This document shows positions 1 to 64,000 of a stretch of 64,000 nt of DNA, one piece after another. Position 1 is the stretch's first letter. Each line of letters begins with the position of its first letter. The position numbers and the translations under genes were made by a program. The notes under the pieces are model-generated. The model was not told where the DNA came from. It searched no databases and was given only the letters and a program-made list of their open reading frames with translations. The DNA comes from Candidatus Iainarchaeum sp. (lineage in GTDB: Archaea > Iainarchaeota > Iainarchaeia > Iainarchaeales > SKW153): NCBI GenBank assembly GCA_026414365.1, contig JAOAJD010000001.1:250144-314143 (forward strand). Direction: 5' to 3'.

Positions 1-1037
1 AGCTCTGCTGTATCTTCTATAGAAATTATTCTCTCATAACTTGGAATAAAAGAAGATAAAACATTTAATAGAGTTGTTTTACCTGAGCCTGTACCGCCAG
101 CAATTAGTATGTTTGCAGGTTTAACTTTTAAACCTTCTACACATAGCCATAAAAAAGCTGCAAGTTCTGTAGAAAGAGTATTAAAATCTATTAGATCAAT
201 CACAGAAAAAGGATCCTCTTTGAATTTTCTTATTGTTAAAGTAGATGAATCTACAGAAGCTGGTGGTATTGTAGCATTTACTCTGCTTCCATCAGCTAGT
301 CTGGCATCAAGTAACGGCGAGGATAAATCAACTCTCCTACCAACAGAAGCTGCAATCCTGTTTATCAAATCTTGTATTTCTTTTTCAGTGAAGAAGACAA
401 CATTAGTTAACATCATTTCATACTTCCTATGGAAAACATATACTGGTTTTTTTGCCCCTATTACCATTATTTCTTCCAGATTATCATCTCTGACTAAAGG
501 ATCTATTAAACCATAACCAACCATCTCTCTAACTACAGCATCTGCATAAAAGTCCCACTTTGTTGGAGGAACTTTAAGCTCAGTTGATTCTTTTAGTATC
601 TCAATAACTTTTTTATAGTAAGTTGTTCTCCTCTCCCTTTCGTCTCTTATTCTATATGGTGATATAGTTACTAATCTTGTAACTATTTCTTTAATTGTGT
701 TTATCGTTGCTCTCTCTGCTGCCGATGGTCTGGGTACTGGAACGGTGTAAAGAAGAAGAGATTCTCCTTCTAACTTGTATATTTTCGTGTTACCGTAAGA
801 ATCTATTAAAACCTTCTTGATTTTTTCTAAATCATTGGTAAACTTCTCTTCTTCAGCTCCATAAAAGATAGCTTCTTCTTTTTGTTCATCGCTAAATTTT
901 TTCTCTTCAGCAAAGATATTTTCATCAGCTTTCTCTTTAGAAGAATCTTCTTCTTTCTTAACTTCTTGACCTTTGGCTATTTCTTGCTCCTTAGTTTCTT
1001 TTACTTTTTTCATCAAATCTTTTAAATACTCTGGCAT
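1..1037 (-). CDS. Type II/IV secretion system ATPase (VirB11/CpaF/GspE-like), 3' part cut by window edge
   Basis: My reverse-strand translation starts [18 protein letters not shown]... and contains the P-loop region [38 protein letters not shown]; open at window start so absent from the ORF track. Confidence 0.85.
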   Translation of the reverse strand, partial: [345 protein letters not shown]

Positions 1038-1155
1038 TTCATTAACTTAATAGTTTATTAGTATATATAAATCTTAATGTAAAATAAGAAAATGATTTAA
1101 GGAGTTATTTAGAAAATAGAAAAACAAAGAAACTTTTAATCACCAAATCTAAAGA

Positions 1156-2877
1156 TTATTTAAACTCTTGTATCTCTCCTTTTAATTTATTTATAAAATC
1201 TTCAAAAGGTAATTGTATTAATTTATTATTCTGCCTTATAGTTACTGTTTTATTCTCTAATTCCTTTTTACCAATTGCTATTATATAATTGAATTTTTGC
1301 AATTCTGCATCTCTTACTTTTGCAGCTACAGTTTCTTTTCTAAGATCTAATTCTACTCTAAAATAATTACTCAAAAGTTTATTATAGATATCTAAAGAAT
1401 AATCATAAAACTCTTCAGATATTGGAATTATCATTACTTGATTAGGACTTAACCACAAAGGAAATCTACCACCATAGTGCTCTATTAATATTCCTATAAA
1501 TCTCTCAATCGAACCAAATACAACTCTATGTATCATTACAGGAGTGTGAGGCTTATCATCTTTTCCAATGTAGAATAACTCAAAGTTAAGAGGCATAAGA
1601 AAATCGAGTTGTACTGTAGCACATTGCCAAGTTCTACCTAGAGAATCTCTTATGTGAAAATCAATCTTAGGTCCATAGAAAGCACCTTCTCCTTCATTTA
1701 TCTTATATTTTATGCCCAAACTGTCTAATGCTTTTTTAAGTGAAGAAGTTGCTTTCTCCCAAATTTCATCAGAACCCATTGAATTTTTTGGTCTTGTGCT
1801 AAGTTCTACGTGATAATCAAAATTAAACTTTTTGTAGACAAAATCTATTAGATCAATAACTCCTTTAACTTCTTGTTCTATTTGGTCTTCTGTACAAAAA
1901 ATATGAGCATCGTCTTGAGTAAACTTTCTAACTCTCAACAAACCATTTAAAACCCCGGATAATTCATGTCTGTGTACTGTTCCAACTTCGGCCATTCTCA
2001 AGGGCAACTCTTTATAAGATCTTCTTTTTGATTTATAAATCAAAATATGACCTGGGCAATTCATAGGCTTTATTGCATAATCCTCATTATCTATCTTAGT
2101 AAAATACATATTTTCTTTATAATGATCCCAATGTCCTGATTTTATCCAAAGTGTTTTTTTCAAAATGATTGGAGTTATAACTTCAACATAACCTCGTTTG
2201 AAATGTTCCCTTCTCCAAAATTCCATTAAAGAATTCCAAATAACCACTCCCTTTGGATGGAAGAAAGCAACTCCTGGAGCTTCTTCTTGCATACTAAAAA
2301 GATCCAGTTCTTTCCCTAACTTAATATGATTTCTTTTTTTAGCTTCTTCAATTTTATTCAAATAATCATCAAGCATGTCTTTGCTTGGAAAGGTTATCCC
2401 ATAAATTCTTTGAAGCATCTTGTTTTTCTCATCTCCTCTCCAATAAGCTCCACTAACTTTCAATAACTTTATTGCCTTTATTTTTGAAGTATAATCGATG
2501 TGTGGACCTCTGCAAAGATCAATAAAATCACCTGTCTTATAAATAGAAATTTTTTCTTCACTGGGCAATTCTTTAATTAACTCTATCTTATAAGGATTAC
2601 TTTTAAACAATTCTAAGGCTTCTTCTCTTGTTATCTCTTTTCTTTCAAACCTATCATTTTTCTTTGCTAGTTCTTTCATTTTTTCTTCTATTTTTTCTAA
2701 ATCTTCAGGAGTAAAAGGTTTGTCTATATCAAAATCATAATAAAATCCTTCCTCAATTGGTGGCCCAATAGTTGGTTTTGCATTTGGAAATATCTTTAAA
2801 ACTGCAGATGCAAGTAAATGAGCACTTGAATGCCAAAATTTTTCTCTTTCTTCTTTGTTATTAAAATCTATCGTCAT
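1156..2877 (-). CDS. thrS: Threonyl-tRNA synthetase (editing domain + class II core; no N-terminal TGS domain)
   Basis: HSSAHLLASAV and CRGPH editing-domain motifs, class II core MNCPGHILIY, RMAEVGTVHRHELSG. Confidence 0.93.
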   Translation of the reverse strand: MTIDFNNKEEREKFWHSSAHLLASAVLKIFPNAKPTIGPPIEEGFYYDFDIDKPFTPEDLEKIEEKMKELAKKNDRFERKEITREEALELFKSNPYKIELIKELPSEEKISIYKTGDFIDLCRGPHIDYTSKIKAIKLLKVSGAYWRGDEKNKMLQRIYGITFPSKDMLDDYLNKIEEAKKRNHIKLGKELDLFSMQEEAPGVAFFHPKGVVIWNSLMEFWRREHFKRGYVEVITPIILKKTLWIKSGHWDHYKENMYFTKIDNEDYAIKPMNCPGHILIYKSKRRSYKELPLRMAEVGTVHRHELSGVLNGLLRVRKFTQDDAHIFCTEDQIEQEVKGVIDLIDFVYKKFNFDYHVELSTRPKNSMGSDEIWEKATSSLKKALDSLGIKYKINEGEGAFYGPKIDFHIRDSLGRTWQCATVQLDFLMPLNFELFYIGKDDKPHTPVMIHRVVFGSIERFIGILIEHYGGRFPLWLSPNQVMIIPISEEFYDYSLDIYNKLLSNYFRVELDLRKETVAAKVRDAELQKFNYIIAIGKKELENKTVTIRQNNKLIQLPFEDFINKLKGEIQEFK

Positions 2878-2984
2878 AAGGAAATATTACACTAATAATA
2901 AATAAATAATATTGGTTCAATTTGACTCCTGACTAAAAAAACAAAAAAGAATAAATTCAAAAAATGAAAAAATAAAAAATAATT

Positions 2985-4214
2985 ATGGAAAGAGGACTTT
3001 GTGTAAAGTGTAAGGGCAGGTTGTTTTGTGGTTTGCATAAATGTCCCCTTCTTGAAAAGAAAAAAAACTATTTAAAAATAAAAGAAAGATTGAAAGATGA
3101 ATTTATTGCATACACCCCTCCTTCCATCTTTATAACTTGGAAGAAATATCCAAAAGTTGACGTAGCCCCATTGGCCTCCTTTGATAATAGCAAAAAGGTT
3201 TCATTTTATGATATGCCAGAAAACTGGTTTGGATTGGATGCAAACAAGATTATTTCTTTTAGAGAATCTTTGATAATGCCTTACAAAAGTTTTGAAAAAG
3301 AAGATGCAGCAGAACCAAGTTATGAACTTTTAGAAATACAAGAATCTGCAATGACTATTGGTTCATTGATGAGTGAGTATGAAATAAAAGAAAAACCTAA
3401 GTTAGAAGTAAGTTTCTCAGAATACTATGCTCCTGTAGGTCCTAAAGCAGAAATGAAAAGATTTGATTTATTAGAAAACCCAAAAATTCCTAGGAAAGTT
3501 GATTATCTAAATTCTGACACTGATGCAAAAGCAAGTGATGCAATATATGAATTATATAACTCTGGATTTCAAGTAAGTTATTTATCCAAAATACTAAGTA
3601 TTGGTACATTAGGAATTGAAAGAAAAAGAAAGTTAGTTCCAACAAGATGGGCAATTACCGCAGTTGACTCTACCTTGGCAGACAAATTAATTGAAGAGAA
3701 AATTAAAAACTATAATAAGATAGATTGTTATAAAATTTTTCATTCAGAGTATTTAGAAAATACTTTCTATATCTTACTTATGCCATACGAATGGTCTTTT
3801 GAACAATTAGAAGCATGGAAAGCAGGATCTTTCTGGAATAGATCGAATGAAGAAGTAGAGATAATCTCAGATTATGAATTATATGAAGGAAGAAAAGAAT
3901 ACGCAGCTAATGTTTCAGGTGCATACTATGCAGCAAAACTTGCAGTAGCAGAATATTTGGTAAAAGAAAAGATACAGGCTTCTGTTATTGTGTTTAGAGA
4001 AATAAGTGATAAATATCAAATACCTCTGGGAGTTTGGCAAATAAGAGAAAATGTGAGAAATGCCATGAAAAACAAATACGTAGAATTTAATAATTTAGAT
4101 GATGCGCTTTTGCATCTCAGCAAGAGATTATCTGTTAACATATCTGCTTATACAAAAAAATCTGTTCTTATCGACAAAATAAAAAAGCAAAAAAGGATAA
4201 TTGATTTTTTTTAA
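2985..4214 (+). CDS. nreA: NreA-like archaeal DNA repair protein with C-terminal PCNA-interacting motif
   Basis: N-terminal CVKCKGRLFCGLHKCPLL and C-terminal QKRIIDFF (PIP-box pattern), as in the archaeal Nre family. Confidence 0.75.
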   Translation: MERGLCVKCKGRLFCGLHKCPLLEKKKNYLKIKERLKDEFIAYTPPSIFITWKKYPKVDVAPLASFDNSKKVSFYDMPENWFGLDANKIISFRESLIMPYKSFEKEDAAEPSYELLEIQESAMTIGSLMSEYEIKEKPKLEVSFSEYYAPVGPKAEMKRFDLLENPKIPRKVDYLNSDTDAKASDAIYELYNSGFQVSYLSKILSIGTLGIERKRKLVPTRWAITAVDSTLADKLIEEKIKNYNKIDCYKIFHSEYLENTFYILLMPYEWSFEQLEAWKAGSFWNRSNEEVEIISDYELYEGRKEYAANVSGAYYAAKLAVAEYLVKEKIQASVIVFREISDKYQIPLGVWQIRENVRNAMKNKYVEFNNLDDALLHLSKRLSVNISAYTKKSVLIDKIKKQKRIIDFF

Positions 4215-4270
4215 TAAAGGTTCGATAAATTTAAATAAATACAAAATTTTCTTTTATTAAGAGATGAGAA

Positions 4271-6169
4271 ATGAAAAATAAAATAAGATTGTTGTCGAAA
4301 GTTTTACTTGTTTTTATTCTTTTTACTTTCATTCAACAAAATTGCTTTTGCTTGGACACATATATTGAAAATATTAAATCATTAGATGTAAACGTAACAC
4401 AAAGAATTATAGGAAAGATATCTGGAGAAGTTAGTAGAGGTGATGAAATAGAAATAAAAATAGGTACTTTTAAAGAAAATGAAAATCAAATAGTTCTAAA
4501 AAGAGAAGCACTAATGAGTATAAAAGGAAAAACAGTTTATGGAATTTTCGAAGAAGATAAGAATGAAAATGTTTTTGCAGTATTTAAAATTAAAAATCTT
4601 GAAGAATTCGGAACTGGAGATTTTAATATAGAAATAAAGTCTCGTGTAGTTAGAACGGCTGCCTACAAATTTGATGAAGATATTTCTATTGATCAAATAG
4701 AAAAAATTGAAGAGTTTTTAGAACCAACAAACTATATAGAAAGTGATGATCCTGACTTAAAAGTTAAGACAGAAATCGAATTTAAAAGTGAAAGTTTTTT
4801 GGATACTTTAGTTGATGTAGTCAGTTGGGTAAATAAAAACATCGAATATGACAAAAATAATTATGTTTATATTACAAATTCTGCAAGAAAAACATATATA
4901 GAAAGAAAAGGGGTTTGTGACGAATTTTCTTTACTAACTGCAGCTTTCTTGAGAATTAAGAAAATTCCAACAAAATATGTTGTTGGAGTAACTACAGACA
5001 TGAATTCTTCTGGAAATCATGCCTGGTTAAAAGCCTATGGGAATAGATGGTATTATTTAGATCCTACATATAATCAAGTAATATTTCTAGACGCCGGGCA
5101 TTTAGAGATTAGTGAAGCAGAAGATCCATCTAAAATAAAAGACTTTATTGTTAAAACAAAAACAAAGTATAAAATCGATATCTATGTGAAACATGAAGAT
5201 CCTGAAGTACAAATAAATTCTTATGAGAAGTTTAGCAAAATGGTAAATTTTGTTATAGGTGCGTCTACTAGACCCAAAAAATGGGAAGATGCAAAGATAT
5301 CAGTAATAGTAAAAAATATATCAAATGAAAATATAGTAATTCCATTTACTTTTTTAATACATGAAGATTTTGAAATAAAAGATAATTTTAAAAAAAATGT
5401 TTGGTTGAAAGAAAACGAAGAAAAGACAGTCGAATGGTTGATTAAAAATACTGTCGAAATAATTTTACCTTTAAACTATTTATATAAATACAAATATTTT
5501 GTGGTGACACCGGATCAAAATCAAGCAGGAATAATTGAAATTTTGCCAGGCCCTAAAGAAGAATATATAAGAATAAAAGACGTGTCTACAATAACTGACT
5601 ACGATCAAAATGTTGTTTCTATTTATCTCAAATATGAGAACACTTTTGATGCAGTCAAAAAAGCAACAATAGAAGTATATTTCAACTTTAAATTGACCAA
5701 AAAAGAAGATATTGAACTTTTACCTGACTACAATTATATAAAGATTGAAATAAACAATCCACCAAATAAATATTTTGGATTCTATGAAATTTATATAACT
5801 TATGAAAACGAAAAAGAGAAATACTCTTTTTACCTATGGCCGAAACTACCTAGAATAAAAGAATTTATTCTACCAACAATAGAAATGCCGGATATAGAAG
5901 ATGGTAACACATACTCTGATAATAACGAACAAATAACAGATGAAAATTATATTAATGATAAAAACGATGATGAAACAGATATTTTAAATGAAAAAAATAA
6001 TAATACAGAAACTTATGAAGAAGTAGAAGATAGTTATGAAGATACTTCTAATAAAGAAAATGGTGATGAATTAATCACAAGATATTTTATTTATTCGATA
6101 TTTATTATATCAACAATCCTATTTTTGGCAGCAATAGCTTTCTTAGTTTTAAAAAGAGTGAATTATTAA
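4271..6169 (+). CDS. Secreted/membrane-anchored transglutaminase-like domain protein
   Basis: N-terminal signal segment; GVCDEFSLLTAAFLR...NHAWLKAY...YYLDPTYN (Cys-His-Asp triad); C-terminal TM helix. Confidence 0.8.
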   Translation: MKNKIRLLSKVLLVFILFTFIQQNCFCLDTYIENIKSLDVNVTQRIIGKISGEVSRGDEIEIKIGTFKENENQIVLKREALMSIKGKTVYGIFEEDKNENVFAVFKIKNLEEFGTGDFNIEIKSRVVRTAAYKFDEDISIDQIEKIEEFLEPTNYIESDDPDLKVKTEIEFKSESFLDTLVDVVSWVNKNIEYDKNNYVYITNSARKTYIERKGVCDEFSLLTAAFLRIKKIPTKYVVGVTTDMNSSGNHAWLKAYGNRWYYLDPTYNQVIFLDAGHLEISEAEDPSKIKDFIVKTKTKYKIDIYVKHEDPEVQINSYEKFSKMVNFVIGASTRPKKWEDAKISVIVKNISNENIVIPFTFLIHEDFEIKDNFKKNVWLKENEEKTVEWLIKNTVEIILPLNYLYKYKYFVVTPDQNQAGIIEILPGPKEEYIRIKDVSTITDYDQNVVSIYLKYENTFDAVKKATIEVYFNFKLTKKEDIELLPDYNYIKIEINNPPNKYFGFYEIYITYENEKEKYSFYLWPKLPRIKEFILPTIEMPDIEDGNTYSDNNEQITDENYINDKNDDETDILNEKNNNTETYEEVEDSYEDTSNKENGDELITRYFIYSIFIISTILFLAAIAFLVLKRVNY

Positions 6170-6214
6170 AAACAATAGTTACAAATAATTTATTTAATTA
6201 TATAAAAACTATTT

Positions 6215-6313
6215 GCGATCGTAGTCTAGTGGTTAGGATAGGGCCTTGCCAATTTATAAACAAAATTAAAAAGCAAAAAGGCTCTGACCCGGGTTCGAAT
6301 CCCGGCGATCGCA
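6215..6313 (+). tRNA. tRNA-Gly(GCC), interrupted by a 27-nt intron
   Basis: Acceptor GCGATCG/CGATCGC, T-arm CCGGGTTCGAATCCCGG, spliced anticodon loop TTGCCAA on stem GGGCC/GGCTC. Confidence 0.93.
6252..6278 (+). other. Archaeal tRNA intron (27 nt) at canonical 37/38
   Basis: BHB core: outer GGGCC/GGCTC, central TTGC/GCAA, 3-nt bulges CAA and AAA; cuts CA^A and AA^A. Confidence 0.85.
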
Positions 6314-6404
6314 CTAATACTTCATTTTTCATTTTAAATTATTACTAAAAAAGTTCAGTCAAAAAACTAATTTATTAAAATTTAAAAACAAGAAATTTAA
6401 ATAT

Positions 6405-6478
6405 GGGCCTGTAGGCTAGCCAGGATAGACCATCCGGCTTCGGACCGGATTGCGTGGGTTCGAATCCCACCAGGCTCA
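6405..6478 (+). tRNA. tRNA-Arg(TCG)
   Basis: Acceptor GGGCCTG/CAGGCTC, anticodon arm TCCGG-CTTCGGA-CCGGA, T-arm GTGGGTTCGAATCCCAC. Confidence 0.9.
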
Positions 6479-6579
6479 TCAACTTAGGAGTTAATCTTTT
6501 TAATTCTTTTCTAACAAAAGGCTATTTTATAGGCTTGATTACCAAACTTGACCTATATTCAACTAAAAAAGGTGTGTAA

Positions 6580-6735
6580 ATGAAAACTTGTATCAGTTGT
6601 AAAAAAGAGATTACAAAAGAATATGTTGAGTTCAAATGCCCTTCATGTAACAAACACAAGATAATAAGATGTTTACACTGTAAAAAAACATCAAAGGAGT
6701 ATAGCTGTCCAGAATGTGGATTTTCTGGACCATAG
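6580..6735 (+). CDS. Small zinc-ribbon protein (51 aa) directly upstream of aEF1B
   Basis: MKTCISCKKEITKEYVEFKCPSCNKHKIIRCLHCKKTSKEYSCPECGFSGP*; four CxxC motifs; shorter than the ORF track cutoff. Confidence 0.85.
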   Translation: MKTCISCKKEITKEYVEFKCPSCNKHKIIRCLHCKKTSKEYSCPECGFSGP

Positions 6736-6756
6736 GAATTGAGATAAATTAAAGGT

Positions 6757-7023
6757 GTGATTGTGGGAAGTACTATCCTAATATATAAAATAAAACCAAA
6801 AGAAGATTTTGATACAAAAAAAGTTATGGAAGATTTAAAAAAAATACAAAAAGGTAGATGCACTGATGCAAAAGAGATCCCAATTGGGTTTGGAATAAAA
6901 ATAGTAAAGGCAGTAGTAATGGTGCCTGAAAAGCAAGAGAACATAATAAATGAAGTTACTGAAGAAATAATGAAGATAAATTCTGTTGAAGAAGCAGAGA
7001 TAGAAGGAATGACATTGGCATAA
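6757..7023 (+). CDS. ef1b: Elongation factor 1-beta (aEF1B)
   Basis: GSTILIYKIKPKEDF...IPIGFGIKIVKAVVMVPE...VEEAEIEGMTLA, GTG start. Confidence 0.88.
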   Translation: MIVGSTILIYKIKPKEDFDTKKVMEDLKKIQKGRCTDAKEIPIGFGIKIVKAVVMVPEKQENIINEVTEEIMKINSVEEAEIEGMTLA

Positions 7024-7087
7024 CAATTAAATTGATTTTTAAATCTTTCTTAAGAAGGACTTATTTATTACCCCAATAAAACTTATT

Positions 7088-7306
7088 TTGAGTGATTTTA
7101 TGAAGAAACTAACCAGATTTGAAATTGCTAGACTGATAAGTGCTAGAGCACTACAATTAGCTTTAGGTGCTCCTTTGTTGATAAAAGCCGAAGAAAAAAC
7201 AACAATGTTAGACTTGGCAAAAAGGGAGTTTGAAGAAAAAGTAATTCCGCTTACAGTATTGAGAGAATACCCTAACGGAAAAGTAGAAAAAGTAGAGGTA
7301 TTTTGA
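7088..7306 (+). CDS. rpoK: DNA-directed RNA polymerase subunit K (Rpo6)
   Basis: LTRFEIARLISARALQLALGAPLLI...AKREFEEKVIPLTVLREYPNG. Confidence 0.9.
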   Translation: MSDFMKKLTRFEIARLISARALQLALGAPLLIKAEEKTTMLDLAKREFEEKVIPLTVLREYPNGKVEKVEVF

Positions 7307-7515
7307 AGAGGTGTTCTAAGTTGGGAAAAGCTGTACCAAAAATAATAAAAACAAGAGCGTTGCAGCTAATCGAGTTATATAAAGATAAATTCACTACCGA
7401 TTTCTATAAAAACAAAGAATTTGTAAAAAGCCTAGAGCTACCTCTATCTAAGACAACAGTAAACAAAATAGTTGGTTATATAACAAGGGTAATGAAGAAG
7501 GCTTCTTCTCAATAA
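7303..7515 (+). CDS. rps17e: 30S ribosomal protein S17e
   Basis: LGKAVPKIIKTRALQLIELYKDKFTTDFYKNKEFVKSL...VNKIVGYITRVMKK. Confidence 0.85.
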   Translation: MKRCSKLGKAVPKIIKTRALQLIELYKDKFTTDFYKNKEFVKSLELPLSKTTVNKIVGYITRVMKKASSQ

Positions 7516-9548
7516 GATATTATTTTAGTTGGCTCATCTCTCGCTTTGTCTCTATCTAAAATATATAAACTCCCAGAAGCGGCATTTTCTAAATTTTTGT
7601 CGTGAGTAATAATAAATATTTGTTCAACTAGTTCAGGCAAATGATTTCTAAGCATATCAGCTAACCTAAAAACAGCATTACTATCTAAGTTATGTGTTGG
7701 CTCATCCAGAATAATCCAACCTAAATTTCTAGCTAAAACTAGAGAAACAGAGATTCTCATAACCAAAGCTACAGAACTTCTTTCTCCACCGCTAAGTATC
7801 CCATCTACACTAACCCAACTCCCATCCCTTGTGCACACAACAACTTCATAACTTGATTCTTCTATCAAAATCTTAGCACTGGTATAATCTTTATATGGAT
7901 AAACTTTATCCCAAATGTTGTCCATAGCTTCATTTATCGCACCTAAGAGATAATCCCTTAATTCTACTTGCATCGAAACCAATGCGTTTATAAATATTTT
8001 CAGTTTTTCCATCTTTGTACTTGCTTTTTTTATAAAATTCTCGTAATTTTCAATTTCAGATTTTTTCTTTTCAAACAAAATAATATTTTTTTCAACCTCT
8101 TTTGAAATATAAAAATAACTTTCTAATTCTTTTTTTATTGATGCTTTGGTTTCTCTCAAAGATGAAACTAACTCCCGTTTACTCTCGATTAAGCTTTTAT
8201 CAATATTGATTGAAGAAAGTTCTTTTTCAATATTTTCTAACTTATTCTTCTCAGCAACAATCTCAGATTCTAAAGAAATTATTTTCTTTTCTTTTTCTCT
8301 AACCATTTCTGCTTCAGATTTGCTCTTTAGCAAGATCTCTAACTCTTTATTCTTTTCTTTTATTGCCCTTCTAATTTCATCAGACTCTTTCTCTAAGCGA
8401 ATAATCTTATTTTTACTATCACTCTCTTCCTTCTCCAACATATTTATTAATTTGTTATTTTCCTCTACAAGAGTTTGTTTTAGCTCTTCTTTCACAGGTT
8501 GCGAACAAACAGGGCATTTGTTTCCTAAATTTTTCAGATCGTATATCATCTTTATAGCTCTTTTCTTATTGGAAGATATCTCTCCCAAACTTGAAGAAAT
8601 TTCAGAAATGTTCTTTTTAATTGATTGCTCTTTTGATTCTAATTCATTTATTTTCTGATTTATCAAATCTATTTTTCTGTTTATTTCATTTAAGTCTAAA
8701 AAAGACTTTTTCGAAATTTCTTCTTTATATTCTAAAACCCTCTTATTTATAGAAGAAATTCTCTCGATACATAATGCTTTATTTCTCTCCAAATAAGTTT
8801 GTCTCTCTAATTTTTCCTCTTCTTTTTTTAGAGATTCTAATTGAACAGAGATTTCTTTGTCCAATTCTTTAAGTTTTTTCTCATTGTGCTCTATGTTTAT
8901 CTGAATTTGTTTTAATTTTTCTCTAGCCGCTACTAATTCTTCTTCAGAAAAACTTTTTTTTAATTCTTTCAAAACTCTTTCTCTTTCCTCAAGTAATTTT
9001 TTTAAATAATTTAACAAAGAAACTGCATTGGACCTTGCTAATTCATATTTATCTAACTGCAGAAGTTGGTCAAATTTTCTCTTTCTTTCTGAGGCGCTAA
9101 GCTTTAGGAAATAATCTAATTCATTTTGTTCAGAATAAACTGCTAAAACAAACAACTCATAGCTAACTCCTAATATTTCCTCTATCTTAGCATTTACGTC
9201 TTTTGGTTTTGGACCAAATATTAGCTTTCCACTTTCGTAAAGATTTGCTTCACTTGCACCCTTCCTTTTAATTTTTCTTTCTACGCAATATGATCTTTCA
9301 TTGTAGTCAAAATCAAGTTTCAAAATAGCATAATCTGCTTTATTTGGTTTTGAAGTAATTAAATCGTCTAAAGTTACTTTTTTTGATGACAATGCTGGAA
9401 AAGTACCGTAAAGACAAAAACAAATTGCATCCATTATACTTGTTTTACCTGCACCCATCACTCCAATAATTACATTTGTCCCTTTAGAGAAAGTTAACTC
9501 CGTTTTGCAATGGCACTTCCAATTTTCTAAATATATTTTGTTTATCAT
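7509..9548 (-). CDS. rad50: Rad50-like SMC-family ATPase
   Basis: Walker A GVMGAGKTS, zinc hook CPVC, signature LSGGERSSVALVMRISVSL, Walker B WIILDEPTHNLD. Confidence 0.9.
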   Translation of the reverse strand: MINKIYLENWKCHCKTELTFSKGTNVIIGVMGAGKTSIMDAICFCLYGTFPALSSKKVTLDDLITSKPNKADYAILKLDFDYNERSYCVERKIKRKGASEANLYESGKLIFGPKPKDVNAKIEEILGVSYELFVLAVYSEQNELDYFLKLSASERKRKFDQLLQLDKYELARSNAVSLLNYLKKLLEERERVLKELKKSFSEEELVAAREKLKQIQINIEHNEKKLKELDKEISVQLESLKKEEEKLERQTYLERNKALCIERISSINKRVLEYKEEISKKSFLDLNEINRKIDLINQKINELESKEQSIKKNISEISSSLGEISSNKKRAIKMIYDLKNLGNKCPVCSQPVKEELKQTLVEENNKLINMLEKEESDSKNKIIRLEKESDEIRRAIKEKNKELEILLKSKSEAEMVREKEKKIISLESEIVAEKNKLENIEKELSSINIDKSLIESKRELVSSLRETKASIKKELESYFYISKEVEKNIILFEKKKSEIENYENFIKKASTKMEKLKIFINALVSMQVELRDYLLGAINEAMDNIWDKVYPYKDYTSAKILIEESSYEVVVCTRDGSWVSVDGILSGGERSSVALVMRISVSLVLARNLGWIILDEPTHNLDSNAVFRLADMLRNHLPELVEQIFIITHDKNLENAASGSLYILDRDKARDEPTKIISY

Positions 9549-9669
9549 TAATATAAATTATTCAACTAAAAAACATTAAAACATGCGGTTGTAAATATTA
9601 TTTACTTAAAAATAAAAATTGCTAAAAACATGCTAATTTAAATTAATATTTGCTCCAAAGAATAAAAGT

Positions 9670-11691
9670 ATGAAGTTAATAATTACTGAAAAAGAAATTG
9701 CGGCAGCAAAGATAGCTGAAATATTGGCTAACAAGAAAGTGAGCAAATCTATTTATGAGAATGTACCAATTTTCCCTTTCGAAAAAAATAAAATAAAATA
9801 TATTGTATTTCCTCTAAAGGGCCATATAGTAGATGTTGACTTCCCAAGTTATTATTCCAGTTGGGTTGGAACAGACATAAAAAAACTAGTTTTTGTGGAA
9901 CCTATTTATATAGAGAAGGAAAAGAGAATAGCAGAAGCGCTTAAGAAAATTGCTTCAGAAGCAGATGAAGTAATAATAGCAACAGACGCAGATAGAGAAG
10001 GTGAATCTATAGGAGTTGAGGCAATAGAAATAATAAAAAAAATAAAACCAAACGTTAAAATAAAAAGAGCGATATTTTCAGCTATAACTCCCAAAGATAT
10101 AAATGAAGCATTTTCAAAATTAGAAGAAGTTGATTATAATTTGGCTGATTCTGCTAACTCAAGAAGAGAAATAGATTTGCTGTGGGGAGCTGCACTAACA
10201 AGATTCCTTTCTTTAGCCACAGGTAGACTTGGAAAAGACTTTTTATCTGTTGGCAGAGTACAAACACCTGTGCTTTCATTAATAGTTTCTAGAGAAAAAG
10301 AGAGAATGCAATTTAAACCAAAAAAATATTGGGAGATAAAAGCAATATTCGAAAAAGATAAACAAACTTTTGAAGCATATCATAAAGAGGGTAAATTTTG
10401 GGAAAAAGAAAAAGCAGAAAGAGTATTTAAAAATAAATCAGGGTATGGGATAGTTAAAGAAGTGAAAAGTAAAGAAAAAATAATTAAGAAACCTCTACCT
10501 TTTAACACCACAGAATTCTTAAGATCTGCTACAACTATTGGCTTCAGCGCACATGAAGCTATGTCTATAGCTGAATATTTATATCAAAGTGGGTATATAT
10601 CGTATCCTAGGACTGATAATCAAGTATATCCTTCAACAATAAACCTTAAAGAAATATTAGAAGAATTGAGCAAAAATGAAGATTTGGGTAAGGATGCGAA
10701 AGAAATACTCTCTAAGAAATCTATAAAACCTTCAGCAGGAAAACAAACAAAAGACCATCCTCCAATATATCCTGTGGGAAATTGCAAAAAAGAAAATGTT
10801 AACGCAAAACAATGGAAAATATATGAGTTAGTAGTAAGAAGGTTTCTTGCAACTTTGGCGGAGGATGCAAGAGTTAATAGTACTAGCATACTTATAGATT
10901 TGTCTTCAGAACCGTATGTTGCTAATGGACAAACTGTAATAGATCCTGGTTGGAAAAAATATTATCCTTATTCTAAACTTTCAGAAGTAATACTGCCACA
11001 AATAAAAAAGAACGACAAAGTAAAATTAATAGATCATAAGTTGGAAGAGAAAGAAACAAAACCTCCAGAGAGATATAGTCAATCGGCTTTGATTAAGCTA
11101 ATGGAAGAGCTTGGCTTAGGTACCAAAGCAACAAGAGCCGAAATAATACAGAAGTTGTATCAAAGGAGATATATACATGGGTCTAAAGCAATTGAACCAA
11201 ACAATTTAGCTTTTGCAGTTATTGATGTTCTACAGAAAGATGCTGAAAAAATAACAAAGCCGGATATGACTGCCGAACTAGAAAAAGAGATGGATTTAGT
11301 AGCAATTGGCAAAAAAAAGAAAAAAGAAGTTGTAGACGAATCAAGAAACATGCTTAAAGAAATAATAGATGAGCTTTGTGAGAAAAGAGAAAATATTTCT
11401 AGAGAAATTAAGAAAGCTTTAGCAAAAGATGCTTCGATAGGCAAATGTACTGTATGTAATGGAGAATTGAGAATTATAAACTCAAAATTTGGAAAAAGAT
11501 TTATAGCATGTTCTAACTATCCAAACTGTAAAAATAGTTTCCCTATGCCCCAAAAAGGAAAAGTAACTATTGAAAATAAAATATGCAATTATTGTAACAA
11601 TCCTATAATAAAAGTAAGTATGGGTAAATCCAGTTATAAAATGTGTATAAACCCAAATTGTAAAAGCAAAGAAAATTGGAAAACAAAATAG
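9670..11691 (+). CDS. topA: DNA topoisomerase I (type IA)
   Basis: TOPRIM LIITEKEIAAAKIA...IATDADREGESIG; active site SGYISYPRTDNQVYP; C-terminal Cys clusters. Confidence 0.96.
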   Translation: MKLIITEKEIAAAKIAEILANKKVSKSIYENVPIFPFEKNKIKYIVFPLKGHIVDVDFPSYYSSWVGTDIKKLVFVEPIYIEKEKRIAEALKKIASEADEVIIATDADREGESIGVEAIEIIKKIKPNVKIKRAIFSAITPKDINEAFSKLEEVDYNLADSANSRREIDLLWGAALTRFLSLATGRLGKDFLSVGRVQTPVLSLIVSREKERMQFKPKKYWEIKAIFEKDKQTFEAYHKEGKFWEKEKAERVFKNKSGYGIVKEVKSKEKIIKKPLPFNTTEFLRSATTIGFSAHEAMSIAEYLYQSGYISYPRTDNQVYPSTINLKEILEELSKNEDLGKDAKEILSKKSIKPSAGKQTKDHPPIYPVGNCKKENVNAKQWKIYELVVRRFLATLAEDARVNSTSILIDLSSEPYVANGQTVIDPGWKKYYPYSKLSEVILPQIKKNDKVKLIDHKLEEKETKPPERYSQSALIKLMEELGLGTKATRAEIIQKLYQRRYIHGSKAIEPNNLAFAVIDVLQKDAEKITKPDMTAELEKEMDLVAIGKKKKKEVVDESRNMLKEIIDELCEKRENISREIKKALAKDASIGKCTVCNGELRIINSKFGKRFIACSNYPNCKNSFPMPQKGKVTIENKICNYCNNPIIKVSMGKSSYKMCINPNCKSKENWKTK

Positions 11692-11832
11692 AAGTAGTAG
11701 GAAGGGGAAAAATAAAATGGTGAGCCCAAACCCCTTCCTAAAAATAATTTATTTGTTTTTTATTGGATCCCCCAATTTATAATAGAATTATAATCCTGAT
11801 TTATATTTAATATTTAATTAAATTTTGTGTCC

Positions 11833-11860
11833 TTTTAGACACATTTAAAAACTTTTAGAT
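11833..11860 (+). promoter_or_regulatory. TTTTAGA direct repeats spaced 20 bp around a TATA-like A/T tract, upstream of HTH gene
   Basis: TTTTAGACACATTTAAAAACTTTTAGAT; overlaps inverted repeat TGTGTC-CTTTTA-GACACA (11826-11843). Confidence 0.5.
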
Positions 11861-11882
11861 GTACTAAAAAATATAAATATGG

Positions 11883-12428
11883 TTGGTCAAAATGTCCGTT
11901 ATAAAAAAACCAGACGATGAAATAAGACTAAAAATAATAGAAGCTCTAATGCAAAAGAAAACATCTATGCCAAGCATAAGAGAGATACAAAAAAGAACTG
12001 GATTGCATAAAGCAACAATAAAATCATCTTTAGATTTTCTGGAAAAGGAAAAAATATTACTTGGATTTGGCCCAAAGATTAACTTTAGAGGTCTTGGTTA
12101 CAAACTAGAAGTTATTGAAATGTTACAAATAGATACATCAAAAAAAGAATTATTTGGAAAGTTTTTAGACGTTGCTAATAAGGATCCAAACTTATTTAGA
12201 TTGTCTGCTACGATAGGTTCTGGAACTTGGAACATAATTGCATATCATATATACAAAGATGTTGAATCTTATCATAAAGGGACACAACAGAAATATTATG
12301 AAAAAATAGAAAACATATATGATCTAGTAAAGGACAGACAAATATTTTATGCAACAGAACCACTTTATAAAAATGCATCAAGAACTGACTCTGTATTAGA
12401 GATAATAAAAAAGGAAAGAGGTTATTAA
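11883..12428 (+). CDS. Winged-helix transcriptional regulator (actual start may be ATG at 11892)
   Basis: IREIQKRTGLHKATIKSSLDFLEKEKILLGFGPKINFRGLGYK HTH-type sequence. Confidence 0.75.
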   Translation: MVKMSVIKKPDDEIRLKIIEALMQKKTSMPSIREIQKRTGLHKATIKSSLDFLEKEKILLGFGPKINFRGLGYKLEVIEMLQIDTSKKELFGKFLDVANKDPNLFRLSATIGSGTWNIIAYHIYKDVESYHKGTQQKYYEKIENIYDLVKDRQIFYATEPLYKNASRTDSVLEIIKKERGY

Positions 12429-13237
12429 TGTCTACAAAAATAGAATTATTTTTCGATAAAAGCTTGGAAGAAAATGCTAATTACTACTTTGAACAATCAA
12501 AAAAATTAAAGAAAAAATTAGAAGGATTGGAAAAAGCGTTAAAAGAGATGGAGCAAAAATTAGAAGATGCCAAAAAAAATGTTGTTGAAAAGAAAGAAAT
12601 TAAACTAGAGAAAAAAAGGAGGAGAGAGTGGTTTGAAAAATTCAGATGGTTTTTTACCTCTAACGGATTTTTAGTAATAGCTGGTAGAGACGCAACAAGC
12701 AATGAAGTAGTTGTAAAGAAATATATGGAGAAAGATGATTTGTATTTTCATGCTGATGTTTATGGTGCGCCGCATGTTGTACTAAAAACTTGCAAATCAG
12801 AGATAAAACAAGAAGATAAAGAAGAAGCAGCTACTTTTGCAGCAACTTTTTCAAATGCGTGGAAAGATGGAATAAGTTATGCTAACGTTTATTCTGTTAA
12901 GCCAGAACAAGTAACGAAAGAAGCACCTACTGGAGAATTTCTTACTAGAGGGGCTTTTTACATCAAAGGACAAAGAGAATGGTTTTATAAAGTTAAGTTA
13001 GAGTGCTTTATTGGCATAGAAAAATTTGAAGATTCTTATAGAGTTATGGCTGGTCCAAAAAAAGCTGTAGAAAAAAAATGTTTTGTCTTTTTTGAAATAA
13101 AACAGGGAAAAAAAGAAAAAAGTGAAGTTGCAAAAATAATAAAGAATTATGTTAAAGAGAAGTATGGTATTGATCTAAACCTAGATGATTTAATTGCAGC
13201 TATGCCTAATGGCTATAGTGATGTTATCATAAAATAA
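12428..13237 (+). CDS. NFACT-R (DUF814)/Rqc2-like protein, short form: coiled coil + NFACT-R domain
   Basis: REWFEKFRWFFTSNGFLVIAGRDATSNEVVVKKYMEKDDLYFHADVYGAPHVVLK...PTGEFLTRGAFYIKGQREW. Confidence 0.88.
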   Translation: MSTKIELFFDKSLEENANYYFEQSKKLKKKLEGLEKALKEMEQKLEDAKKNVVEKKEIKLEKKRRREWFEKFRWFFTSNGFLVIAGRDATSNEVVVKKYMEKDDLYFHADVYGAPHVVLKTCKSEIKQEDKEEAATFAATFSNAWKDGISYANVYSVKPEQVTKEAPTGEFLTRGAFYIKGQREWFYKVKLECFIGIEKFEDSYRVMAGPKKAVEKKCFVFFEIKQGKKEKSEVAKIIKNYVKEKYGIDLNLDDLIAAMPNGYSDVIIK

Positions 13238-13303
13238 ATTTGCATTAAAATAAATGAAGGTCAGAACAAATAAAAGAAAGTCATTATGATTTCTTATAAA
13301 AAA

Positions 13304-15490
13304 TTATCTTATATAGGTAGGCTTAAAATTCACATATTGTTTGCTAAAGGACTCATAGCTATCGCTTATCTCTTTGCTTATTGTTGGATAAATTTTTTGC
13401 ATTGCTTTTTCGAAATGCTCTTTCTTAACTTTGCCTGCTTTGTTCTTATTCTCCCTTATGCATAACAATGCTGCCTCTCTAACTAAACCCTCTATGTCTG
13501 CACCAGAATAACCTTCAAGCTTTCTAGCCAGCTCTTGAAGATTAACACTATCATCTAAAGGTACATTTTTAGTATGAACCTTTAATATAGCTAATCTTGC
13601 TTTTTCATCTGGAGCTGGGACATAAATCAATTTATCAAATCTTCCTGGTCTTAACAAAGCAGGATCTAAAAGATCTGGTCTATTGGTAGCTCCTATTACT
13701 ACAATATCTTTTATAGACTCTATTCCATCTAACTCTGTTAAAAGTTGGTTAAGCGCAGAATCATAAACTCTTGTACCAACTGAATCTGCATCACTCCTCC
13801 TAACAGCTATGGCATCAATTTCATCAAAGAAAACAACTACAGGACTAACTTGTCTTGCCTTTCTGAAAACGGATCTTATTCCTCTTTCTGTTTCTCCAAC
13901 CCATTTACTAACCAATTCAGGTCCCTTTATTGAAATGAAGTTTGCCTCAGATTCTGTAGCTACTGCTTTAGCTAATAAAGTTTTTCCTGTTCCTGGTGGA
14001 CCATAAAGCAATATCCCTTTTGTTGGTCTTATACCCATTTCTTTGAATATTTTTGGATTTTTCAAAGGCCATTCTACAGCCTCTTTTATCTCTTCTTTAA
14101 TTTTATCTAATCCTCCTATATCCGCCCACTTAACATTCGGTATTTCTACAGTGATCTCTCTTAAAGCAGATGGTTGAACCTCCTTTAATGCATCTAAGAA
14201 ATCATCCTTAGTAACCTTTAAGGATTCCAAAATCTCTTCAGGTATTGTATCTTCGTCAAGATTTATCTTTGGTAAATACCTGCGCAAGGCTTTCATAGCT
14301 GCTTCTTTCGCTAAAACTTCTAAATCTGCACCAACAAAACCGTGAGTTATTGAAGCTAAATAATCTAGATTTACGTTTTCATCTAAAGGCATTCCTCTTG
14401 TATGAATTTGTAGTATTTGTTTTCTACCTTTCTTGTCAGGCACTGGAAACTCAATTTCTCTATCGAACCTTCCAGGCCTACGTAAAGCTTCATCTATTGA
14501 ATTGACTCTGTTTGTTGCTCCTATTACTATAACGTTTCCTCTTGCCTCCATTCCATCCATTGCAGTTAAAATTTGAGCTACTACTCTTCTTTCCACTTCT
14601 CCAACTACTTCATCTCTCTTTGGTGCAATTGCATCCAACTCATCAAAGAATATTATACTTGGTGCTTTCTCTTTTGCTTCCTTAAAAATTTGCCTTATTT
14701 TCTCTTCAGCTTCTCCAACAAATTTACTCATAATAGAAGGCCCATCAATTGGAATAAAATGAGCTTCGGTCTCTGATGCTACTGCTTTAGCTAACAAAGT
14801 TTTTCCTGTTCCTGGTGGACCATGCAACAATACTCCTTTAGGAGGTTGTATTCCTAACCTTCTAAATATCTCGGGATGTTTCATTGGTAGTTCGATTAAC
14901 TCTCTAACTTTCTGTATCTGCTCATCTAAACCTCCGATATCCTCATAAGAAACTTTAGGCACTGCTGAATCAACAACACCCTTCACAGGTTCTTCTCTAA
15001 TAATAAACTGTGTAAAATCAGTAACTTTAACTATGCCTTTTGGTATTGTATCGATAACTTGATAAACAAATCCAGACCCAAAACCACTAACCCAGATCCT
15101 ATCTCCTTTTACTAATGGTCTTCCTATGAAATTTCTCTTGAGTATTCTTTCATATCCTTTTGCAATTATCTTGATTGGCTCTGTTGGTGCAATCTCTGCT
15201 TTCTTCGCTTCTTCAACAACTGCTTTTCTCACAACAACTTTTTCTCCTAAAGCAGTTCCACAATTTTTTCTTATTAAATGGTCCATTCTAATTATTCCCT
15301 TGTTTTCATCTTCTTGTCTCGCTGGCCAAACAACAGCAGCAGTTTTTCTTGTACCTTCTATTTCAACTATATCTCCAGAAGTAATTCCTAATAAATCTTT
15401 AGTTTTTTTATCTAACGTTATAATGCTTCTCCCAACATGTGCCGGGTCTGGCTCTTCAACTCTAAGAACAATTTCTTTTTTTTCAGCCAT
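13304..15490 (-). CDS. CDC48/VAT-family AAA+ ATPase (N domain, D1, D2)
   Basis: Two GPPGTGKT Walker A motifs, FFDELDAI and FFDEIDAI Walker B, double-psi barrel-like N domain. Confidence 0.96.
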
Positions 15491-15636
15491 GAAAATTACC
15501 TATCTAACTATTTAAACTCTTAAAAGCAAAATCTTCTTTAAATATACTCGTAATTCTATAAAACATAAAACAACAAAAAATATTATTAAAATAGAGGATA
15601 ACGAAAAGAAGAGAAAAGTGTTGTAACTATTTGTTT

Positions 15637-16104
15637 TTACTTAACTTCAATTATTTTCTGTCTTTGTTTTGACGTTGTTTTCTTTGGTATTCTTACTTCT
15701 AATAATCCATTTTTATAGCTAGCCGTTGCTTTATCAATATCTGCATATTCTGGCAAACTAATGTACCTCTTAAAACCAACACTTCTAGAAGAATAACTAT
15801 AACTATCTTTGTCTTTCTTCTCTTTTTCCTCTTTTTTCATTCCCTTGATTTCTAATCCATCTCCTGTAGCAACTATTTCAACATTTTCTTTTTCAATTCC
15901 TGGTAGTTCAACTTTCGCAATTATTTCTTTGTCTGTCTCTTCTAATTCTGCAAAGGCTCTTCTAAATATTTCTTTTTTAGCAGGGAAATCTAGATCATAA
16001 AAGAAACTGTCATTGAAGAAATCATCAAATAAATCTCTAAATCTATTTCTAATCCTTAACCCTTCAAATGGAACAATATCTCTCATACCACCACCTCCGT
16101 TCAA
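15637..16104 (-). CDS. hsp20: Hsp20/alpha-crystallin small heat-shock protein
   Basis: ELPGIEKENVEIVATGDGLEIKG...ISLPEYADIDKATASYKNGLLEVRIPKK. Confidence 0.93.
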   Translation of the reverse strand: MNGGGGMRDIVPFEGLRIRNRFRDLFDDFFNDSFFYDLDFPAKKEIFRRAFAELEETDKEIIAKVELPGIEKENVEIVATGDGLEIKGMKKEEKEKKDKDSYSYSSRSVGFKRYISLPEYADIDKATASYKNGLLEVRIPKKTTSKQRQKIIEVK

Positions 16105-16126
16105 AAAAATAAAAAATATCTAATTT

Positions 16127-16154
16127 TTTTAGACATTTATAAAAATATTTAGAC
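16127..16154 (+). promoter_or_regulatory. TTTAGAC direct repeats spaced 20 bp around a TATA-like tract in the hsp20 promoter
   Basis: TTTTAGACATTTATAAAAATATTTAGAC; 22/28 identity to 11833-11860. Confidence 0.5.
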
Positions 16155-16246
16155 TTTTTATATTTAAAAACCTTTCTTCAGGTAAGAAGTGATTATAAAA
16201 ATAGGATTGTCACAAACTTTTTCGAAATTAAGTTAATACTAAAAAC

Positions 16247-16810
16247 TTAGATGACAAAACTACCAATAAGAGCGATAGAAAACAAAATAGCCCAAATCTT
16301 AAGATCCCACATAAAGACTTTAACTCCATCTAAAATAAAAAAAGGCAGTAGATTAAAGAAAGCCAGGTAAAAGTTCATTCTTGCTGAAAACAAAAAGAGT
16401 TTTTCAAAAAATCCTGTGGAAGTGAGTGATAAAAAAAGTAAGATAATACCAATAAGAATGTTTGTAGCAGGTCCCGCAGCAGATATAATACCGTTTTCTC
16501 TTTTTCCAATCCTGTGATCATTAAACACATAAACTGCTCCAGGCGCAGCAAAGATAAACCCTAAGAAAGCAGAGAAGATTGTGAAAATTAAACCTGGCCA
16601 CCAAAGTCTATATTCTGCATGAACCCCAAAGTATTTTGCTACATTTCTATGTGCCAATTCATGAAAAACAAAACCAGTACCAACTGCAAATAATGCAATT
16701 GGAATAATACTGATAATGTTTGATGAATTTAATCTACCAAGGAGTATTGCAAAGGCAAGACTTATAGTAAGCCAACTAATTAAAATTTCACTAAGCTCTT
16801 TATTATCCAT
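16247..16810 (-). CDS. Site-2 protease-like M50 family membrane metalloprotease
   Basis: HELAH zinc motif within TM helices and NLLPFFILDG motif. Confidence 0.88.
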   Translation of the reverse strand: MDNKELSEILISWLTISLAFAILLGRLNSSNIISIIPIALFAVGTGFVFHELAHRNVAKYFGVHAEYRLWWPGLIFTIFSAFLGFIFAAPGAVYVFNDHRIGKRENGIISAAGPATNILIGIILLFLSLTSTGFFEKLFLFSARMNFYLAFFNLLPFFILDGVKVFMWDLKIWAILFSIALIGSFVI

Positions 16811-16952
16811 AAATTAATTTTTTCATAGAAAAAACATTTAAAACAAACACAAAACAAAAAAAACTCTAGTGAAGACTAAAAAATATTGAATGACAATGAT
16901 AATTCGACAATAAACGAAATATTTATATACTTTTTTTACATGTTTCTTATTT

Positions 16953-17165
16953 ATGAGAACAATGAGAGTAGGCGATGGAGAAATCGACAAAAAATTTGAA
17001 AAACAAAGAGCACAAATAAGTATAGAATTTATAATCATAATTGCAGCCGTTGTTGCAGTGGTTTTAATCTTAGTAAACTGGATGCAAAAAACTGCTGAAA
17101 AAGGTACTGAAAAAATGTCTAAGAAAGCTGATGAAGTGTTTAAGGTTATTGACCAAATTGAATGA
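16953..17165 (+). CDS. Class III signal peptide-containing pilin-like protein
   Basis: KQRAQISIEFIIIIAAVVAVVLILVNW: class III signal peptide followed by hydrophobic helix. Confidence 0.8.
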   Translation: MRTMRVGDGEIDKKFEKQRAQISIEFIIIIAAVVAVVLILVNWMQKTAEKGTEKMSKKADEVFKVIDQIE

Positions 17166-17616
17166 TTTAATGACCAAAAAAAATATTTTTGTAAAAACAA
17201 ACGCACAAATAAGTATAGAGTATCTCATCTTAATTGCAGTATCTCTAGGATCTATTTTAATATTGACCCAAGCGATGGATAAAATTAATGAAGTATTTAT
17301 TTTTCTAATAGAATTGAAAGAAGCAGAAAGAATAATGAACAGTATAGAAAGTAGGATTAACCTCTTGAACGAACTTGCAGATAATAGTTGTATGTGTGAA
17401 GATTTATATTTTGGTAATGCGCATAAAGAACTAAAAAAAGATTATGATAAAATTACTTTAACAATTAGATACAAAACTAGAGAAAAAGATATTTCTAGAG
17501 ATGTTAAACTTAGAAATGTTGTTATAAAAAATCAAATCGTAGAAAAACTAAAAAAAATTTGCATAACAAAAAAAGATAATTTTCTAATAATAGATAACAA
17601 ATGTCAACCTTTCTAA
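17131..17616 (+). CDS. Class III signal peptide-containing pilin-like protein
   Basis: KTNAQISIEYLILIAVSLGSILIL motif; overlaps the preceding pilin gene. Confidence 0.8.
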   Translation: MKCLRLLTKLNDLMTKKNIFVKTNAQISIEYLILIAVSLGSILILTQAMDKINEVFIFLIELKEAERIMNSIESRINLLNELADNSCMCEDLYFGNAHKELKKDYDKITLTIRYKTREKDISRDVKLRNVVIKNQIVEKLKKICITKKDNFLIIDNKCQPF

Positions 17617-17952
17617 ATGCAGATTGTCTATATAGTAAATATCTACCGCATTGCTTTCTGTAGTTGAAATAGAATTACAATCTACAAAGAACTTATCTTT
17701 ATCTGAGTAAAAATATGCTTTTTTTCCATAAAAAAAGAAACAAAAATCTTTAGTAAGTAAATCTTTATCAAAAGAATTTTCTATCAACCAAATTCTAGCT
17801 AAGTCATATTGTTTTTGGATTATTATAAAATCTTCCAAATCTTGATTCAAGTTTACTGAATGAAAACTTAAAAATAACAGACAAAAACAAAACAAAAAAA
17901 ATATACTATCATAACTAAAAACAAATCCTCTAATCATAACAAAACCTTGCAA
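17584..17952 (-). CDS. Pilin-like membrane-anchored protein of unknown function
   Basis: N-terminal RGFVFSYDSIFFLFCFCLLFLSF single TM; same-strand chain with overlaps. Confidence 0.55.
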   Translation of the reverse strand: MQGFVMIRGFVFSYDSIFFLFCFCLLFLSFHSVNLNQDLEDFIIIQKQYDLARIWLIENSFDKDLLTKDFCFFFYGKKAYFYSDKDKFFVDCNSISTTESNAVDIYYIDNLHLERLTFVIYY

Positions 17953-18406
17953 TAAGCTTTGCTTTATATCTTTTATCTTTCATAACAACAACAAATCTTT
18001 CCATAGAAAAGCAGTTTTCTTCTTCGTCTAAACTACAAAAAACTTCGCTTTTATTATCTTCATATTTTAAAAACAAACATTGTAGATAAATTTTGCTATT
18101 CAACAAATAGAAGGGCAGCTCCATCTTCTTCAATAAATTATAATCTATTGTGTTCTCAATTATTCTTTTTTTATCTGTATCGTAATATGCACTACCAAGT
18201 AAAGGAAAATTTTCATTTCGATCTCTGATAAAAATATTTAGAAAAGAGCTAGTTTTTCTAAAGTCAGAAAATTGTTTAAGCTGTTGGCTATAGAATAAAG
18301 TATTTTGAAAAACAAAAAACATGAAAAAAGAAGCTGAAACAAATATTAAGAATAAACCTAAAGAGCTATCTGAAGAAAAAACAAATCCTTTCAAAAAAAT
18401 CACCAA
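17930..18406 (-). CDS. Pilin-like membrane-anchored protein of unknown function
   Basis: N-terminal KGFVFSSDSSLGLFLIFVSASFFMFFV. Confidence 0.6.
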   Translation of the reverse strand: MVIFLKGFVFSSDSSLGLFLIFVSASFFMFFVFQNTLFYSQQLKQFSDFRKTSSFLNIFIRDRNENFPLLGSAYYDTDKKRIIENTIDYNLLKKMELPFYLLNSKIYLQCLFLKYEDNKSEVFCSLDEEENCFSMERFVVVMKDKRYKAKLIARFCYD

Positions 18407-18409
18407 AAA

Positions 18410-18748
18410 TTACTCATAGTATTTCCTTGGTTCTATCTTAAAGCTTATATTGCTATCTGAAGAAGGAATTATTCTAGAAAAAACTCTTGCAAAAACATAA
18501 TTGTGCTTTGGATGAGATATGTAGTTATCTTTAAAGTATCTGCAATGAAACCACTTACTAAAAGACCATCTTACAAAATAAACTCTAGAGTTATCGATCA
18601 AAAAAGCACATGTCTCTAGATCTGCTAAATTATTTAGATTAATAAACTTATTTTCTAACATTTCTATTGATCTGATAAAAAAAAGAGACAATAAGATAAC
18701 AACAAAAATATAAGCAAGAGTAGAAAATATAAAATCTAAACTAATCAT
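18410..18748 (-). CDS. Small membrane-anchored protein of unknown function
   Basis: N-terminal ISLDFIFSTLAYIFVVILLSLFF; same cluster. Confidence 0.55.
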   Translation of the reverse strand: MISLDFIFSTLAYIFVVILLSLFFIRSIEMLENKFINLNNLADLETCAFLIDNSRVYFVRWSFSKWFHCRYFKDNYISHPKHNYVFARVFSRIIPSSDSNISFKIEPRKYYE

Positions 18749-19263
18749 TTTATCACCAAAACTTTATAATCAATGGGCAATCTAAAATTTTCTTTGGCAT
18801 ACGAATTATAAATTTCAATTTCGAAGAAACAATCTTTCATTAAACCACCTGTAAAAAGAGAAACAAAATATTTAGAATTATCATTATAAGACTCATAAAA
18901 TAAAAATAAATCTTCAAAATTAGTCCAACTATTCCTTATACCTTTACAGTTAAGATAAAACTTCTTTTTATCTGAATTAACTTTGGTTATATATGAAGCC
19001 AAAGAATCCACAAAATAGATTTTTGCTTCAGCTATTTTGTTAGAATTAGCAAGCGAATAATAAATAATATGATCAAAGGCCTGCTCTATAGAAAATCTTT
19101 CAAAAGACAATTCCTCAAAAGCTATTGCTAAAAACAAACCTTCCTGAATTTTGCTTTTTATGGAATTGGATTCTTGTTGGATTAAAAATAAAATATTAAA
19201 AAATACCAACAAAAAGACAAAAGAAAAGAAAGCTTTATTTTCCATAAAATAAGTATACAACAA
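18745..19263 (-). CDS. Membrane-anchored protein of unknown function
   Basis: N-terminal hydrophobic helix AFFSFVFLLVFFNILFLI; overlaps next gene by 4 nt. Confidence 0.6.
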   Translation of the reverse strand: MLYTYFMENKAFFSFVFLLVFFNILFLIQQESNSIKSKIQEGLFLAIAFEELSFERFSIEQAFDHIIYYSLANSNKIAEAKIYFVDSLASYITKVNSDKKKFYLNCKGIRNSWTNFEDLFLFYESYNDNSKYFVSLFTGGLMKDCFFEIEIYNSYAKENFRLPIDYKVLVIK

Positions 19264-19280
19264 AAGTAATAAAAATTCGT

Positions 19281-19880
19281 CTATCGACGAATATAACTAA
19301 ACTTATTCTTATATTTTTTATAACTTAAAAATAAGAATAATGATCCAATGATTAACAAAATAATAGCCAAAACACTTCTGATTTGCTTTTGTTGCTCTGT
19401 CATGACGCTTGGTTCTAAACTTAAACTTTCAACTAGAATATCCAGAAAGTTATGCTCTTTATCTCCCTCCAAATTATCAAGGTTTTTAGGAGCTATTGAA
19501 GCTTTAAATATTTTGTCTTCTCTTTGTGATTGCATATAAAAAGAAGTATATAAAAGATATAGCGAGAAGAATATCAAAATAAGAGAAAGTGAAAAAATAA
19601 AAGTTATTGAAATTATATCTTTGCTTTCGTCCAAAAACAAAGACTGTGCCTTTTTTGTTAAAACAAAATATTTCCATTTTCTACCTTCATCTATTGTTTC
19701 TACAAAACCGTTTTTTGCTAGGATATCTAAATGCTCCTTAGCAGAAGATGGCTTAATTTTAAGCTCTTCTGACAACTCACTCAAAGTCTTTCTTCTTTTT
19801 TTCAAACTCTTTAAAATTTTTCTTCTTGTCTCTGAGGAAATAATCTTGATATCTTGTTCTGCCAATTGCAAAGAGATCAC
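19281..19880 (-). CDS. ArsR-like winged-helix regulator with two C-terminal TM helices
   Basis: SETRRKILKSLKKRRKTLSELSEELKIKPSSAKEHLDILAKNGFVE wHTH, then two hydrophobic helices. Confidence 0.82.
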   Translation of the reverse strand: MISLQLAEQDIKIISSETRRKILKSLKKRRKTLSELSEELKIKPSSAKEHLDILAKNGFVETIDEGRKWKYFVLTKKAQSLFLDESKDIISITFIFSLSLILIFFSLYLLYTSFYMQSQREDKIFKASIAPKNLDNLEGDKEHNFLDILVESLSLEPSVMTEQQKQIRSVLAIILLIIGSLFLFLSYKKYKNKFSYIRR

Positions 19881-20149
19881 AAAAAAATGAAAAATATTAA
19901 AATAATTAAAAACACTGCTGTTGCAAAAGTTCTATCATAATAAGCTAACAAAGCTGGTAAAAGTGGAGCTAATATTAAATAACTTGCATGGTGAGGCCAT
20001 CTGTTCACAACTAAAACACCATATATGGCACCTAAAGTAAATATAATAAAAAGAGAAGCAACAAAGTTAGAAATTGCAGATGTTATTTTACTAGAAATTT
20101 TATTATATAACGAATCAATTTTGCTACCTTTGTCTTTTTCTTTACCCAT
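19877..20149 (-). CDS. Small multi-TM membrane protein
   Basis: Three hydrophobic segments; overlaps the HTH gene start by 4 nt. Confidence 0.6.
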   Translation of the reverse strand: MGKEKDKGSKIDSLYNKISSKITSAISNFVASLFIIFTLGAIYGVLVVNRWPHHASYLILAPLLPALLAYYDRTFATAVFLIILIFFIFL

Positions 20150-20307
20150 ATCTAAATAATCTATTTTTTAAATATTAAAAATTTTCTATATTCAAAAAAT
20201 TTTGTTATTTAGAAAAAAGCCTTTAAGAAATATAAAAAAAACTTAAAAAACTTAAAATTTGTCATTAAATAAAGATTTTATAATGATTAGTAATAATAAT
20301 TTAAATT

Positions 20308-20694
20308 ATGGCAGAAAAAACGATAACCCTAAAAGAAAAGAGTACTGAGATACAAAAAGGCATCCCTATTGTAACAACTAATGAAATTGATGGTTATGAA
20401 ATCTTGGAAGTAAAAGGTTTAGTGTGGGCAAGTTCTGTAAAGGCAAAATCAATATTTAAAGATATAATTGCGATGTTTAGAATAATGTGGGGTGGGGATG
20501 TTGATGAATATTGGGAACTAGTAAATGAAGCAAGGCATGAGATTTTAGAAAAATTAAACAAGAATGCAAAAGAAATTGATGCTAACGGAATAATAGGATT
20601 AAAGCTTGTAACCTCACAAATCGTACCAGGAACTGTGGAAATAATGGCATATGGTACTGCTGTAAAGATAGAACCAAAAAGAAAGAGCAGATAG
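20308..20694 (+). CDS. YbjQ/UPF0145-like protein
   Basis: PIVTTNEIDGYEILEVKGLVWASSV...EARHEILEKLNKNAKEIDANGIIGLKL. Confidence 0.8.
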   Translation: MAEKTITLKEKSTEIQKGIPIVTTNEIDGYEILEVKGLVWASSVKAKSIFKDIIAMFRIMWGGDVDEYWELVNEARHEILEKLNKNAKEIDANGIIGLKLVTSQIVPGTVEIMAYGTAVKIEPKRKSR

Positions 20695-21152
20695 TGGATA
20701 AAATGAACAAAGGCTATTTGTTGAAAACAGTTAAAATAATACTTTTTTTTGTGATAACTTATGCTATAATATATTTAATTGGTAGATATAGTCCTCTTTT
20801 AGATTTTCCTTTTTCCAATAATGATTGGATTTTTAGAAGTGATTATATGTTAATAACAATGCCAATAGTAGGTTTCTTTTTTTCTATATTGGCAATAGAA
20901 TGGACAAATAATTTTTTCGAAGAAAAATACGGAGACTCTGTATTTTTTCCGTTATTTATTTGGCTTTTTGGAATACCTTCTTATTATATAGCAATCTACT
21001 TTTATATGGGTAACATAAAATATTTGGGTGGTAATGTAGAGTTTAATTTTTTAGATCTATTCATTAATTCACAATATATTTACTTTCTAATTTCTGCAAC
21101 GTTCGGATGGATATTTTATAAAATAGACAACTTTTTGTTTAATAGAAAATAA
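20694..21152 (+). CDS. Multi-TM membrane protein
   Basis: Several hydrophobic helices; no family recognised. Confidence 0.55.
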   Translation: MDKMNKGYLLKTVKIILFFVITYAIIYLIGRYSPLLDFPFSNNDWIFRSDYMLITMPIVGFFFSILAIEWTNNFFEEKYGDSVFFPLFIWLFGIPSYYIAIYFYMGNIKYLGGNVEFNFLDLFINSQYIYFLISATFGWIFYKIDNFLFNRK

Positions 21153-21160
21153 AGATCTAA

Positions 21161-22408
21161 ATGTTAAAATTTTATATTGAAGGATATGGCTGTTCACTTG
21201 CAAAAAGCGAGACAGAACAAATAATAGAATTTCTAAAACAAAGAAATTTTCTAATAGTAAACAACCCAAAAGAAGCAGATTACATAATAATAAACTGCTG
21301 TGGAGTCAAAGAAACTACTGAAAAAAGAATGTTAAGTAGGATAGAATATCTAAATGAAAACAAGAAGAAACTCGCAAAAATTATCTCTTTTGGTTGTCTG
21401 TCAATTATAAATCCTGATAAAATAAAAGAGATAGATAAAGATATAATAACAGTAGGTACAAAACTAGAAGAACTCTGTGAAGTTTTAGAAATTGAAGAAG
21501 AAAGATTTTCCCCAGCTCTGGCAGCAAGAGTTAAGAGTGATTACATAGGAATAATACCAATAGCAACAGGATGTTTAAAAAATTGTAGTTATTGCGCAGT
21601 AAAACAAGCAAGAGGAAATCTAAGAAGTTATGAAAAAAAAGAAATAATTGAGTCAATCAAAGCTCAAATTAAAACAAAAAAAGAGTTTTGGTTGACTGCT
21701 CAAGACTGCGGTTGTTATGGCTTGGACATAGATACAAATATTTATGAACTACTTAAAGAAATCACAAAGATAGACGAAAAATTTAGAGTGAGAATCGGAA
21801 TGATTAATCCGTCATATGCAAAAGTTTTCATTGACAAAATATTACCTCTGTTTGAAAGCGGAAAATTGTATAGGTTTTTACACCTTCCTGTGCAATCTGG
21901 AAGCAATAAAATTTTGGATTATATGAATAGAGGATATACAAGAGAAGATTTTTTAGAAATTTCTAAAAAGATAAGGGATTGCTATCAAGACTTTACTATA
22001 GCTACAGATATCATAGTTGGATTTCCTGGTGAAGACGAAAAAGAGTTCAGAGAAACATTGGATTTATTATATGAGGTTAAACCAAATATTGTAAATATCT
22101 CAAGATTTGGCCCAAGACCAAAAACAAAAGCCAAAAGAATGAAGCAAATAGACAGTAAAATAAAGAAAGAAAGAAGTAGGATAGTCAGCGCAATATCAAA
22201 GAAAATAAGCCTTGAGGAAAATGAAAAAATGTTAGGTAAAATAGATGAAGCATACTTTTCAGAAATTGGAAAAAACAACAAATATGTTGGCAGAGTATCC
22301 AACTATAGAGCGGTCATAACAAAAGAAAACTTTTTAGGCAAATTCGCTAAAATAAAAATAAACAAGTACAGAGAGACATACTTAGAGGGCGAACCGATCT
22401 ATATTTAA
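21161..22408 (+). CDS. tRNA threonylcarbamoyladenosine methylthiotransferase (MtaB/CDKAL1-like radical SAM)
   Basis: FYIEGYGCSLAKSE, radical SAM CLKNCSYCAVK, C-terminal TRAM-like region. Confidence 0.9.
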   Translation: MLKFYIEGYGCSLAKSETEQIIEFLKQRNFLIVNNPKEADYIIINCCGVKETTEKRMLSRIEYLNENKKKLAKIISFGCLSIINPDKIKEIDKDIITVGTKLEELCEVLEIEEERFSPALAARVKSDYIGIIPIATGCLKNCSYCAVKQARGNLRSYEKKEIIESIKAQIKTKKEFWLTAQDCGCYGLDIDTNIYELLKEITKIDEKFRVRIGMINPSYAKVFIDKILPLFESGKLYRFLHLPVQSGSNKILDYMNRGYTREDFLEISKKIRDCYQDFTIATDIIVGFPGEDEKEFRETLDLLYEVKPNIVNISRFGPRPKTKAKRMKQIDSKIKKERSRIVSAISKKISLEENEKMLGKIDEAYFSEIGKNNKYVGRVSNYRAVITKENFLGKFAKIKINKYRETYLEGEPIYI

Positions 22409-22435
22409 ATAATTTTTTAATTTTATTATTTAGTA

Positions 22436-23167
22436 GTGATTTTTTTGATTAGAGAAACATTTGACTGTTACAAGAATAATTTTACTATAGCTCTCTTGTT
22501 TGGAGTGTTGTTAATATTTTTGCCTATATTCATATATGCCTCAGAGATAAACATAGAAGCTGGTAGCATACTTCTTGATTATTCAATAATGTCTAAAGAT
22601 AGCAGCTCCTTTGTATTATCAGTAATAATAATTCTTATATTTTTACTGTTTTATAGTACACTAACCACATTAATGATATTTGCTGTTAGAAGAGAGATAT
22701 CAAAGTCTAAAACAAAATATAGCATATTAGAACAGATCGAAAAATTTTCGTTTAAAATATTTGCTTTTTATCTAATATTACTTCTAATTATCTTCTCAAT
22801 AAATTTTATAATATTAAGTAACCGACTTAATATTATCTTAGGTCTTGTTATATCTACGATAATAGCAATAATAACATATTTTGTACCACAATCAATAATA
22901 ATAGATGAATTTAGCCTAACTAGTGCATTGGCAGCAAACCTAGATTTTATTAGGAGAAAATCAGATTATTTTATTTATGCACTTGCAGCAGGATTTTTAC
23001 TATTCCTGTTAGTTGTAATAGCCGAGTTTATAATAGATAGTATATTTGGTTTTGGATATTATTTAACTCCGATACTATCTGCAATCTTTGTTGTGCCTTT
23101 CCTTGAGTCATTGAAAACAGTTATATATTTAAGTAAGTTTGAGCTTCTTCTGACAAGAAAAAAATAA
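22436..23167 (+). CDS. Multi-TM membrane protein (similar in style to the proteins at 36082 and 37254)
   Basis: Repeated hydrophobic helices; PQSIIIDEFSLTSAL. Confidence 0.6.
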   Translation: MIFLIRETFDCYKNNFTIALLFGVLLIFLPIFIYASEINIEAGSILLDYSIMSKDSSSFVLSVIIILIFLLFYSTLTTLMIFAVRREISKSKTKYSILEQIEKFSFKIFAFYLILLLIIFSINFIILSNRLNIILGLVISTIIAIITYFVPQSIIIDEFSLTSALAANLDFIRRKSDYFIYALAAGFLLFLLVVIAEFIIDSIFGFGYYLTPILSAIFVVPFLESLKTVIYLSKFELLLTRKK

Positions 23168-23170
23168 AGA

Positions 23171-23659
23171 ATGATAAAAATGGATACAGTTGAGATAGAC
23201 CATATTGACAGAAAGATAATCGAACATTTACTTCTAGATGGAAGAGTTTCTTTTAGCAGCATAGCAAAACAAATGAATATAACAGACGTGGCAATAAAAA
23301 AAAGATTTGAAAGATTAGTAAAGAAGGGTATAGTAAAGTCAATAAAGGCTGAATTGGATCTTAGGATGCTAGGCTATGAGAATCCGATGTATGTTCAAAT
23401 AAAATACGACCTTTCTAAAAAAAAGGACATAATTAAACAATTATCATCTATGGATATTGTAGTTGAGATATGCGAGACAATAGGAAAATATAATTTACTG
23501 GTTAAGATTGTTTTACCAAAACTTGAAGACGCTACTAAAGCTATAGAAAAGATAGGTTCTATTGATGGAATAATAGAGATTGAGTCAATGGTAGTTATAA
23601 ATGAAATAAAATGCTTCAATAGTCTACCAACTATGCCATTACAAAAAAAAATAAAATAG
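23171..23659 (+). CDS. Lrp/AsnC-family transcriptional regulator
   Basis: IDHIDRKIIEHLLLDGRVSFSSIAKQMNITDVAIKKRFERLVKKGIVK and ligand-binding-like C-terminal domain. Confidence 0.88.
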   Translation: MIKMDTVEIDHIDRKIIEHLLLDGRVSFSSIAKQMNITDVAIKKRFERLVKKGIVKSIKAELDLRMLGYENPMYVQIKYDLSKKKDIIKQLSSMDIVVEICETIGKYNLLVKIVLPKLEDATKAIEKIGSIDGIIEIESMVVINEIKCFNSLPTMPLQKKIK

Positions 23660-23701
23660 TGTTTGTTAGGCAATGCCTTGTTATATTTTTTTTATCAAAG
23701 A

Positions 23702-24907
23702 TTATAATATCCTATCTAATATGAAACTAGGTTCGAAATCTATAAGATCATCATAAGACTGACCTATTCCTATAAATAATATCGGTTTTTTTATAGAATG
23801 TAAAATTGAAATAGCAGTACCTCCTTTAGCATCTGCATCTACTTTGGTTAATATAAAAGCATCTATGGTTAAATGTTTATCAAACTCTCTTATTTGATTT
23901 AACAAGTTTTGTCCAGCATAAGATTCTGCTACAAACACTTTCAAATTCGGCTTTGAAACTCTGATTATCTTCTTTAATTCTTCGATGAGATTTTTGTTAG
24001 TTTCTTGTCTTCCAGCAGAATCTATCATAACTATATCTATACCATGAGATTTAGCTGCCTCTATTGCATCATAAGCAACCGCAGCAGGATCAGAACCATA
24101 GTTGTGTTTTATTAATCTTATATTAAGTTTCTTTGCATGCTCTTCTAACTGCTCTATAGAAGCTGCTCTAAAAGTATCTGAAGCCGCCCAAATAACCCTT
24201 TTGCCTCTTTTCATGAAAAGATTTGTTAATTTAGCAATAGTTGTTGTTTTTCCCGCACCGTTTGGACCCAAAAATAATATAACGTAAGGCTTCTGATTTG
24301 AAGCTTCATTAAAAATATTTGGTTTTTTAACATCCATTATATTAAATAAACATTTTTTTATCTCATTCTTTAAAAATTCAGAAATATCTGTGTTTTTGTC
24401 AACTTCTTTACCGACCAAATCCTTTTTTAAACTATTAACTATCTCTGAAGCAGTATTTTGCTCTACGTCAGCTTCAAGCAAAGATAATTCTAAATCCAAA
24501 AGCAAATCTTCTATATCTTTCTCAGAGATCTTTATTTTGCTAGATATTATACTTTTAACTCTAGTCTCTAAAGATACTTTTGCTTTTATTTCTCTCTTAT
24601 CTTCAACCTTTAATTTCTCAAACTTTTGCTCTTTATCAGTTGTCTCTTTTGCTTTTTCGCTCTCTCTAAACTCATCTTTTACAAAGATTTTTACGGGCTG
24701 TTTAGTAATTTCTTCCTTTTGCAACCCTGTTTCATCCAATTTATTTTGCAAATCTGAAGTAACTATTTTTTGTTCTTCAAATAAAAGATCTTCTTTAGTA
24801 ATTTGCCTTTGTAGCTCTGACTCTGACAACTCTTTCTCTTTAGAAAATATCTTTTCTTTTAATTTTTCTTTAAAATTTGATATTTTTTTCTTTAAAAATT
24901 CAAACAT
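23702..24907 (-). CDS. ftsY: Signal recognition particle receptor FtsY
   Basis: GPNGAGKTTTIAKL, SDTFRAASIEQLEEHAKKL, DSAGRQETNKNL, TKVDADAKGG. Confidence 0.95.
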   Translation of the reverse strand: MFEFLKKKISNFKEKLKEKIFSKEKELSESELQRQITKEDLLFEEQKIVTSDLQNKLDETGLQKEEITKQPVKIFVKDEFRESEKAKETTDKEQKFEKLKVEDKREIKAKVSLETRVKSIISSKIKISEKDIEDLLLDLELSLLEADVEQNTASEIVNSLKKDLVGKEVDKNTDISEFLKNEIKKCLFNIMDVKKPNIFNEASNQKPYVILFLGPNGAGKTTTIAKLTNLFMKRGKRVIWAASDTFRAASIEQLEEHAKKLNIRLIKHNYGSDPAAVAYDAIEAAKSHGIDIVMIDSAGRQETNKNLIEELKKIIRVSKPNLKVFVAESYAGQNLLNQIREFDKHLTIDAFILTKVDADAKGGTAISILHSIKKPILFIGIGQSYDDLIDFEPSFILDRIL

Positions 24908-24912
24908 AGCTA

Positions 24913-25359
24913 CTACTGCTTCTTAGATTTTATAACTTTACTGATGACTTGATTCAAGCTTGCTAAATTCTGAGAAATTTGCATAAATTCTTTTTGTGTT
25001 TTTTCAAGCTCTTTTTTAATCTCTTCATTTTTTGTGTTTAAGATCTTTTTAGCATCTTCTTTTGAGATTTCTTCAAAGACACCTGCAGGTAAACCAAACA
25101 AAAACTTGTTAGAATCTTCTATTTTTGCTTTAACATATATGCCTGCACCTAAAGAAACATATATTGGTGAATTAACCTTTTCAATTTCATCCAAACATTG
25201 TTCTACAACAGAAATCTCTTCAGACACAGACCTTAAAGCACCGACTTTTGATTCTAACATAGATAACTTTCTCTTTTCGTTTTCATACATTGCTATAACT
25301 TGTTCAAAACTCAATTGTATTTCTTTTTTTTCGTTTTCTTTCTTAACCATCATTATCAC
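24913..25359 (-). CDS. pfdA: Prefoldin alpha subunit
   Basis: Paired coiled coils around IYVSLGAGIYVKAKIEDSNKFLFGLPAGVFEE. Confidence 0.85.
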   Translation of the reverse strand: MIMMVKKENEKKEIQLSFEQVIAMYENEKRKLSMLESKVGALRSVSEEISVVEQCLDEIEKVNSPIYVSLGAGIYVKAKIEDSNKFLFGLPAGVFEEISKEDAKKILNTKNEEIKKELEKTQKEFMQISQNLASLNQVISKVIKSKKQ

Positions 25360-25531
25360 CTAATTTATTTATTCCTTCTATTATAATATGCCTTCTGTTC
25401 AACTTATGCTCAGAACCAAACAAACATTTTATCTTCTCTTCGGCTAGCTTTTCGCTTTTTGCATCTACTATTCTAGAGAACTTGTGCTTTTGACCATTTT
25501 TAATAAAATAACCTTTAATCTCAAAATTCAT
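25343..25531 (-). CDS. 50S ribosomal protein LX (L18a/L20e)
   Basis: FEIKGYFIKNGQKHKFSRIVDAKSEKLAEEKIKCLFGSEHKLNRRHIIIEGI. Confidence 0.82.
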   Translation of the reverse strand: MNFEIKGYFIKNGQKHKFSRIVDAKSEKLAEEKIKCLFGSEHKLNRRHIIIEGINKLGDNDG

Positions 25532-26196
25532 TTCTCTGCACCTCCAAAAGCATCATTAATCCTAATTATTTCTTTTGGTGTAGTATAGCTTCCAACAAAA
25601 ACAGCGTTGCTATTCGCTAAAATATCATTTGCCACAAAAACATCACCATAATTAGCAGTACATGGTTGACCATTCACATTGAACAATCTCTTCAAAATTT
25701 GAAACTCTTTGTTATCTATATTGGGATTAACAATAAAACCTTTCTCACTAACAACCAAAGAAGAACCTACTAAGTCTGTACAACTGAAGCTTTGATGTAA
25801 AAATTTTTTTAAGCCAAAAAAATTCTTTATTTCATCAAACTCTTTTTTTGTTATAATATTACTAGCAATGCCTCCACTATTGTTCAAAGCTATGAGATTC
25901 CCATATGCTTTATTGCCCAAGGTTAATATTTCAATACCCTTTGATCTGAAGAAATCTAATTCCTCATTACTCATTAGATCAGGTGCCACGAATTTATTTC
26001 CAATACCTCTTAACATAACACCAAATAAGCTGCTATCCGCAACAGTTGCTTTTATTATTTCTACATCAAAAGTCTCAATTTTTTTTAACTCTTTTTTAGA
26101 AATATCTTTTGGCACTAAAGCTATACTGTCAGTAACCGCAGAAAAAACTCCTATAAAAGGACTGCTCTTTATTGTAAGTTTATCAATTAACATCAA
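25528..26196 (-). CDS. eif6: Translation initiation factor 6 (aIF6)
   Basis: SPFIGVFSAVTDSIALVP...GIGNKFVAPDLMSNEE...VFVGSYTTPKEIIRINDAFGG. Confidence 0.92.
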   Translation of the reverse strand: MMLIDKLTIKSSPFIGVFSAVTDSIALVPKDISKKELKKIETFDVEIIKATVADSSLFGVMLRGIGNKFVAPDLMSNEELDFFRSKGIEILTLGNKAYGNLIALNNSGGIASNIITKKEFDEIKNFFGLKKFLHQSFSCTDLVGSSLVVSEKGFIVNPNIDNKEFQILKRLFNVNGQPCTANYGDVFVANDILANSNAVFVGSYTTPKEIIRINDAFGGAEK

Positions 26197-26200
26197 ACCA

Positions 26201-26647
26201 CTATTTCATTTCTACTTTTGCTGCAAATGATTCTTTCTGTCTCTTTTCCTCTAATAATTTTTTCTCCTTCTCTTCTTTCTCTTTGTCCTTTTCATCCTTC
26301 TTTTCTTCTTTCTGCTTTTCATCCACTTTAGCTTCTTTTATTTCCTCCTTTTTCTTTTTCTCTTTTGCCAAATCTTCTTCTAATTGTTTTCCCCCTTTTA
26401 AATAAACAAAAATCTTATTATCCTTATTAAACAAGATAGCACTTACTTTTCTGGGAAAGTTTTCACTATGTTTATTTATGAACTCATTGACCTCATTACT
26501 TATGACTATATTTTTATTTTTTGTGTGTTTATAAACAAAGTCTTTGATTACTTTAATTACTCTCAATCTCCTCTTTGTCCAACTTTTTTTATACAAATCT
26601 TTTAATGGAATGATATACTCTGATTTCTCTGTTTTCATTATACTCAC
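26201..26647 (-). CDS. rpl31e: 50S ribosomal protein L31e with long charged C-terminal tail
   Basis: EYIIPLKDLYKKSWTKRRLRVIKVIKDFVYKHTKNKNIVISNEVNEFI, then K/E-rich tail. Confidence 0.85.
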   Translation of the reverse strand: MSIMKTEKSEYIIPLKDLYKKSWTKRRLRVIKVIKDFVYKHTKNKNIVISNEVNEFINKHSENFPRKVSAILFNKDNKIFVYLKGGKQLEEDLAKEKKKKEEIKEAKVDEKQKEEKKDEKDKEKEEKEKKLLEEKRQKESFAAKVEMK

Positions 26648-26895
26648 TCACCCAAGTATTTTCTTTTAAACTTCCTAGGACTCCAACCACTTTTAAATTT
26701 TCTCTTAGCCTTCTTAAGTTTTAAATATTGTTTACCAATATCAATATTCCTCCAGTGCCTTTTTGCTTTTTTTGAATATATCCTCTTTTGTGCTTTTTGC
26801 ATTATCCAAACAGGAACGTTTATTAAACCTGGAGATATTGATTTTCTCTTTGATATTAAAAATTCTTTGAAAGATGCTTCTTTATTTTTGGCCAT
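26644..26895 (-). CDS. rpl39e: 50S ribosomal protein L39e with C-terminal extension
   Basis: NVPVWIMQKAQKRIYSKKAKRHWRNIDIG, then basic extension. Confidence 0.8.
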   Translation of the reverse strand: MAKNKEASFKEFLISKRKSISPGLINVPVWIMQKAQKRIYSKKAKRHWRNIDIGKQYLKLKKAKRKFKSGWSPRKFKRKYLGE

Positions 26896-26896
26896 C

Positions 26897-27247
26897 TCAC
26901 TTCCTCCTTATCTTTATCTCTCTTTTAGGGTTTAGTTTTGAAAGCAACTCTTTAAGTTGATTATCTGTAATCTTAGAAGTTAATCTCCTAGTATTATAAA
27001 GGTATATTATCGCCTGAGCTGCCTTAAGATATAATTCTTTATTGACCAACTTTATATTTGCTAATCTTTCTCTTGCAGCATCTTCAACTAAACTTCTAAT
27101 AGTATTATCTAATTCTTCCTCTGCTTTTTTCTCAGCTAGTTGTTGTTGGATCATTTTAAGATATTGTTCCCTTATATTATTTGCATTATTTTCATTTTCC
27201 ATACAAAACCAACCATAAAATATTAAATAACAACTCCTAACCTTCAC
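26897..27247 (-). CDS. DNA-binding protein, PDCD5/TFAR19 family
   Basis: IRSLVEDAARERLANIKLVNKELYLKAAQAIIYLYNTRRLTSKITDNQLKELL. Confidence 0.88.
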   Translation of the reverse strand: MKVRSCYLIFYGWFCMENENNANNIREQYLKMIQQQLAEKKAEEELDNTIRSLVEDAARERLANIKLVNKELYLKAAQAIIYLYNTRRLTSKITDNQLKELLSKLNPKREIKIRRK

Positions 27248-27728
27248 CGGCCAAATTTATATCTCTTCTAGTGGAATTTTTGTCTAAATTAGAATTATTA
27301 CTCTCTTCAGCTTTAGTTCCGCTTTTTGCTTCTTTTACAACCTTCTCTAAAAAAGATATACCTTTTGGACTTATCTTTCTACCTTTAGGTTTTGCTTTCT
27401 CAACAAGGCCCTCCTTTTCTAATGCTTGTAAGCAGAACCTTATAACCTTACCGCTTGCTCTCCTATGATGAGGCCTTGCTCTACCTCTTCTTTTCTTACT
27501 ACCGTAGTATGTTCTAAGAGAACCAACTCCCTGAGGACCATCAACATAAAGCCTATATAAAATAGAACCCATTCTTACGTATATCCAATCTCTATTATCT
27601 GGTGCTCTTTCTTTACTACAACTTGTCTTAACATAATCTGCCCACGCTGGTTTAGCTATTTTTAATTTTAATTTTTCTGCTACTTTTTTAATAAGCAAAT
27701 CTGCAGGTATGCTAAGGATACTCATCAA
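27237..27728 (-). CDS. rps19e: 30S ribosomal protein S19e
   Basis: PAWADYVKTSCSKERAPDNRDWIYVRMGSILYRLYVDGPQGVGSLRTYYGSKKRRGRARPHHRRASGKVIRFCLQALEKEGLV. Confidence 0.95.
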   Translation of the reverse strand: MMSILSIPADLLIKKVAEKLKLKIAKPAWADYVKTSCSKERAPDNRDWIYVRMGSILYRLYVDGPQGVGSLRTYYGSKKRRGRARPHHRRASGKVIRFCLQALEKEGLVEKAKPKGRKISPKGISFLEKVVKEAKSGTKAEESNNSNLDKNSTRRDINLAGEG

Positions 27729-27736
27729 AACACCTC

Positions 27737-27800
27737 GCTCTTTTCAGAGCATTTGTTCAAATGCCCTTAAGGCACAAACTTCTATAAAAAATAGAAGTTT
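27737..27800 (-). promoter_or_regulatory. Chain of four inverted repeats in the rps19e leader
   Basis: Minus strand: AAACTTCTAT-TTTTT-ATAGAAGTTT; TGCC-TTAAG-GGCA; GCATTTG-AA-CAAATGC; GCTCT-GAAA-AGAGC, then GAGGTG before ATG. Confidence 0.6.
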
Positions 27801-27833
27801 ATAAAATAAATGAGTTAGCTAAGATTTAAAAAA

Positions 27834-28997
27834 TTACTTTTTTGCTGTGCCACTGGCACATGAATTTTTTTCAATTATCATTTCATAAAAAGATTTGGTG
27901 ATTTTTGCAACGTTTTCTATAGAAAATGCTTTGGCAAACGCATAAGAACCCTTTGAAAGCCTCTTTAAATTATTTCTATCAAAACAAAGTTCTAGTTTTT
28001 CAGCAAGCTGAACATAATTAAAAGGTTCAAATAGATATCCGTTATAATTATCTTTTATAGAATCAGGGATTGCTAAATAGTTAGCTCCAACGCAACACAA
28101 ACCTGCAGCCATGGATTCTATAATAGTTAAACCTTGTGTTTCTATTGTTGATGCAGTAACAAAAACATCATGTTTTGCTACAAATCTAGCTAAGTTTTTA
28201 CCCTTCATAGGTTTATAGAACTTGATATATTTCTCAAGATTTGCACTTTTTACTAAAGAGACTAAACTATCTAGAGCAGGCCCTGAACCAACGATTGAAA
28301 GAGAAAAATTCTTGTTCTTCTTAGCTAATAACTCAGCCGCTTTTATTAATACATCAATATTTTTTTCAAAACCTACTCTACCAAAATAAATTAATTTTAA
28401 CTTATTACCAGAAAATTTTCTTTTTTTATATTTACTAAATAGTTTAAAATTTATTGCATTCGGTAAAATTTCTGAGTTTACGCCATTCTCACTTAACAAT
28501 TTTTTCATCGCAACTGTAGGTGTAGTAACAAACTGGCAGTTATTATAAAAACTTCTTAAATAATGCCAACTTAGAATTTTTGCTAATTTGCTTCTCTTAA
28601 AAATAGGTATTGGTAAATAGACTAAAAAATCAGGGATATGCGTATGATATGTTGCTAAGAAAGGAATCTTGTGTTTCTTAGCTAAACTTAAACCTAACCA
28701 ACCAACTCCAAAAGGAGTATGAATGTGAATTATATCTGGATTAAAATTAAGCAAAGCTTCCTCAACCTCTTTTGAAAATCCAAAAAAAACTCTATACTCT
28801 TTATAAGTTGGCAAAGAAAAAGAAGGCAAGAGCAAAACTTCTTTGTTATCTCTTGAATATCTAAAAAACTCTTTGGTAGGAGATGGGGCTATAATTAAGA
28901 AGTTACTTTTTTTCATTCCTTCACATATATTTTCTATTTGAGTAACGACACCATTTATTTGAGGTAAATAGCTATCAGTAAAAACAGCAATCTTCAT
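27834..28997 (-). CDS. Glycosyltransferase family 4
   Basis: DSYLPQINGVVTQIENI, YFGRVGFEKNIDVLIKAAELL, TETQGLTIIESMAAGL-type C-terminal motif. Confidence 0.9.
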   Translation of the reverse strand: MKIAVFTDSYLPQINGVVTQIENICEGMKKSNFLIIAPSPTKEFFRYSRDNKEVLLLPSFSLPTYKEYRVFFGFSKEVEEALLNFNPDIIHIHTPFGVGWLGLSLAKKHKIPFLATYHTHIPDFLVYLPIPIFKRSKLAKILSWHYLRSFYNNCQFVTTPTVAMKKLLSENGVNSEILPNAINFKLFSKYKKRKFSGNKLKLIYFGRVGFEKNIDVLIKAAELLAKKNKNFSLSIVGSGPALDSLVSLVKSANLEKYIKFYKPMKGKNLARFVAKHDVFVTASTIETQGLTIIESMAAGLCCVGANYLAIPDSIKDNYNGYLFEPFNYVQLAEKLELCFDRNNLKRLSKGSYAFAKAFSIENVAKITKSFYEMIIEKNSCASGTAKK

Positions 28998-29011
28998 AGA
29001 GAACCCTTTAT

Positions 29012-29716
29012 TTATCTCACTACTTCATACTCTTTAATAGATTTTCCACTAATATGAAATTTAATTGCATTATATGTGTGAAAAACAATATATTTAAAGA
29101 AACCCCACTTTTTTATTCTTCTAGAGGAAACATCTACTGCAAGGTTAGAACAAAACTTAATTTTTCCTTGCTTTTTTATCCTCTTTGCCAAATCTAAATC
29201 CTCAGCAGTAATCAAATTTGTATTAAATCCTCCTATTTTAAAAAAAACTTTTTTTCTAACAGCCATGTTAGAACCTATTACATTGTCTACACCAAAAAAC
29301 GAACACAAATATAAGAAAAAACACATAATATTTTTACTAAGTATTTCATAAAATTTGCCAGAATCAGAAAAATAAACGGAACCGTAAACTAAAACTAAAC
29401 CTTTGTCTTTTTGGAATTCTTTAACAATATTATCAACCCAATCTTCAGGAACTTTACAATCTGCATCCACAAAAGCGATTATCTCTCCTTTTGCATATTT
29501 TGCTCCAGTTTGCCTCTCCCAAGCAGCAGATCTTTTTCTTTGAAACACTACTTTTACTCCTTCTTCTTTAGCTATCTTTGCCGTTTTATCTTCACTATAA
29601 CCATCGCAAACAATTATCTCATATTTGTGTTTTGTCCTCTGATTCTTTAAACTTCTTAGAATATTTCGGATATATTTCTCTTCATTTAAAGCAGCAACAA
29701 CTATAGAAATAAACAT
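29012..29716 (-). CDS. Glycosyltransferase family 2
   Basis: ISIVVAALNEEKYIRNILRSL...IIAFVDADCKVPEDW. Confidence 0.9.
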   Translation of the reverse strand: MFISIVVAALNEEKYIRNILRSLKNQRTKHKYEIIVCDGYSEDKTAKIAKEEGVKVVFQRKRSAAWERQTGAKYAKGEIIAFVDADCKVPEDWVDNIVKEFQKDKGLVLVYGSVYFSDSGKFYEILSKNIMCFFLYLCSFFGVDNVIGSNMAVRKKVFFKIGGFNTNLITAEDLDLAKRIKKQGKIKFCSNLAVDVSSRRIKKWGFFKYIVFHTYNAIKFHISGKSIKEYEVVR

Positions 29717-29722
29717 TGTAAA

Positions 29723-30007
29723 TCACCTAGCAAAGGCTTTTGAAAAACCACACTCTCCACAAACAATTCTAACTAAGTTTCCATCAAAATATTTTGCACA
29801 ATTAACTCCTTCTTTTAAAAAAGCGCCGCACTTTTTGCAAAACATTTTTTTAAGCTCTTTAGGAATCTTAACTTTATTTTTCTTACTTATCTCTCTTGCC
29901 AATTCAACATATCTTCTACTTCTTTCTGGATGTTTTTCAAACTCAATATCTGCCAATTCAAAAAGTCTATAAATTCTCTCTAAAGCAATCTTTTGGAAAA
30001 TCTTCAT
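29723..30007 (-). CDS. rnp4: Ribonuclease P protein component 4 (Rpp21/Rpr2)
   Basis: IALERIYRLFELADIEFEKHPERSRRYVELAREISKKNKVKIPKELKKMFCKKCGAFL...CGECGF. Confidence 0.9.
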   Translation of the reverse strand: MKIFQKIALERIYRLFELADIEFEKHPERSRRYVELAREISKKNKVKIPKELKKMFCKKCGAFLKEGVNCAKYFDGNLVRIVCGECGFSKAFAR

Positions 30008-30063
30008 AAAAATTACTATATAAGAAGCTTAAATTATAAATATAAGTTACAATATTTATTGAT

Positions 30064-30816
30064 TTGGTGAGTGACGTGGAAAGAGTACCAACAGGAATCC
30101 CAGGATTGGATGAATTAATAGAAGGTGGATTTCCAAGAGATAGATCAATTTTAGTTTCAGGAGGATGTGGTACCGGAAAAACTATCTTCTGTATGCAATA
30201 TATTTATCAAGGCGCGAAAAAATATTCAGAACCTGGGATATATATAACCTTAGATGAAAGACCTGAATTAATAAGGCAAGATATGCTAAGATTTGGGTGG
30301 GACATAAAGAAATTAGAAGATGAAAATATGATTCAAATGATTGATGCAAGTATTGCAAAAATAGGAATTCCTTCCGAAGAGCAATACGCGATGCCAGCCA
30401 GTGGCTTTGATTTAGATAAACTTCTATTAGAAATAATGAGAGTTTCAAAAAGGATAGGTGCTAAGAGAATTGCTATTGACTCAATACCTGCTTTAGGTTT
30501 TAATTATGACAACGAAAATGAAATAAGAAAAGCAGTATTAAAACTAAGTTATTTACTTATGAGAATTGGCGTAACATCAGTTTTAACATCAGAAACCGAA
30601 GAAGAAAGCAAGAGATATAGTAAGTATGGAGTAGAAGAATTTGTAGTAGATGGAGTAATAGTTTTACATTATATGGGCATAGGCACACAATCAAATAGAA
30701 CATTACATATAAGAAAAATGAGAGCCACAAAACATTCTGAAGATTTACATCCTATTGAAATAACAAACAAAGGTCTAATTGTGCACAAGATAGAAGAGGA
30801 ATACACGAAGATTTAA
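30064..30816 (+). CDS. Single-domain KaiC-like RecA-superfamily ATPase
   Basis: RVPTGIPGLDELIEGGFPRDRSILVSGGCGTGKTIFCMQYIYQGA. Confidence 0.9.
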   Translation: MVSDVERVPTGIPGLDELIEGGFPRDRSILVSGGCGTGKTIFCMQYIYQGAKKYSEPGIYITLDERPELIRQDMLRFGWDIKKLEDENMIQMIDASIAKIGIPSEEQYAMPASGFDLDKLLLEIMRVSKRIGAKRIAIDSIPALGFNYDNENEIRKAVLKLSYLLMRIGVTSVLTSETEEESKRYSKYGVEEFVVDGVIVLHYMGIGTQSNRTLHIRKMRATKHSEDLHPIEITNKGLIVHKIEEEYTKI

Positions 30817-30818
30817 AA

Positions 30819-31895
30819 TTAAATGTTTCTATCAACTAAAAAGTTTGCAAATGCTTCCAACTTATGTTTTGCTTTGCTTTCTTCCAAACATGCATCTACT
30901 TTTTGCCAAGAATTTTTCACAATCTCTTTAGCTTTGTTTTTTGCGTATTCTATAGCACCACATTCATCTATTATAGAAACTGCTTCGCTAATTAGTCTTT
31001 TATCTTTTGTATGCATATTTAAAATTTCTAATAGCTTATTAGCCTTCTTCTCTTCTGTATTTTTTAAAGTATATATTACCATCAAAGTCTTTTTACCCTC
31101 ACTTATATCATCACCAAATTCTTTACCCCATTTTTCAGAAGGCTTTATATTTAAGATATCGTCTTGGATCTGAAAAGCAACACCTATTGAAGCAGCAAAA
31201 TTACCTAAAGCAACTATTTGTTCTCTAGATGCATCGCCTAATATAGCACCTATCTTTGCAGACATTTTAGCTAGAGAACCTGTTTTATAAGTGCACATCT
31301 GCAAATATTGTTCTTCTGTTATATTTGAAATTTTTTTTCTATGCCAGAGTATGTCCATTGCCTGACCTAAAGATAATCTTATCATTTCTTCAGTATAAAC
31401 CATATAAATCTCAACTGCCTTATCTTTGTCTATCAACTTTTTATCGATTGCATCCTCTATTATTTTTAATGGTAAAAAATAAATAGAATTGCCTGCGTTT
31501 ATTGCTATATCTTGTCCATAGATAAGATGCAATGTTGGTTTACCTCTTCTAATTGTAGAATTGTCCTCAATATCATCTACTATTATTGAGCCGTTGTGCG
31601 CTAACTCTGGCAAAATTGTAAAAGATAAAAAATCCTTAGGATTACCACCAACAGCTTCACAACTTAGTAATAAAAGAAAAGGCCTCCATCTTTTGCCTCC
31701 TCTACTCAAAAAATCCCACAAAGGGATTGTAATTGAATCTCTCAAACTTTCAAGATCATAACAAAACTCTGGCTTAGATGCTATAAAATCCAACCATTTT
31801 TTGTGTGGCTCTTTTGGTAAAACTTTCTCTATTTCTCTATCTATCAAACGTGCCTCTTTTACTAGCAGTTTTTCTATATCTATTTTTTCTTTCAT
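30819..31895 (-). CDS. Polyprenyl synthetase (GGPP/FPP synthase type)
   Basis: GGKRWRPFLLLL, IVDDIEDNSTIRRGKPTLH (DDxxD), FQIQDDILNI. Confidence 0.92.
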   Translation of the reverse strand: MKEKIDIEKLLVKEARLIDREIEKVLPKEPHKKWLDFIASKPEFCYDLESLRDSITIPLWDFLSRGGKRWRPFLLLLSCEAVGGNPKDFLSFTILPELAHNGSIIVDDIEDNSTIRRGKPTLHLIYGQDIAINAGNSIYFLPLKIIEDAIDKKLIDKDKAVEIYMVYTEEMIRLSLGQAMDILWHRKKISNITEEQYLQMCTYKTGSLAKMSAKIGAILGDASREQIVALGNFAASIGVAFQIQDDILNIKPSEKWGKEFGDDISEGKKTLMVIYTLKNTEEKKANKLLEILNMHTKDKRLISEAVSIIDECGAIEYAKNKAKEIVKNSWQKVDACLEESKAKHKLEAFANFLVDRNI

Positions 31896-33490
31896 AACAA
31901 AGACCTTAACCTATCAGAAACTTTTTCTTTACCTATTGCCATTATCAAAGTACCTGCTTTTGGGCCTTTTTCTTTACCTATTATAGAAAGATAAATCAAT
32001 TTAAACACTTTTTGTAACTCTAAACTATGCTTTTTAGCAATCTCATATATTAAAGTTTGAACTTCATCAGCATTATTACAATTTTCCATTAAATCAGATA
32101 TTTCTTTTATTGCTTCTTTTGTTTTTTCGTCTAAATTTAATTTACTTTTATCCGGAACATCAACAAAAGAAATTTTATAAGATTCTGGAGCGTAATTGAC
32201 CAACCAATTATTTGCTCTTTGTAAAATTTCAAAAATTAAATCTTTATCTTCTTGTGTTAATTCACCAAAAATATGTCCTGTTTGTTTTAGCACTGATACT
32301 ATCTTATTAAAATCATTTTTATAATCTATTAACTGACAAAGTTGTACTGCAAAACTATAAGGCAGTTGAAAGTTAATTTTATCTCTTTGTTTCTTTATCT
32401 GTGAAAAATAATATGCTCTCTCAAGTTTTGTCTCCAATCTCTCTTTATCCTCTTTTTCTAATCCATAATACAACCTTTCTGCTCTTTCATATCTTTCCAT
32501 AAGCAAAATAAAATTATTATCTGACAAACTAAATTCTATAGAAGACTGGGGTTTGTAGCTAAAATTCATAAATCTAAAAACTTCTGGCAAAGCAACTTCA
32601 TTCCATTGCTTTAAACTAATTACATTTCCTTTTGAACCGGAAATTTTTCTTCCATACAGCAAAATAAATTCTGTAGGAAATTGTATTGGTGGCTCTTTCC
32701 TAAAAACTTCTCTCATTAAAGCTCTGCCAACATCTACAGAACCACCTTTAGAAAAATGATCTTTACCACCAGACTCAAAATCTACTTCATGAACTATCCA
32801 ATGAGCAACCCAATGAACACGCCAATGCAATTTTGCATTTCCTCTATATGGTTCTACTGAATCTTCGTTACCACATTTACATTTATATAATACTTTCTCA
32901 TCATTCGAATCCCAAGATACTATCTGAGTTGATAATAGACCATTGCATTTAGAACAAACAATTTGCAGAGGTACAAAATTTTCTTCTTTAGAAGCACCTG
33001 CTACTCTCTTCCAAACGTCTACTATTTTTTTTGAATTCTCTAAAGAGAATCTTATTATATCGTCGAATTTTCCTGCTTTGTAACTTTCATATGCAGAAAT
33101 AATATTAACTTCCAAACCAAATGACTCAAAAGAAGAAACTGCTTCTGAAACAAAAAAATCGGCCCAACTTTTATAACCTTCTACAGGGCTCGGAGCAAGA
33201 TAACATGGTTTTTCTAAATAGTTAGGATAATCTTTCTCTTTTATACCTAATCCTTCAGGTATTTTCCTTATACCATCAAAATCATCTATAATAAAATTTT
33301 GCCTAACTTTTAAACCTCTATCTTTTAAAACTCTATAAACAGCATAAGGGGTAAATAATTCAGACCTTGCATTACCTATATGAAAAAACCCACTCGGTGT
33401 CCACATTCCTTGACAAACAAATTCTTTCTTATTTCTTTTTAAAACGTCATCAGCAACTTTATCGGCCCAAAAAAACTCTTTACTTTCCAT
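31892..33490 (-). CDS. lysS: Lysyl-tRNA synthetase, class I
   Basis: FHIGNARSELFTPYAVYRVLKDRG, KISGSKGN, FIIDDFDGIRKIPEG. Confidence 0.95.
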   Translation of the reverse strand: MESKEFFWADKVADDVLKRNKKEFVCQGMWTPSGFFHIGNARSELFTPYAVYRVLKDRGLKVRQNFIIDDFDGIRKIPEGLGIKEKDYPNYLEKPCYLAPSPVEGYKSWADFFVSEAVSSFESFGLEVNIISAYESYKAGKFDDIIRFSLENSKKIVDVWKRVAGASKEENFVPLQIVCSKCNGLLSTQIVSWDSNDEKVLYKCKCGNEDSVEPYRGNAKLHWRVHWVAHWIVHEVDFESGGKDHFSKGGSVDVGRALMREVFRKEPPIQFPTEFILLYGRKISGSKGNVISLKQWNEVALPEVFRFMNFSYKPQSSIEFSLSDNNFILLMERYERAERLYYGLEKEDKERLETKLERAYYFSQIKKQRDKINFQLPYSFAVQLCQLIDYKNDFNKIVSVLKQTGHIFGELTQEDKDLIFEILQRANNWLVNYAPESYKISFVDVPDKSKLNLDEKTKEAIKEISDLMENCNNADEVQTLIYEIAKKHSLELQKVFKLIYLSIIGKEKGPKAGTLIMAIGKEKVSDRLRSLL

Positions 33491-33521
33491 ATCACAGATA
33501 CCTCTTAATCAGATTGGTCTT

Positions 33522-35069
33522 CTATTTTTCTTTTCTCTTTTGTGTGTATTTTTCTTTTCTCTTTTGTGTGATTTCTCTCTTGACATTATAATAATAAATA
33601 AATAAAATTATACCTACAACAAAAATTGTAAAAAGTGTTGGAGCTATATATGTGCTTATATTAAAAAAATCTAAATTTTTTAGATATGTTGAGTTATCGT
33701 CATAAATTATAGGTGGGACGATAAATCTTTCTTGTAAATTACCTAATACAGTAAGATCTTGCTCGGTTGGATAATTTAAAACGTAGAAAGCATAAAAATA
33801 ATTTGAATCTTCATAAATAAATTGTAAAGGAACAATAAACGGATCTTCTGTTATTGGTTTTTCCTTTGGTTTACCTAATCTGTTGATAATTTCCTTCGGT
33901 ATATATTCATACCCATAGACATTCTCAACAACATGCTTTTTAACTCTTATCTCGAAAACAGTGATATAATTAATATTATTATTTAACTTTACGGCAGCAA
34001 AATAAAAAAATCTTTCTGGCAGATACTTATCAAAAAAAGATTCTGCTTCGGCTATTTGCTTTTCATTTAGATAACTTTTTAGATTTTTACTAAAAAGAGA
34101 CTTATCTGATAAAATAGGCGTGGGTTTACTTAAATATTCTACATAAAAGGAATCTTTTAAGTTATTTAAATCAGTTAGCAATTTTTTTAAGTTAAGAACT
34201 GCATTTCTATATTGCCCAGTAACAATGTATTTTATTGAGCTCGAGTATAGTTCTTCACTTTGTCTTACAAAATCTTCTAAACTCAAAACATCCATACCAT
34301 ATTGCTTAGCGATAAGCAAATCCTTCTTTAGCTGAATTATTTTTTCCTCTACAACTTTGGCCAAAAATTCAGCATTTTCTATATTTTCTTTTTTATCCAA
34401 TATTGAAAAACTTAAAGATGCCTCTGCCTTGTTATTTTGATTATCATAAGCAAATACAGTTACTGTATAAGATCCTGGGGCATACTTAGACAAATTTAAA
34501 TCGTAATAGTAAACAGAATCTTCTTTTTGCAAAGGATTTAATTCTTCTTTAAAATATTTATTATTTATAAAAAATTTAACATCTTTTACACCTGAGTACT
34601 TATCAAATACTTCTGCAGAGATTCTGAAAAGGTTAGTATTAATATCTGTATTTTTGTTAACAAAGTTTATGATAGGTTTTGTTCTATCTAATAAGAAACT
34701 TTTTTCGACAAAACAAACGTTGTCTAAATAATCTTTAAATTTTAGTTTAATTGTATAGTTGCCATCATCGTTTCCTTCAACAGAGAAAGAATATTCTAAA
34801 CTGTTTTTATCATGTTCACTATAACCTCTACCAAATGCACTGTTGGGTTCTTCAACTGAAACATAAATCTCCTTAAATTTGTGATCCAAGTCACTAACAA
34901 CAATATTTATCAACTCTCTGTTACTATCATAAGAAACTAGAAAATCAAATTTAAAGTTACAATCTGTGTTTTGATCACTAATTATTATATTACCATAAAT
35001 AGTTGGGGATTTAACAAAAAAACAAAAGATAAACAAAAACAAAACAAAAAAATACTTTTTAGCAAACAT
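33522..35069 (-). CDS. Secreted Ig-like domain membrane protein
   Basis: Signal segment, Ig-like RTKPIINFVNKNTDINTNLFRISAEVFDKYSGVKDVKFFIN, C-terminal TM and basic tail. Confidence 0.65.
   Translation of the reverse strand: MFAKKYFFVLFLFIFCFFVKSPTIYGNIIISDQNTDCNFKFDFLVSYDSNRELINIVVSDLDHKFKEIYVSVEEPNSAFGRGYSEHDKNSLEYSFSVEGNDDGNYTIKLKFKDYLDNVCFVEKSFLLDRTKPIINFVNKNTDINTNLFRISAEVFDKYSGVKDVKFFINNKYFKEELNPLQKEDSVYYYDLNLSKYAPGSYTVTVFAYDNQNNKAEASLSFSILDKKENIENAEFLAKVVEEKIIQLKKDLLIAKQYGMDVLSLEDFVRQSEELYSSSIKYIVTGQYRNAVLNLKKLLTDLNNLKDSFYVEYLSKPTPILSDKSLFSKNLKSYLNEKQIAEAESFFDKYLPERFFYFAAVKLNNNINYITVFEIRVKKHVVENVYGYEYIPKEIINRLGKPKEKPITEDPFIVPLQFIYEDSNYFYAFYVLNYPTEQDLTVLGNLQERFIVPPIIYDDNSTYLKNLDFFNISTYIAPTLFTIFVVGIILFIYYYNVKREITQKRKEKYTQKRKEK
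33523..33570 (+). repeat. Two perfect tandem copies of a 24-bp unit in the C-terminal codons of the 33522-35069 gene
   Basis: tatttttcttttctcttttgtgtg x2, encoding TQKRKEKY-TQKRKEK*. Confidence 0.9.
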
Positions 35070-35155
35070 TAAAACACCAAATGCATTAAAAAATACAAGT
35101 TACAAATTTTCTCTTTCTTTATAAAATAATAAAAATATTCTTATTTAATTTTAAT

Positions 35156-35239
35156 TGCAACCGCCGGGATTTGAACCCGGGTCGGGAGCTTTCTTCTTAG
35201 AAATGGAAGGCTCCTATGCTGCCACTACACCACGGTTGC
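35156..35239 (-). tRNA. tRNA-Gly(TCC), interrupted by a 13-nt intron
   Basis: Acceptor GCAACCG/CGGTTGC, T-arm CCGGGTTCAAATCCCGG, spliced anticodon arm GGAGC-CTTCCAA-GCTCC. Confidence 0.92.
35191..35203 (-). other. Archaeal tRNA intron (13 nt, TTTCTAAGAAGAA) at 37/38
   Basis: BHB core GGAGC/GCTCC, central CTTC/GAAG, bulges CAT and AAA. Confidence 0.82.
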
Positions 35240-35375
35240 TTAAACTGCCTTTATCTAAAAAAGAATTTTATATAGAATAATTGGATAAAAAAGTTTTAAA
35301 AGAAGAGATTTTGGAAAGTATATGATAAAGAAACTTTAGAATCTTTTATAAAAAATAATTCTACAATAGTTAAAT

Positions 35376-36005
35376 ATGGAAAGGGGTTTTTTTGTAGTAG
35401 TAGATGGCATAGATGGTTGTGGAAAAAGCACTGTGATAAAAGGAATAAAAGATTTCTTAATATCTTTAGGAATAAACAGAAATAAAATTTTTATAACTAA
35501 AGAACCTTCAAATTCAATATTTGGACATAAAATAAAAGAAATCTTAAGAAAGCAGAAAAATGAATATCAAAACAAAGAGTTAATAACAGAACTCTATTTG
35601 AAAGACAGAAAAGAACATGTTAAGAAAGAGATATTACCAGCCTTAAAAGATTCTAAGATAGTTCTCTGTGATAGATATATATATAGTACAATTGCATATC
35701 AGTCCGCTCAAGGAATGAGCATGGAAGAACTCATAAAACAAAATGAAGAATTTACTAAACCAAACGTTGTAATAATCCTAGATATTGATCCTAAAGATGC
35801 AATAAAAAGGATAAATTTAGATAAAAATAGAGACAAAAAAGAACTTTTTGAAAAAGAAGAGTTCTTGAAAAAAGTTAGAGAAAATTTTCTAAAGTTAAAA
35901 GCGCTAATGGAAGATGAAAATATTATAATAATCGATGGTTCTAAACCAAAAGAAGATGTTATAAAAGAAGTTAAAAATATTTTAGAAAAAAGCTTGTTAG
36001 AATAA
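35376..36005 (+). CDS. tmk: Thymidylate kinase
   Basis: FFVVVDGIDGCGKSTVIKGI...DRYIYSTIAYQSAQG. Confidence 0.92.
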   Translation: MERGFFVVVDGIDGCGKSTVIKGIKDFLISLGINRNKIFITKEPSNSIFGHKIKEILRKQKNEYQNKELITELYLKDRKEHVKKEILPALKDSKIVLCDRYIYSTIAYQSAQGMSMEELIKQNEEFTKPNVVIILDIDPKDAIKRINLDKNRDKKELFEKEEFLKKVRENFLKLKALMEDENIIIIDGSKPKEDVIKEVKNILEKSLLE

Positions 36006-36081
36006 ATCAACATGAAAACTTAAAAAAATTAAAAGAACATGTTAAACAAAAATTTAAAAATGTAAACATGATAACATTAAT

Positions 36082-37119
36082 ATGCCAAAAGAGAAGAAAA
36101 GTAAGGCTTCAAAAAAAATAGAAATACAAAAAACAAAAAAGAAAGAAGATGTTGTCATAAAACAAGAGCAACGATATGAACAAGCTAAAGAAAAAAGTAT
36201 AGAAACTGAAGAAAAAAATGATTTTATCAATCCGTTAATTGAAGCTTACAAAAAGAGTTTCAATATCTATGCAATTATTTATATTTTAATTATAGTTATT
36301 GCATTTGGTTTTATTAGTTTTATTATTGCTTACATATCTAATATAATATCTAACCCACTTATAAAAGGTTCGATATCAGAGAAAATTACCTATGGGGCAA
36401 TTATTTTGATTGTGCTTATTTACTTAGTAAGATATTTGATTGACATATTTATTACTAGTATATCTCAAGGCTCTTTATTATTAGTTGCAAAATCTATAAT
36501 GGAAAACAAAAAGGTAAGTATAGAAGAAGCTATAAAAAATAGTTGGGGAAAAAAATACACTTTGTTTTTAGTATATCTTTTTGAGAATTTTTTAATCTTT
36601 CTAATTTTTTTATTAATATTAACAATAGTTATGTCAATTTTTGCTATTGATTTTTATGGGAAAATAGGAGTTATTAAAGACGTTAGTATAGAAAATTTAA
36701 TAAGTCTTGTACTGAACAATATTGATCTATTATTAAAATTTATTATTTTCTTGTTAACTGCCCTCCTGATAAGCTCAATCATCATCTTCTTGTTAAGCCC
36801 AATAATATGGCTTCTATTACCCATTGCGGTATATGAAAATCTAAATGTAAAAGAAACTATATTAGAAGCAATAAGAAGAGGGAAAGAAAAATACTTATCA
36901 AAACTAATATATATCTTCATTTATTATATTATTGCATATCTGCCTATAATTTTAGCAATGGTTTTTTTAATTTTGGGCCTTGCTAATTATAAAAGCATAA
37001 TTATGTTTATTTTACTTACTTCTAGTGCTGCACTATTATTAGTAGGACTAATTCTAATTCTTATATTCACACCTTTGGCAAAATATAATTTTTATAAGCT
37101 CGATAAGAAAGTACATTAG
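36082..37119 (+). CDS. Multi-TM membrane protein with K/E-rich N-terminus
   Basis: Hydrophobic helices with PIIWLLLPIAVYENLNVKETILEAIRRGKEKYLSKLIYI, similar to the following gene. Confidence 0.6.
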   Translation: MPKEKKSKASKKIEIQKTKKKEDVVIKQEQRYEQAKEKSIETEEKNDFINPLIEAYKKSFNIYAIIYILIIVIAFGFISFIIAYISNIISNPLIKGSISEKITYGAIILIVLIYLVRYLIDIFITSISQGSLLLVAKSIMENKKVSIEEAIKNSWGKKYTLFLVYLFENFLIFLIFLLILTIVMSIFAIDFYGKIGVIKDVSIENLISLVLNNIDLLLKFIIFLLTALLISSIIIFLLSPIIWLLLPIAVYENLNVKETILEAIRRGKEKYLSKLIYIFIYYIIAYLPIILAMVFLILGLANYKSIIMFILLTSSAALLLVGLILILIFTPLAKYNFYKLDKKVH

Positions 37120-37253
37120 TATGCATAATATTTTTCTTTATCCTATTTATAAGATAATTTAAACGATTTTTCAATCAAAAAATAATAAAAAACAGAAATC
37201 TTTAAATATACCTTATTATTTATCTAACATAAGAGTTCTTCATTAGTGGTTAA

Positions 37254-38006
37254 ATGAAAGAAATTACGGAAATATTAGTTGAATCTTATAAAAAAAGCTT
37301 ATCTCCTATTAATATAATAAAGGTAGTAGGGATATTTGCAATTATTTATCTAATAAGTATTGTGCTTGCTCTTGTGCCAATTGTAGGTCCTATACTTTCG
37401 CTTTTAACAATGTTCTTCGGTATTGCAGTGACGTATATTGTTGGTGCAAATATTGCATATGAAAAAAACAAGTTTGAAATAAATAGAGCTGTGCAAAGAT
37501 ATGTAACTTTTGTTTTAGCAAATTTGTTTTTAGCAATAATTAGTGCTGTAATTGCAATAATTTTGATTTTAGCTGGCATAGGCACAATAATAGGATCTGT
37601 TGCAACATTTGGTTTCACTACTCAAACACTACAATCTCTAATTTTGCCATTAATAGTAGTATTTATTATAGCTTTGATAATCTCTGTTGTTATAACACCA
37701 ATAGCTTGGCTTCTAGCGACTTTGTCTTTATTTGAAGATATCAATATTGCAGAGGTAATAACTAAAGCATTTTCTCTAGGCTTTAAAGACCTTCTCAAAA
37801 ATGCAGCTTATATAATAGGTACTGGATTGCTTACATTAATACCAGGTGTATTAATAGGCATAATTATCTTTTTAGGCATACAAAACTTCCTTTTGCTTAT
37901 TATAGGAATGATTCTTTTGATAATATGGATACTACAAGCAACAACCTTCAACATTATTGCTACAGTAAACTTTTACAGATACAAGATAGAAAGTGCAAAA
38001 AAATAA
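37254..38006 (+). CDS. Multi-TM membrane protein, apparent tandem paralog
   Basis: PIAWLLATLSLFEDINIAEVITKAFSLGFKDLLKN parallels the preceding protein. Confidence 0.6.
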   Translation: MKEITEILVESYKKSLSPINIIKVVGIFAIIYLISIVLALVPIVGPILSLLTMFFGIAVTYIVGANIAYEKNKFEINRAVQRYVTFVLANLFLAIISAVIAIILILAGIGTIIGSVATFGFTTQTLQSLILPLIVVFIIALIISVVITPIAWLLATLSLFEDINIAEVITKAFSLGFKDLLKNAAYIIGTGLLTLIPGVLIGIIIFLGIQNFLLLIIGMILLIIWILQATTFNIIATVNFYRYKIESAKK

Positions 38007-38440
38007 TTACCTCTAATATTTTTATTTTATAAAAAAAAGACAAATAGTTGATAAATGCCAAAAAGACTGCTTTTTTACCAATATATTCGGTAGAAGATTT
38101 ACTCTGATAAATTAAACAAACAAAAACTAAATAATAATAGAACAAAAAGATGCTGACAAGTAAAATAAATAAAATAACATAAAAAAATATCCTGAAACAA
38201 CAAAAAATTTATAAAAAAATTAGTAACAAACATAGAAGAATAGTATTTAGAGGGATGAGAAATAATAAAACTTTAAAATTTAATTAAAAATTTAGAGAAG
38301 CAAACATAAAAGGAAAAAATAGAAAAATATAAACAATTAATGGAGAAGACGAAAAAGAATTTAGGGAAGTATTAGAAAAAAAATACTAAAAAGTATTAGT
38401 TATGGTTATATTAGTTTTCTAATCTTAATTAAATGAGAAA

Positions 38441-39778
38441 ATGTCTTTTGGAGAGAAAATAAGATCTGCAATAGAAAAATTAAAAGGCAAAATATTTGTA
38501 GATGATGCTGCTATAAAAGAGATGGTAAGAGAAATACAAAAAGCACTTATCTCTGCAGATGTAGAAATAAATTTAGTTTATGATATAAGTAAAAAAATAG
38601 AAGAAATGTCTAAAAAAGAGCCTCCAAAAGGGCTCACAAAAAAAGAATATATTATAAAAAATACATATGACCTATTAGTTGAGCTATTAGGCGGAAATTA
38701 TACTTTGCCAGAAAATACTAAAAGAATTCTTTTAATTGGTTTGTATGGCTCAGGAAAAACGACTACTACTGCAAAATTGGCAAAATGGTTTTCTAAAAGA
38801 GGAAAAAAAGTTTTATTAGTTTCAGCTGATACTGCTAGGCCCGCTGCCTATGAACAATTAAAACAACTGGCTGAGAAAATAAATGTTGCATTTTATGGTG
38901 ACAAGGAACAAAAAGATTCATCAAAAATCGCAAAGCAAGCTTATTTAGAAAGTGAAAAATACGATGTAACAATATTAGATTCTGCTGGGAGAAGTGCATT
39001 AGATGATGATTTAGCAGAAGAAATAAAAAAAATAAGCGAAAACTTTAAACCTGTTTGTAAATGGCTTGTGATGAGTGCTGATTTGGGACAAATTGCAAAA
39101 AAACAAGCATCTGCTTTTCATGAAATTGTGGGAATAGATGGAGTAATCATAACAAAAACAGATGGTTCTGCCAAAGGTGGTGGAGCTTTAGCAGCCTGTC
39201 ATGCAACAAATGCAAAAGTTTATTTTATAGGTACGGGAGAAAAAATAGATGATATTCAAGAATTTGATGCTCAAAGATATCTAAGCAGAGTTTTGGGTTA
39301 TGGAGACTTAAAAGCTTTAATAGAAAAAGCAGAAGAGATAAAAGATGAAATAAATATAGAAGAAATTGATGTAAAAGAGTTCAATCTCGAAACTTTTTAT
39401 AAACAACTAAAAGCTGCAAGAAAGATAGGACCTCTTGGAAAAGTTTTAGAGATGGTTGGTTTATCTCAACAAATTCCAAAAGAATTAGTAGAAGTTAGTG
39501 AAGAAAAATTGAACAAGTTTGGTTATATAATAGATTCAATGACAAAGGCTGAGAGAAAAAATCCTGATATACTAAATAAAAGTAGAATACAAAGAATTGC
39601 AAAAGGTTCTGGTACAACAGAAGCTGAAGTTAGGGAACTAATAAAACAATACAAGATGATGGAAAAGATGTTTGATAAATTTAAAAGATTCAATGAAAAA
39701 TCATTAAGACCAGAAAAACTTGATGATATTATGAAAAAATTTGGCCTTATGAAAAGAAAAAAATTAAAGATAAGATAA
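38441..39778 (+). CDS. srp54: Signal recognition particle 54 kDa protein
   Basis: GLYGSGKTTTTAKLAKWF, DTARPAAYEQLKQLA, M-domain GSGTTEAEVRELIKQYKMMEKM. Confidence 0.96.
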   Translation: MSFGEKIRSAIEKLKGKIFVDDAAIKEMVREIQKALISADVEINLVYDISKKIEEMSKKEPPKGLTKKEYIIKNTYDLLVELLGGNYTLPENTKRILLIGLYGSGKTTTTAKLAKWFSKRGKKVLLVSADTARPAAYEQLKQLAEKINVAFYGDKEQKDSSKIAKQAYLESEKYDVTILDSAGRSALDDDLAEEIKKISENFKPVCKWLVMSADLGQIAKKQASAFHEIVGIDGVIITKTDGSAKGGGALAACHATNAKVYFIGTGEKIDDIQEFDAQRYLSRVLGYGDLKALIEKAEEIKDEINIEEIDVKEFNLETFYKQLKAARKIGPLGKVLEMVGLSQQIPKELVEVSEEKLNKFGYIIDSMTKAERKNPDILNKSRIQRIAKGSGTTEAEVRELIKQYKMMEKMFDKFKRFNEKSLRPEKLDDIMKKFGLMKRKKLKIR

Positions 39779-39790
39779 TTGGGGTTTAAA

Positions 39791-40621
39791 ATGTTCGAAT
39801 CTATAAGAATTTTTTTATTAATCGTAACGACTGCATTAGCAAGCTATTTTGATCTGAAAAAAAGAGAGATTCCTGATGAGGTGAATTTTGCAGCAATAAT
39901 TGTAGGTGCTTTATTATGTATTATTGAACAGAAATATATTGCCTTTTTGTTAGCAATATTCATCTTTTTAGTTGGATATGTTATATATCTTAGCGGCAAG
40001 ATTGGAGGTGGAGATATAAAACTCTTTGTTGCAATATCTTTATTATTGCCATTACACAAAAACAGAATTTTAATTCTAGATCTATTACTTATTGGATCAA
40101 TAATTGCATTATTTGTAATTTCAGCATATTACTCTTTAAAGTACATTATGAAAGGTGTAAATTTAAATGATATTAAAAAGAATATGTTAAATGCCATGCT
40201 TTTCCTGATGTTGGTTGTAATATATTCTCTGCTGCTAATTTTTATTATTGATATTAATTTTATCTACATAATATCGATTTTAATCATAGGTTTATTTTGT
40301 TTCTTATTTATTTTGTTTGAACATGGCATAAAAAAGGAATTTTTCTTAAAGAAAGTTAAACTAGATGAATTAGAAGAAGATGAAGTTGTTGCCTATGAAT
40401 TTTTAGACAAAAAAGTAAAAGATGTGATTTATAAAAATAAATTTATAGCAAAGGGTATCTTAACAGACGAAGAAATCAAAAAACTTAAAGAAGCAAGAAT
40501 AAAAGAAATTCTAGTGTATAAAAATATGCCCCCCTTTGCACCATTCATTTTCTTAGCTGTTATCTTTGTCTTTTTATTCCCTGAATACACAAATATGATA
40601 AAAATGATTGTGGGAATATGA
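39791..40621 (+). CDS. A24-family preflagellin/prepilin peptidase
   Basis: SYFDLKKREIPDEVN and GGGDIKLFVAISLLLP (two-Asp GxGD protease pattern), multi-TM. Confidence 0.85.
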   Translation: MFESIRIFLLIVTTALASYFDLKKREIPDEVNFAAIIVGALLCIIEQKYIAFLLAIFIFLVGYVIYLSGKIGGGDIKLFVAISLLLPLHKNRILILDLLLIGSIIALFVISAYYSLKYIMKGVNLNDIKKNMLNAMLFLMLVVIYSLLLIFIIDINFIYIISILIIGLFCFLFILFEHGIKKEFFLKKVKLDELEEDEVVAYEFLDKKVKDVIYKNKFIAKGILTDEEIKKLKEARIKEILVYKNMPPFAPFIFLAVIFVFLFPEYTNMIKMIVGI

Positions 40622-41673
40622 ACAACAAAATTTTTATGCTTAGAGCAATTGAACTGTCTAAAAAAGCTTTCAATAAAACAAGTCCGAACCCAAAAGTAGG
40701 CTGCGTTATTGCAAGGAACAAAAAAATAATTTCAGAAGGATTTCATAAAGAGTTTGGAAAAGATCATGCTGAAATTGATGCTCTAAAAAAACTTAAAATG
40801 AGAGCAAAGGGCGCATCATTGTATGTTAATCTAGAACCTTGCTGTCATTATGGAAAAACACCTCCATGCACAAAAGCAATCATAAAAGCTGGGATAAAAG
40901 AAGTTTTTGTTGCAATGAAAGATCCAAATCCAAAAGTAAATGGCAAAGGTATAAAAGAATTAAAAAAAGCTGGCATAAAAGTTAAATTAGGACTGTGTAA
41001 AAAAGAAGCAGAAAATATAAATGCTCCTTTTATAAAATCTTTTAAGAGAGGTTTGCCTTATGTAATTTGTAAGATAGCGATAAACAGAGAAGGAATTTTT
41101 ACTTATGGTGACGGCAAAAGAAAACCTATAAGTAGCAAAAGATCTAGAGATATTGCTTACTATTTAAGAAATTTTGTTGACGCAATAGTTGTGGGTATAA
41201 GCACAGTAGAAAAAGATAATCCAAGACTAATCCCTAAACCCCAGTTAGGAAAAAAACCGTTTAGAATTATTTTAGATCCAGAATTAAGAATAAGAGAAAA
41301 TGCAAAAGTTTTAGGGAAAGAAGCAATAATATTTTATGATAAATCAAAAGAAAAAATAATCAAAGAAAAAAAGCAAAAAATAAAAGAAAAAGCAATTATC
41401 ATAGGTGTTGAGTGCAAAGATAATAAGCTTAATTTAATCAAAATTCTTAGAATTCTAAATAAGATGGGAGTTAATGTGCTACTAATAGAATGTGGAGGAA
41501 CTCTTTTTGAATATATAGTAAAAAAAAGACTTTTCGATGAGATATTAATATTTTTATCAAAGAAGAAAATTAGAAATGGAAAAAAAATAAATTTATGTCT
41601 ATTAAAAAATACTAGTAAAATTGCAATACCTGTTGATAAAGATTATTTAGTTATTGCGAAACCAAAAAGCTAA
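40618..41673 (+). CDS. ribD: RibD: fused pyrimidine deaminase/reductase
   Basis: MLRAIELSKKAFNKTSPNPKVGCVIA, HAEIDAL, EPCCHYGKTPPCTKAIIKAGI; C-terminal reductase domain. Confidence 0.92.
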   Translation: MNNKIFMLRAIELSKKAFNKTSPNPKVGCVIARNKKIISEGFHKEFGKDHAEIDALKKLKMRAKGASLYVNLEPCCHYGKTPPCTKAIIKAGIKEVFVAMKDPNPKVNGKGIKELKKAGIKVKLGLCKKEAENINAPFIKSFKRGLPYVICKIAINREGIFTYGDGKRKPISSKRSRDIAYYLRNFVDAIVVGISTVEKDNPRLIPKPQLGKKPFRIILDPELRIRENAKVLGKEAIIFYDKSKEKIIKEKKQKIKEKAIIIGVECKDNKLNLIKILRILNKMGVNVLLIECGGTLFEYIVKKRLFDEILIFLSKKKIRNGKKINLCLLKNTSKIAIPVDKDYLVIAKPKS

Positions 41674-42884
41674 AATTCTCTCAATGCCTCAATTGGATCT
41701 AATCTAGATGCTCTCAACGAAGGCAATAGACCTGATAAGGCACCAACAAGTATGGAAAAGACGAGTGCTCCTAGAATCAATTCAATACTTACATAATATT
41801 CTAAATTCAATCCTATTAATTTAGCAAGATTGTGAACAACAAAAGAAAATGAAAAACCTAAGATAACTCCTATTACTCCTCCTATAAACCCTATCATTGA
41901 AGATTCTGTTAAAAAAAGAAACAAAATAAAAGAATTCTTTGCACCTACTGATTTCATTATACCAATCTCTTTTGTTCTTTCTGTTATTGCCATAAACATA
42001 GTGTTCATTATTCCCAACCCTCCAACAACTAATGAAATCGCAGCAATACCTATTAGAACAATATTTATAACAGCTAAAACAGATGTAGCTCTCTCCCTAA
42101 TCTGTTGCTGACTTAATACAGAGAAATCTTTTTTTCCATGCTTTTTTTTCAGGACCTCTTCAATTTCATTCTTTACTCTTTCTACCTCATCTTTATCGAA
42201 TACCTTTACAAATATTCTGAAAGGAGTTAAAGGTTCATTAATTATTTCTTTTAAATATTTATAATTAATTATAACAGAAGAGTCAAAAAAACTTCCATAA
42301 GACAACCCTTGTGGCTTTATAATTCCAACTACTGTTAACGAGTGACCATTCAAATATAAATTTTGTTTAATTTTGATATCTTTTTTAAATACGTCTTTAG
42401 CAAGTGTACTTCCTATTAATATTCCGCCTCTTTCATTACTATTTAATTTTCTACCTTCAGCTAGTCCTAATAAACCTACTCTACCAAAATTTTCTTGTTT
42501 TTCTGGATCTATACCTATCAATAAGAGAGATTTCTTCTCGTTATCAAAAAGTATTGTTTTTGTAGTGAAGTACAAAGGTGTTGCATAATCAACTCCTCTT
42601 ATTGACTCTAAAACTTTTGCATCATCCTCTTCTAGCTTAGCAAAGAAACTGTCTGCAAAACTAGATCCTGGCATAACTACTATAGTAGTACTCCCCATAG
42701 TTTCAAATCTCTCTTCGACAGATAAGTTGAAACCTTGCATAATAGAAATTAAGCCAACAACTGATGCAATTCCAATTATTATTCCTAACAAAGTTAGATA
42801 ACCTATAATTCTCTGTCTTCTTATATTTCTAAAAGCTTCTATAAAAATATCTTTGTCAATTAAACTCAAAACCAACACCCTCAA
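41670..42884 (-). CDS. MacB/FtsX-type ABC transporter permease
   Basis: EAFRNIRRQRIIGYLTLLGIIIGIASVV...GGLGIMNTMFMAITERTKEIGIMKSVGAK...SGLLPSLRASRLDPIEALR. Confidence 0.9.
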   Translation of the reverse strand: MRVLVLSLIDKDIFIEAFRNIRRQRIIGYLTLLGIIIGIASVVGLISIMQGFNLSVEERFETMGSTTIVVMPGSSFADSFFAKLEEDDAKVLESIRGVDYATPLYFTTKTILFDNEKKSLLLIGIDPEKQENFGRVGLLGLAEGRKLNSNERGGILIGSTLAKDVFKKDIKIKQNLYLNGHSLTVVGIIKPQGLSYGSFFDSSVIINYKYLKEIINEPLTPFRIFVKVFDKDEVERVKNEIEEVLKKKHGKKDFSVLSQQQIRERATSVLAVINIVLIGIAAISLVVGGLGIMNTMFMAITERTKEIGIMKSVGAKNSFILFLFLTESSMIGFIGGVIGVILGFSFSFVVHNLAKLIGLNLEYYVSIELILGALVFSILVGALSGLLPSLRASRLDPIEALREF

Positions 42885-43911
42885 CAGTTAAAGAAAACAG
42901 ATCATTATCATCTTGTTTGAATTCGCTTAAACTAAAATTAACATCAAAAAAAAGCTCCGCTGTTTTTATAGAGTTTATTAAATGATCTGTAACTTTCTTA
43001 AAAACTATTTTGCTATTTCCTTTTGCCAAAACAACATAAGGTATTAGTTGATCTGGCATATTTTTGTCAAATGGAGAAAGGGATTTAAATTCTTCTAAAA
43101 ATTTATTTGCTGCCTCGTTGCCAATAGCCACAGCATCTTTACCATCTTTATTTAATGCATTAACACCAATTATTGAATTTTTGAAAGTTGCGATTATATC
43201 TAAACCGCTACCTTTAGTTTCTGACATTTCAGCACAATCAACAAACTCTTCTAAAAGAAAATCTTGATTGATGTTTTCACAGATTAATTTTTTTGCAGAA
43301 CTTATTTGATTTAATGCAACTTCTTTATAAAAAGAAGCACAATGCGAATAAAAAGAAATTTTCTCTAAAGCACCTCTCTGCTCTATCTTGATTGGTTTCA
43401 TGCTTCTTATCGATTTTGACTTAAAGATTATTTTGCCTTTTCCAACTGGAAAATAACCCCTTCTTATTAACTCAAAGCTATAAGAAGCACCAAATTTCCT
43501 AATAATAGGTAAAAAAACCTTATCTAAATAAATGAATGATGGGCTAAAAGGCACATCTGTCCCACCTTCTATACTGATCTTAACATCCTTTAAAAGAGAT
43601 GGAAGCATAATCGATTGGAGCAACAAAGATATGCTGCCAGCAGAACCTATATTTATTGCATAAACACCACCATTAAAACTTTTTGGTAGAAAAGAAATTC
43701 TCTTAGAACCTAAAAAAGCACCTTTTATTTTTGCATTACACATCTTTTTTAAAAGTTTTAAGCATGCTAAATGCTGTTTTTTTAAGCCTGGGTTGTTCCT
43801 TGATGATCTTATATTTTTTACAATAATTGGCTTATTTAATATTATAGAGTAAGCTAAAGAAGTTCTTAGAACTTGGCCGCCCGACGATGCATCTACCTCT
43901 AAAAAATTCAT
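42856..43911 (-). CDS. rtcA: RNA 3'-terminal phosphate cyclase
   Basis: DASSGGQVLRTSLAYSIILNKPIIVKNIRSSRNNPGLKKQHLACLKLL. Confidence 0.92.
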   Translation of the reverse strand: MNFLEVDASSGGQVLRTSLAYSIILNKPIIVKNIRSSRNNPGLKKQHLACLKLLKKMCNAKIKGAFLGSKRISFLPKSFNGGVYAINIGSAGSISLLLQSIMLPSLLKDVKISIEGGTDVPFSPSFIYLDKVFLPIIRKFGASYSFELIRRGYFPVGKGKIIFKSKSIRSMKPIKIEQRGALEKISFYSHCASFYKEVALNQISSAKKLICENINQDFLLEEFVDCAEMSETKGSGLDIIATFKNSIIGVNALNKDGKDAVAIGNEAANKFLEEFKSLSPFDKNMPDQLIPYVVLAKGNSKIVFKKVTDHLINSIKTAELFFDVNFSLSEFKQDDNDLFSLTVEGVGFEFN

Positions 43912-43949
43912 ATTAATAATTATTAATATGTTAATTATTAATATAAAGA

Positions 43950-44840
43950 GTGAATATGAAAGAAAGAGTTTTAGTTACAGGTAGTAATGGTTTTCTAGGC
44001 AAAGAAGTTTGTAAAATACTAAAAGAAAAGGATTACGAAGTTATAGAGTATGACAGAAATTTAGGATGTGATGTATTAGACAGAAACTCTCTAGAGAAAG
44101 TAGTTAGCAAAGCAAATTATGTAATTCATTTGGCTGCTAAAATAGATGAAAAGGACAAAGATATTTTTAAAGTAAATATTGATGGAACAAGGAATATTTT
44201 AGAAGCTTCAGCAAAGAATAAAATAAAAAAATTAATATTTGCTAGTAGTGTCGGTGTTTTAGGCAATTTTGAAGGCTGTGCTGATGAGAACTATCCATAC
44301 AATCCTATAACAACATATGAAAAAAGCAAAACAGAAGCTGAAAAATTGGTGATATCTTACCAAGAAGCAGTGCCTGTTGTTATAGCAAGATTGGCTTTAA
44401 TATTTGGGCCAAATAAATTCTGGAAATTTGTAATAGATTCAGTAAAAGAAAGATTTCCTATTATTGGAGATGGAAAAAACAAATTTCAAACAATATACGT
44501 TAAAAATGCTGCAGATGCAATTGTCTTTTTGTTAGAGAGGGGTGAGATTGGTGAAATATATAATGTTGCTGATGAAGAAATACCAACACTAGAAGAGTTT
44601 TATGTAAAAATATCTGAAGAGTTTAATATAAAAGATAAACCAAGACACATAAATTATTATTTGGCAATGTTTTTATTACCTATAAAAACAAAAGGTTTTA
44701 TACAGCCAGAATTAGTAAAAAGATTATCAAAAAATAGATGTTATAATATAGAAAAAATTAAAAGTTTAGGGTACAAACAAAAATATTCTCTAGAAAGGGC
44801 AATAAAAGATACTATAAAAGAACTTGAAAATGAGGAGTAA
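43950..44840 (+). CDS. NAD-dependent epimerase/dehydratase (extended SDR)
   Basis: VLVTGSNGFLGKEVCKIL, YEKSKTEAEKL. Confidence 0.9.
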   Translation: MNMKERVLVTGSNGFLGKEVCKILKEKDYEVIEYDRNLGCDVLDRNSLEKVVSKANYVIHLAAKIDEKDKDIFKVNIDGTRNILEASAKNKIKKLIFASSVGVLGNFEGCADENYPYNPITTYEKSKTEAEKLVISYQEAVPVVIARLALIFGPNKFWKFVIDSVKERFPIIGDGKNKFQTIYVKNAADAIVFLLERGEIGEIYNVADEEIPTLEEFYVKISEEFNIKDKPRHINYYLAMFLLPIKTKGFIQPELVKRLSKNRCYNIEKIKSLGYKQKYSLERAIKDTIKELENEE

Positions 44841-44843
44841 ATA

Positions 44844-45623
44844 TTATCTTTCTTTAGCTCCTTTCTCTGCTGATCTTACTATTTTTGAAATTTTTTCATC
44901 AATTTTCTTAAAATCCTTAGAACTCTCCTCTACTACTGTACCAATATGTAAAATATCTGCCCCTGCCTTTGCACACTCATAAGCAAATTTATCATTTCTT
45001 ACCCCGCCTGCTACAATTAAAGGAATATCTATTACTTGCTTTGTTTGTTTTATCATTTCTACGGGAGCAGGGCTCTCCGCACCACCACCACTCTCTAATA
45101 TTGCTAACTTTGCACCCATGTACTGACCTGCCAAACAACTTATTGCACCTAGATACGGTAAATCTCTAGGTACTTTTTGGGCCCTACCAATAAAACCAAC
45201 AGCCCTACCTGGCTCAATTATAGTATAGCAAGTAGGGATGACTTCCAATCCAATTTTCTTTATAGGCATTGCCGATGCTATTTGAGCACCAGTAATATAA
45301 TATGGATCAAGAGAATTCATCATATACATGAAATATATTGCATCTGCATACTTACTTAAAGTTGCAATATTGCCAGGAAACAAAATTACAGGTAAAGAAG
45401 AATTGTTTTTTATTTCTAAAATTGTTTTGTCTAATAATTCTCCTTGCGCCCCTACAGAACCACCAACTGCTACTGCTTTTACACCATTATCTTCGGCAAT
45501 CTTCGCTATTTTTCCTGCTTCTTCTGGACTTTGATTAGGAGGATCTATAACCAAAAAAATACAACAACCAACCTCTTTTATGCTTGATAATATTTTATTA
45601 TAAACTCCTTTCAAAAAAATCAC
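44844..45623 (-). CDS. Geranylgeranylglyceryl phosphate synthase
   Basis: TIM-barrel motifs: AVGGSVGAQGELLDKTI, PVILFPGNIATLSKYADAIYFMYMMNSLDPYYITGAQ. Confidence 0.87.
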   Translation of the reverse strand: MIFLKGVYNKILSSIKEVGCCIFLVIDPPNQSPEEAGKIAKIAEDNGVKAVAVGGSVGAQGELLDKTILEIKNNSSLPVILFPGNIATLSKYADAIYFMYMMNSLDPYYITGAQIASAMPIKKIGLEVIPTCYTIIEPGRAVGFIGRAQKVPRDLPYLGAISCLAGQYMGAKLAILESGGGAESPAPVEMIKQTKQVIDIPLIVAGGVRNDKFAYECAKAGADILHIGTVVEESSKDFKKIDEKISKIVRSAEKGAKER

Positions 45624-45658
45624 TTATTAAAACTAATTATTGGTATATTTTTAAAAAT

Positions 45659-46336
45659 TTAAACATCATAAAAATCTATGTTTTTCTCAAAAGAGTTTAA
45701 CAAGTAGTTAAGATTACTGTTATTAGCGTCATCTCCTTTTAGCATAATCCCATGGCCTGGTAACAAAAAAGATATTTTAAAATTAGAAAGCTTAACTAAT
45801 GAAGAGTGTAACTCTTTTTTACTTGAAGATGGCAAATCAAATCTTCCTATTGCTCCATTGAAAATTGTGTCCCCAGAAAATAACATTTTCTTATTTTTTT
45901 CATAAAAACAAATACTACCTTTGGTGTGACCAGGTGTGGAAATTACTTGTAATTCAAAGGGCTCTATCTTTATAATTTGTTCATCAGCAAGAAAATTCTT
46001 TATCTTTGGAAAAGAGTAATCTGAAAAGAATGAAGAACAACAGAAAGAAACATCTTTCCTATTTACTTTCTCTGCATCATAGCTACTCATATAGAATGTT
46101 GCATTATTGAAAAGATAATGCAAAGCGATGTGATCTATATGCCCATGAGTAAATAGAACCATAGAGATCTCATTTGTCTTTAGACCAACATCTTTAATAC
46201 AATTAATTAAATAATCCTCATTTATACTTAAACTACTGTCTATTAATATATTCTTTTTTCCTATAAGCAGATAACAATTAGCACCCTCATTCGGAGAGTA
46301 TATTACAAAAACATTATGCAATATCTCCTCAAACAT
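45659..46336 (-). CDS. MBL-fold metallohydrolase
   Basis: FTHGHIDHIALHYLF, TPGHTKGSICFYEK, FSGDTIFNGAIGRFDLP. Confidence 0.92.
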   Translation of the reverse strand: MFEEILHNVFVIYSPNEGANCYLLIGKKNILIDSSLSINEDYLINCIKDVGLKTNEISMVLFTHGHIDHIALHYLFNNATFYMSSYDAEKVNRKDVSFCCSSFFSDYSFPKIKNFLADEQIIKIEPFELQVISTPGHTKGSICFYEKNKKMLFSGDTIFNGAIGRFDLPSSSKKELHSSLVKLSNFKISFLLPGHGIMLKGDDANNSNLNYLLNSFEKNIDFYDV

Positions 46337-46389
46337 TGATTAAATAAGATCAAAAAAAGTATTTAATGCTTGCTATGCCTCTATAAAGT

Positions 46390-47208
46390 ATGATGGAAAA
46401 AGAAAAAATTATAGAAAAAATAGCTAAAGATAAAAATATTAACAAAAAAGATATAGAAAAACAGATAGAAGATGAGATAAAAAAATATTTTGGACTTTTG
46501 AATGAAGATGGGGCATTAGTACTGATAGCAAAAAGGTATGGTATAGACATTAAAGAATTTGATTACCGCAAAATTTCTGAATTAAGAGAAGGGATGCAAA
46601 AAATAAATATAAAAGCTAAAATAAAAAAGATATTTCCAATAAAAAAGATAAATAAAAATGGGAAAGAATATTTGTTAACAAATATTATATTAACTGATGG
46701 AAAAAAAGAAATAAAACTCAAACTCTGGAATGATTTAGCCAAAAAAATTGAAGAAGAAAAAATAGAGAGAAATTGGTTAATAACAGCAACAAATTTAAGC
46801 GTTTTAAATAACAATGGGGAGATCGAGCTTATTAATAATATTGATTCTAATATTGAGTTTCAAAAAATTGATTCTGATGTTAGAAAGATAAGTGAAATAA
46901 AAGAGAATGAAGAAGATATAGATATATACTGTAAAGTAAACAAAATACTCGAAGAAAAAAAATTTAAAAAGGATTTTAGAGAAGGAAAATATGTTGTTTT
47001 AGAGTTAACAGATATAAATGGAGATGAAAAAATTAGAGCAATAGCTTGGAATGATGCTACAGAAGAAATAAAGAAAATAAGAGAAGGCAGCCTTATAAAG
47101 ATTGAGTCTGCTTATACAAGAAATAATAACAAAAAAATAGAAGTACATCTGGGTTGGAAGAGCAGGATTATTGAGAATCCTGCTTCTCAACTCCAAACAC
47201 AAAAATAG
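46390..47208 (+). CDS. RPA-like OB-fold single-stranded DNA-binding protein
   Basis: Repeated OB-like segments (KIKKIFPIKKINKNGKEYLLTNIILTDGKKEIKLKLWNDLA; YVVLELTDINGDEKIRAIAWNDATEEI). Confidence 0.8.
   Translation: MMEKEKIIEKIAKDKNINKKDIEKQIEDEIKKYFGLLNEDGALVLIAKRYGIDIKEFDYRKISELREGMQKINIKAKIKKIFPIKKINKNGKEYLLTNIILTDGKKEIKLKLWNDLAKKIEEEKIERNWLITATNLSVLNNNGEIELINNIDSNIEFQKIDSDVRKISEIKENEEDIDIYCKVNKILEEKKFKKDFREGKYVVLELTDINGDEKIRAIAWNDATEEIKKIREGSLIKIESAYTRNNNKKIEVHLGWKSRIIENPASQLQTQK
47161..47184. terminator. 9-bp hairpin within the overlapping 3' ends of two convergent genes
   Basis: AGCAGGATT-ATTGAG-AATCCTGCT. Confidence 0.5.
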
Positions 47209-48640
47209 TCCACCATGGTTTTTTTGTATTTTTTATTTCACCCGTTTCAATGTCTAAAGTACCTTCAACATCGTAATCAGTACTAAAAATGCCAAATATC
47301 TTACCTCGCTGCATGCCTTTTATTTTATAGACTGGTTCGTCACTATTAGTATCCAGTTTTATTATGTCTACTTTATAGAAATTTGCTCTTAGTTTTGCTA
47401 TTTCTGAAGCATCTTGTGGCAAAACTGCTAATCTTTTTTTCTGTTTGGGCATTATTATATATAAACTGTTTTCATCTAGTTCTATTTCTTTATCTATGAT
47501 TATATCGCCTCTTGGCGTTTTTATAATTATCTGTCCATCCTCGTCCTTTGTTATATTTAAGTCAAAAAACATATCTTTGTATTTTAGTTTTGCTAATATC
47601 TGTTGCATATGTGTTTGTCTCAGCTTATGCAAAAAAGGTCTGGCTCCATCTTCAAGCTCTACTAAATAATCTCCCCTGCCAGCTTTCATTTTGATTCTTT
47701 TTATGTTTCTGATATTTAAATCCGATATTTCGTTGAGTGTATTTGAATCATCCTCCTCTAAAATTTTCTCAGAATTTATACTTACTCTTATAGCACTGCT
47801 TTCAGAACCTATCAAAAAACCTCTTTTTATTGGTAACACTTGTATCTTAGCAGTTTCCTCTTTAACATTCAAAAGCTTTAATGCTAAAGTACCAAAAAAT
47901 TCCCTTCTGTTATTTTCTAAAACTAGAGTATCAAATACTCCTTCATCTTTGAGAACGGATAATATTGCAACTGCTTTACCTTCAAAACAATTCTCATCAT
48001 TGCAATCACTATATACGTCTTCTAATTTTAAAGAGAATCCATTAAAATCTTTGGATTCACCTAATGAGAGGCTAAATACCGTCTCTGAATTAATATCTTT
48101 TGTTAGATTCTTTGCTTCCTTGAAAAAATCTGTTCTTTCTTTAATTTTCTCTTTGATATTTTGTCTGTTAGTTTTTATTTCTTCTACTTTTTCCTCAACT
48201 ATTTCTTTTATTCTTTCTTTTATCTTCTCCCTATCAACCACTTGTACATTTGCATCATCACAAGAATTCACTTCGACCCAACCAAAAGGAATATCACATG
48301 GAGTTGAAAATTGCTTACACTGCCCCTTAATATTAACTGCATAAGCAACCCTTTGGACACAAACTTCATTTTCTTCTAATCTATTTTTAATTCTGAAACT
48401 TTGCATATCTTGATTATCGCTTATGTTTGTATTATCTTGCAAAGATTTCTGGGGTGCATTTTGGTCATCATCTAAAAATTTCTGCTCTAACTGAGAAGAG
48501 TATGCTGTTAAGGATAAAAACAATATAACAACAACAAAAATAAAGTTAAGATATTTTTTCAATGAAACCACCTCCGCAAAACTATAAACAAGTTCTTGGT
48601 GGAACAAAATATATATTTTTTGTGGAACAAAGTGGAACAT
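47168..48640 (-). CDS. Secreted/membrane protein of unknown function
   Basis: Signal-like N-terminus, Cys-containing segment (VCVQRVAYAVNIKGQCKQFSTPCDIPFGWVEVNSCDD), long helical region. Confidence 0.55.
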   Translation of the reverse strand: MFHFVPQKIYILFHQELVYSFAEVVSLKKYLNFIFVVVILFLSLTAYSSQLEQKFLDDDQNAPQKSLQDNTNISDNQDMQSFRIKNRLEENEVCVQRVAYAVNIKGQCKQFSTPCDIPFGWVEVNSCDDANVQVVDREKIKERIKEIVEEKVEEIKTNRQNIKEKIKERTDFFKEAKNLTKDINSETVFSLSLGESKDFNGFSLKLEDVYSDCNDENCFEGKAVAILSVLKDEGVFDTLVLENNRREFFGTLALKLLNVKEETAKIQVLPIKRGFLIGSESSAIRVSINSEKILEEDDSNTLNEISDLNIRNIKRIKMKAGRGDYLVELEDGARPFLHKLRQTHMQQILAKLKYKDMFFDLNITKDEDGQIIIKTPRGDIIIDKEIELDENSLYIIMPKQKKRLAVLPQDASEIAKLRANFYKVDIIKLDTNSDEPVYKIKGMQRGKIFGIFSTDYDVEGTLDIETGEIKNTKKPWWTIFVFGVEKQDSQ

Positions 48641-49569
48641 TATTTCAATAACTCAATTTTTTTAGTATTCCCTAGAGAATAAGATTTAACAATACCCTTA
48701 TTTTCTAACTTTTTTAAAGTTCTAGAAAGAGTACTCTTAGGTAAACCAACTTCGATTTGTATTTTTCTTTGAGTTAGGGGACCTCTTTCAAAAAGCATTT
48801 TTACTATCAAGAACTCTCTGTCTGAAAGATATTTCTTATAATTATCTAACTCTTTTTGTTTACTCTCTAAAGAGTTATTTTTAGAAGATTCTTTACTTTC
48901 ACGAGAAATAAATGGTTTAAAATAAATTACGAAAACAATGAAAAATAAGAATAGCAATAAGAATATTAACAAAATAACTATGTTGGAAAAATTAATTTTA
49001 TCTGTTTTATTTAATTTCTCAAAAGAATAAGAAAATTTTATACTGTTTGTATCTTTAAATAATAGAGATATTCTGTTATCCTTACTAAAAATTATAGCTT
49101 CTGCTTTAATGATATAAGAATCTTCTGGTAGGTTAACTTTAACATCACAATTGAAGGGAATATTAAAGTCAAAATACCACTCCTTATATTTTTTTGTTAA
49201 CTCTAAACTATTACAAAAAAAAGAGAGAGAATAGTCTGGTTTTTTTTCTCTTAATTTAATAATAATTTCTTTATTATGAGTAAAATAATTCAAATCTCCC
49301 TTGCTGTCATAAGTTAGAATGTTATTACAGCCAAAGTTTTCTATGTAAAAAAAATCTTGTTTAGTACTATCTAATAATATAAGCAGTTTAATCTCAGAAA
49401 ATCCTTCTTTAGTTATATTTATTTCGCCATCACAATATTCAATATCTTGACTAAAATAGAAGTTAATGAAATATAAAAAAAATAAAAACACAAAAATTTT
49501 TTTGGAAAGCATAAAAATAATATAAAATAAGACAAAATAAATGTTTCTCAACATTTTTAGCACCGGCAA
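48640..49569 (-). CDS. Membrane-anchored winged-helix regulator with extracytoplasmic domain
   Basis: Signal segment, TM ILLIFLLLFLFFIVFVIYF, C-terminal MarR-like ILKVKMLFERGPLTQRKIQIEVGLPKSTLSRTLKKLENKGIVK-type wHTH. Confidence 0.75.
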   Translation of the reverse strand: MPVLKMLRNIYFVLFYIIFMLSKKIFVFLFFLYFINFYFSQDIEYCDGEINITKEGFSEIKLLILLDSTKQDFFYIENFGCNNILTYDSKGDLNYFTHNKEIIIKLREKKPDYSLSFFCNSLELTKKYKEWYFDFNIPFNCDVKVNLPEDSYIIKAEAIIFSKDNRISLLFKDTNSIKFSYSFEKLNKTDKINFSNIVILLIFLLLFLFFIVFVIYFKPFISRESKESSKNNSLESKQKELDNYKKYLSDREFLIVKMLFERGPLTQRKIQIEVGLPKSTLSRTLKKLENKGIVKSYSLGNTKKIELLK

Positions 49570-49613
49570 AAAACTGACTTATAATTTAAAAAACAATAGA
49601 ATACATTTATTTT

Positions 49614-49671
49614 AGAGCAGTAAGCAATTGGCAACGTAAGCCAAACGCTCTGCCAGAAAAGCTTAGCTGCT
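49614..49671 (+). promoter_or_regulatory. Potential bistable structured leader of radA
   Basis: Mutually exclusive pairings: AGAGC/GCTCT + TTGGC/GCCAA versus AGCAGTAAGC/GCTTA(G)CTGCT + TTGGCA/TGCCAG. Confidence 0.45.
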
Positions 49672-49684
49672 TAGAGGTGTTATT

Positions 49685-50656
49685 ATGGCGAAAGAAATTA
49701 GAGAAATAGAAGATTTACCTGGAGTAGGACCCCAATCCGCTGATAAATTAATGAAAGCAGGATATAGAACTTTAGAAAGTATTGCTGTTGCAACTCCTGC
49801 TGAACTAATGGAAGTAGCTGAGTTAGGAGAAGCTACTGCAATGAAGATAATAAGGGCAGCAAGAGATGCATTACAAATGGGCTTTGAAAGCGCAGATGTA
49901 TTAGCTGAAAAAAGAAAAAACGTAGGAAGACTTACGACAGGCAGCAAAGCCCTAGATGAGTTAATAGGTGGTGGAATAGAAACAATGAGTATAACAGAAC
50001 TTTATGGCAAATTTGCTTCATCTAAGACACAATGGTGCTTCCAAACTGCAGTTACTGTACAATTACCAAAACAAAATGGTGGCCTTGAAGGAAATTGTCT
50101 GTGGATAGATACTGAAAATTCTTTTAGACCTGAAAGAATAGAAGCAATAGCAAAGAGATTTGGACTAGAGCCAAAACAAGTTTTAAAGAATATATATGTT
50201 GCAAGAGCATATAATTCAGATCATCAAGTTTTACTTGCAGAGAAAAGTGAGGAAATAATTAGGGAAAAAAATATAAAACTTCTTATTGTGGATTCTTTGA
50301 CTTCGCATTTTAGGGCAGAATTCATAGGGAGGGGCACGATTGCAGAAAGACAACAAAGATTAAACAAACACATGCATACTTTACAAAAAATTGCAGAGCT
50401 AAATAATTTAGTAGTACTTGTAACAAATCAAGTTATGCAAAGACCTGATGTTTTGTTTGGTGATCCTACTGCACCAATAGGTGGTGAAATAGTGGGGCAT
50501 GCTTCTAAAACAAGAATATATTTGAGAAAAGGGAAAGACGATCTAAGAATTGCTAAATTGGTTGATTCTCCTTGTTTACCAGATGGCGAAGCAGTGTATA
50601 GAGTTACGGAAAGAGGCATAGAAGATGTTAAAGAAAGTGTTAAAGAGAAGGACTAA
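49685..50656 (+). CDS. radA: DNA repair and recombination protein RadA
   Basis: IEDLPGVGPQSADKLMKAGYRTLESIA HhH, LIGGGIETMSITELYGKFASSKTQ, LIVDSLTSHFRAEFIGRGTIAERQQRL, VVLVTNQVMQRPD. Confidence 0.96.
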   Translation: MAKEIREIEDLPGVGPQSADKLMKAGYRTLESIAVATPAELMEVAELGEATAMKIIRAARDALQMGFESADVLAEKRKNVGRLTTGSKALDELIGGGIETMSITELYGKFASSKTQWCFQTAVTVQLPKQNGGLEGNCLWIDTENSFRPERIEAIAKRFGLEPKQVLKNIYVARAYNSDHQVLLAEKSEEIIREKNIKLLIVDSLTSHFRAEFIGRGTIAERQQRLNKHMHTLQKIAELNNLVVLVTNQVMQRPDVLFGDPTAPIGGEIVGHASKTRIYLRKGKDDLRIAKLVDSPCLPDGEAVYRVTERGIEDVKESVKEKD

Positions 50657-50796
50657 AAATCCTTTTCTTCTTTTTTTAGCTTGTCATATTTCTTAAGCGC
50701 CTCTATTGCTTGCTCCAAAAAAATTCTTTTTTTAATACTTTTTTCTTTTGAATATAAGATTTCCAAATCTCTTATCACAAAATCTATCTCAATCAT
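50653..50796 (-). CDS. Short charged protein (47 aa), convergent with radA
   Basis: MIEIDFVIRDLEILYSKEKSIKKRIFLEQAIEALKKYDKLKKEEKDF*; below ORF track cutoff. Confidence 0.4.
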   Translation of the reverse strand: MIEIDFVIRDLEILYSKEKSIKKRIFLEQAIEALKKYDKLKKEEKDF

Positions 50797-50900
50797 AAAA
50801 TATTAATAAAAAAGAAAAAACTATTAAATTGGTTGTCTTATTAAGTAAATTTTTAAAGGTATATTATTGAATATTTATTTTAAGGCTGAGTTCTGCGGGG

Positions 50901-50945
50901 TTTCAATTATTTTATTTTAAAAATAAGAATATAATTGGAACGCAA
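50901..50945 (+). other. Proposed 45-nt acceptor-stem intron of tRNA-Phe
   Basis: Contiguous 5' strand GCAAAAG mismatches CTTCCCC; removal restores GGGGAAG; region folds as TTTCAATTAT/ATAATTGGAA with BHB-like TGCG/CGCA core. Confidence 0.72.
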
Positions 50946-50979
50946 AAGTAGCTCAGCCTGGGAGAGCACACGGCTGAAG

Positions 50980-50995
50980 CTTCTAAAAAGCAGAA
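50980..50995 (+). other. Anticodon-loop intron (16 nt) of tRNA-Phe at 37/38
   Basis: CACGG/CCGTG outer helix, CTGA/GCAG central helix (3 bp + A.G), bulges AGC and AAA. Confidence 0.82.
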
Positions 50996-51080
50996 ACCGT
51001 GGTGTCGCGGGTTCAAATCCCGCCTTCCCCATATAAAAACCCTTTATTAAATTTTATTGTAAAGGATATTATTTAGAATT

Positions 51081-52910
51081 ATGAGCAATATTATAGAACA
51101 ACTAATAAAGAAATATCCAGAAAGTGAAAAAGAGATACGAAAGGCTTTTTCTATTTTGCAAAACTTAAGCAGTAAGGGATTGGATTTAGAGCATAACCTG
51201 TTAGTTTCTGAAATTTTGGCCAATATAGAATTAGACAAAAACGTGGTTATAGCGGGGCTTTTACATAACGTCTTAGACTATGGCTATTCTGAAGAAGAAC
51301 TTAAAAAGCAATTTAATGAAGAAATTGTAAAGATAATAATTCAAAGAAAAAAGTTTAAGATAAGCGCAAATATAAAAAGTAGCGATATAGAGAAAACAAA
51401 AAGACTTGTTGTTGCTCTAACAAAGGATATAAGACTCATATTATTAGAAATTTCTGATAGATTAGGAATACTAAAGAATTTTGATAAATACGATGAAGAT
51501 TTAAGAGAGAGAGTTATAAAAGAAATTAGCCAAATATATTTGCCAATATCTAATAAATTAGGCATATGGAGGATAACCTCTCAAATGCAAGACCTTTTAT
51601 TCAAACAAACTAACCCAGAAAAATATAAAGAAATACAGAATAAGATAATTGAGAGAGAAAAAGAACAGAAAGAATTTGTTGAAAGCATAAGAAAAAAACT
51701 TGAAAGTGAAATTAAAAAGAATAATATTCCAATAGAAATAAAATATAGAACAAAAACAGCTTATTCAACATATAATAAAATGACTAGAAAGAATAAAAAA
51801 TTTGAAGAACTTTATGATATTTGCGCACTTAGAGTAATAACTGACACCACAGAAAATTGTTATAAAATATTAGGTATCGTGAATACACTTGGAGAAACAA
51901 TCGCAAGCGAGTTTGATGACTATATAGCAAAGCCAAAAGATAACGGCTACCAAGCAATACATGTCGTCCTAAAAGGAAAAAATAAAGATGGTATAGAACT
52001 ACAAATAAAAACTAAAGAGATGGATAATGTAGCAGAATTTGGAATTGCTGCTCATTGGAGGTACAAAGCCATACCAGAAGCTAGTTATGATGAGAGATTC
52101 TCTTGGTTGAGAGAGATCATTGAATGGAAAAAGGAAAGTCCGGAAAATAAAGATTCTATGTTTGGAACAAACACGATATTTGTTTTTACACCAAAAAGAG
52201 ATGTTATAGAACTACCAGCTGGCTCTACCGTTTTAGACTTTGCTTACGCAATACATACTGAACTAGGTAACAAATGCTCAAAAGCAAGAGTAAATGGAAA
52301 AATTGTCCCTTTAGAATATGTTTTAGATAATGCTGACGTTGTAGAAATAATTACATCCCCAAATGAAAAACCAAAAAGCCATTGGCTAAATATTGTCAAA
52401 ACAGATAAAGCAAAACAAAAAATAAGATCTTTTTTACACATCAAAGAGAAAATTACAAAAGATGAGTCAAAAAAGAACATACTTAAAAATATCGACATAG
52501 AAGACAAGAAAATAAAACTCGCGAAATGTTGTAACCCATTGCCAGGAGATGATATAATTGCTTTTGCTACTACTAAAAGAAAAATATCGGTTCATATTAA
52601 AGATTGCCCAGAAGCAAAAAAAATGATAAAAGAAAAAAATATAGTTAATGTTAGGTGGGGAAAAGAAAGCAAAAATTATGTGTCAGAAATTAGCGTTATA
52701 GCTGAGGATAGAATAGGCTTACTTAAAGATATTTTGAATGTATTTTCTAATAGTAAAATAAATGTTGAATCCATTGATGCAAAAACAAAGAAAGGTAAAG
52801 CATATTGTTATTTTACAATATCTGTAAAAGGACTCAATCAACTTATTGATGCAATAAAAAAAATATATGAAGTTAGGGGTGTTCTTAACGTTAAAAGAGG
52901 TAGTTTATAG
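51081..52910 (+). CDS. RelA/SpoT homolog (degenerate HD, synthetase, TGS, ACT domains)
   Basis: SEFDDYIAKPKDNGYQAIHVVL, AEFGIAAHWRYK, TPKRDVIELPAGSTVLDFAYAIHTELG, KLAKCCNPLPGDDIIAF, C-terminal ACT. Confidence 0.95.
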   Translation: MSNIIEQLIKKYPESEKEIRKAFSILQNLSSKGLDLEHNLLVSEILANIELDKNVVIAGLLHNVLDYGYSEEELKKQFNEEIVKIIIQRKKFKISANIKSSDIEKTKRLVVALTKDIRLILLEISDRLGILKNFDKYDEDLRERVIKEISQIYLPISNKLGIWRITSQMQDLLFKQTNPEKYKEIQNKIIEREKEQKEFVESIRKKLESEIKKNNIPIEIKYRTKTAYSTYNKMTRKNKKFEELYDICALRVITDTTENCYKILGIVNTLGETIASEFDDYIAKPKDNGYQAIHVVLKGKNKDGIELQIKTKEMDNVAEFGIAAHWRYKAIPEASYDERFSWLREIIEWKKESPENKDSMFGTNTIFVFTPKRDVIELPAGSTVLDFAYAIHTELGNKCSKARVNGKIVPLEYVLDNADVVEIITSPNEKPKSHWLNIVKTDKAKQKIRSFLHIKEKITKDESKKNILKNIDIEDKKIKLAKCCNPLPGDDIIAFATTKRKISVHIKDCPEAKKMIKEKNIVNVRWGKESKNYVSEISVIAEDRIGLLKDILNVFSNSKINVESIDAKTKKGKAYCYFTISVKGLNQLIDAIKKIYEVRGVLNVKRGSL

Positions 52911-53564
52911 AATTGTAGAAACAAAAAGCATTGTAATTCCAATCATTGCAAAAACTACTGTTAATATTATTCCATCCACAGTTATGTCGGAAGAAATTAA
53001 ACTATAAAAGAAATAAAAATCTGCTACACAAAAGGCTATTCCAAAAAATAGTAACAAAAATGTTACGAATCTATTTCTTGTGGAAACTCCTTTAAGTTTC
53101 AACTCATCTAAGTCTACTTGAACTTGTTTTACAGCAACTCCTAACTCATTCAGTTTGTCTCTGACTCTGTCGCTAAGTTCACTCAATTTTTTAACATTAT
53201 CATTAATTTGATCCTGAAAATGTTTGCTTTGACCCATAAGTTCTTCTTCGTATTGTTTTACATCTCTTATAACGGCCTTAGTTATATCTTCTTCCATCTT
53301 TTTTGAAATTTTTTTTGATTCCTCATTTAGATAAGAAAGCATAGCAGGTTTTTGTTTTTCTAACTCAGCATTAACTATTTTTACTATTTCGCCTCTTAAC
53401 AACGCAAAAGTATCTGCCTGACCCAGTAGTACTAATCTTTTTGCTTTATCTGGTTCAACCCCAAGATCCTTAAGTTGTTGCACTATTTTTTCTTCTGGCT
53501 CTCCTTCGGCAACCATTTTTCTTATTATCTCTATTATGCTCTCGTCAGTTACTTTTTTATTCAT
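52905..53564 (-). CDS. Coiled-coil protein with two C-terminal TM helices
   Basis: Long heptad-rich region, then FVTFLLLFFGIAFCVADFYFFYSLI and IILTVVFAMIGITMLFVSTIL. Confidence 0.6.
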   Translation of the reverse strand: MNKKVTDESIIEIIRKMVAEGEPEEKIVQQLKDLGVEPDKAKRLVLLGQADTFALLRGEIVKIVNAELEKQKPAMLSYLNEESKKISKKMEEDITKAVIRDVKQYEEELMGQSKHFQDQINDNVKKLSELSDRVRDKLNELGVAVKQVQVDLDELKLKGVSTRNRFVTFLLLFFGIAFCVADFYFFYSLISSDITVDGIILTVVFAMIGITMLFVSTIL

Positions 53565-54226
53565 TATTTTTCCACCTCTATATCAAAGCTATTTGTTTCA
53601 ATAATACCATAAACATTCGTATTAAAATATATTGTAGTTTTTCCTTCGGCGACAGGAGTTAGAATGTATTTTATTTTCTCACAAGAATTTGAATCTATAT
53701 TCAAAGATTTCTTTATATTTCCCTCTTTGAAAAATGACATAGAATGTTGTTCCTCAACAATCACTTCTTTCATATTATTAGAAAAATTACAAATCTCAAA
53801 AGTTAACTCAAAAGGTGTATCTAAGAAAACTTTTAGTGGAGAGATAACTTTGTAATCCAAACCTGTCTTTTGGCCACCAACAACTATATGTTTAACCACA
53901 GACTGATAAAAAGGGGCTTCCGCAACTAATAGAATCTCTTTTAACTGCGGAAAGTTGTAGTCTATTAAGAAATATTCTCCCGGTTTAAGAGTTTTTATGT
54001 CGGCAATCTTAACTTTGTTTTTATCCAATATATAACTAATAGTTATGTTTTTTATTGTCTTTTTAGATTCATTAAATAAATAAATATCTTTTGAAAAAGT
54101 GCTTTCGTTAAACTTCTCTTTAAAAGATAAACCTGTATTAAAAACAGATAGGTATATTAAAATTGCAATGAAAATAAAATATATTGCCGAAAAATAAAAT
54201 ATTAATTTTGCTCTTTTTTCGACCAT
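53564..54226 (-). CDS. Membrane-anchored protein of unknown function
   Basis: N-terminal TM followed by beta-rich domain; abuts 52905-53564 gene. Confidence 0.55.
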   Translation of the reverse strand: MVEKRAKLIFYFSAIYFIFIAILIYLSVFNTGLSFKEKFNESTFSKDIYLFNESKKTIKNITISYILDKNKVKIADIKTLKPGEYFLIDYNFPQLKEILLVAEAPFYQSVVKHIVVGGQKTGLDYKVISPLKVFLDTPFELTFEICNFSNNMKEVIVEEQHSMSFFKEGNIKKSLNIDSNSCEKIKYILTPVAEGKTTIYFNTNVYGIIETNSFDIEVEK

Positions 54227-54287
54227 AGTATTAATGATATAAACTTTTTCTGTTTTATAAATTGTACTCTTTATATATTCAAAAAAA

Positions 54288-55049
54288 TCAAAAAATCTTT
54301 ATTTTTCCTTTTTGCCAATCAGAGAGAACCAACCTAGAAGCTCTTGCAATATCTAAGTTATTTCCTTTAGTAAAAAATTTTTTTTCCGAAGCTAAATTCT
54401 CCAAAAAACTATCAACACTCTCAAATTTTATTTTATAGAACTCTTCTAGAGCATTTTTATTAACTTTAGATATAAAAGAAAGAAGATAAGTGGCACAACC
54501 TTCTATATCTCTAACATGGTCAACGCTCTTCGCATTTATTAGAGCTAGTTGCTCTTCAGGAACATTAGTATACTCTAGGATCCCAGGTGAGTCGATAAGC
54601 AATATATTTTTTGATATCTTAATATACTGTTGACCTCTTGTAAACCCTGATTCTGGCGAAGTTGGTGCTGAGTGCCTCCCTTTAAGTACATTTATTATGC
54701 TGCTCTTACCTGTGTTTGGATAACCGAAGATTGCTATTTTGACTTTTTTGCCTTTTGATAGTTTCCCTATTATACGTCTAAGTTTGATAAAACCACTTCT
54801 TAGTTTGGCTGACAAAAATACAATTTTTTTATTGTTCATCTGTTTTAATATTTGTCTTTTATATTCAACGGATATTAAATCTTCTTTATTAGCCAAAATT
54901 AAAAGTTGTTTACCTTTACTCAAAGCATATTTTTCTATGTAATTGTTAGAAGTTTCTAAAGGAAATCTTGCATCTACAACTTCAAATACAATGTCTGCTT
55001 CATCAATAATCTTTAGAACTTGTTGCTTGTAATTATACAATATTCCCAC
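54288..55049 (-). CDS. Circularly permuted YlqF/RbgA-like ribosome-biogenesis GTPase
   Basis: G4 NKED precedes G1 GYPNTGKSS; DSPGIL. Confidence 0.9.
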   Translation of the reverse strand: MGILYNYKQQVLKIIDEADIVFEVVDARFPLETSNNYIEKYALSKGKQLLILANKEDLISVEYKRQILKQMNNKKIVFLSAKLRSGFIKLRRIIGKLSKGKKVKIAIFGYPNTGKSSIINVLKGRHSAPTSPESGFTRGQQYIKISKNILLIDSPGILEYTNVPEEQLALINAKSVDHVRDIEGCATYLLSFISKVNKNALEEFYKIKFESVDSFLENLASEKKFFTKGNNLDIARASRLVLSDWQKGKIKIF

Positions 55050-55254
55050 CTTTCAATATCTTACCCACTAATGAGAATAAATAAAATCCTAACATAACAA
55101 AAAAACTAATTATTGTAATCTGACCAACAAAGTCATTGCCTCTCCTAACTAAATATAAGAAAATAAAAAAGGAGGCAAATAACACCAAAATCCCAACTAG
55201 ACTTACTAAAGATAGGCCTAAATAAAAAGACATTTTTTTATCCATTAGAATCAT
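55033..55254 (-). CDS. Small membrane protein
   Basis: Two hydrophobic helices, between hjc and GTPase. Confidence 0.5.
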   Translation of the reverse strand: MILMDKKMSFYLGLSLVSLVGILVLFASFFIFLYLVRRGNDFVGQITIISFFVMLGFYLFSLVGKILKGGNIV

Positions 55255-55651
55255 CCTCGATTAATTTAAAAATATCTTCGGGGAGGGCACCTTTATCTAT
55301 TGCTTCTTTTTCAGAAATCATATAAAACTTGTCAGTAACGCGAAAGCTATTTAAATCAATCAAACGCCAACCTTTATGAGATATTTTCCAAGCAATTATT
55401 AAATGTGCGCTTGCATTTTTACACCAATCTATTAACTCTGACATTTGATCTACAGATATGCTCAAATAGTCTCCCGCCCAAGCTTTCGCTTCTATAGCGA
55501 AAATAACATTCTTCTTTATTACAACTAAATCTGGACTAGGCAAAGCTGTCTTTCCAGAACCTGCAGCTCGCATAACTGCAAATCCCATATTATGAAATAT
55601 TTTCAATAGTTCTCTTTCAGCATTCGCACCTTTGGCATACCTGGCCATCAA
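55238..55651 (-). CDS. hjc: Holliday junction resolvase Hjc
   Basis: KGANAERELLKIFHNMGFAVMRAAGSGKTALPSPDLVVIKKNVIFAIEAKAW. Confidence 0.93.
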   Translation of the reverse strand: MMARYAKGANAERELLKIFHNMGFAVMRAAGSGKTALPSPDLVVIKKNVIFAIEAKAWAGDYLSISVDQMSELIDWCKNASAHLIIAWKISHKGWRLIDLNSFRVTDKFYMISEKEAIDKGALPEDIFKLIEDDSNG

Positions 55652-55926
55652 AGATCAACATTAATATTATATAAATTTCTTTTTTATAAGTTGTTATAAA
55701 AGAGGATTAGAGGTTTGATGGTTTAATCCATTAAAATTAGTATTTTAATTATAAGTTAAGAAATAATAATTATTTAAAGATTTTAGAATTTTTTATTTTT
55801 ATAAAAATTCAAAAATTAAAATAATTTATTTAGAACATCTTAAAGAGAAAGTCAAATGACAAACAATAATTACAAAAGATTTTGACAAAATCTAAAAATC
55901 TCTAATTCTCTTAAGAAGGTGGTAAA

Positions 55927-57210
55927 ATGGCTAAAACATACTTAACATCAGTGAAATATCTAATAAAAATAAAATTTGATATTGATGGAGTTGTAGAAAA
56001 AGAAGATATAATAGGCGCTGTATTTGGCCAAAGTGAAGGGCTTTTAGGCGAAGATATGGACTTAAAAGAACTTCAACAATCTGGAAAAATTGGTAGAATA
56101 GAAGCTAATTACAAATCAGAATTTGGAAAAACATATGGAGAACTAATAATACCTAGTTCTATGAACCTCCCAGAAACATCTCTCTTGGCTGCTGCAGTAG
56201 AATCTGTAGAAAAGGTCGGGCCTTGTGACTCAAAATTCGAAGTTTTGGAAATCATAGATATAAGAGAAGAAAAGAGACAACAAATAAAAGAAAGAGCTAA
56301 ATCGTTATTAGAGAAATTTAAAAAAGATCAGAGCGTTAATGTTAATGAAATCGCGGATGAGATAAAAGAATCTGCTAGAGAATTATTACTTTCTAGTTAT
56401 GGTAAAGATAATTTAACTTGCGGTCCCGATATTGAGAAAAGTGAAGAAATAATTGTTGTTGAAGGAAGAGCTGATGTAATAAACTTATTAAGGAACAATA
56501 TTAAAAATGTGATAGAAATGGGTGGATCAAAAATAAGTCAAGATGTGATAGAACTCACAAAACAAAAAGAAACAACTCTATTCGTAGATGGAGATAGAGG
56601 TGGTGAGCTAAACGCAAAAAAATTTATGCAATTAGCAAGTGTAGATTATCTTGCAAAAGCTCCGGAAGGTAAAGAAGTTGAAGAGTTAACTAGGAAAGAA
56701 ATATTGCAATCTCTAAAAAAGAAAGTGTTTGTTGGTGATTTGAACCAAAATAAAAAACCAACCTTTGATAAACATAATGAGCATAAAAAGATAATTAAAA
56801 CATTTTCTAGACATAGAAACCCCAGATTTAAAGATAATTTACCGCAAGGTAGAAGATTAATTCATAGAAGAGCAGAGGAATATTGTACTGCTAAAGAAAG
56901 TAATATAAAAAGTGAGGAAGAATTTGACAAAAATGAAATTGAAACATTTAGAAAGATAATGGCTTCAGTAAAAGGAAAAATGAAAGCAAAGATTTTGAAT
57001 AGGAATTTAGAAGAAATATTGTCTACGGATGTTAGAAACATTATCGATTCTTTAAACAAAACTAATGAAGCATATGCTATTGTGTTTGATGGTATAATAA
57101 CAAAAAGACTTTTGGACTTAGCAAAACAAAAAAATATTGCATATATAGTAGGAATTAAGAAAGCAAATTTCGATAAACCAGAAGGGATAAAAATAATTGT
57201 TTTAGACTAA
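55927..57210 (+). CDS. dnaG: Archaeal DnaG-like primase (TOPRIM)
   Basis: IIVVEGRADVINLLRNNIKNVIEMGGSKISQDVIELTKQKETTLFVDGDRGGEL. Confidence 0.94.
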   Translation: MAKTYLTSVKYLIKIKFDIDGVVEKEDIIGAVFGQSEGLLGEDMDLKELQQSGKIGRIEANYKSEFGKTYGELIIPSSMNLPETSLLAAAVESVEKVGPCDSKFEVLEIIDIREEKRQQIKERAKSLLEKFKKDQSVNVNEIADEIKESARELLLSSYGKDNLTCGPDIEKSEEIIVVEGRADVINLLRNNIKNVIEMGGSKISQDVIELTKQKETTLFVDGDRGGELNAKKFMQLASVDYLAKAPEGKEVEELTRKEILQSLKKKVFVGDLNQNKKPTFDKHNEHKKIIKTFSRHRNPRFKDNLPQGRRLIHRRAEEYCTAKESNIKSEEEFDKNEIETFRKIMASVKGKMKAKILNRNLEEILSTDVRNIIDSLNKTNEAYAIVFDGIITKRLLDLAKQKNIAYIVGIKKANFDKPEGIKIIVLD

Positions 57211-57222
57211 AAGAGAAAGGGG

Positions 57223-57693
57223 TTATTTACCCTTCCTCTTCATTTCTTTTTTTGTTTTTTGAGTACTTTCAGGTAATTCTTTAACTGTTTCTTCTATTGG
57301 TAGTATGATGTCTCCTGTTCTATATAATACCAAACCAACCAATAAAACTGCCAACCAAAACAAAAGTGCAGCTATTGGAGCAAGTAGCGCACTCCAAAAT
57401 TGTCTAACTGTGGGTTTGGCTTGGTAAGGTGGTAAAGACAATCCTGTGTTGTCTTTTAGATATTGTTTACATTTGTCTGCCTCTGAGGATTGTAAATCTA
57501 TAGGTAAAGCAGAATCAATATTATTTATACACTTTTCATAATTTTTTAATACATCCCAACTATTAAAAGTATCTGCACTTGCTTTTATAAACATCAACAA
57601 AGAAGCAAATAAAATAAAAGCACCTATTAGTCTTGGCATATGAATTTCTCTGCTACCCAACCTAAAATACACTACCCTTTTCATTAATCTCAC
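57223..57693 (-). CDS. Two-TM membrane protein
   Basis: Two hydrophobic segments and K-rich C-terminus. Confidence 0.5.
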   Translation of the reverse strand: MRLMKRVVYFRLGSREIHMPRLIGAFILFASLLMFIKASADTFNSWDVLKNYEKCINNIDSALPIDLQSSEADKCKQYLKDNTGLSLPPYQAKPTVRQFWSALLAPIAALLFWLAVLLVGLVLYRTGDIILPIEETVKELPESTQKTKKEMKRKGK

Positions 57694-57771
57694 CTAATTT
57701 TATAATAAGCAAACAGTATTTATATTTTTACTTAGAATAGTTTTTTTATAATTAGACAACTTCTTAGATGC

Positions 57772-57844
57772 GAGCCGGTGGTCTAGAGGCTATGACGATA
57801 CCCTTACACGGTATAGGTCGGCGGTTCGAATCCGCCCCGGCTCA
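57772..57844 (+). tRNA. tRNA-Val(TAC)
   Basis: Acceptor GAGCCGG/CCGGCTC, anticodon arm ATACC-CTTACAC-GGTAT, T-arm GGCGGTTCGAATCCGCC. Confidence 0.93.
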
Positions 57845-57857
57845 TAGTCTTTAACAC

Positions 57858-58778
57858 TTACTTTTTATTAAGATAATTAAATGCGGAAATCGTTGCGACT
57901 GCTCCTTGACCTGCAGCAACGATTATTTGCTTTGCTTCTATATTTGTTACGTCCCCTGCAGCAAAGATGCCTTCCTGAGATGTTTTACAATAAGTGTCTA
58001 CAATTATCTCTCCAATTTCATTCTTTTTTAAAAAAGGAACAAATGAAGAATTTGGAATCCAACCTATCTCAGAGAAAACGCCGTTAACCTCTAAAAAATA
58101 TTCTTTACCATCTCTATCAATTTTAATACTATTGACAAAATCTTCTCCGATAACCTCTTTAACTTTCGTTTTGTACATTATTTCGACGTTGCTTAGTTTA
58201 ATCACTTTATCAAAAAGATATTTATCTGCTTTTGGTTTTTCTCCTCTGACTATCAAATATATTTTGGAAGCATATTTACTAAGTTGCAAAGTTGCATCCA
58301 TGGCAGAATTGCCCGCCCCAACTATAGCTACTTTACTATCAAAAAATAAAGGTGCATCGCAAGTTGCACAATAAGAAACACCTTTACCTCTAAACTTATC
58401 AGCATTCTTTGCATCTAACTCTTTTGGCTTTTTGCCTGTAGCAATTATAATTGCTTTACAATTGTAAGAATTATTTTTTGTTATAACTGAAAAAAAATCT
58501 TTTTCTTGTTCTATATTTGTAACTTCCTCAAACAAAATATTCGATCCATAAGAATAAAGGTGATCTCTGAATAATGCGGATAGATTTATGCCTGCGATAT
58601 TTCTTATAGCTGGGTAATTATCAACCTCTCCAGCCAAAGACATTTGGCCCCCATAATCTTTAGAAATTATTAGGAAATCCATCTTTTTTCTTGCAGCATA
58701 TATTGCTGCAGTTATTCCTGCTGGCCCTGCACCTATTATAATAAGATCCTTCATAAGATTAAATAGAATATAAATCAA
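57858..58778 (-). CDS. trxB: Thioredoxin reductase
   Basis: IIGAGPAGITAAIYAARK, SYCATCDAPLF, GAGNSAMDATLQLSKYA. Confidence 0.94.
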   Translation of the reverse strand: MIYILFNLMKDLIIIGAGPAGITAAIYAARKKMDFLIISKDYGGQMSLAGEVDNYPAIRNIAGINLSALFRDHLYSYGSNILFEEVTNIEQEKDFFSVITKNNSYNCKAIIIATGKKPKELDAKNADKFRGKGVSYCATCDAPLFFDSKVAIVGAGNSAMDATLQLSKYASKIYLIVRGEKPKADKYLFDKVIKLSNVEIMYKTKVKEVIGEDFVNSIKIDRDGKEYFLEVNGVFSEIGWIPNSSFVPFLKKNEIGEIIVDTYCKTSQEGIFAAGDVTNIEAKQIIVAAGQGAVATISAFNYLNKK

Positions 58779-58784
58779 AAAAGT

Positions 58785-59024
58785 TTATTTTCCTAATGCT
58801 TCCAATATTGCCTCTTTGTTAAAACCTACTATAATTTTTCCATTTATCTCTATTACAGGAACTCCTGTTTGTCCACTCTTTCTTATCATTTCTAGTGCTG
58901 CATTTCTATCTTTAGAAACATCCACATCCTCAAAAGCTATTTTTTTCTCTTTGAGAAATTCTTTTGCTAATATACAATATGGACAAGTAGGTGTAGAATA
59001 TACTTTAACTTTCTGCTCCGTCAT
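58785..59024 (-). CDS. Glutaredoxin-like protein
   Basis: KVYSTPTCPYCILAKEFLKEKKIAFEDVDVSKD...GVPVIEING. Confidence 0.92.
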   Translation of the reverse strand: MTEQKVKVYSTPTCPYCILAKEFLKEKKIAFEDVDVSKDRNAALEMIRKSGQTGVPVIEINGKIIVGFNKEAILEALGK

Positions 59025-59060
59025 TACATCACCTTAATTTTTTGATTAATATTATTTATA

Positions 59061-60065
59061 TCAACCACAACTCCCTGCAACTGCAGGTGTGCTGTTATTT
59101 GTGAATTTATACTCACATTCGTTTGGCTTTTGAATAAATGCTTTACAAATTTCTGTTAGAATCGCTTGTGGAGTTCTTTGTGGATTAACGGCAACACCAT
59201 TTATTATTAAAGTCGGAGAGCCTTGAACATTATATTTTTCATTGTCTGTCTTATAAATTAAGAAAATAGGGAATCTTCCTGATAAATAACTACTCTTATC
59301 GTTTAAATTCTTAGATATATTATAATCATTGTCTGTTTTTTCTATACATTTTTCTAAGGTTTGTTTGTCTATTTCTGAACTTTCTAAGCACTTATCGCTG
59401 TTTTGTGAATCAACAAAACATGCAAGATATTCTAAAAACTTATCTTTTTGTTCCTTTTGTATGCAATACTGTCTAACCTGCTCTCTAACCTCAACTTCCC
59501 CATGCATCGCATAGTCAACAAACTTTAATTCAAAATCAATCTTGTCTTTAAGAATGTTTAAAACAGGCAAGATTGCTTTTTCCATTTGAATTCCATAAGG
59601 ACAGTGACTCATAACAAATAATTCTATTTTTGGCTTATTTGTTTTAGGAATTTCTTTTGTTTGTGCCTCAGCATTTTGATTTGGAGGCTGCGACTTTGGT
59701 AAAGGTTTGTCCATATCTAAAATATTGCCGAATATCATATACTTTCCTTCACTCGTTGCATACAAAACTTGTGCGCCAAGAAGAGAGTTATTCGTATCAT
59801 AAATTCCAACCACAAGAGCATACAAAGTATCAGAAATTTTATTAGAATCTATAATCTTAACTATGTATTGGCTTGGTAAGATGTTATTTTTGATGTAATT
59901 CAGAGTTTTTTGTTTAATATACTTTTCAGTTGGTTTTTGAGCAGACAATAAAAAATACCCCCCTAAAAAACCTATAACGAGAGCAAGACAAATTAATATT
60001 ATCAAGTAAGCATTTGATTCAAGTTTTGAAAAACCATTGGAATTTTTTACTTTTTCTTTCATCAA
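59061..60065 (-). CDS. Membrane-anchored thioredoxin-fold (DsbA-like) protein
   Basis: N-terminal TM, ELFVMSHCPYGIQMEKAILPVL, VQGSPTLIINGVAV. Confidence 0.82.
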   Translation of the reverse strand: MMKEKVKNSNGFSKLESNAYLIILICLALVIGFLGGYFLLSAQKPTEKYIKQKTLNYIKNNILPSQYIVKIIDSNKISDTLYALVVGIYDTNNSLLGAQVLYATSEGKYMIFGNILDMDKPLPKSQPPNQNAEAQTKEIPKTNKPKIELFVMSHCPYGIQMEKAILPVLNILKDKIDFELKFVDYAMHGEVEVREQVRQYCIQKEQKDKFLEYLACFVDSQNSDKCLESSEIDKQTLEKCIEKTDNDYNISKNLNDKSSYLSGRFPIFLIYKTDNEKYNVQGSPTLIINGVAVNPQRTPQAILTEICKAFIQKPNECEYKFTNNSTPAVAGSCG

Positions 60066-60196
60066 CCCACCTTTAAAAAATCAAGAAAATATACTAGTTA
60101 AATCACAAAACATTTAATAAACAAATGTAATTAAATATATTTCTTCTGACACAATTATTTTCTTGTTAAAAATACAACAGAATAAATGTAAAAACA

Positions 60197-60206
60197 TTTA
60201 TAAATA
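60197..60206 (+). promoter_or_regulatory. TATA-like box of the HTH-iscS-iscU operon
   Basis: TTTATAAATA, ~32-41 bp upstream of the likely ATG at 60238. Confidence 0.5.
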
Positions 60207-60209
60207 TTT

Positions 60210-60225
60210 GTTAACACATGTTAAC
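60210..60225 (+). promoter_or_regulatory. Palindromic operator candidate
   Basis: GTTAACA-CA-TGTTAAC, 7-bp arms, just downstream of the TATA-like box. Confidence 0.6.
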
Positions 60226-60237
60226 TATGTGAGAGAT

Positions 60238-60597
60238 ATGTATTTTTGTCCTTGTGAAATTGTTGTTAAAAAAGTATTGCCTGCAATAAGGAAAGAAATT
60301 TGTTATTATTTAATAAATAAGAAGAAGATGAAAGCATCTGAAGTATCTAAATTTTTGGGTTTGACAAGAGCAGCAGTAAGTCAATACTGTAGTAAAAAAA
60401 GAGGTGTTGAGATTAAATTTGATAAAGAAACAAGAGAAGAAATATATAAACTTGCTGACAATCTAATAAACAAAAAAAATATTTCTAGAACAGATTTTGT
60501 TGGTTGTTTCTGTTTTGTTTGTAAATGTATAAGAAAAAAAGGTTTGTTATGCAAACATCACAAGAAGAATAATGAATATTGTTATTTTTGCAAGTGA
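60238..60597 (+). CDS. XRE-type HTH regulator with Cys-rich C-terminus (ORF track extends to 60163)
   Basis: MYFCPCEIVVKKVLPAIRKEI...ASEVSKFLGLTRAAVSQYCSKKRG...GCFCFVCKCIRKKGLLCKHHKKNNEYCYFCK; MJ0586-like architecture. Confidence 0.82.
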   Translation: MYFCPCEIVVKKVLPAIRKEICYYLINKKKMKASEVSKFLGLTRAAVSQYCSKKRGVEIKFDKETREEIYKLADNLINKKNISRTDFVGCFCFVCKCIRKKGLLCKHHKKNNEYCYFCK

Positions 60598-60599
60598 TT

Positions 60600-61757
60600 A
60601 TGATGAAAAAAATTATTTATTTGGATCATGCGGCTACAACGCCTGTTGACAAAGAAGTATTGAAAGAAATGTTGCCTTTTTTTAGTAAAAAGTATGGCAA
60701 TGCTTCATCTTTACATAAATTAGGTCAAGAAGCAAGACTAGCTTTAGAAAATGCAAGAGAAAGAATAGCGAATTTAATAAATGCTTCTACAGAAGAAATT
60801 ATCTTTACCTCTGGAGGCACAGAATCAGATAATTTGGCATTAAGAGGAATTGCATATGCAAACAAAGAAAAAGGCAGACATATTATTGTTTCTTCTATAG
60901 AACATCACGCTATACTGAACACGGCTGAAGATCTTGAAAAAGAAGGATTTAAAGTAACATATTTACCTGTAGATAGCTTTGGCTTGGTAGATGTTGAGGA
61001 AATTAAAAAACAAATAACAAAAGAGACTATTTTGGTTTCTGTTATGCATGCAAACAATGAAATTGGTACAATTGAACCAATAGGAGAAATAGCAGAAGTA
61101 TGTAAAGAAAAAAATGTTTATTTTCATAGCGATGCTGTACAAACTTTTGGCAAACTAAAAATTGATGTAAATAAAACTCCAGTAGATTTGCTATCTCTAA
61201 GTGCTCATAAAATATATGGACCTAAAGGAATTGGGGCACTATATATAAGAAAAGGAACTAAAATAAAAAGTATAATTACTGGTGGACCACATGAAAAAAA
61301 TTTAAGAGCTGGTACTGAAAATGTTGCACTTGCTGTTGGCTTTGCAAAAGCCTCAGAAATAACACATAAAAATATGGAAAAACACAACGAAAGAATGAAA
61401 AGGCTTAGAGATTATGCAATAAAAAAACTTTCAGAGATAGAGAACAGTCTACTTAATGGTCACCCTACAAAGAGGTTAAGTAATAATATAAATATTATAT
61501 TTAGAGGAGTTGAAGGTGAATCTTTAGTAACTCTTTTAAGTAAAGATAGAATAATGGCATCAACAGGTAGTGCCTGTTCCTCTAAGTCTTTAGAACCAAG
61601 TCACGTACTTTTAGCTATAGGAAGAAAACACGAAGAAGCACACGGTTCGTTAAGATTAACATTAGGTAAAGATAACACAAAAGAAGAAATAGATTATGCT
61701 ATAGAAAGAATAGAAAAGAATGTAGAAAAATTAAGAAAAATAAGTGCAATAAGTTAA
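60600..61757 (+). CDS. iscS: Cysteine desulfurase (IscS/NifS)
   Basis: IIYLDHAATTPVDKEVL, SLSAHKIYGPKGIGALY, STGSACSSKSLEPSHVL. Confidence 0.95.
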   Translation: MMKKIIYLDHAATTPVDKEVLKEMLPFFSKKYGNASSLHKLGQEARLALENARERIANLINASTEEIIFTSGGTESDNLALRGIAYANKEKGRHIIVSSIEHHAILNTAEDLEKEGFKVTYLPVDSFGLVDVEEIKKQITKETILVSVMHANNEIGTIEPIGEIAEVCKEKNVYFHSDAVQTFGKLKIDVNKTPVDLLSLSAHKIYGPKGIGALYIRKGTKIKSIITGGPHEKNLRAGTENVALAVGFAKASEITHKNMEKHNERMKRLRDYAIKKLSEIENSLLNGHPTKRLSNNINIIFRGVEGESLVTLLSKDRIMASTGSACSSKSLEPSHVLLAIGRKHEEAHGSLRLTLGKDNTKEEIDYAIERIEKNVEKLRKISAIS

Positions 61758-61776
61758 TCTTTGAGGATGTGAATGT

Positions 61777-62166
61777 ATGTATAATGAAAGAATAATGAAA
61801 GAATTTACAAAACCAAAGAATATGGGTGAAATGAAAAATCCGGATGCAATTGGCAAAGCCGGTAATCCGGTTTGTGGAGATGTTATGGAGATATACTTAA
61901 AAATAGAAAAAAAAGATAACAAAGAATATATTAAAGATATAAAAATGAAAACATTTGGCTGCGTTGTGGCAATAGCAAATGCTTCAGTATTGACACAATT
62001 AGTTAAAGGCAAATCTTTAGAAGAGGCAGAAAAAATAGATAATAAAGACATTTTAGCACAGCTTGGAGAAGTCCCGCCAATAAAAATACATTGTTCTTTT
62101 TTAGCAATTGACGCACTAAAAGATGCAATAAATAACTACAAAAAACAAAGATCAGAAAACAAATAA
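61777..62166 (+). CDS. iscU: Fe-S cluster scaffold IscU/NifU-like
   Basis: GNPVCGDVM, KTFGCVVAIANASVLTQLVKGKS, PPIKIHCSFLAIDALKDAI; three conserved Cys. Confidence 0.93.
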   Translation: MYNERIMKEFTKPKNMGEMKNPDAIGKAGNPVCGDVMEIYLKIEKKDNKEYIKDIKMKTFGCVVAIANASVLTQLVKGKSLEEAEKIDNKDILAQLGEVPPIKIHCSFLAIDALKDAINNYKKQRSENK

Positions 62167-62207
62167 ATAATAGTTTTGTTATTTAATTATTTTTGCAAGG
62201 TGGGAAA

Positions 62208-64000
62208 ATGACAAAAGAATATTTTGAATTTGTTGTGAAAAGAGATGGTAGGCTTGCACCTTTCAGGATAGAAAAAATAGCAGAGGCAATATTTAAAGCA
62301 GCACGTGCGGTAGGTGGTGAAGACAGAAATTTAGCTAATGAGATAGCTATAAGGGTATATGAAAGATTAAAAAAAGATTTTGGAAAAAATAATCCTACAG
62401 TTGAACAAATACAAGACTATGTTGAAAAAGAGCTAATAGAAAGCGGCCATGCCAAAACAGCAAAAGCATATATCCTTTATAGACAAAAAAGATCTGAATT
62501 AAGAGATTCAAAAGCATTTTTAGGTAAAGTTGATGGTATAATAAATAGTTATGTTTTAAAGTATGATTGGAGAGTAACTGAAAACAGCAATGCTTCTTAT
62601 TCTTTATCAGGACTCCAAGCACATATAAGTGGAGCAGTAATAGCAGAATATACTCTCAATTATGTTTACCCAAAAGAAGTTTCGGAAGCTCATAGGAATG
62701 GCGACTTTCATATACATGATTTGGGAACAGGAACATATTGTGCTTATTGTGCAGGTTGGTCATTAGGACAGTTGCTTAGTGAAGGTTTTAATGGAGTTAG
62801 TGGTAGAATAGCAGCAAAACCAGCAAAACATTTCAACGCAGCTTTAGGCCAGATAGTAAACTTCTTTGGAACATTACAGAATGAATGGGCTGGAGCTCAG
62901 GCATTTAATTCATTTGATACTTATTTAGCTCCATTAGTTGCAAAAGATAATCTTAATTACGAAAGAGTAAAACAAAGTATGCAAGAATTTATATTTGCAG
63001 TTAATTCTACAAGTAGATGGGGCAACCAAGTACCTTTCACAAACCTAACTTTTGATTGGACTGTACCGGAAGATATGAAAGAGAAAAAGGTTATTTATGG
63101 AGGGAATTTATTAAACGAAACTTATGCTGACTTCCAAGATGAAATGGATATGATAAATAGAGCTTTTATTGAAATTATGATGGAAGGAGACATGAATGGA
63201 AGGGTTTTTACTTTCCCAATTCCTACTTATAATATAACCAAAGATTTTGAATGGGACTCTGAAAATGCAGATTTGCTATTTGACATGGCTGCAAAATATG
63301 GAACGCCTTATTTTCAAAACTTTGTAAATAGTAGTTTAAGACCAAGTGACGTAAGAAGTATGTGTTGCAGATTACAGTTGGACCTTAGACAACTTAGAAG
63401 TAAAACAGGTGGTTTGTTTGGGAGTGGCGAATCAACAGGTAGTGTTGGTGTAGTAACTATAAATATGCCAAGGTTGGGGTATTTATCAAAAACAAAAGAA
63501 GAGTTCTTTGAAAGATTAGAAAAACTAATGTATTTGGCCAAAGAATCTTTAGAAATAAAGAGAAAGGAAGTCACAAAACATATGGATAATGGATTGTTAC
63601 CATATACAAAAAGATACTTAGGTCATCTAAATAATCATTTTTCAACTATTGGTCTAGTAGGGATGAACGAAGCATGCTTAAACTTCTTAGGGAAAACAAT
63701 AGCAAATAATGAAGGAAAAGAATTCGCTATAGAAGTTTTAGATTTTATGAGAGAAAAATTGGTTGAGTACCAAGAAGAAACAGGACACATATATAATTTA
63801 GAAGCAACACCTGCAGAAGGGACTTCTTACAGGTTGGCAAGAATAGATAAAAAGAGATTTCCAAATATAATAACAGCAGGAAAAGACGTACCTTACTATA
63901 CTAATTCAACACATCTACCTGTTAACTATAGTGAAGATATATTTGAAGTTTTAGAACACCAAGATGAATTACAAACAAGATACACTGGTGGAACAGTATT
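62208..64000 (+). CDS. nrdD: Anaerobic (class III) ribonucleoside-triphosphate reductase, C-terminus cut by window edge
   Basis: MTKEYFEFVVKRDGRLAPFRIEKIAEAIFKAA ATP-cone; NGDFHIHDLGTGTYCAYCAGWSL; NSTSRWGNQVPFTNLTFDW; open at window end so absent from ORF track. Confidence 0.93.
   Translation, partial: MTKEYFEFVVKRDGRLAPFRIEKIAEAIFKAARAVGGEDRNLANEIAIRVYERLKKDFGKNNPTVEQIQDYVEKELIESGHAKTAKAYILYRQKRSELRDSKAFLGKVDGIINSYVLKYDWRVTENSNASYSLSGLQAHISGAVIAEYTLNYVYPKEVSEAHRNGDFHIHDLGTGTYCAYCAGWSLGQLLSEGFNGVSGRIAAKPAKHFNAALGQIVNFFGTLQNEWAGAQAFNSFDTYLAPLVAKDNLNYERVKQSMQEFIFAVNSTSRWGNQVPFTNLTFDWTVPEDMKEKKVIYGGNLLNETYADFQDEMDMINRAFIEIMMEGDMNGRVFTFPIPTYNITKDFEWDSENADLLFDMAAKYGTPYFQNFVNSSLRPSDVRSMCCRLQLDLRQLRSKTGGLFGSGESTGSVGVVTINMPRLGYLSKTKEEFFERLEKLMYLAKESLEIKRKEVTKHMDNGLLPYTKRYLGHLNNHFSTIGLVGMNEACLNFLGKTIANNEGKEFAIEVLDFMREKLVEYQEETGHIYNLEATPAEGTSYRLARIDKKRFPNIITAGKDVPYYTNSTHLPVNYSEDIFEVLEHQDELQTRYTGGTV

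Follow-up and report, generated by a model that had tools for sequence, protein, structure and literature searches.

It is very probable that the tRNA-Phe(GAA) gene found at positions 50897-51031 (+ strand) is functional and that it carries two introns: one of 45 nt and of the BHB type, placed in the acceptor stem at position 4/5 and presented by a helix supplied by the 5' leader, and one of 16 nt at the canonical position 37/38. Coordinates without a contig prefix refer to the window, i.e. the whole 64-kb stretch of DNA that was analysed (C11:250144-314143). The genome under study (G000) belongs to the Diapherotrites (DPANN) and comprises 579 kb in 32 contigs, rated 68.5 % complete. The tRNA-Phe gene adjoins radA, whose product is 69-76 % identical to RadA of Ca. 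Diapherotrites and archaeon GW2011_AR10 records, an affinity that supports this placement. Protein scans of genome and viral contig collections with the neighbouring RelA/SpoT-like gene returned no relative.

Anatomy and identity of the tRNA-Phe gene

Read without splicing, the 5' acceptor strand of the gene is GCAAAAG, which pairs with the 3' strand CTTCCCC (51024-51030) at only 4 of 7 positions. The first-pass annotation had proposed that GGGG is joined to AAG by removal of an intron, and this was supported: GGGGAAG pairs with CTTCCCC at all 7 positions and, once both introns are removed, a textbook tRNA-Phe is obtained. Every sequence quoted in that annotation was located where it had been placed. 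Exon 1 (50897-50900, + strand) consists of GGGG, tRNA positions 1-4, and pairs with CCCC at 51027-51030. It is followed by intron 1 (50901-50945), which forms a hairpin, and by exon 2 (50946-50979), comprising AAG (50946-50948, positions 5-7), the D-arm, the anticodon stem, the GAA anticodon (50976-50978) and G37. Intron 2 (50980-50995) has the central helix CTGA/GCAG, the fourth pair being A.G, and the 3' site AA^A. Exon 3 (50996-51031) contains A38, the 3' strand of the anticodon stem, the T-arm, the 3' acceptor strand and the discriminator A73.

The flank was scanned with exon 1 allowed any length from 1 to 6 nt, on condition that all 7 acceptor pairs be restored in a BHB arrangement. Only one solution emerged from the real flank: a 4-nt exon 1 and a 45-nt intron inserted between acceptor-strand nucleotides 4 and 5, with three pairs in the central helix, nine in the inner helix and a contiguous outer run of 10 bp. 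Among 20,000 dinucleotide shuffles of the flank, one passed the scan under the strict criteria and 209 passed under the loosest ones.

ARAGORN reported positions 50942-51031 as tRNA-Ser(TGA), and the Rfam score of 39.4 bits was the weakest among five tRNA matches. The tRNA-Ser identity is a misreading of a tRNA-Phe(GAA) gene. The best match of the predicted spliced tRNA was an intron-free Diapherotrites tRNA-Phe in G056, with 95 % identity over positions 1-74. A second intact tRNA-Phe(GAA) gene, which the first-pass annotation had named as evidence against its reading, was not found in the assembled, 68.5 % complete genome, and a T-arm pattern search of the same assembly for a second or hidden tRNA-Phe gave zero-mismatch matches to known tRNAs only.

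The broken contiguous acceptor strand, and the fact that general tRNA finders misname or under-score the gene, could also be explained by a decayed pseudogene with a damaged 5' end, in which the hairpin and GGGG are incidental. This explanation is very improbable because the gene is the sole tRNA-Phe found, the remainder of the tRNA is intact, the perfect completion is unique and hardly ever matched by the strict shuffles, and the architecture is common to two relatives, with compensatory differences.

Several other tRNA loci of G000 were recorded. A probable tRNA-Pro(TGG) gene with a long intron in the anticodon region (L029, C11:78983-79092) was missed by ARAGORN and scored below the Rfam cut-off, and a tRNA-Gly(GCC)-like gene with a 27-nt canonical intron (window positions 6215-6313) was missed by ARAGORN and found by Rfam. 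The 3' half of a tRNA (T-arm and acceptor strand) lies at C27:3345-3405 (L028) inside an ORF resembling an SSV-type integrase split by an attachment site; contig C27 is possibly a virus or integrative element.

Fold and leader pairing of the acceptor-stem intron

The BHB motif consists of a central 4-bp helix between two 3-nt bulges, and cuts are made after the second nucleotide of the bulge. The four nucleotides of exon 1 are fewer than the six exon-side nucleotides that a BHB needs, so the central and outer helices must use the leader.

In the unconstrained fold the leader strand 50883-50894 (+ strand) pairs with 50947-50959, i.e. with the end of the acceptor strand and the D-arm, through 12 bp with one bulged U (50949, position 8), at pair probabilities of 0.90-1.0. 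Eight contiguous Watson-Crick pairs in this outer helix are formed with the D-arm, which bears out the leader/D-arm complementarity noted earlier. The segment 50878-50962 folds at -32.3 kcal/mol, whereas its shuffles average -13.6 (z = -6.4), and none of the 200 shuffles reached its value. The outer helix and an inner helix of 9-10 bp (50902-50910/50931-50939) flank the bulges GG^U and AA^A, and between these lies the central helix GCGG (50895-50898)/ACGC (50940-50943), made of three Watson-Crick pairs and one G.A. The spacing of this BHB is correct, but it is not the minimum-energy fold.

The tRNA-Phe loci were read across the phylum, and leader/D-arm pairing was compared in 48 genes picked by a regular expression. 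The longest Watson-Crick runs in this set were those of G000 (8 bp) and G070 (7 bp), a genome that has the same intron; in the other 46 genes the run was at most 6 bp, usually 3-5. The third genome with the intron, G036, lies outside the regular-expression set and has a run of 10 bp if G.U pairs are allowed.

A TATA-box-like sequence TTTTTAAAGG is present at 50850-50859 (+ strand), and its TTTAAA starts 45 nt before G1, in comparison to a cluster at -33/-32 in other G000 tRNA genes, which corresponds to about 12 nt of extra leader. The comparison rests on 8 motif counts over 22 upstream regions with very AT-rich flanks, and is suggestive of a transcript start near 50880, just 5' of the leader helix.

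The same intron in related genomes

The comparison with related genomes, which the first-pass annotation had recommended, covered members of the same order, all from families other than that of G000, and revealed an intron at 4/5 in two of them. The tRNA-Phe gene of G070 (L093; ...CUGAGCUCAACGGGG^ACUUAUUGUGUGUCUACACCAAUAGGCCGUUA^CUGUAGCUCAG) contains an intron of 32 nt and that of G036 (L138; ...GGUUGAGCACAACGGGG^AUUUGUUAUAACUUUAUUUUUAUAUCAAGCCGGUA^CUGUCGCUCAGCC) one of 35 nt. In each case the leader pairs with the D-arm of its own gene to form the outer BHB helix, with position 8 or 9 bulged. In the register GGGG^...^CTG the G070 precursor forms a perfect canonical BHB (central ACGG/CCGU, bulges GG^A and UA^C), and this is also its minimum-energy fold. 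Compensatory differences were seen at two places: the partner pair of nucleotide 6 is U-A in G000 and A-U in both G070 and G036, and the first central pair is G-C in G000 and A-U in G070.

Intact 7-bp acceptor stems are the rule among the Diapherotrites tRNA-Phe loci read, exceptions being few, and the 4/5 intron is sporadic: G056, of the same genus as G036, and G051, of the same genus as G070, have intact acceptor stems. When 93 genomes were searched with the pattern GGGG...GTMGCTCAGNC, inspection of the matches identified only G000, G036 and G070 as having GGGG ahead of a disrupted tRNA-Phe acceptor strand; the remaining matches were discarded as intact tRNAs or chance occurrences.

Split and permuted tRNA genes occur in archaea and use the same BHB logic (PMC3218864; PMC4090602), so a gene of this kind, or an assembly error that joined unrelated sequence to the 5' side of the tRNA, had to be weighed as well. 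Both are even harder to credit than a pseudogene, as the exons are in normal order, on one strand, 45 nt apart and within one hairpin, and as independently assembled relatives have the same layout. The split, permuted and pseudogene readings were all rejected, the exon order being normal, the rest of the tRNA intact and the architecture shared.

Introns at other sites of tRNA-Phe were also encountered in the phylum. Introns near position 9/10, between the acceptor stem and the D-stem, are present in L039 (G038), L148 (G061) and L150 (G072), e.g. GGGGCGGTA^...^GCTCAG. Introns in the D-loop, in the anticodon stem or at 37/38 were seen in L051, L056, L094, L114, L125, L127, L128, L133, L147 and L149, and some of these genes contain several introns.

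Exact cut register

The exact register in G000 is the weak point of the case. The first-pass annotation had described a TGCG/CGCA register with the caveat that it would give the alternative product GCGGGAG with a C:C mismatch, and both statements are correct. The intron could be real and cut elsewhere, either at 50899^50900 and 50946^50947 (47 nt), giving GCGGGAG, or in a mixed register at 50899^50900 and 50945^50946, giving CGGGAAG. In these registers the central helix has four Watson-Crick pairs or the inner helix is longer, and the predicted folds are 1.7 kcal/mol more stable than that of the GGGG^ register. They are nevertheless unlikely: each product has a C.C mismatch in its acceptor stem (GCGGGAG also a G.U), the homologous site of G070 is unambiguous at GGGG^, and a missing fourth central pair is normal for G000 introns.

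The fourth central pair, beside the 5' bulge, is missing in four of the nine canonical introns on C11 (L014, L015, L026 and the one in tRNA-Phe itself), hence the G.A pair of intron 1 is no disqualifying defect. Its likeness to the A.G defect of the anticodon intron in the same tRNA had been noted earlier and is borne out by the CTGA/GCAG helix described above. The 3' site of the canonical G000 introns is mostly AA^A, and the GGGG^...AA^AAG register of intron 1 follows the same pattern. The unambiguous G070 site supports the GGGG^ register in G000.

For the isolated G000 precursor the BHB folds were calculated at about -25.5 kcal/mol for the GGGG^ register and -27.2 for the alternatives; a slid pairing in which GGGG is buried reached -32.3. 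The BHB thus lies 5-7 kcal/mol above the predicted minimum (6.8 for the GGGG^ register), against 0-3.4 for the canonical G000 introns. Three explanations are conceivable: EndA may select the BHB, proteins or folding during transcription may favour it, or the folding model may err on this loop.

Splicing and processing enzymes

Genes for the enzymes expected to act on the precursor are present in G000: EndA (PF01974 match at C11:47352-47612), RtcB (PF01139 match at C11:490962-492260) and an archaeal RNase P RNA. Two RNase P RNA matches above the cut-off were obtained in the 579 kb (C18:350-580 and C11:20690-20935), and small contigs of the bin may derive from another organism.

EndA of G000 (L060:1273-1788) is one protein of 171 aa; its alignment with M. 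jannaschii 1a79 spans the full length and contains no insert. Exactly one PF01974 match was found in 82 of 93 phylum genomes, and PF02778 matched 80 of the 93, once each, with one extra sub-threshold match in G053. Neither a second EndA subunit, nor fused units, nor a CSL/ASL loop of 11-18 residues was found for G000. Gene content, from which the subunit composition is deduced, suggests that one short EndA without such a loop, encoded by a single gene, is all that members of the phylum possess. At the alignment position of the catalytic lysine (ARMAN-2 K282), 21 of 22 EndA sequences have Thr and one has Ala (L060, L142-L188). The Tyr and the His are conserved in every sequence in which this region was recovered, and a conserved GK(K/N) motif stands between the two; a lysine of this loop is a possible substitute.

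Non-canonical introns are said to go with an EndA bearing a CSL or ASL loop (PMC4033280; PMC12397907), and judging by their gene content the Diapherotrites look like an exception to this association. The points against the preferred explanation, a BHB-type 4/5 intron in a working gene, are that the BHB is not the minimum fold in G000, that EndA is encoded by a single gene, has no CSL/ASL and carries another residue in place of the usual catalytic lysine, and that a second tRNA-Phe gene may lie in the missing part of the 68.5 % complete genome.

Proposed order of processing

The leader is probably needed to mark the cut sites of intron 1. In the proposed mechanism the leader AGGCUGAGUUCU would pair with AG(U)AGCUCAGCCU, i.e. 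nucleotides 6-7 and the D-arm, and supply the exon side of the BHB. EndA would then cut at GGGG^UUU and CAA^AAG and RtcB would join GGGG to AAG. Splicing would release the D-arm and complete the acceptor stem, after which RNase P would remove the leader of 16-17 nt. As the outer helix would hold the D-arm and there would be no acceptor stem until the intron is removed, splicing would have to come before RNase P. It is from the sequence that we infer the splicing itself, the exact cuts in G000 and this order of events.

It is somewhat better than an even bet that a single-gene, loop-less EndA removes the acceptor-stem introns of Diapherotrites because the leader and the D-arm build a full BHB without the tRNA fold. 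Splicing would then be obligatory before 5' processing, and the CSL/ASL rule would be broken.

Relation to known introns and significance

Introns at tRNA position 3/4 have been described in certain Thermoproteales (Sugahara et al. 2008, as cited in the review PMC4090602). They resemble the 4/5 intron in lying within the 5' acceptor strand, in leaving an exon 1 of a few nucleotides and in being expected to need the leader for the BHB. The G000 intron differs in its position (4/5), host lineage (Diapherotrites), tRNA (Phe) and enzyme, EndA being encoded by a single gene here and consisting of two subunits in Crenarchaeota.

With the canonical 37/38 introns of G000 it shares the 3' site AA^A and a central helix of 3-4 bp whose fourth pair is often missing, but its outer helix is made of leader and D-arm and not of the anticodon stem. 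As in the split tRNA genes of Nanoarchaeum equitans and Caldivirga (PMC4090602, PMC4033280), the splice sites are presented by a helix built from flanking sequence outside the tRNA (leader or trailer); unlike those genes, the tRNA-Phe of G000 is encoded in cis, in one transcript and in normal gene order. No description of tRNA introns in Diapherotrites was found in the literature searched, most subscription papers lying outside its scope. As far as this literature shows, acceptor-stem introns are a known kind, and what is new is the position 4/5, the lineage and the single-gene enzyme.

The phylum apparently has a single short EndA and yet varied tRNA-Phe introns, located at 4/5, near 9/10, in the D-loop, in the anticodon stem and at 37/38, and therefore offers a test of the accepted co-evolution of EndA type and intron position. 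Because common finders give such genes a wrong name, in this case tRNA-Ser, DPANN genomes seem to have poorer tRNA sets than they really do. If the present reading is true, the 4/5 intron is a recurrent case, seen in three genomes of two families, of tRNA splicing that depends on a 5' leader, and the anatomy of the gene would dictate which comes first, splicing or RNase P trimming.
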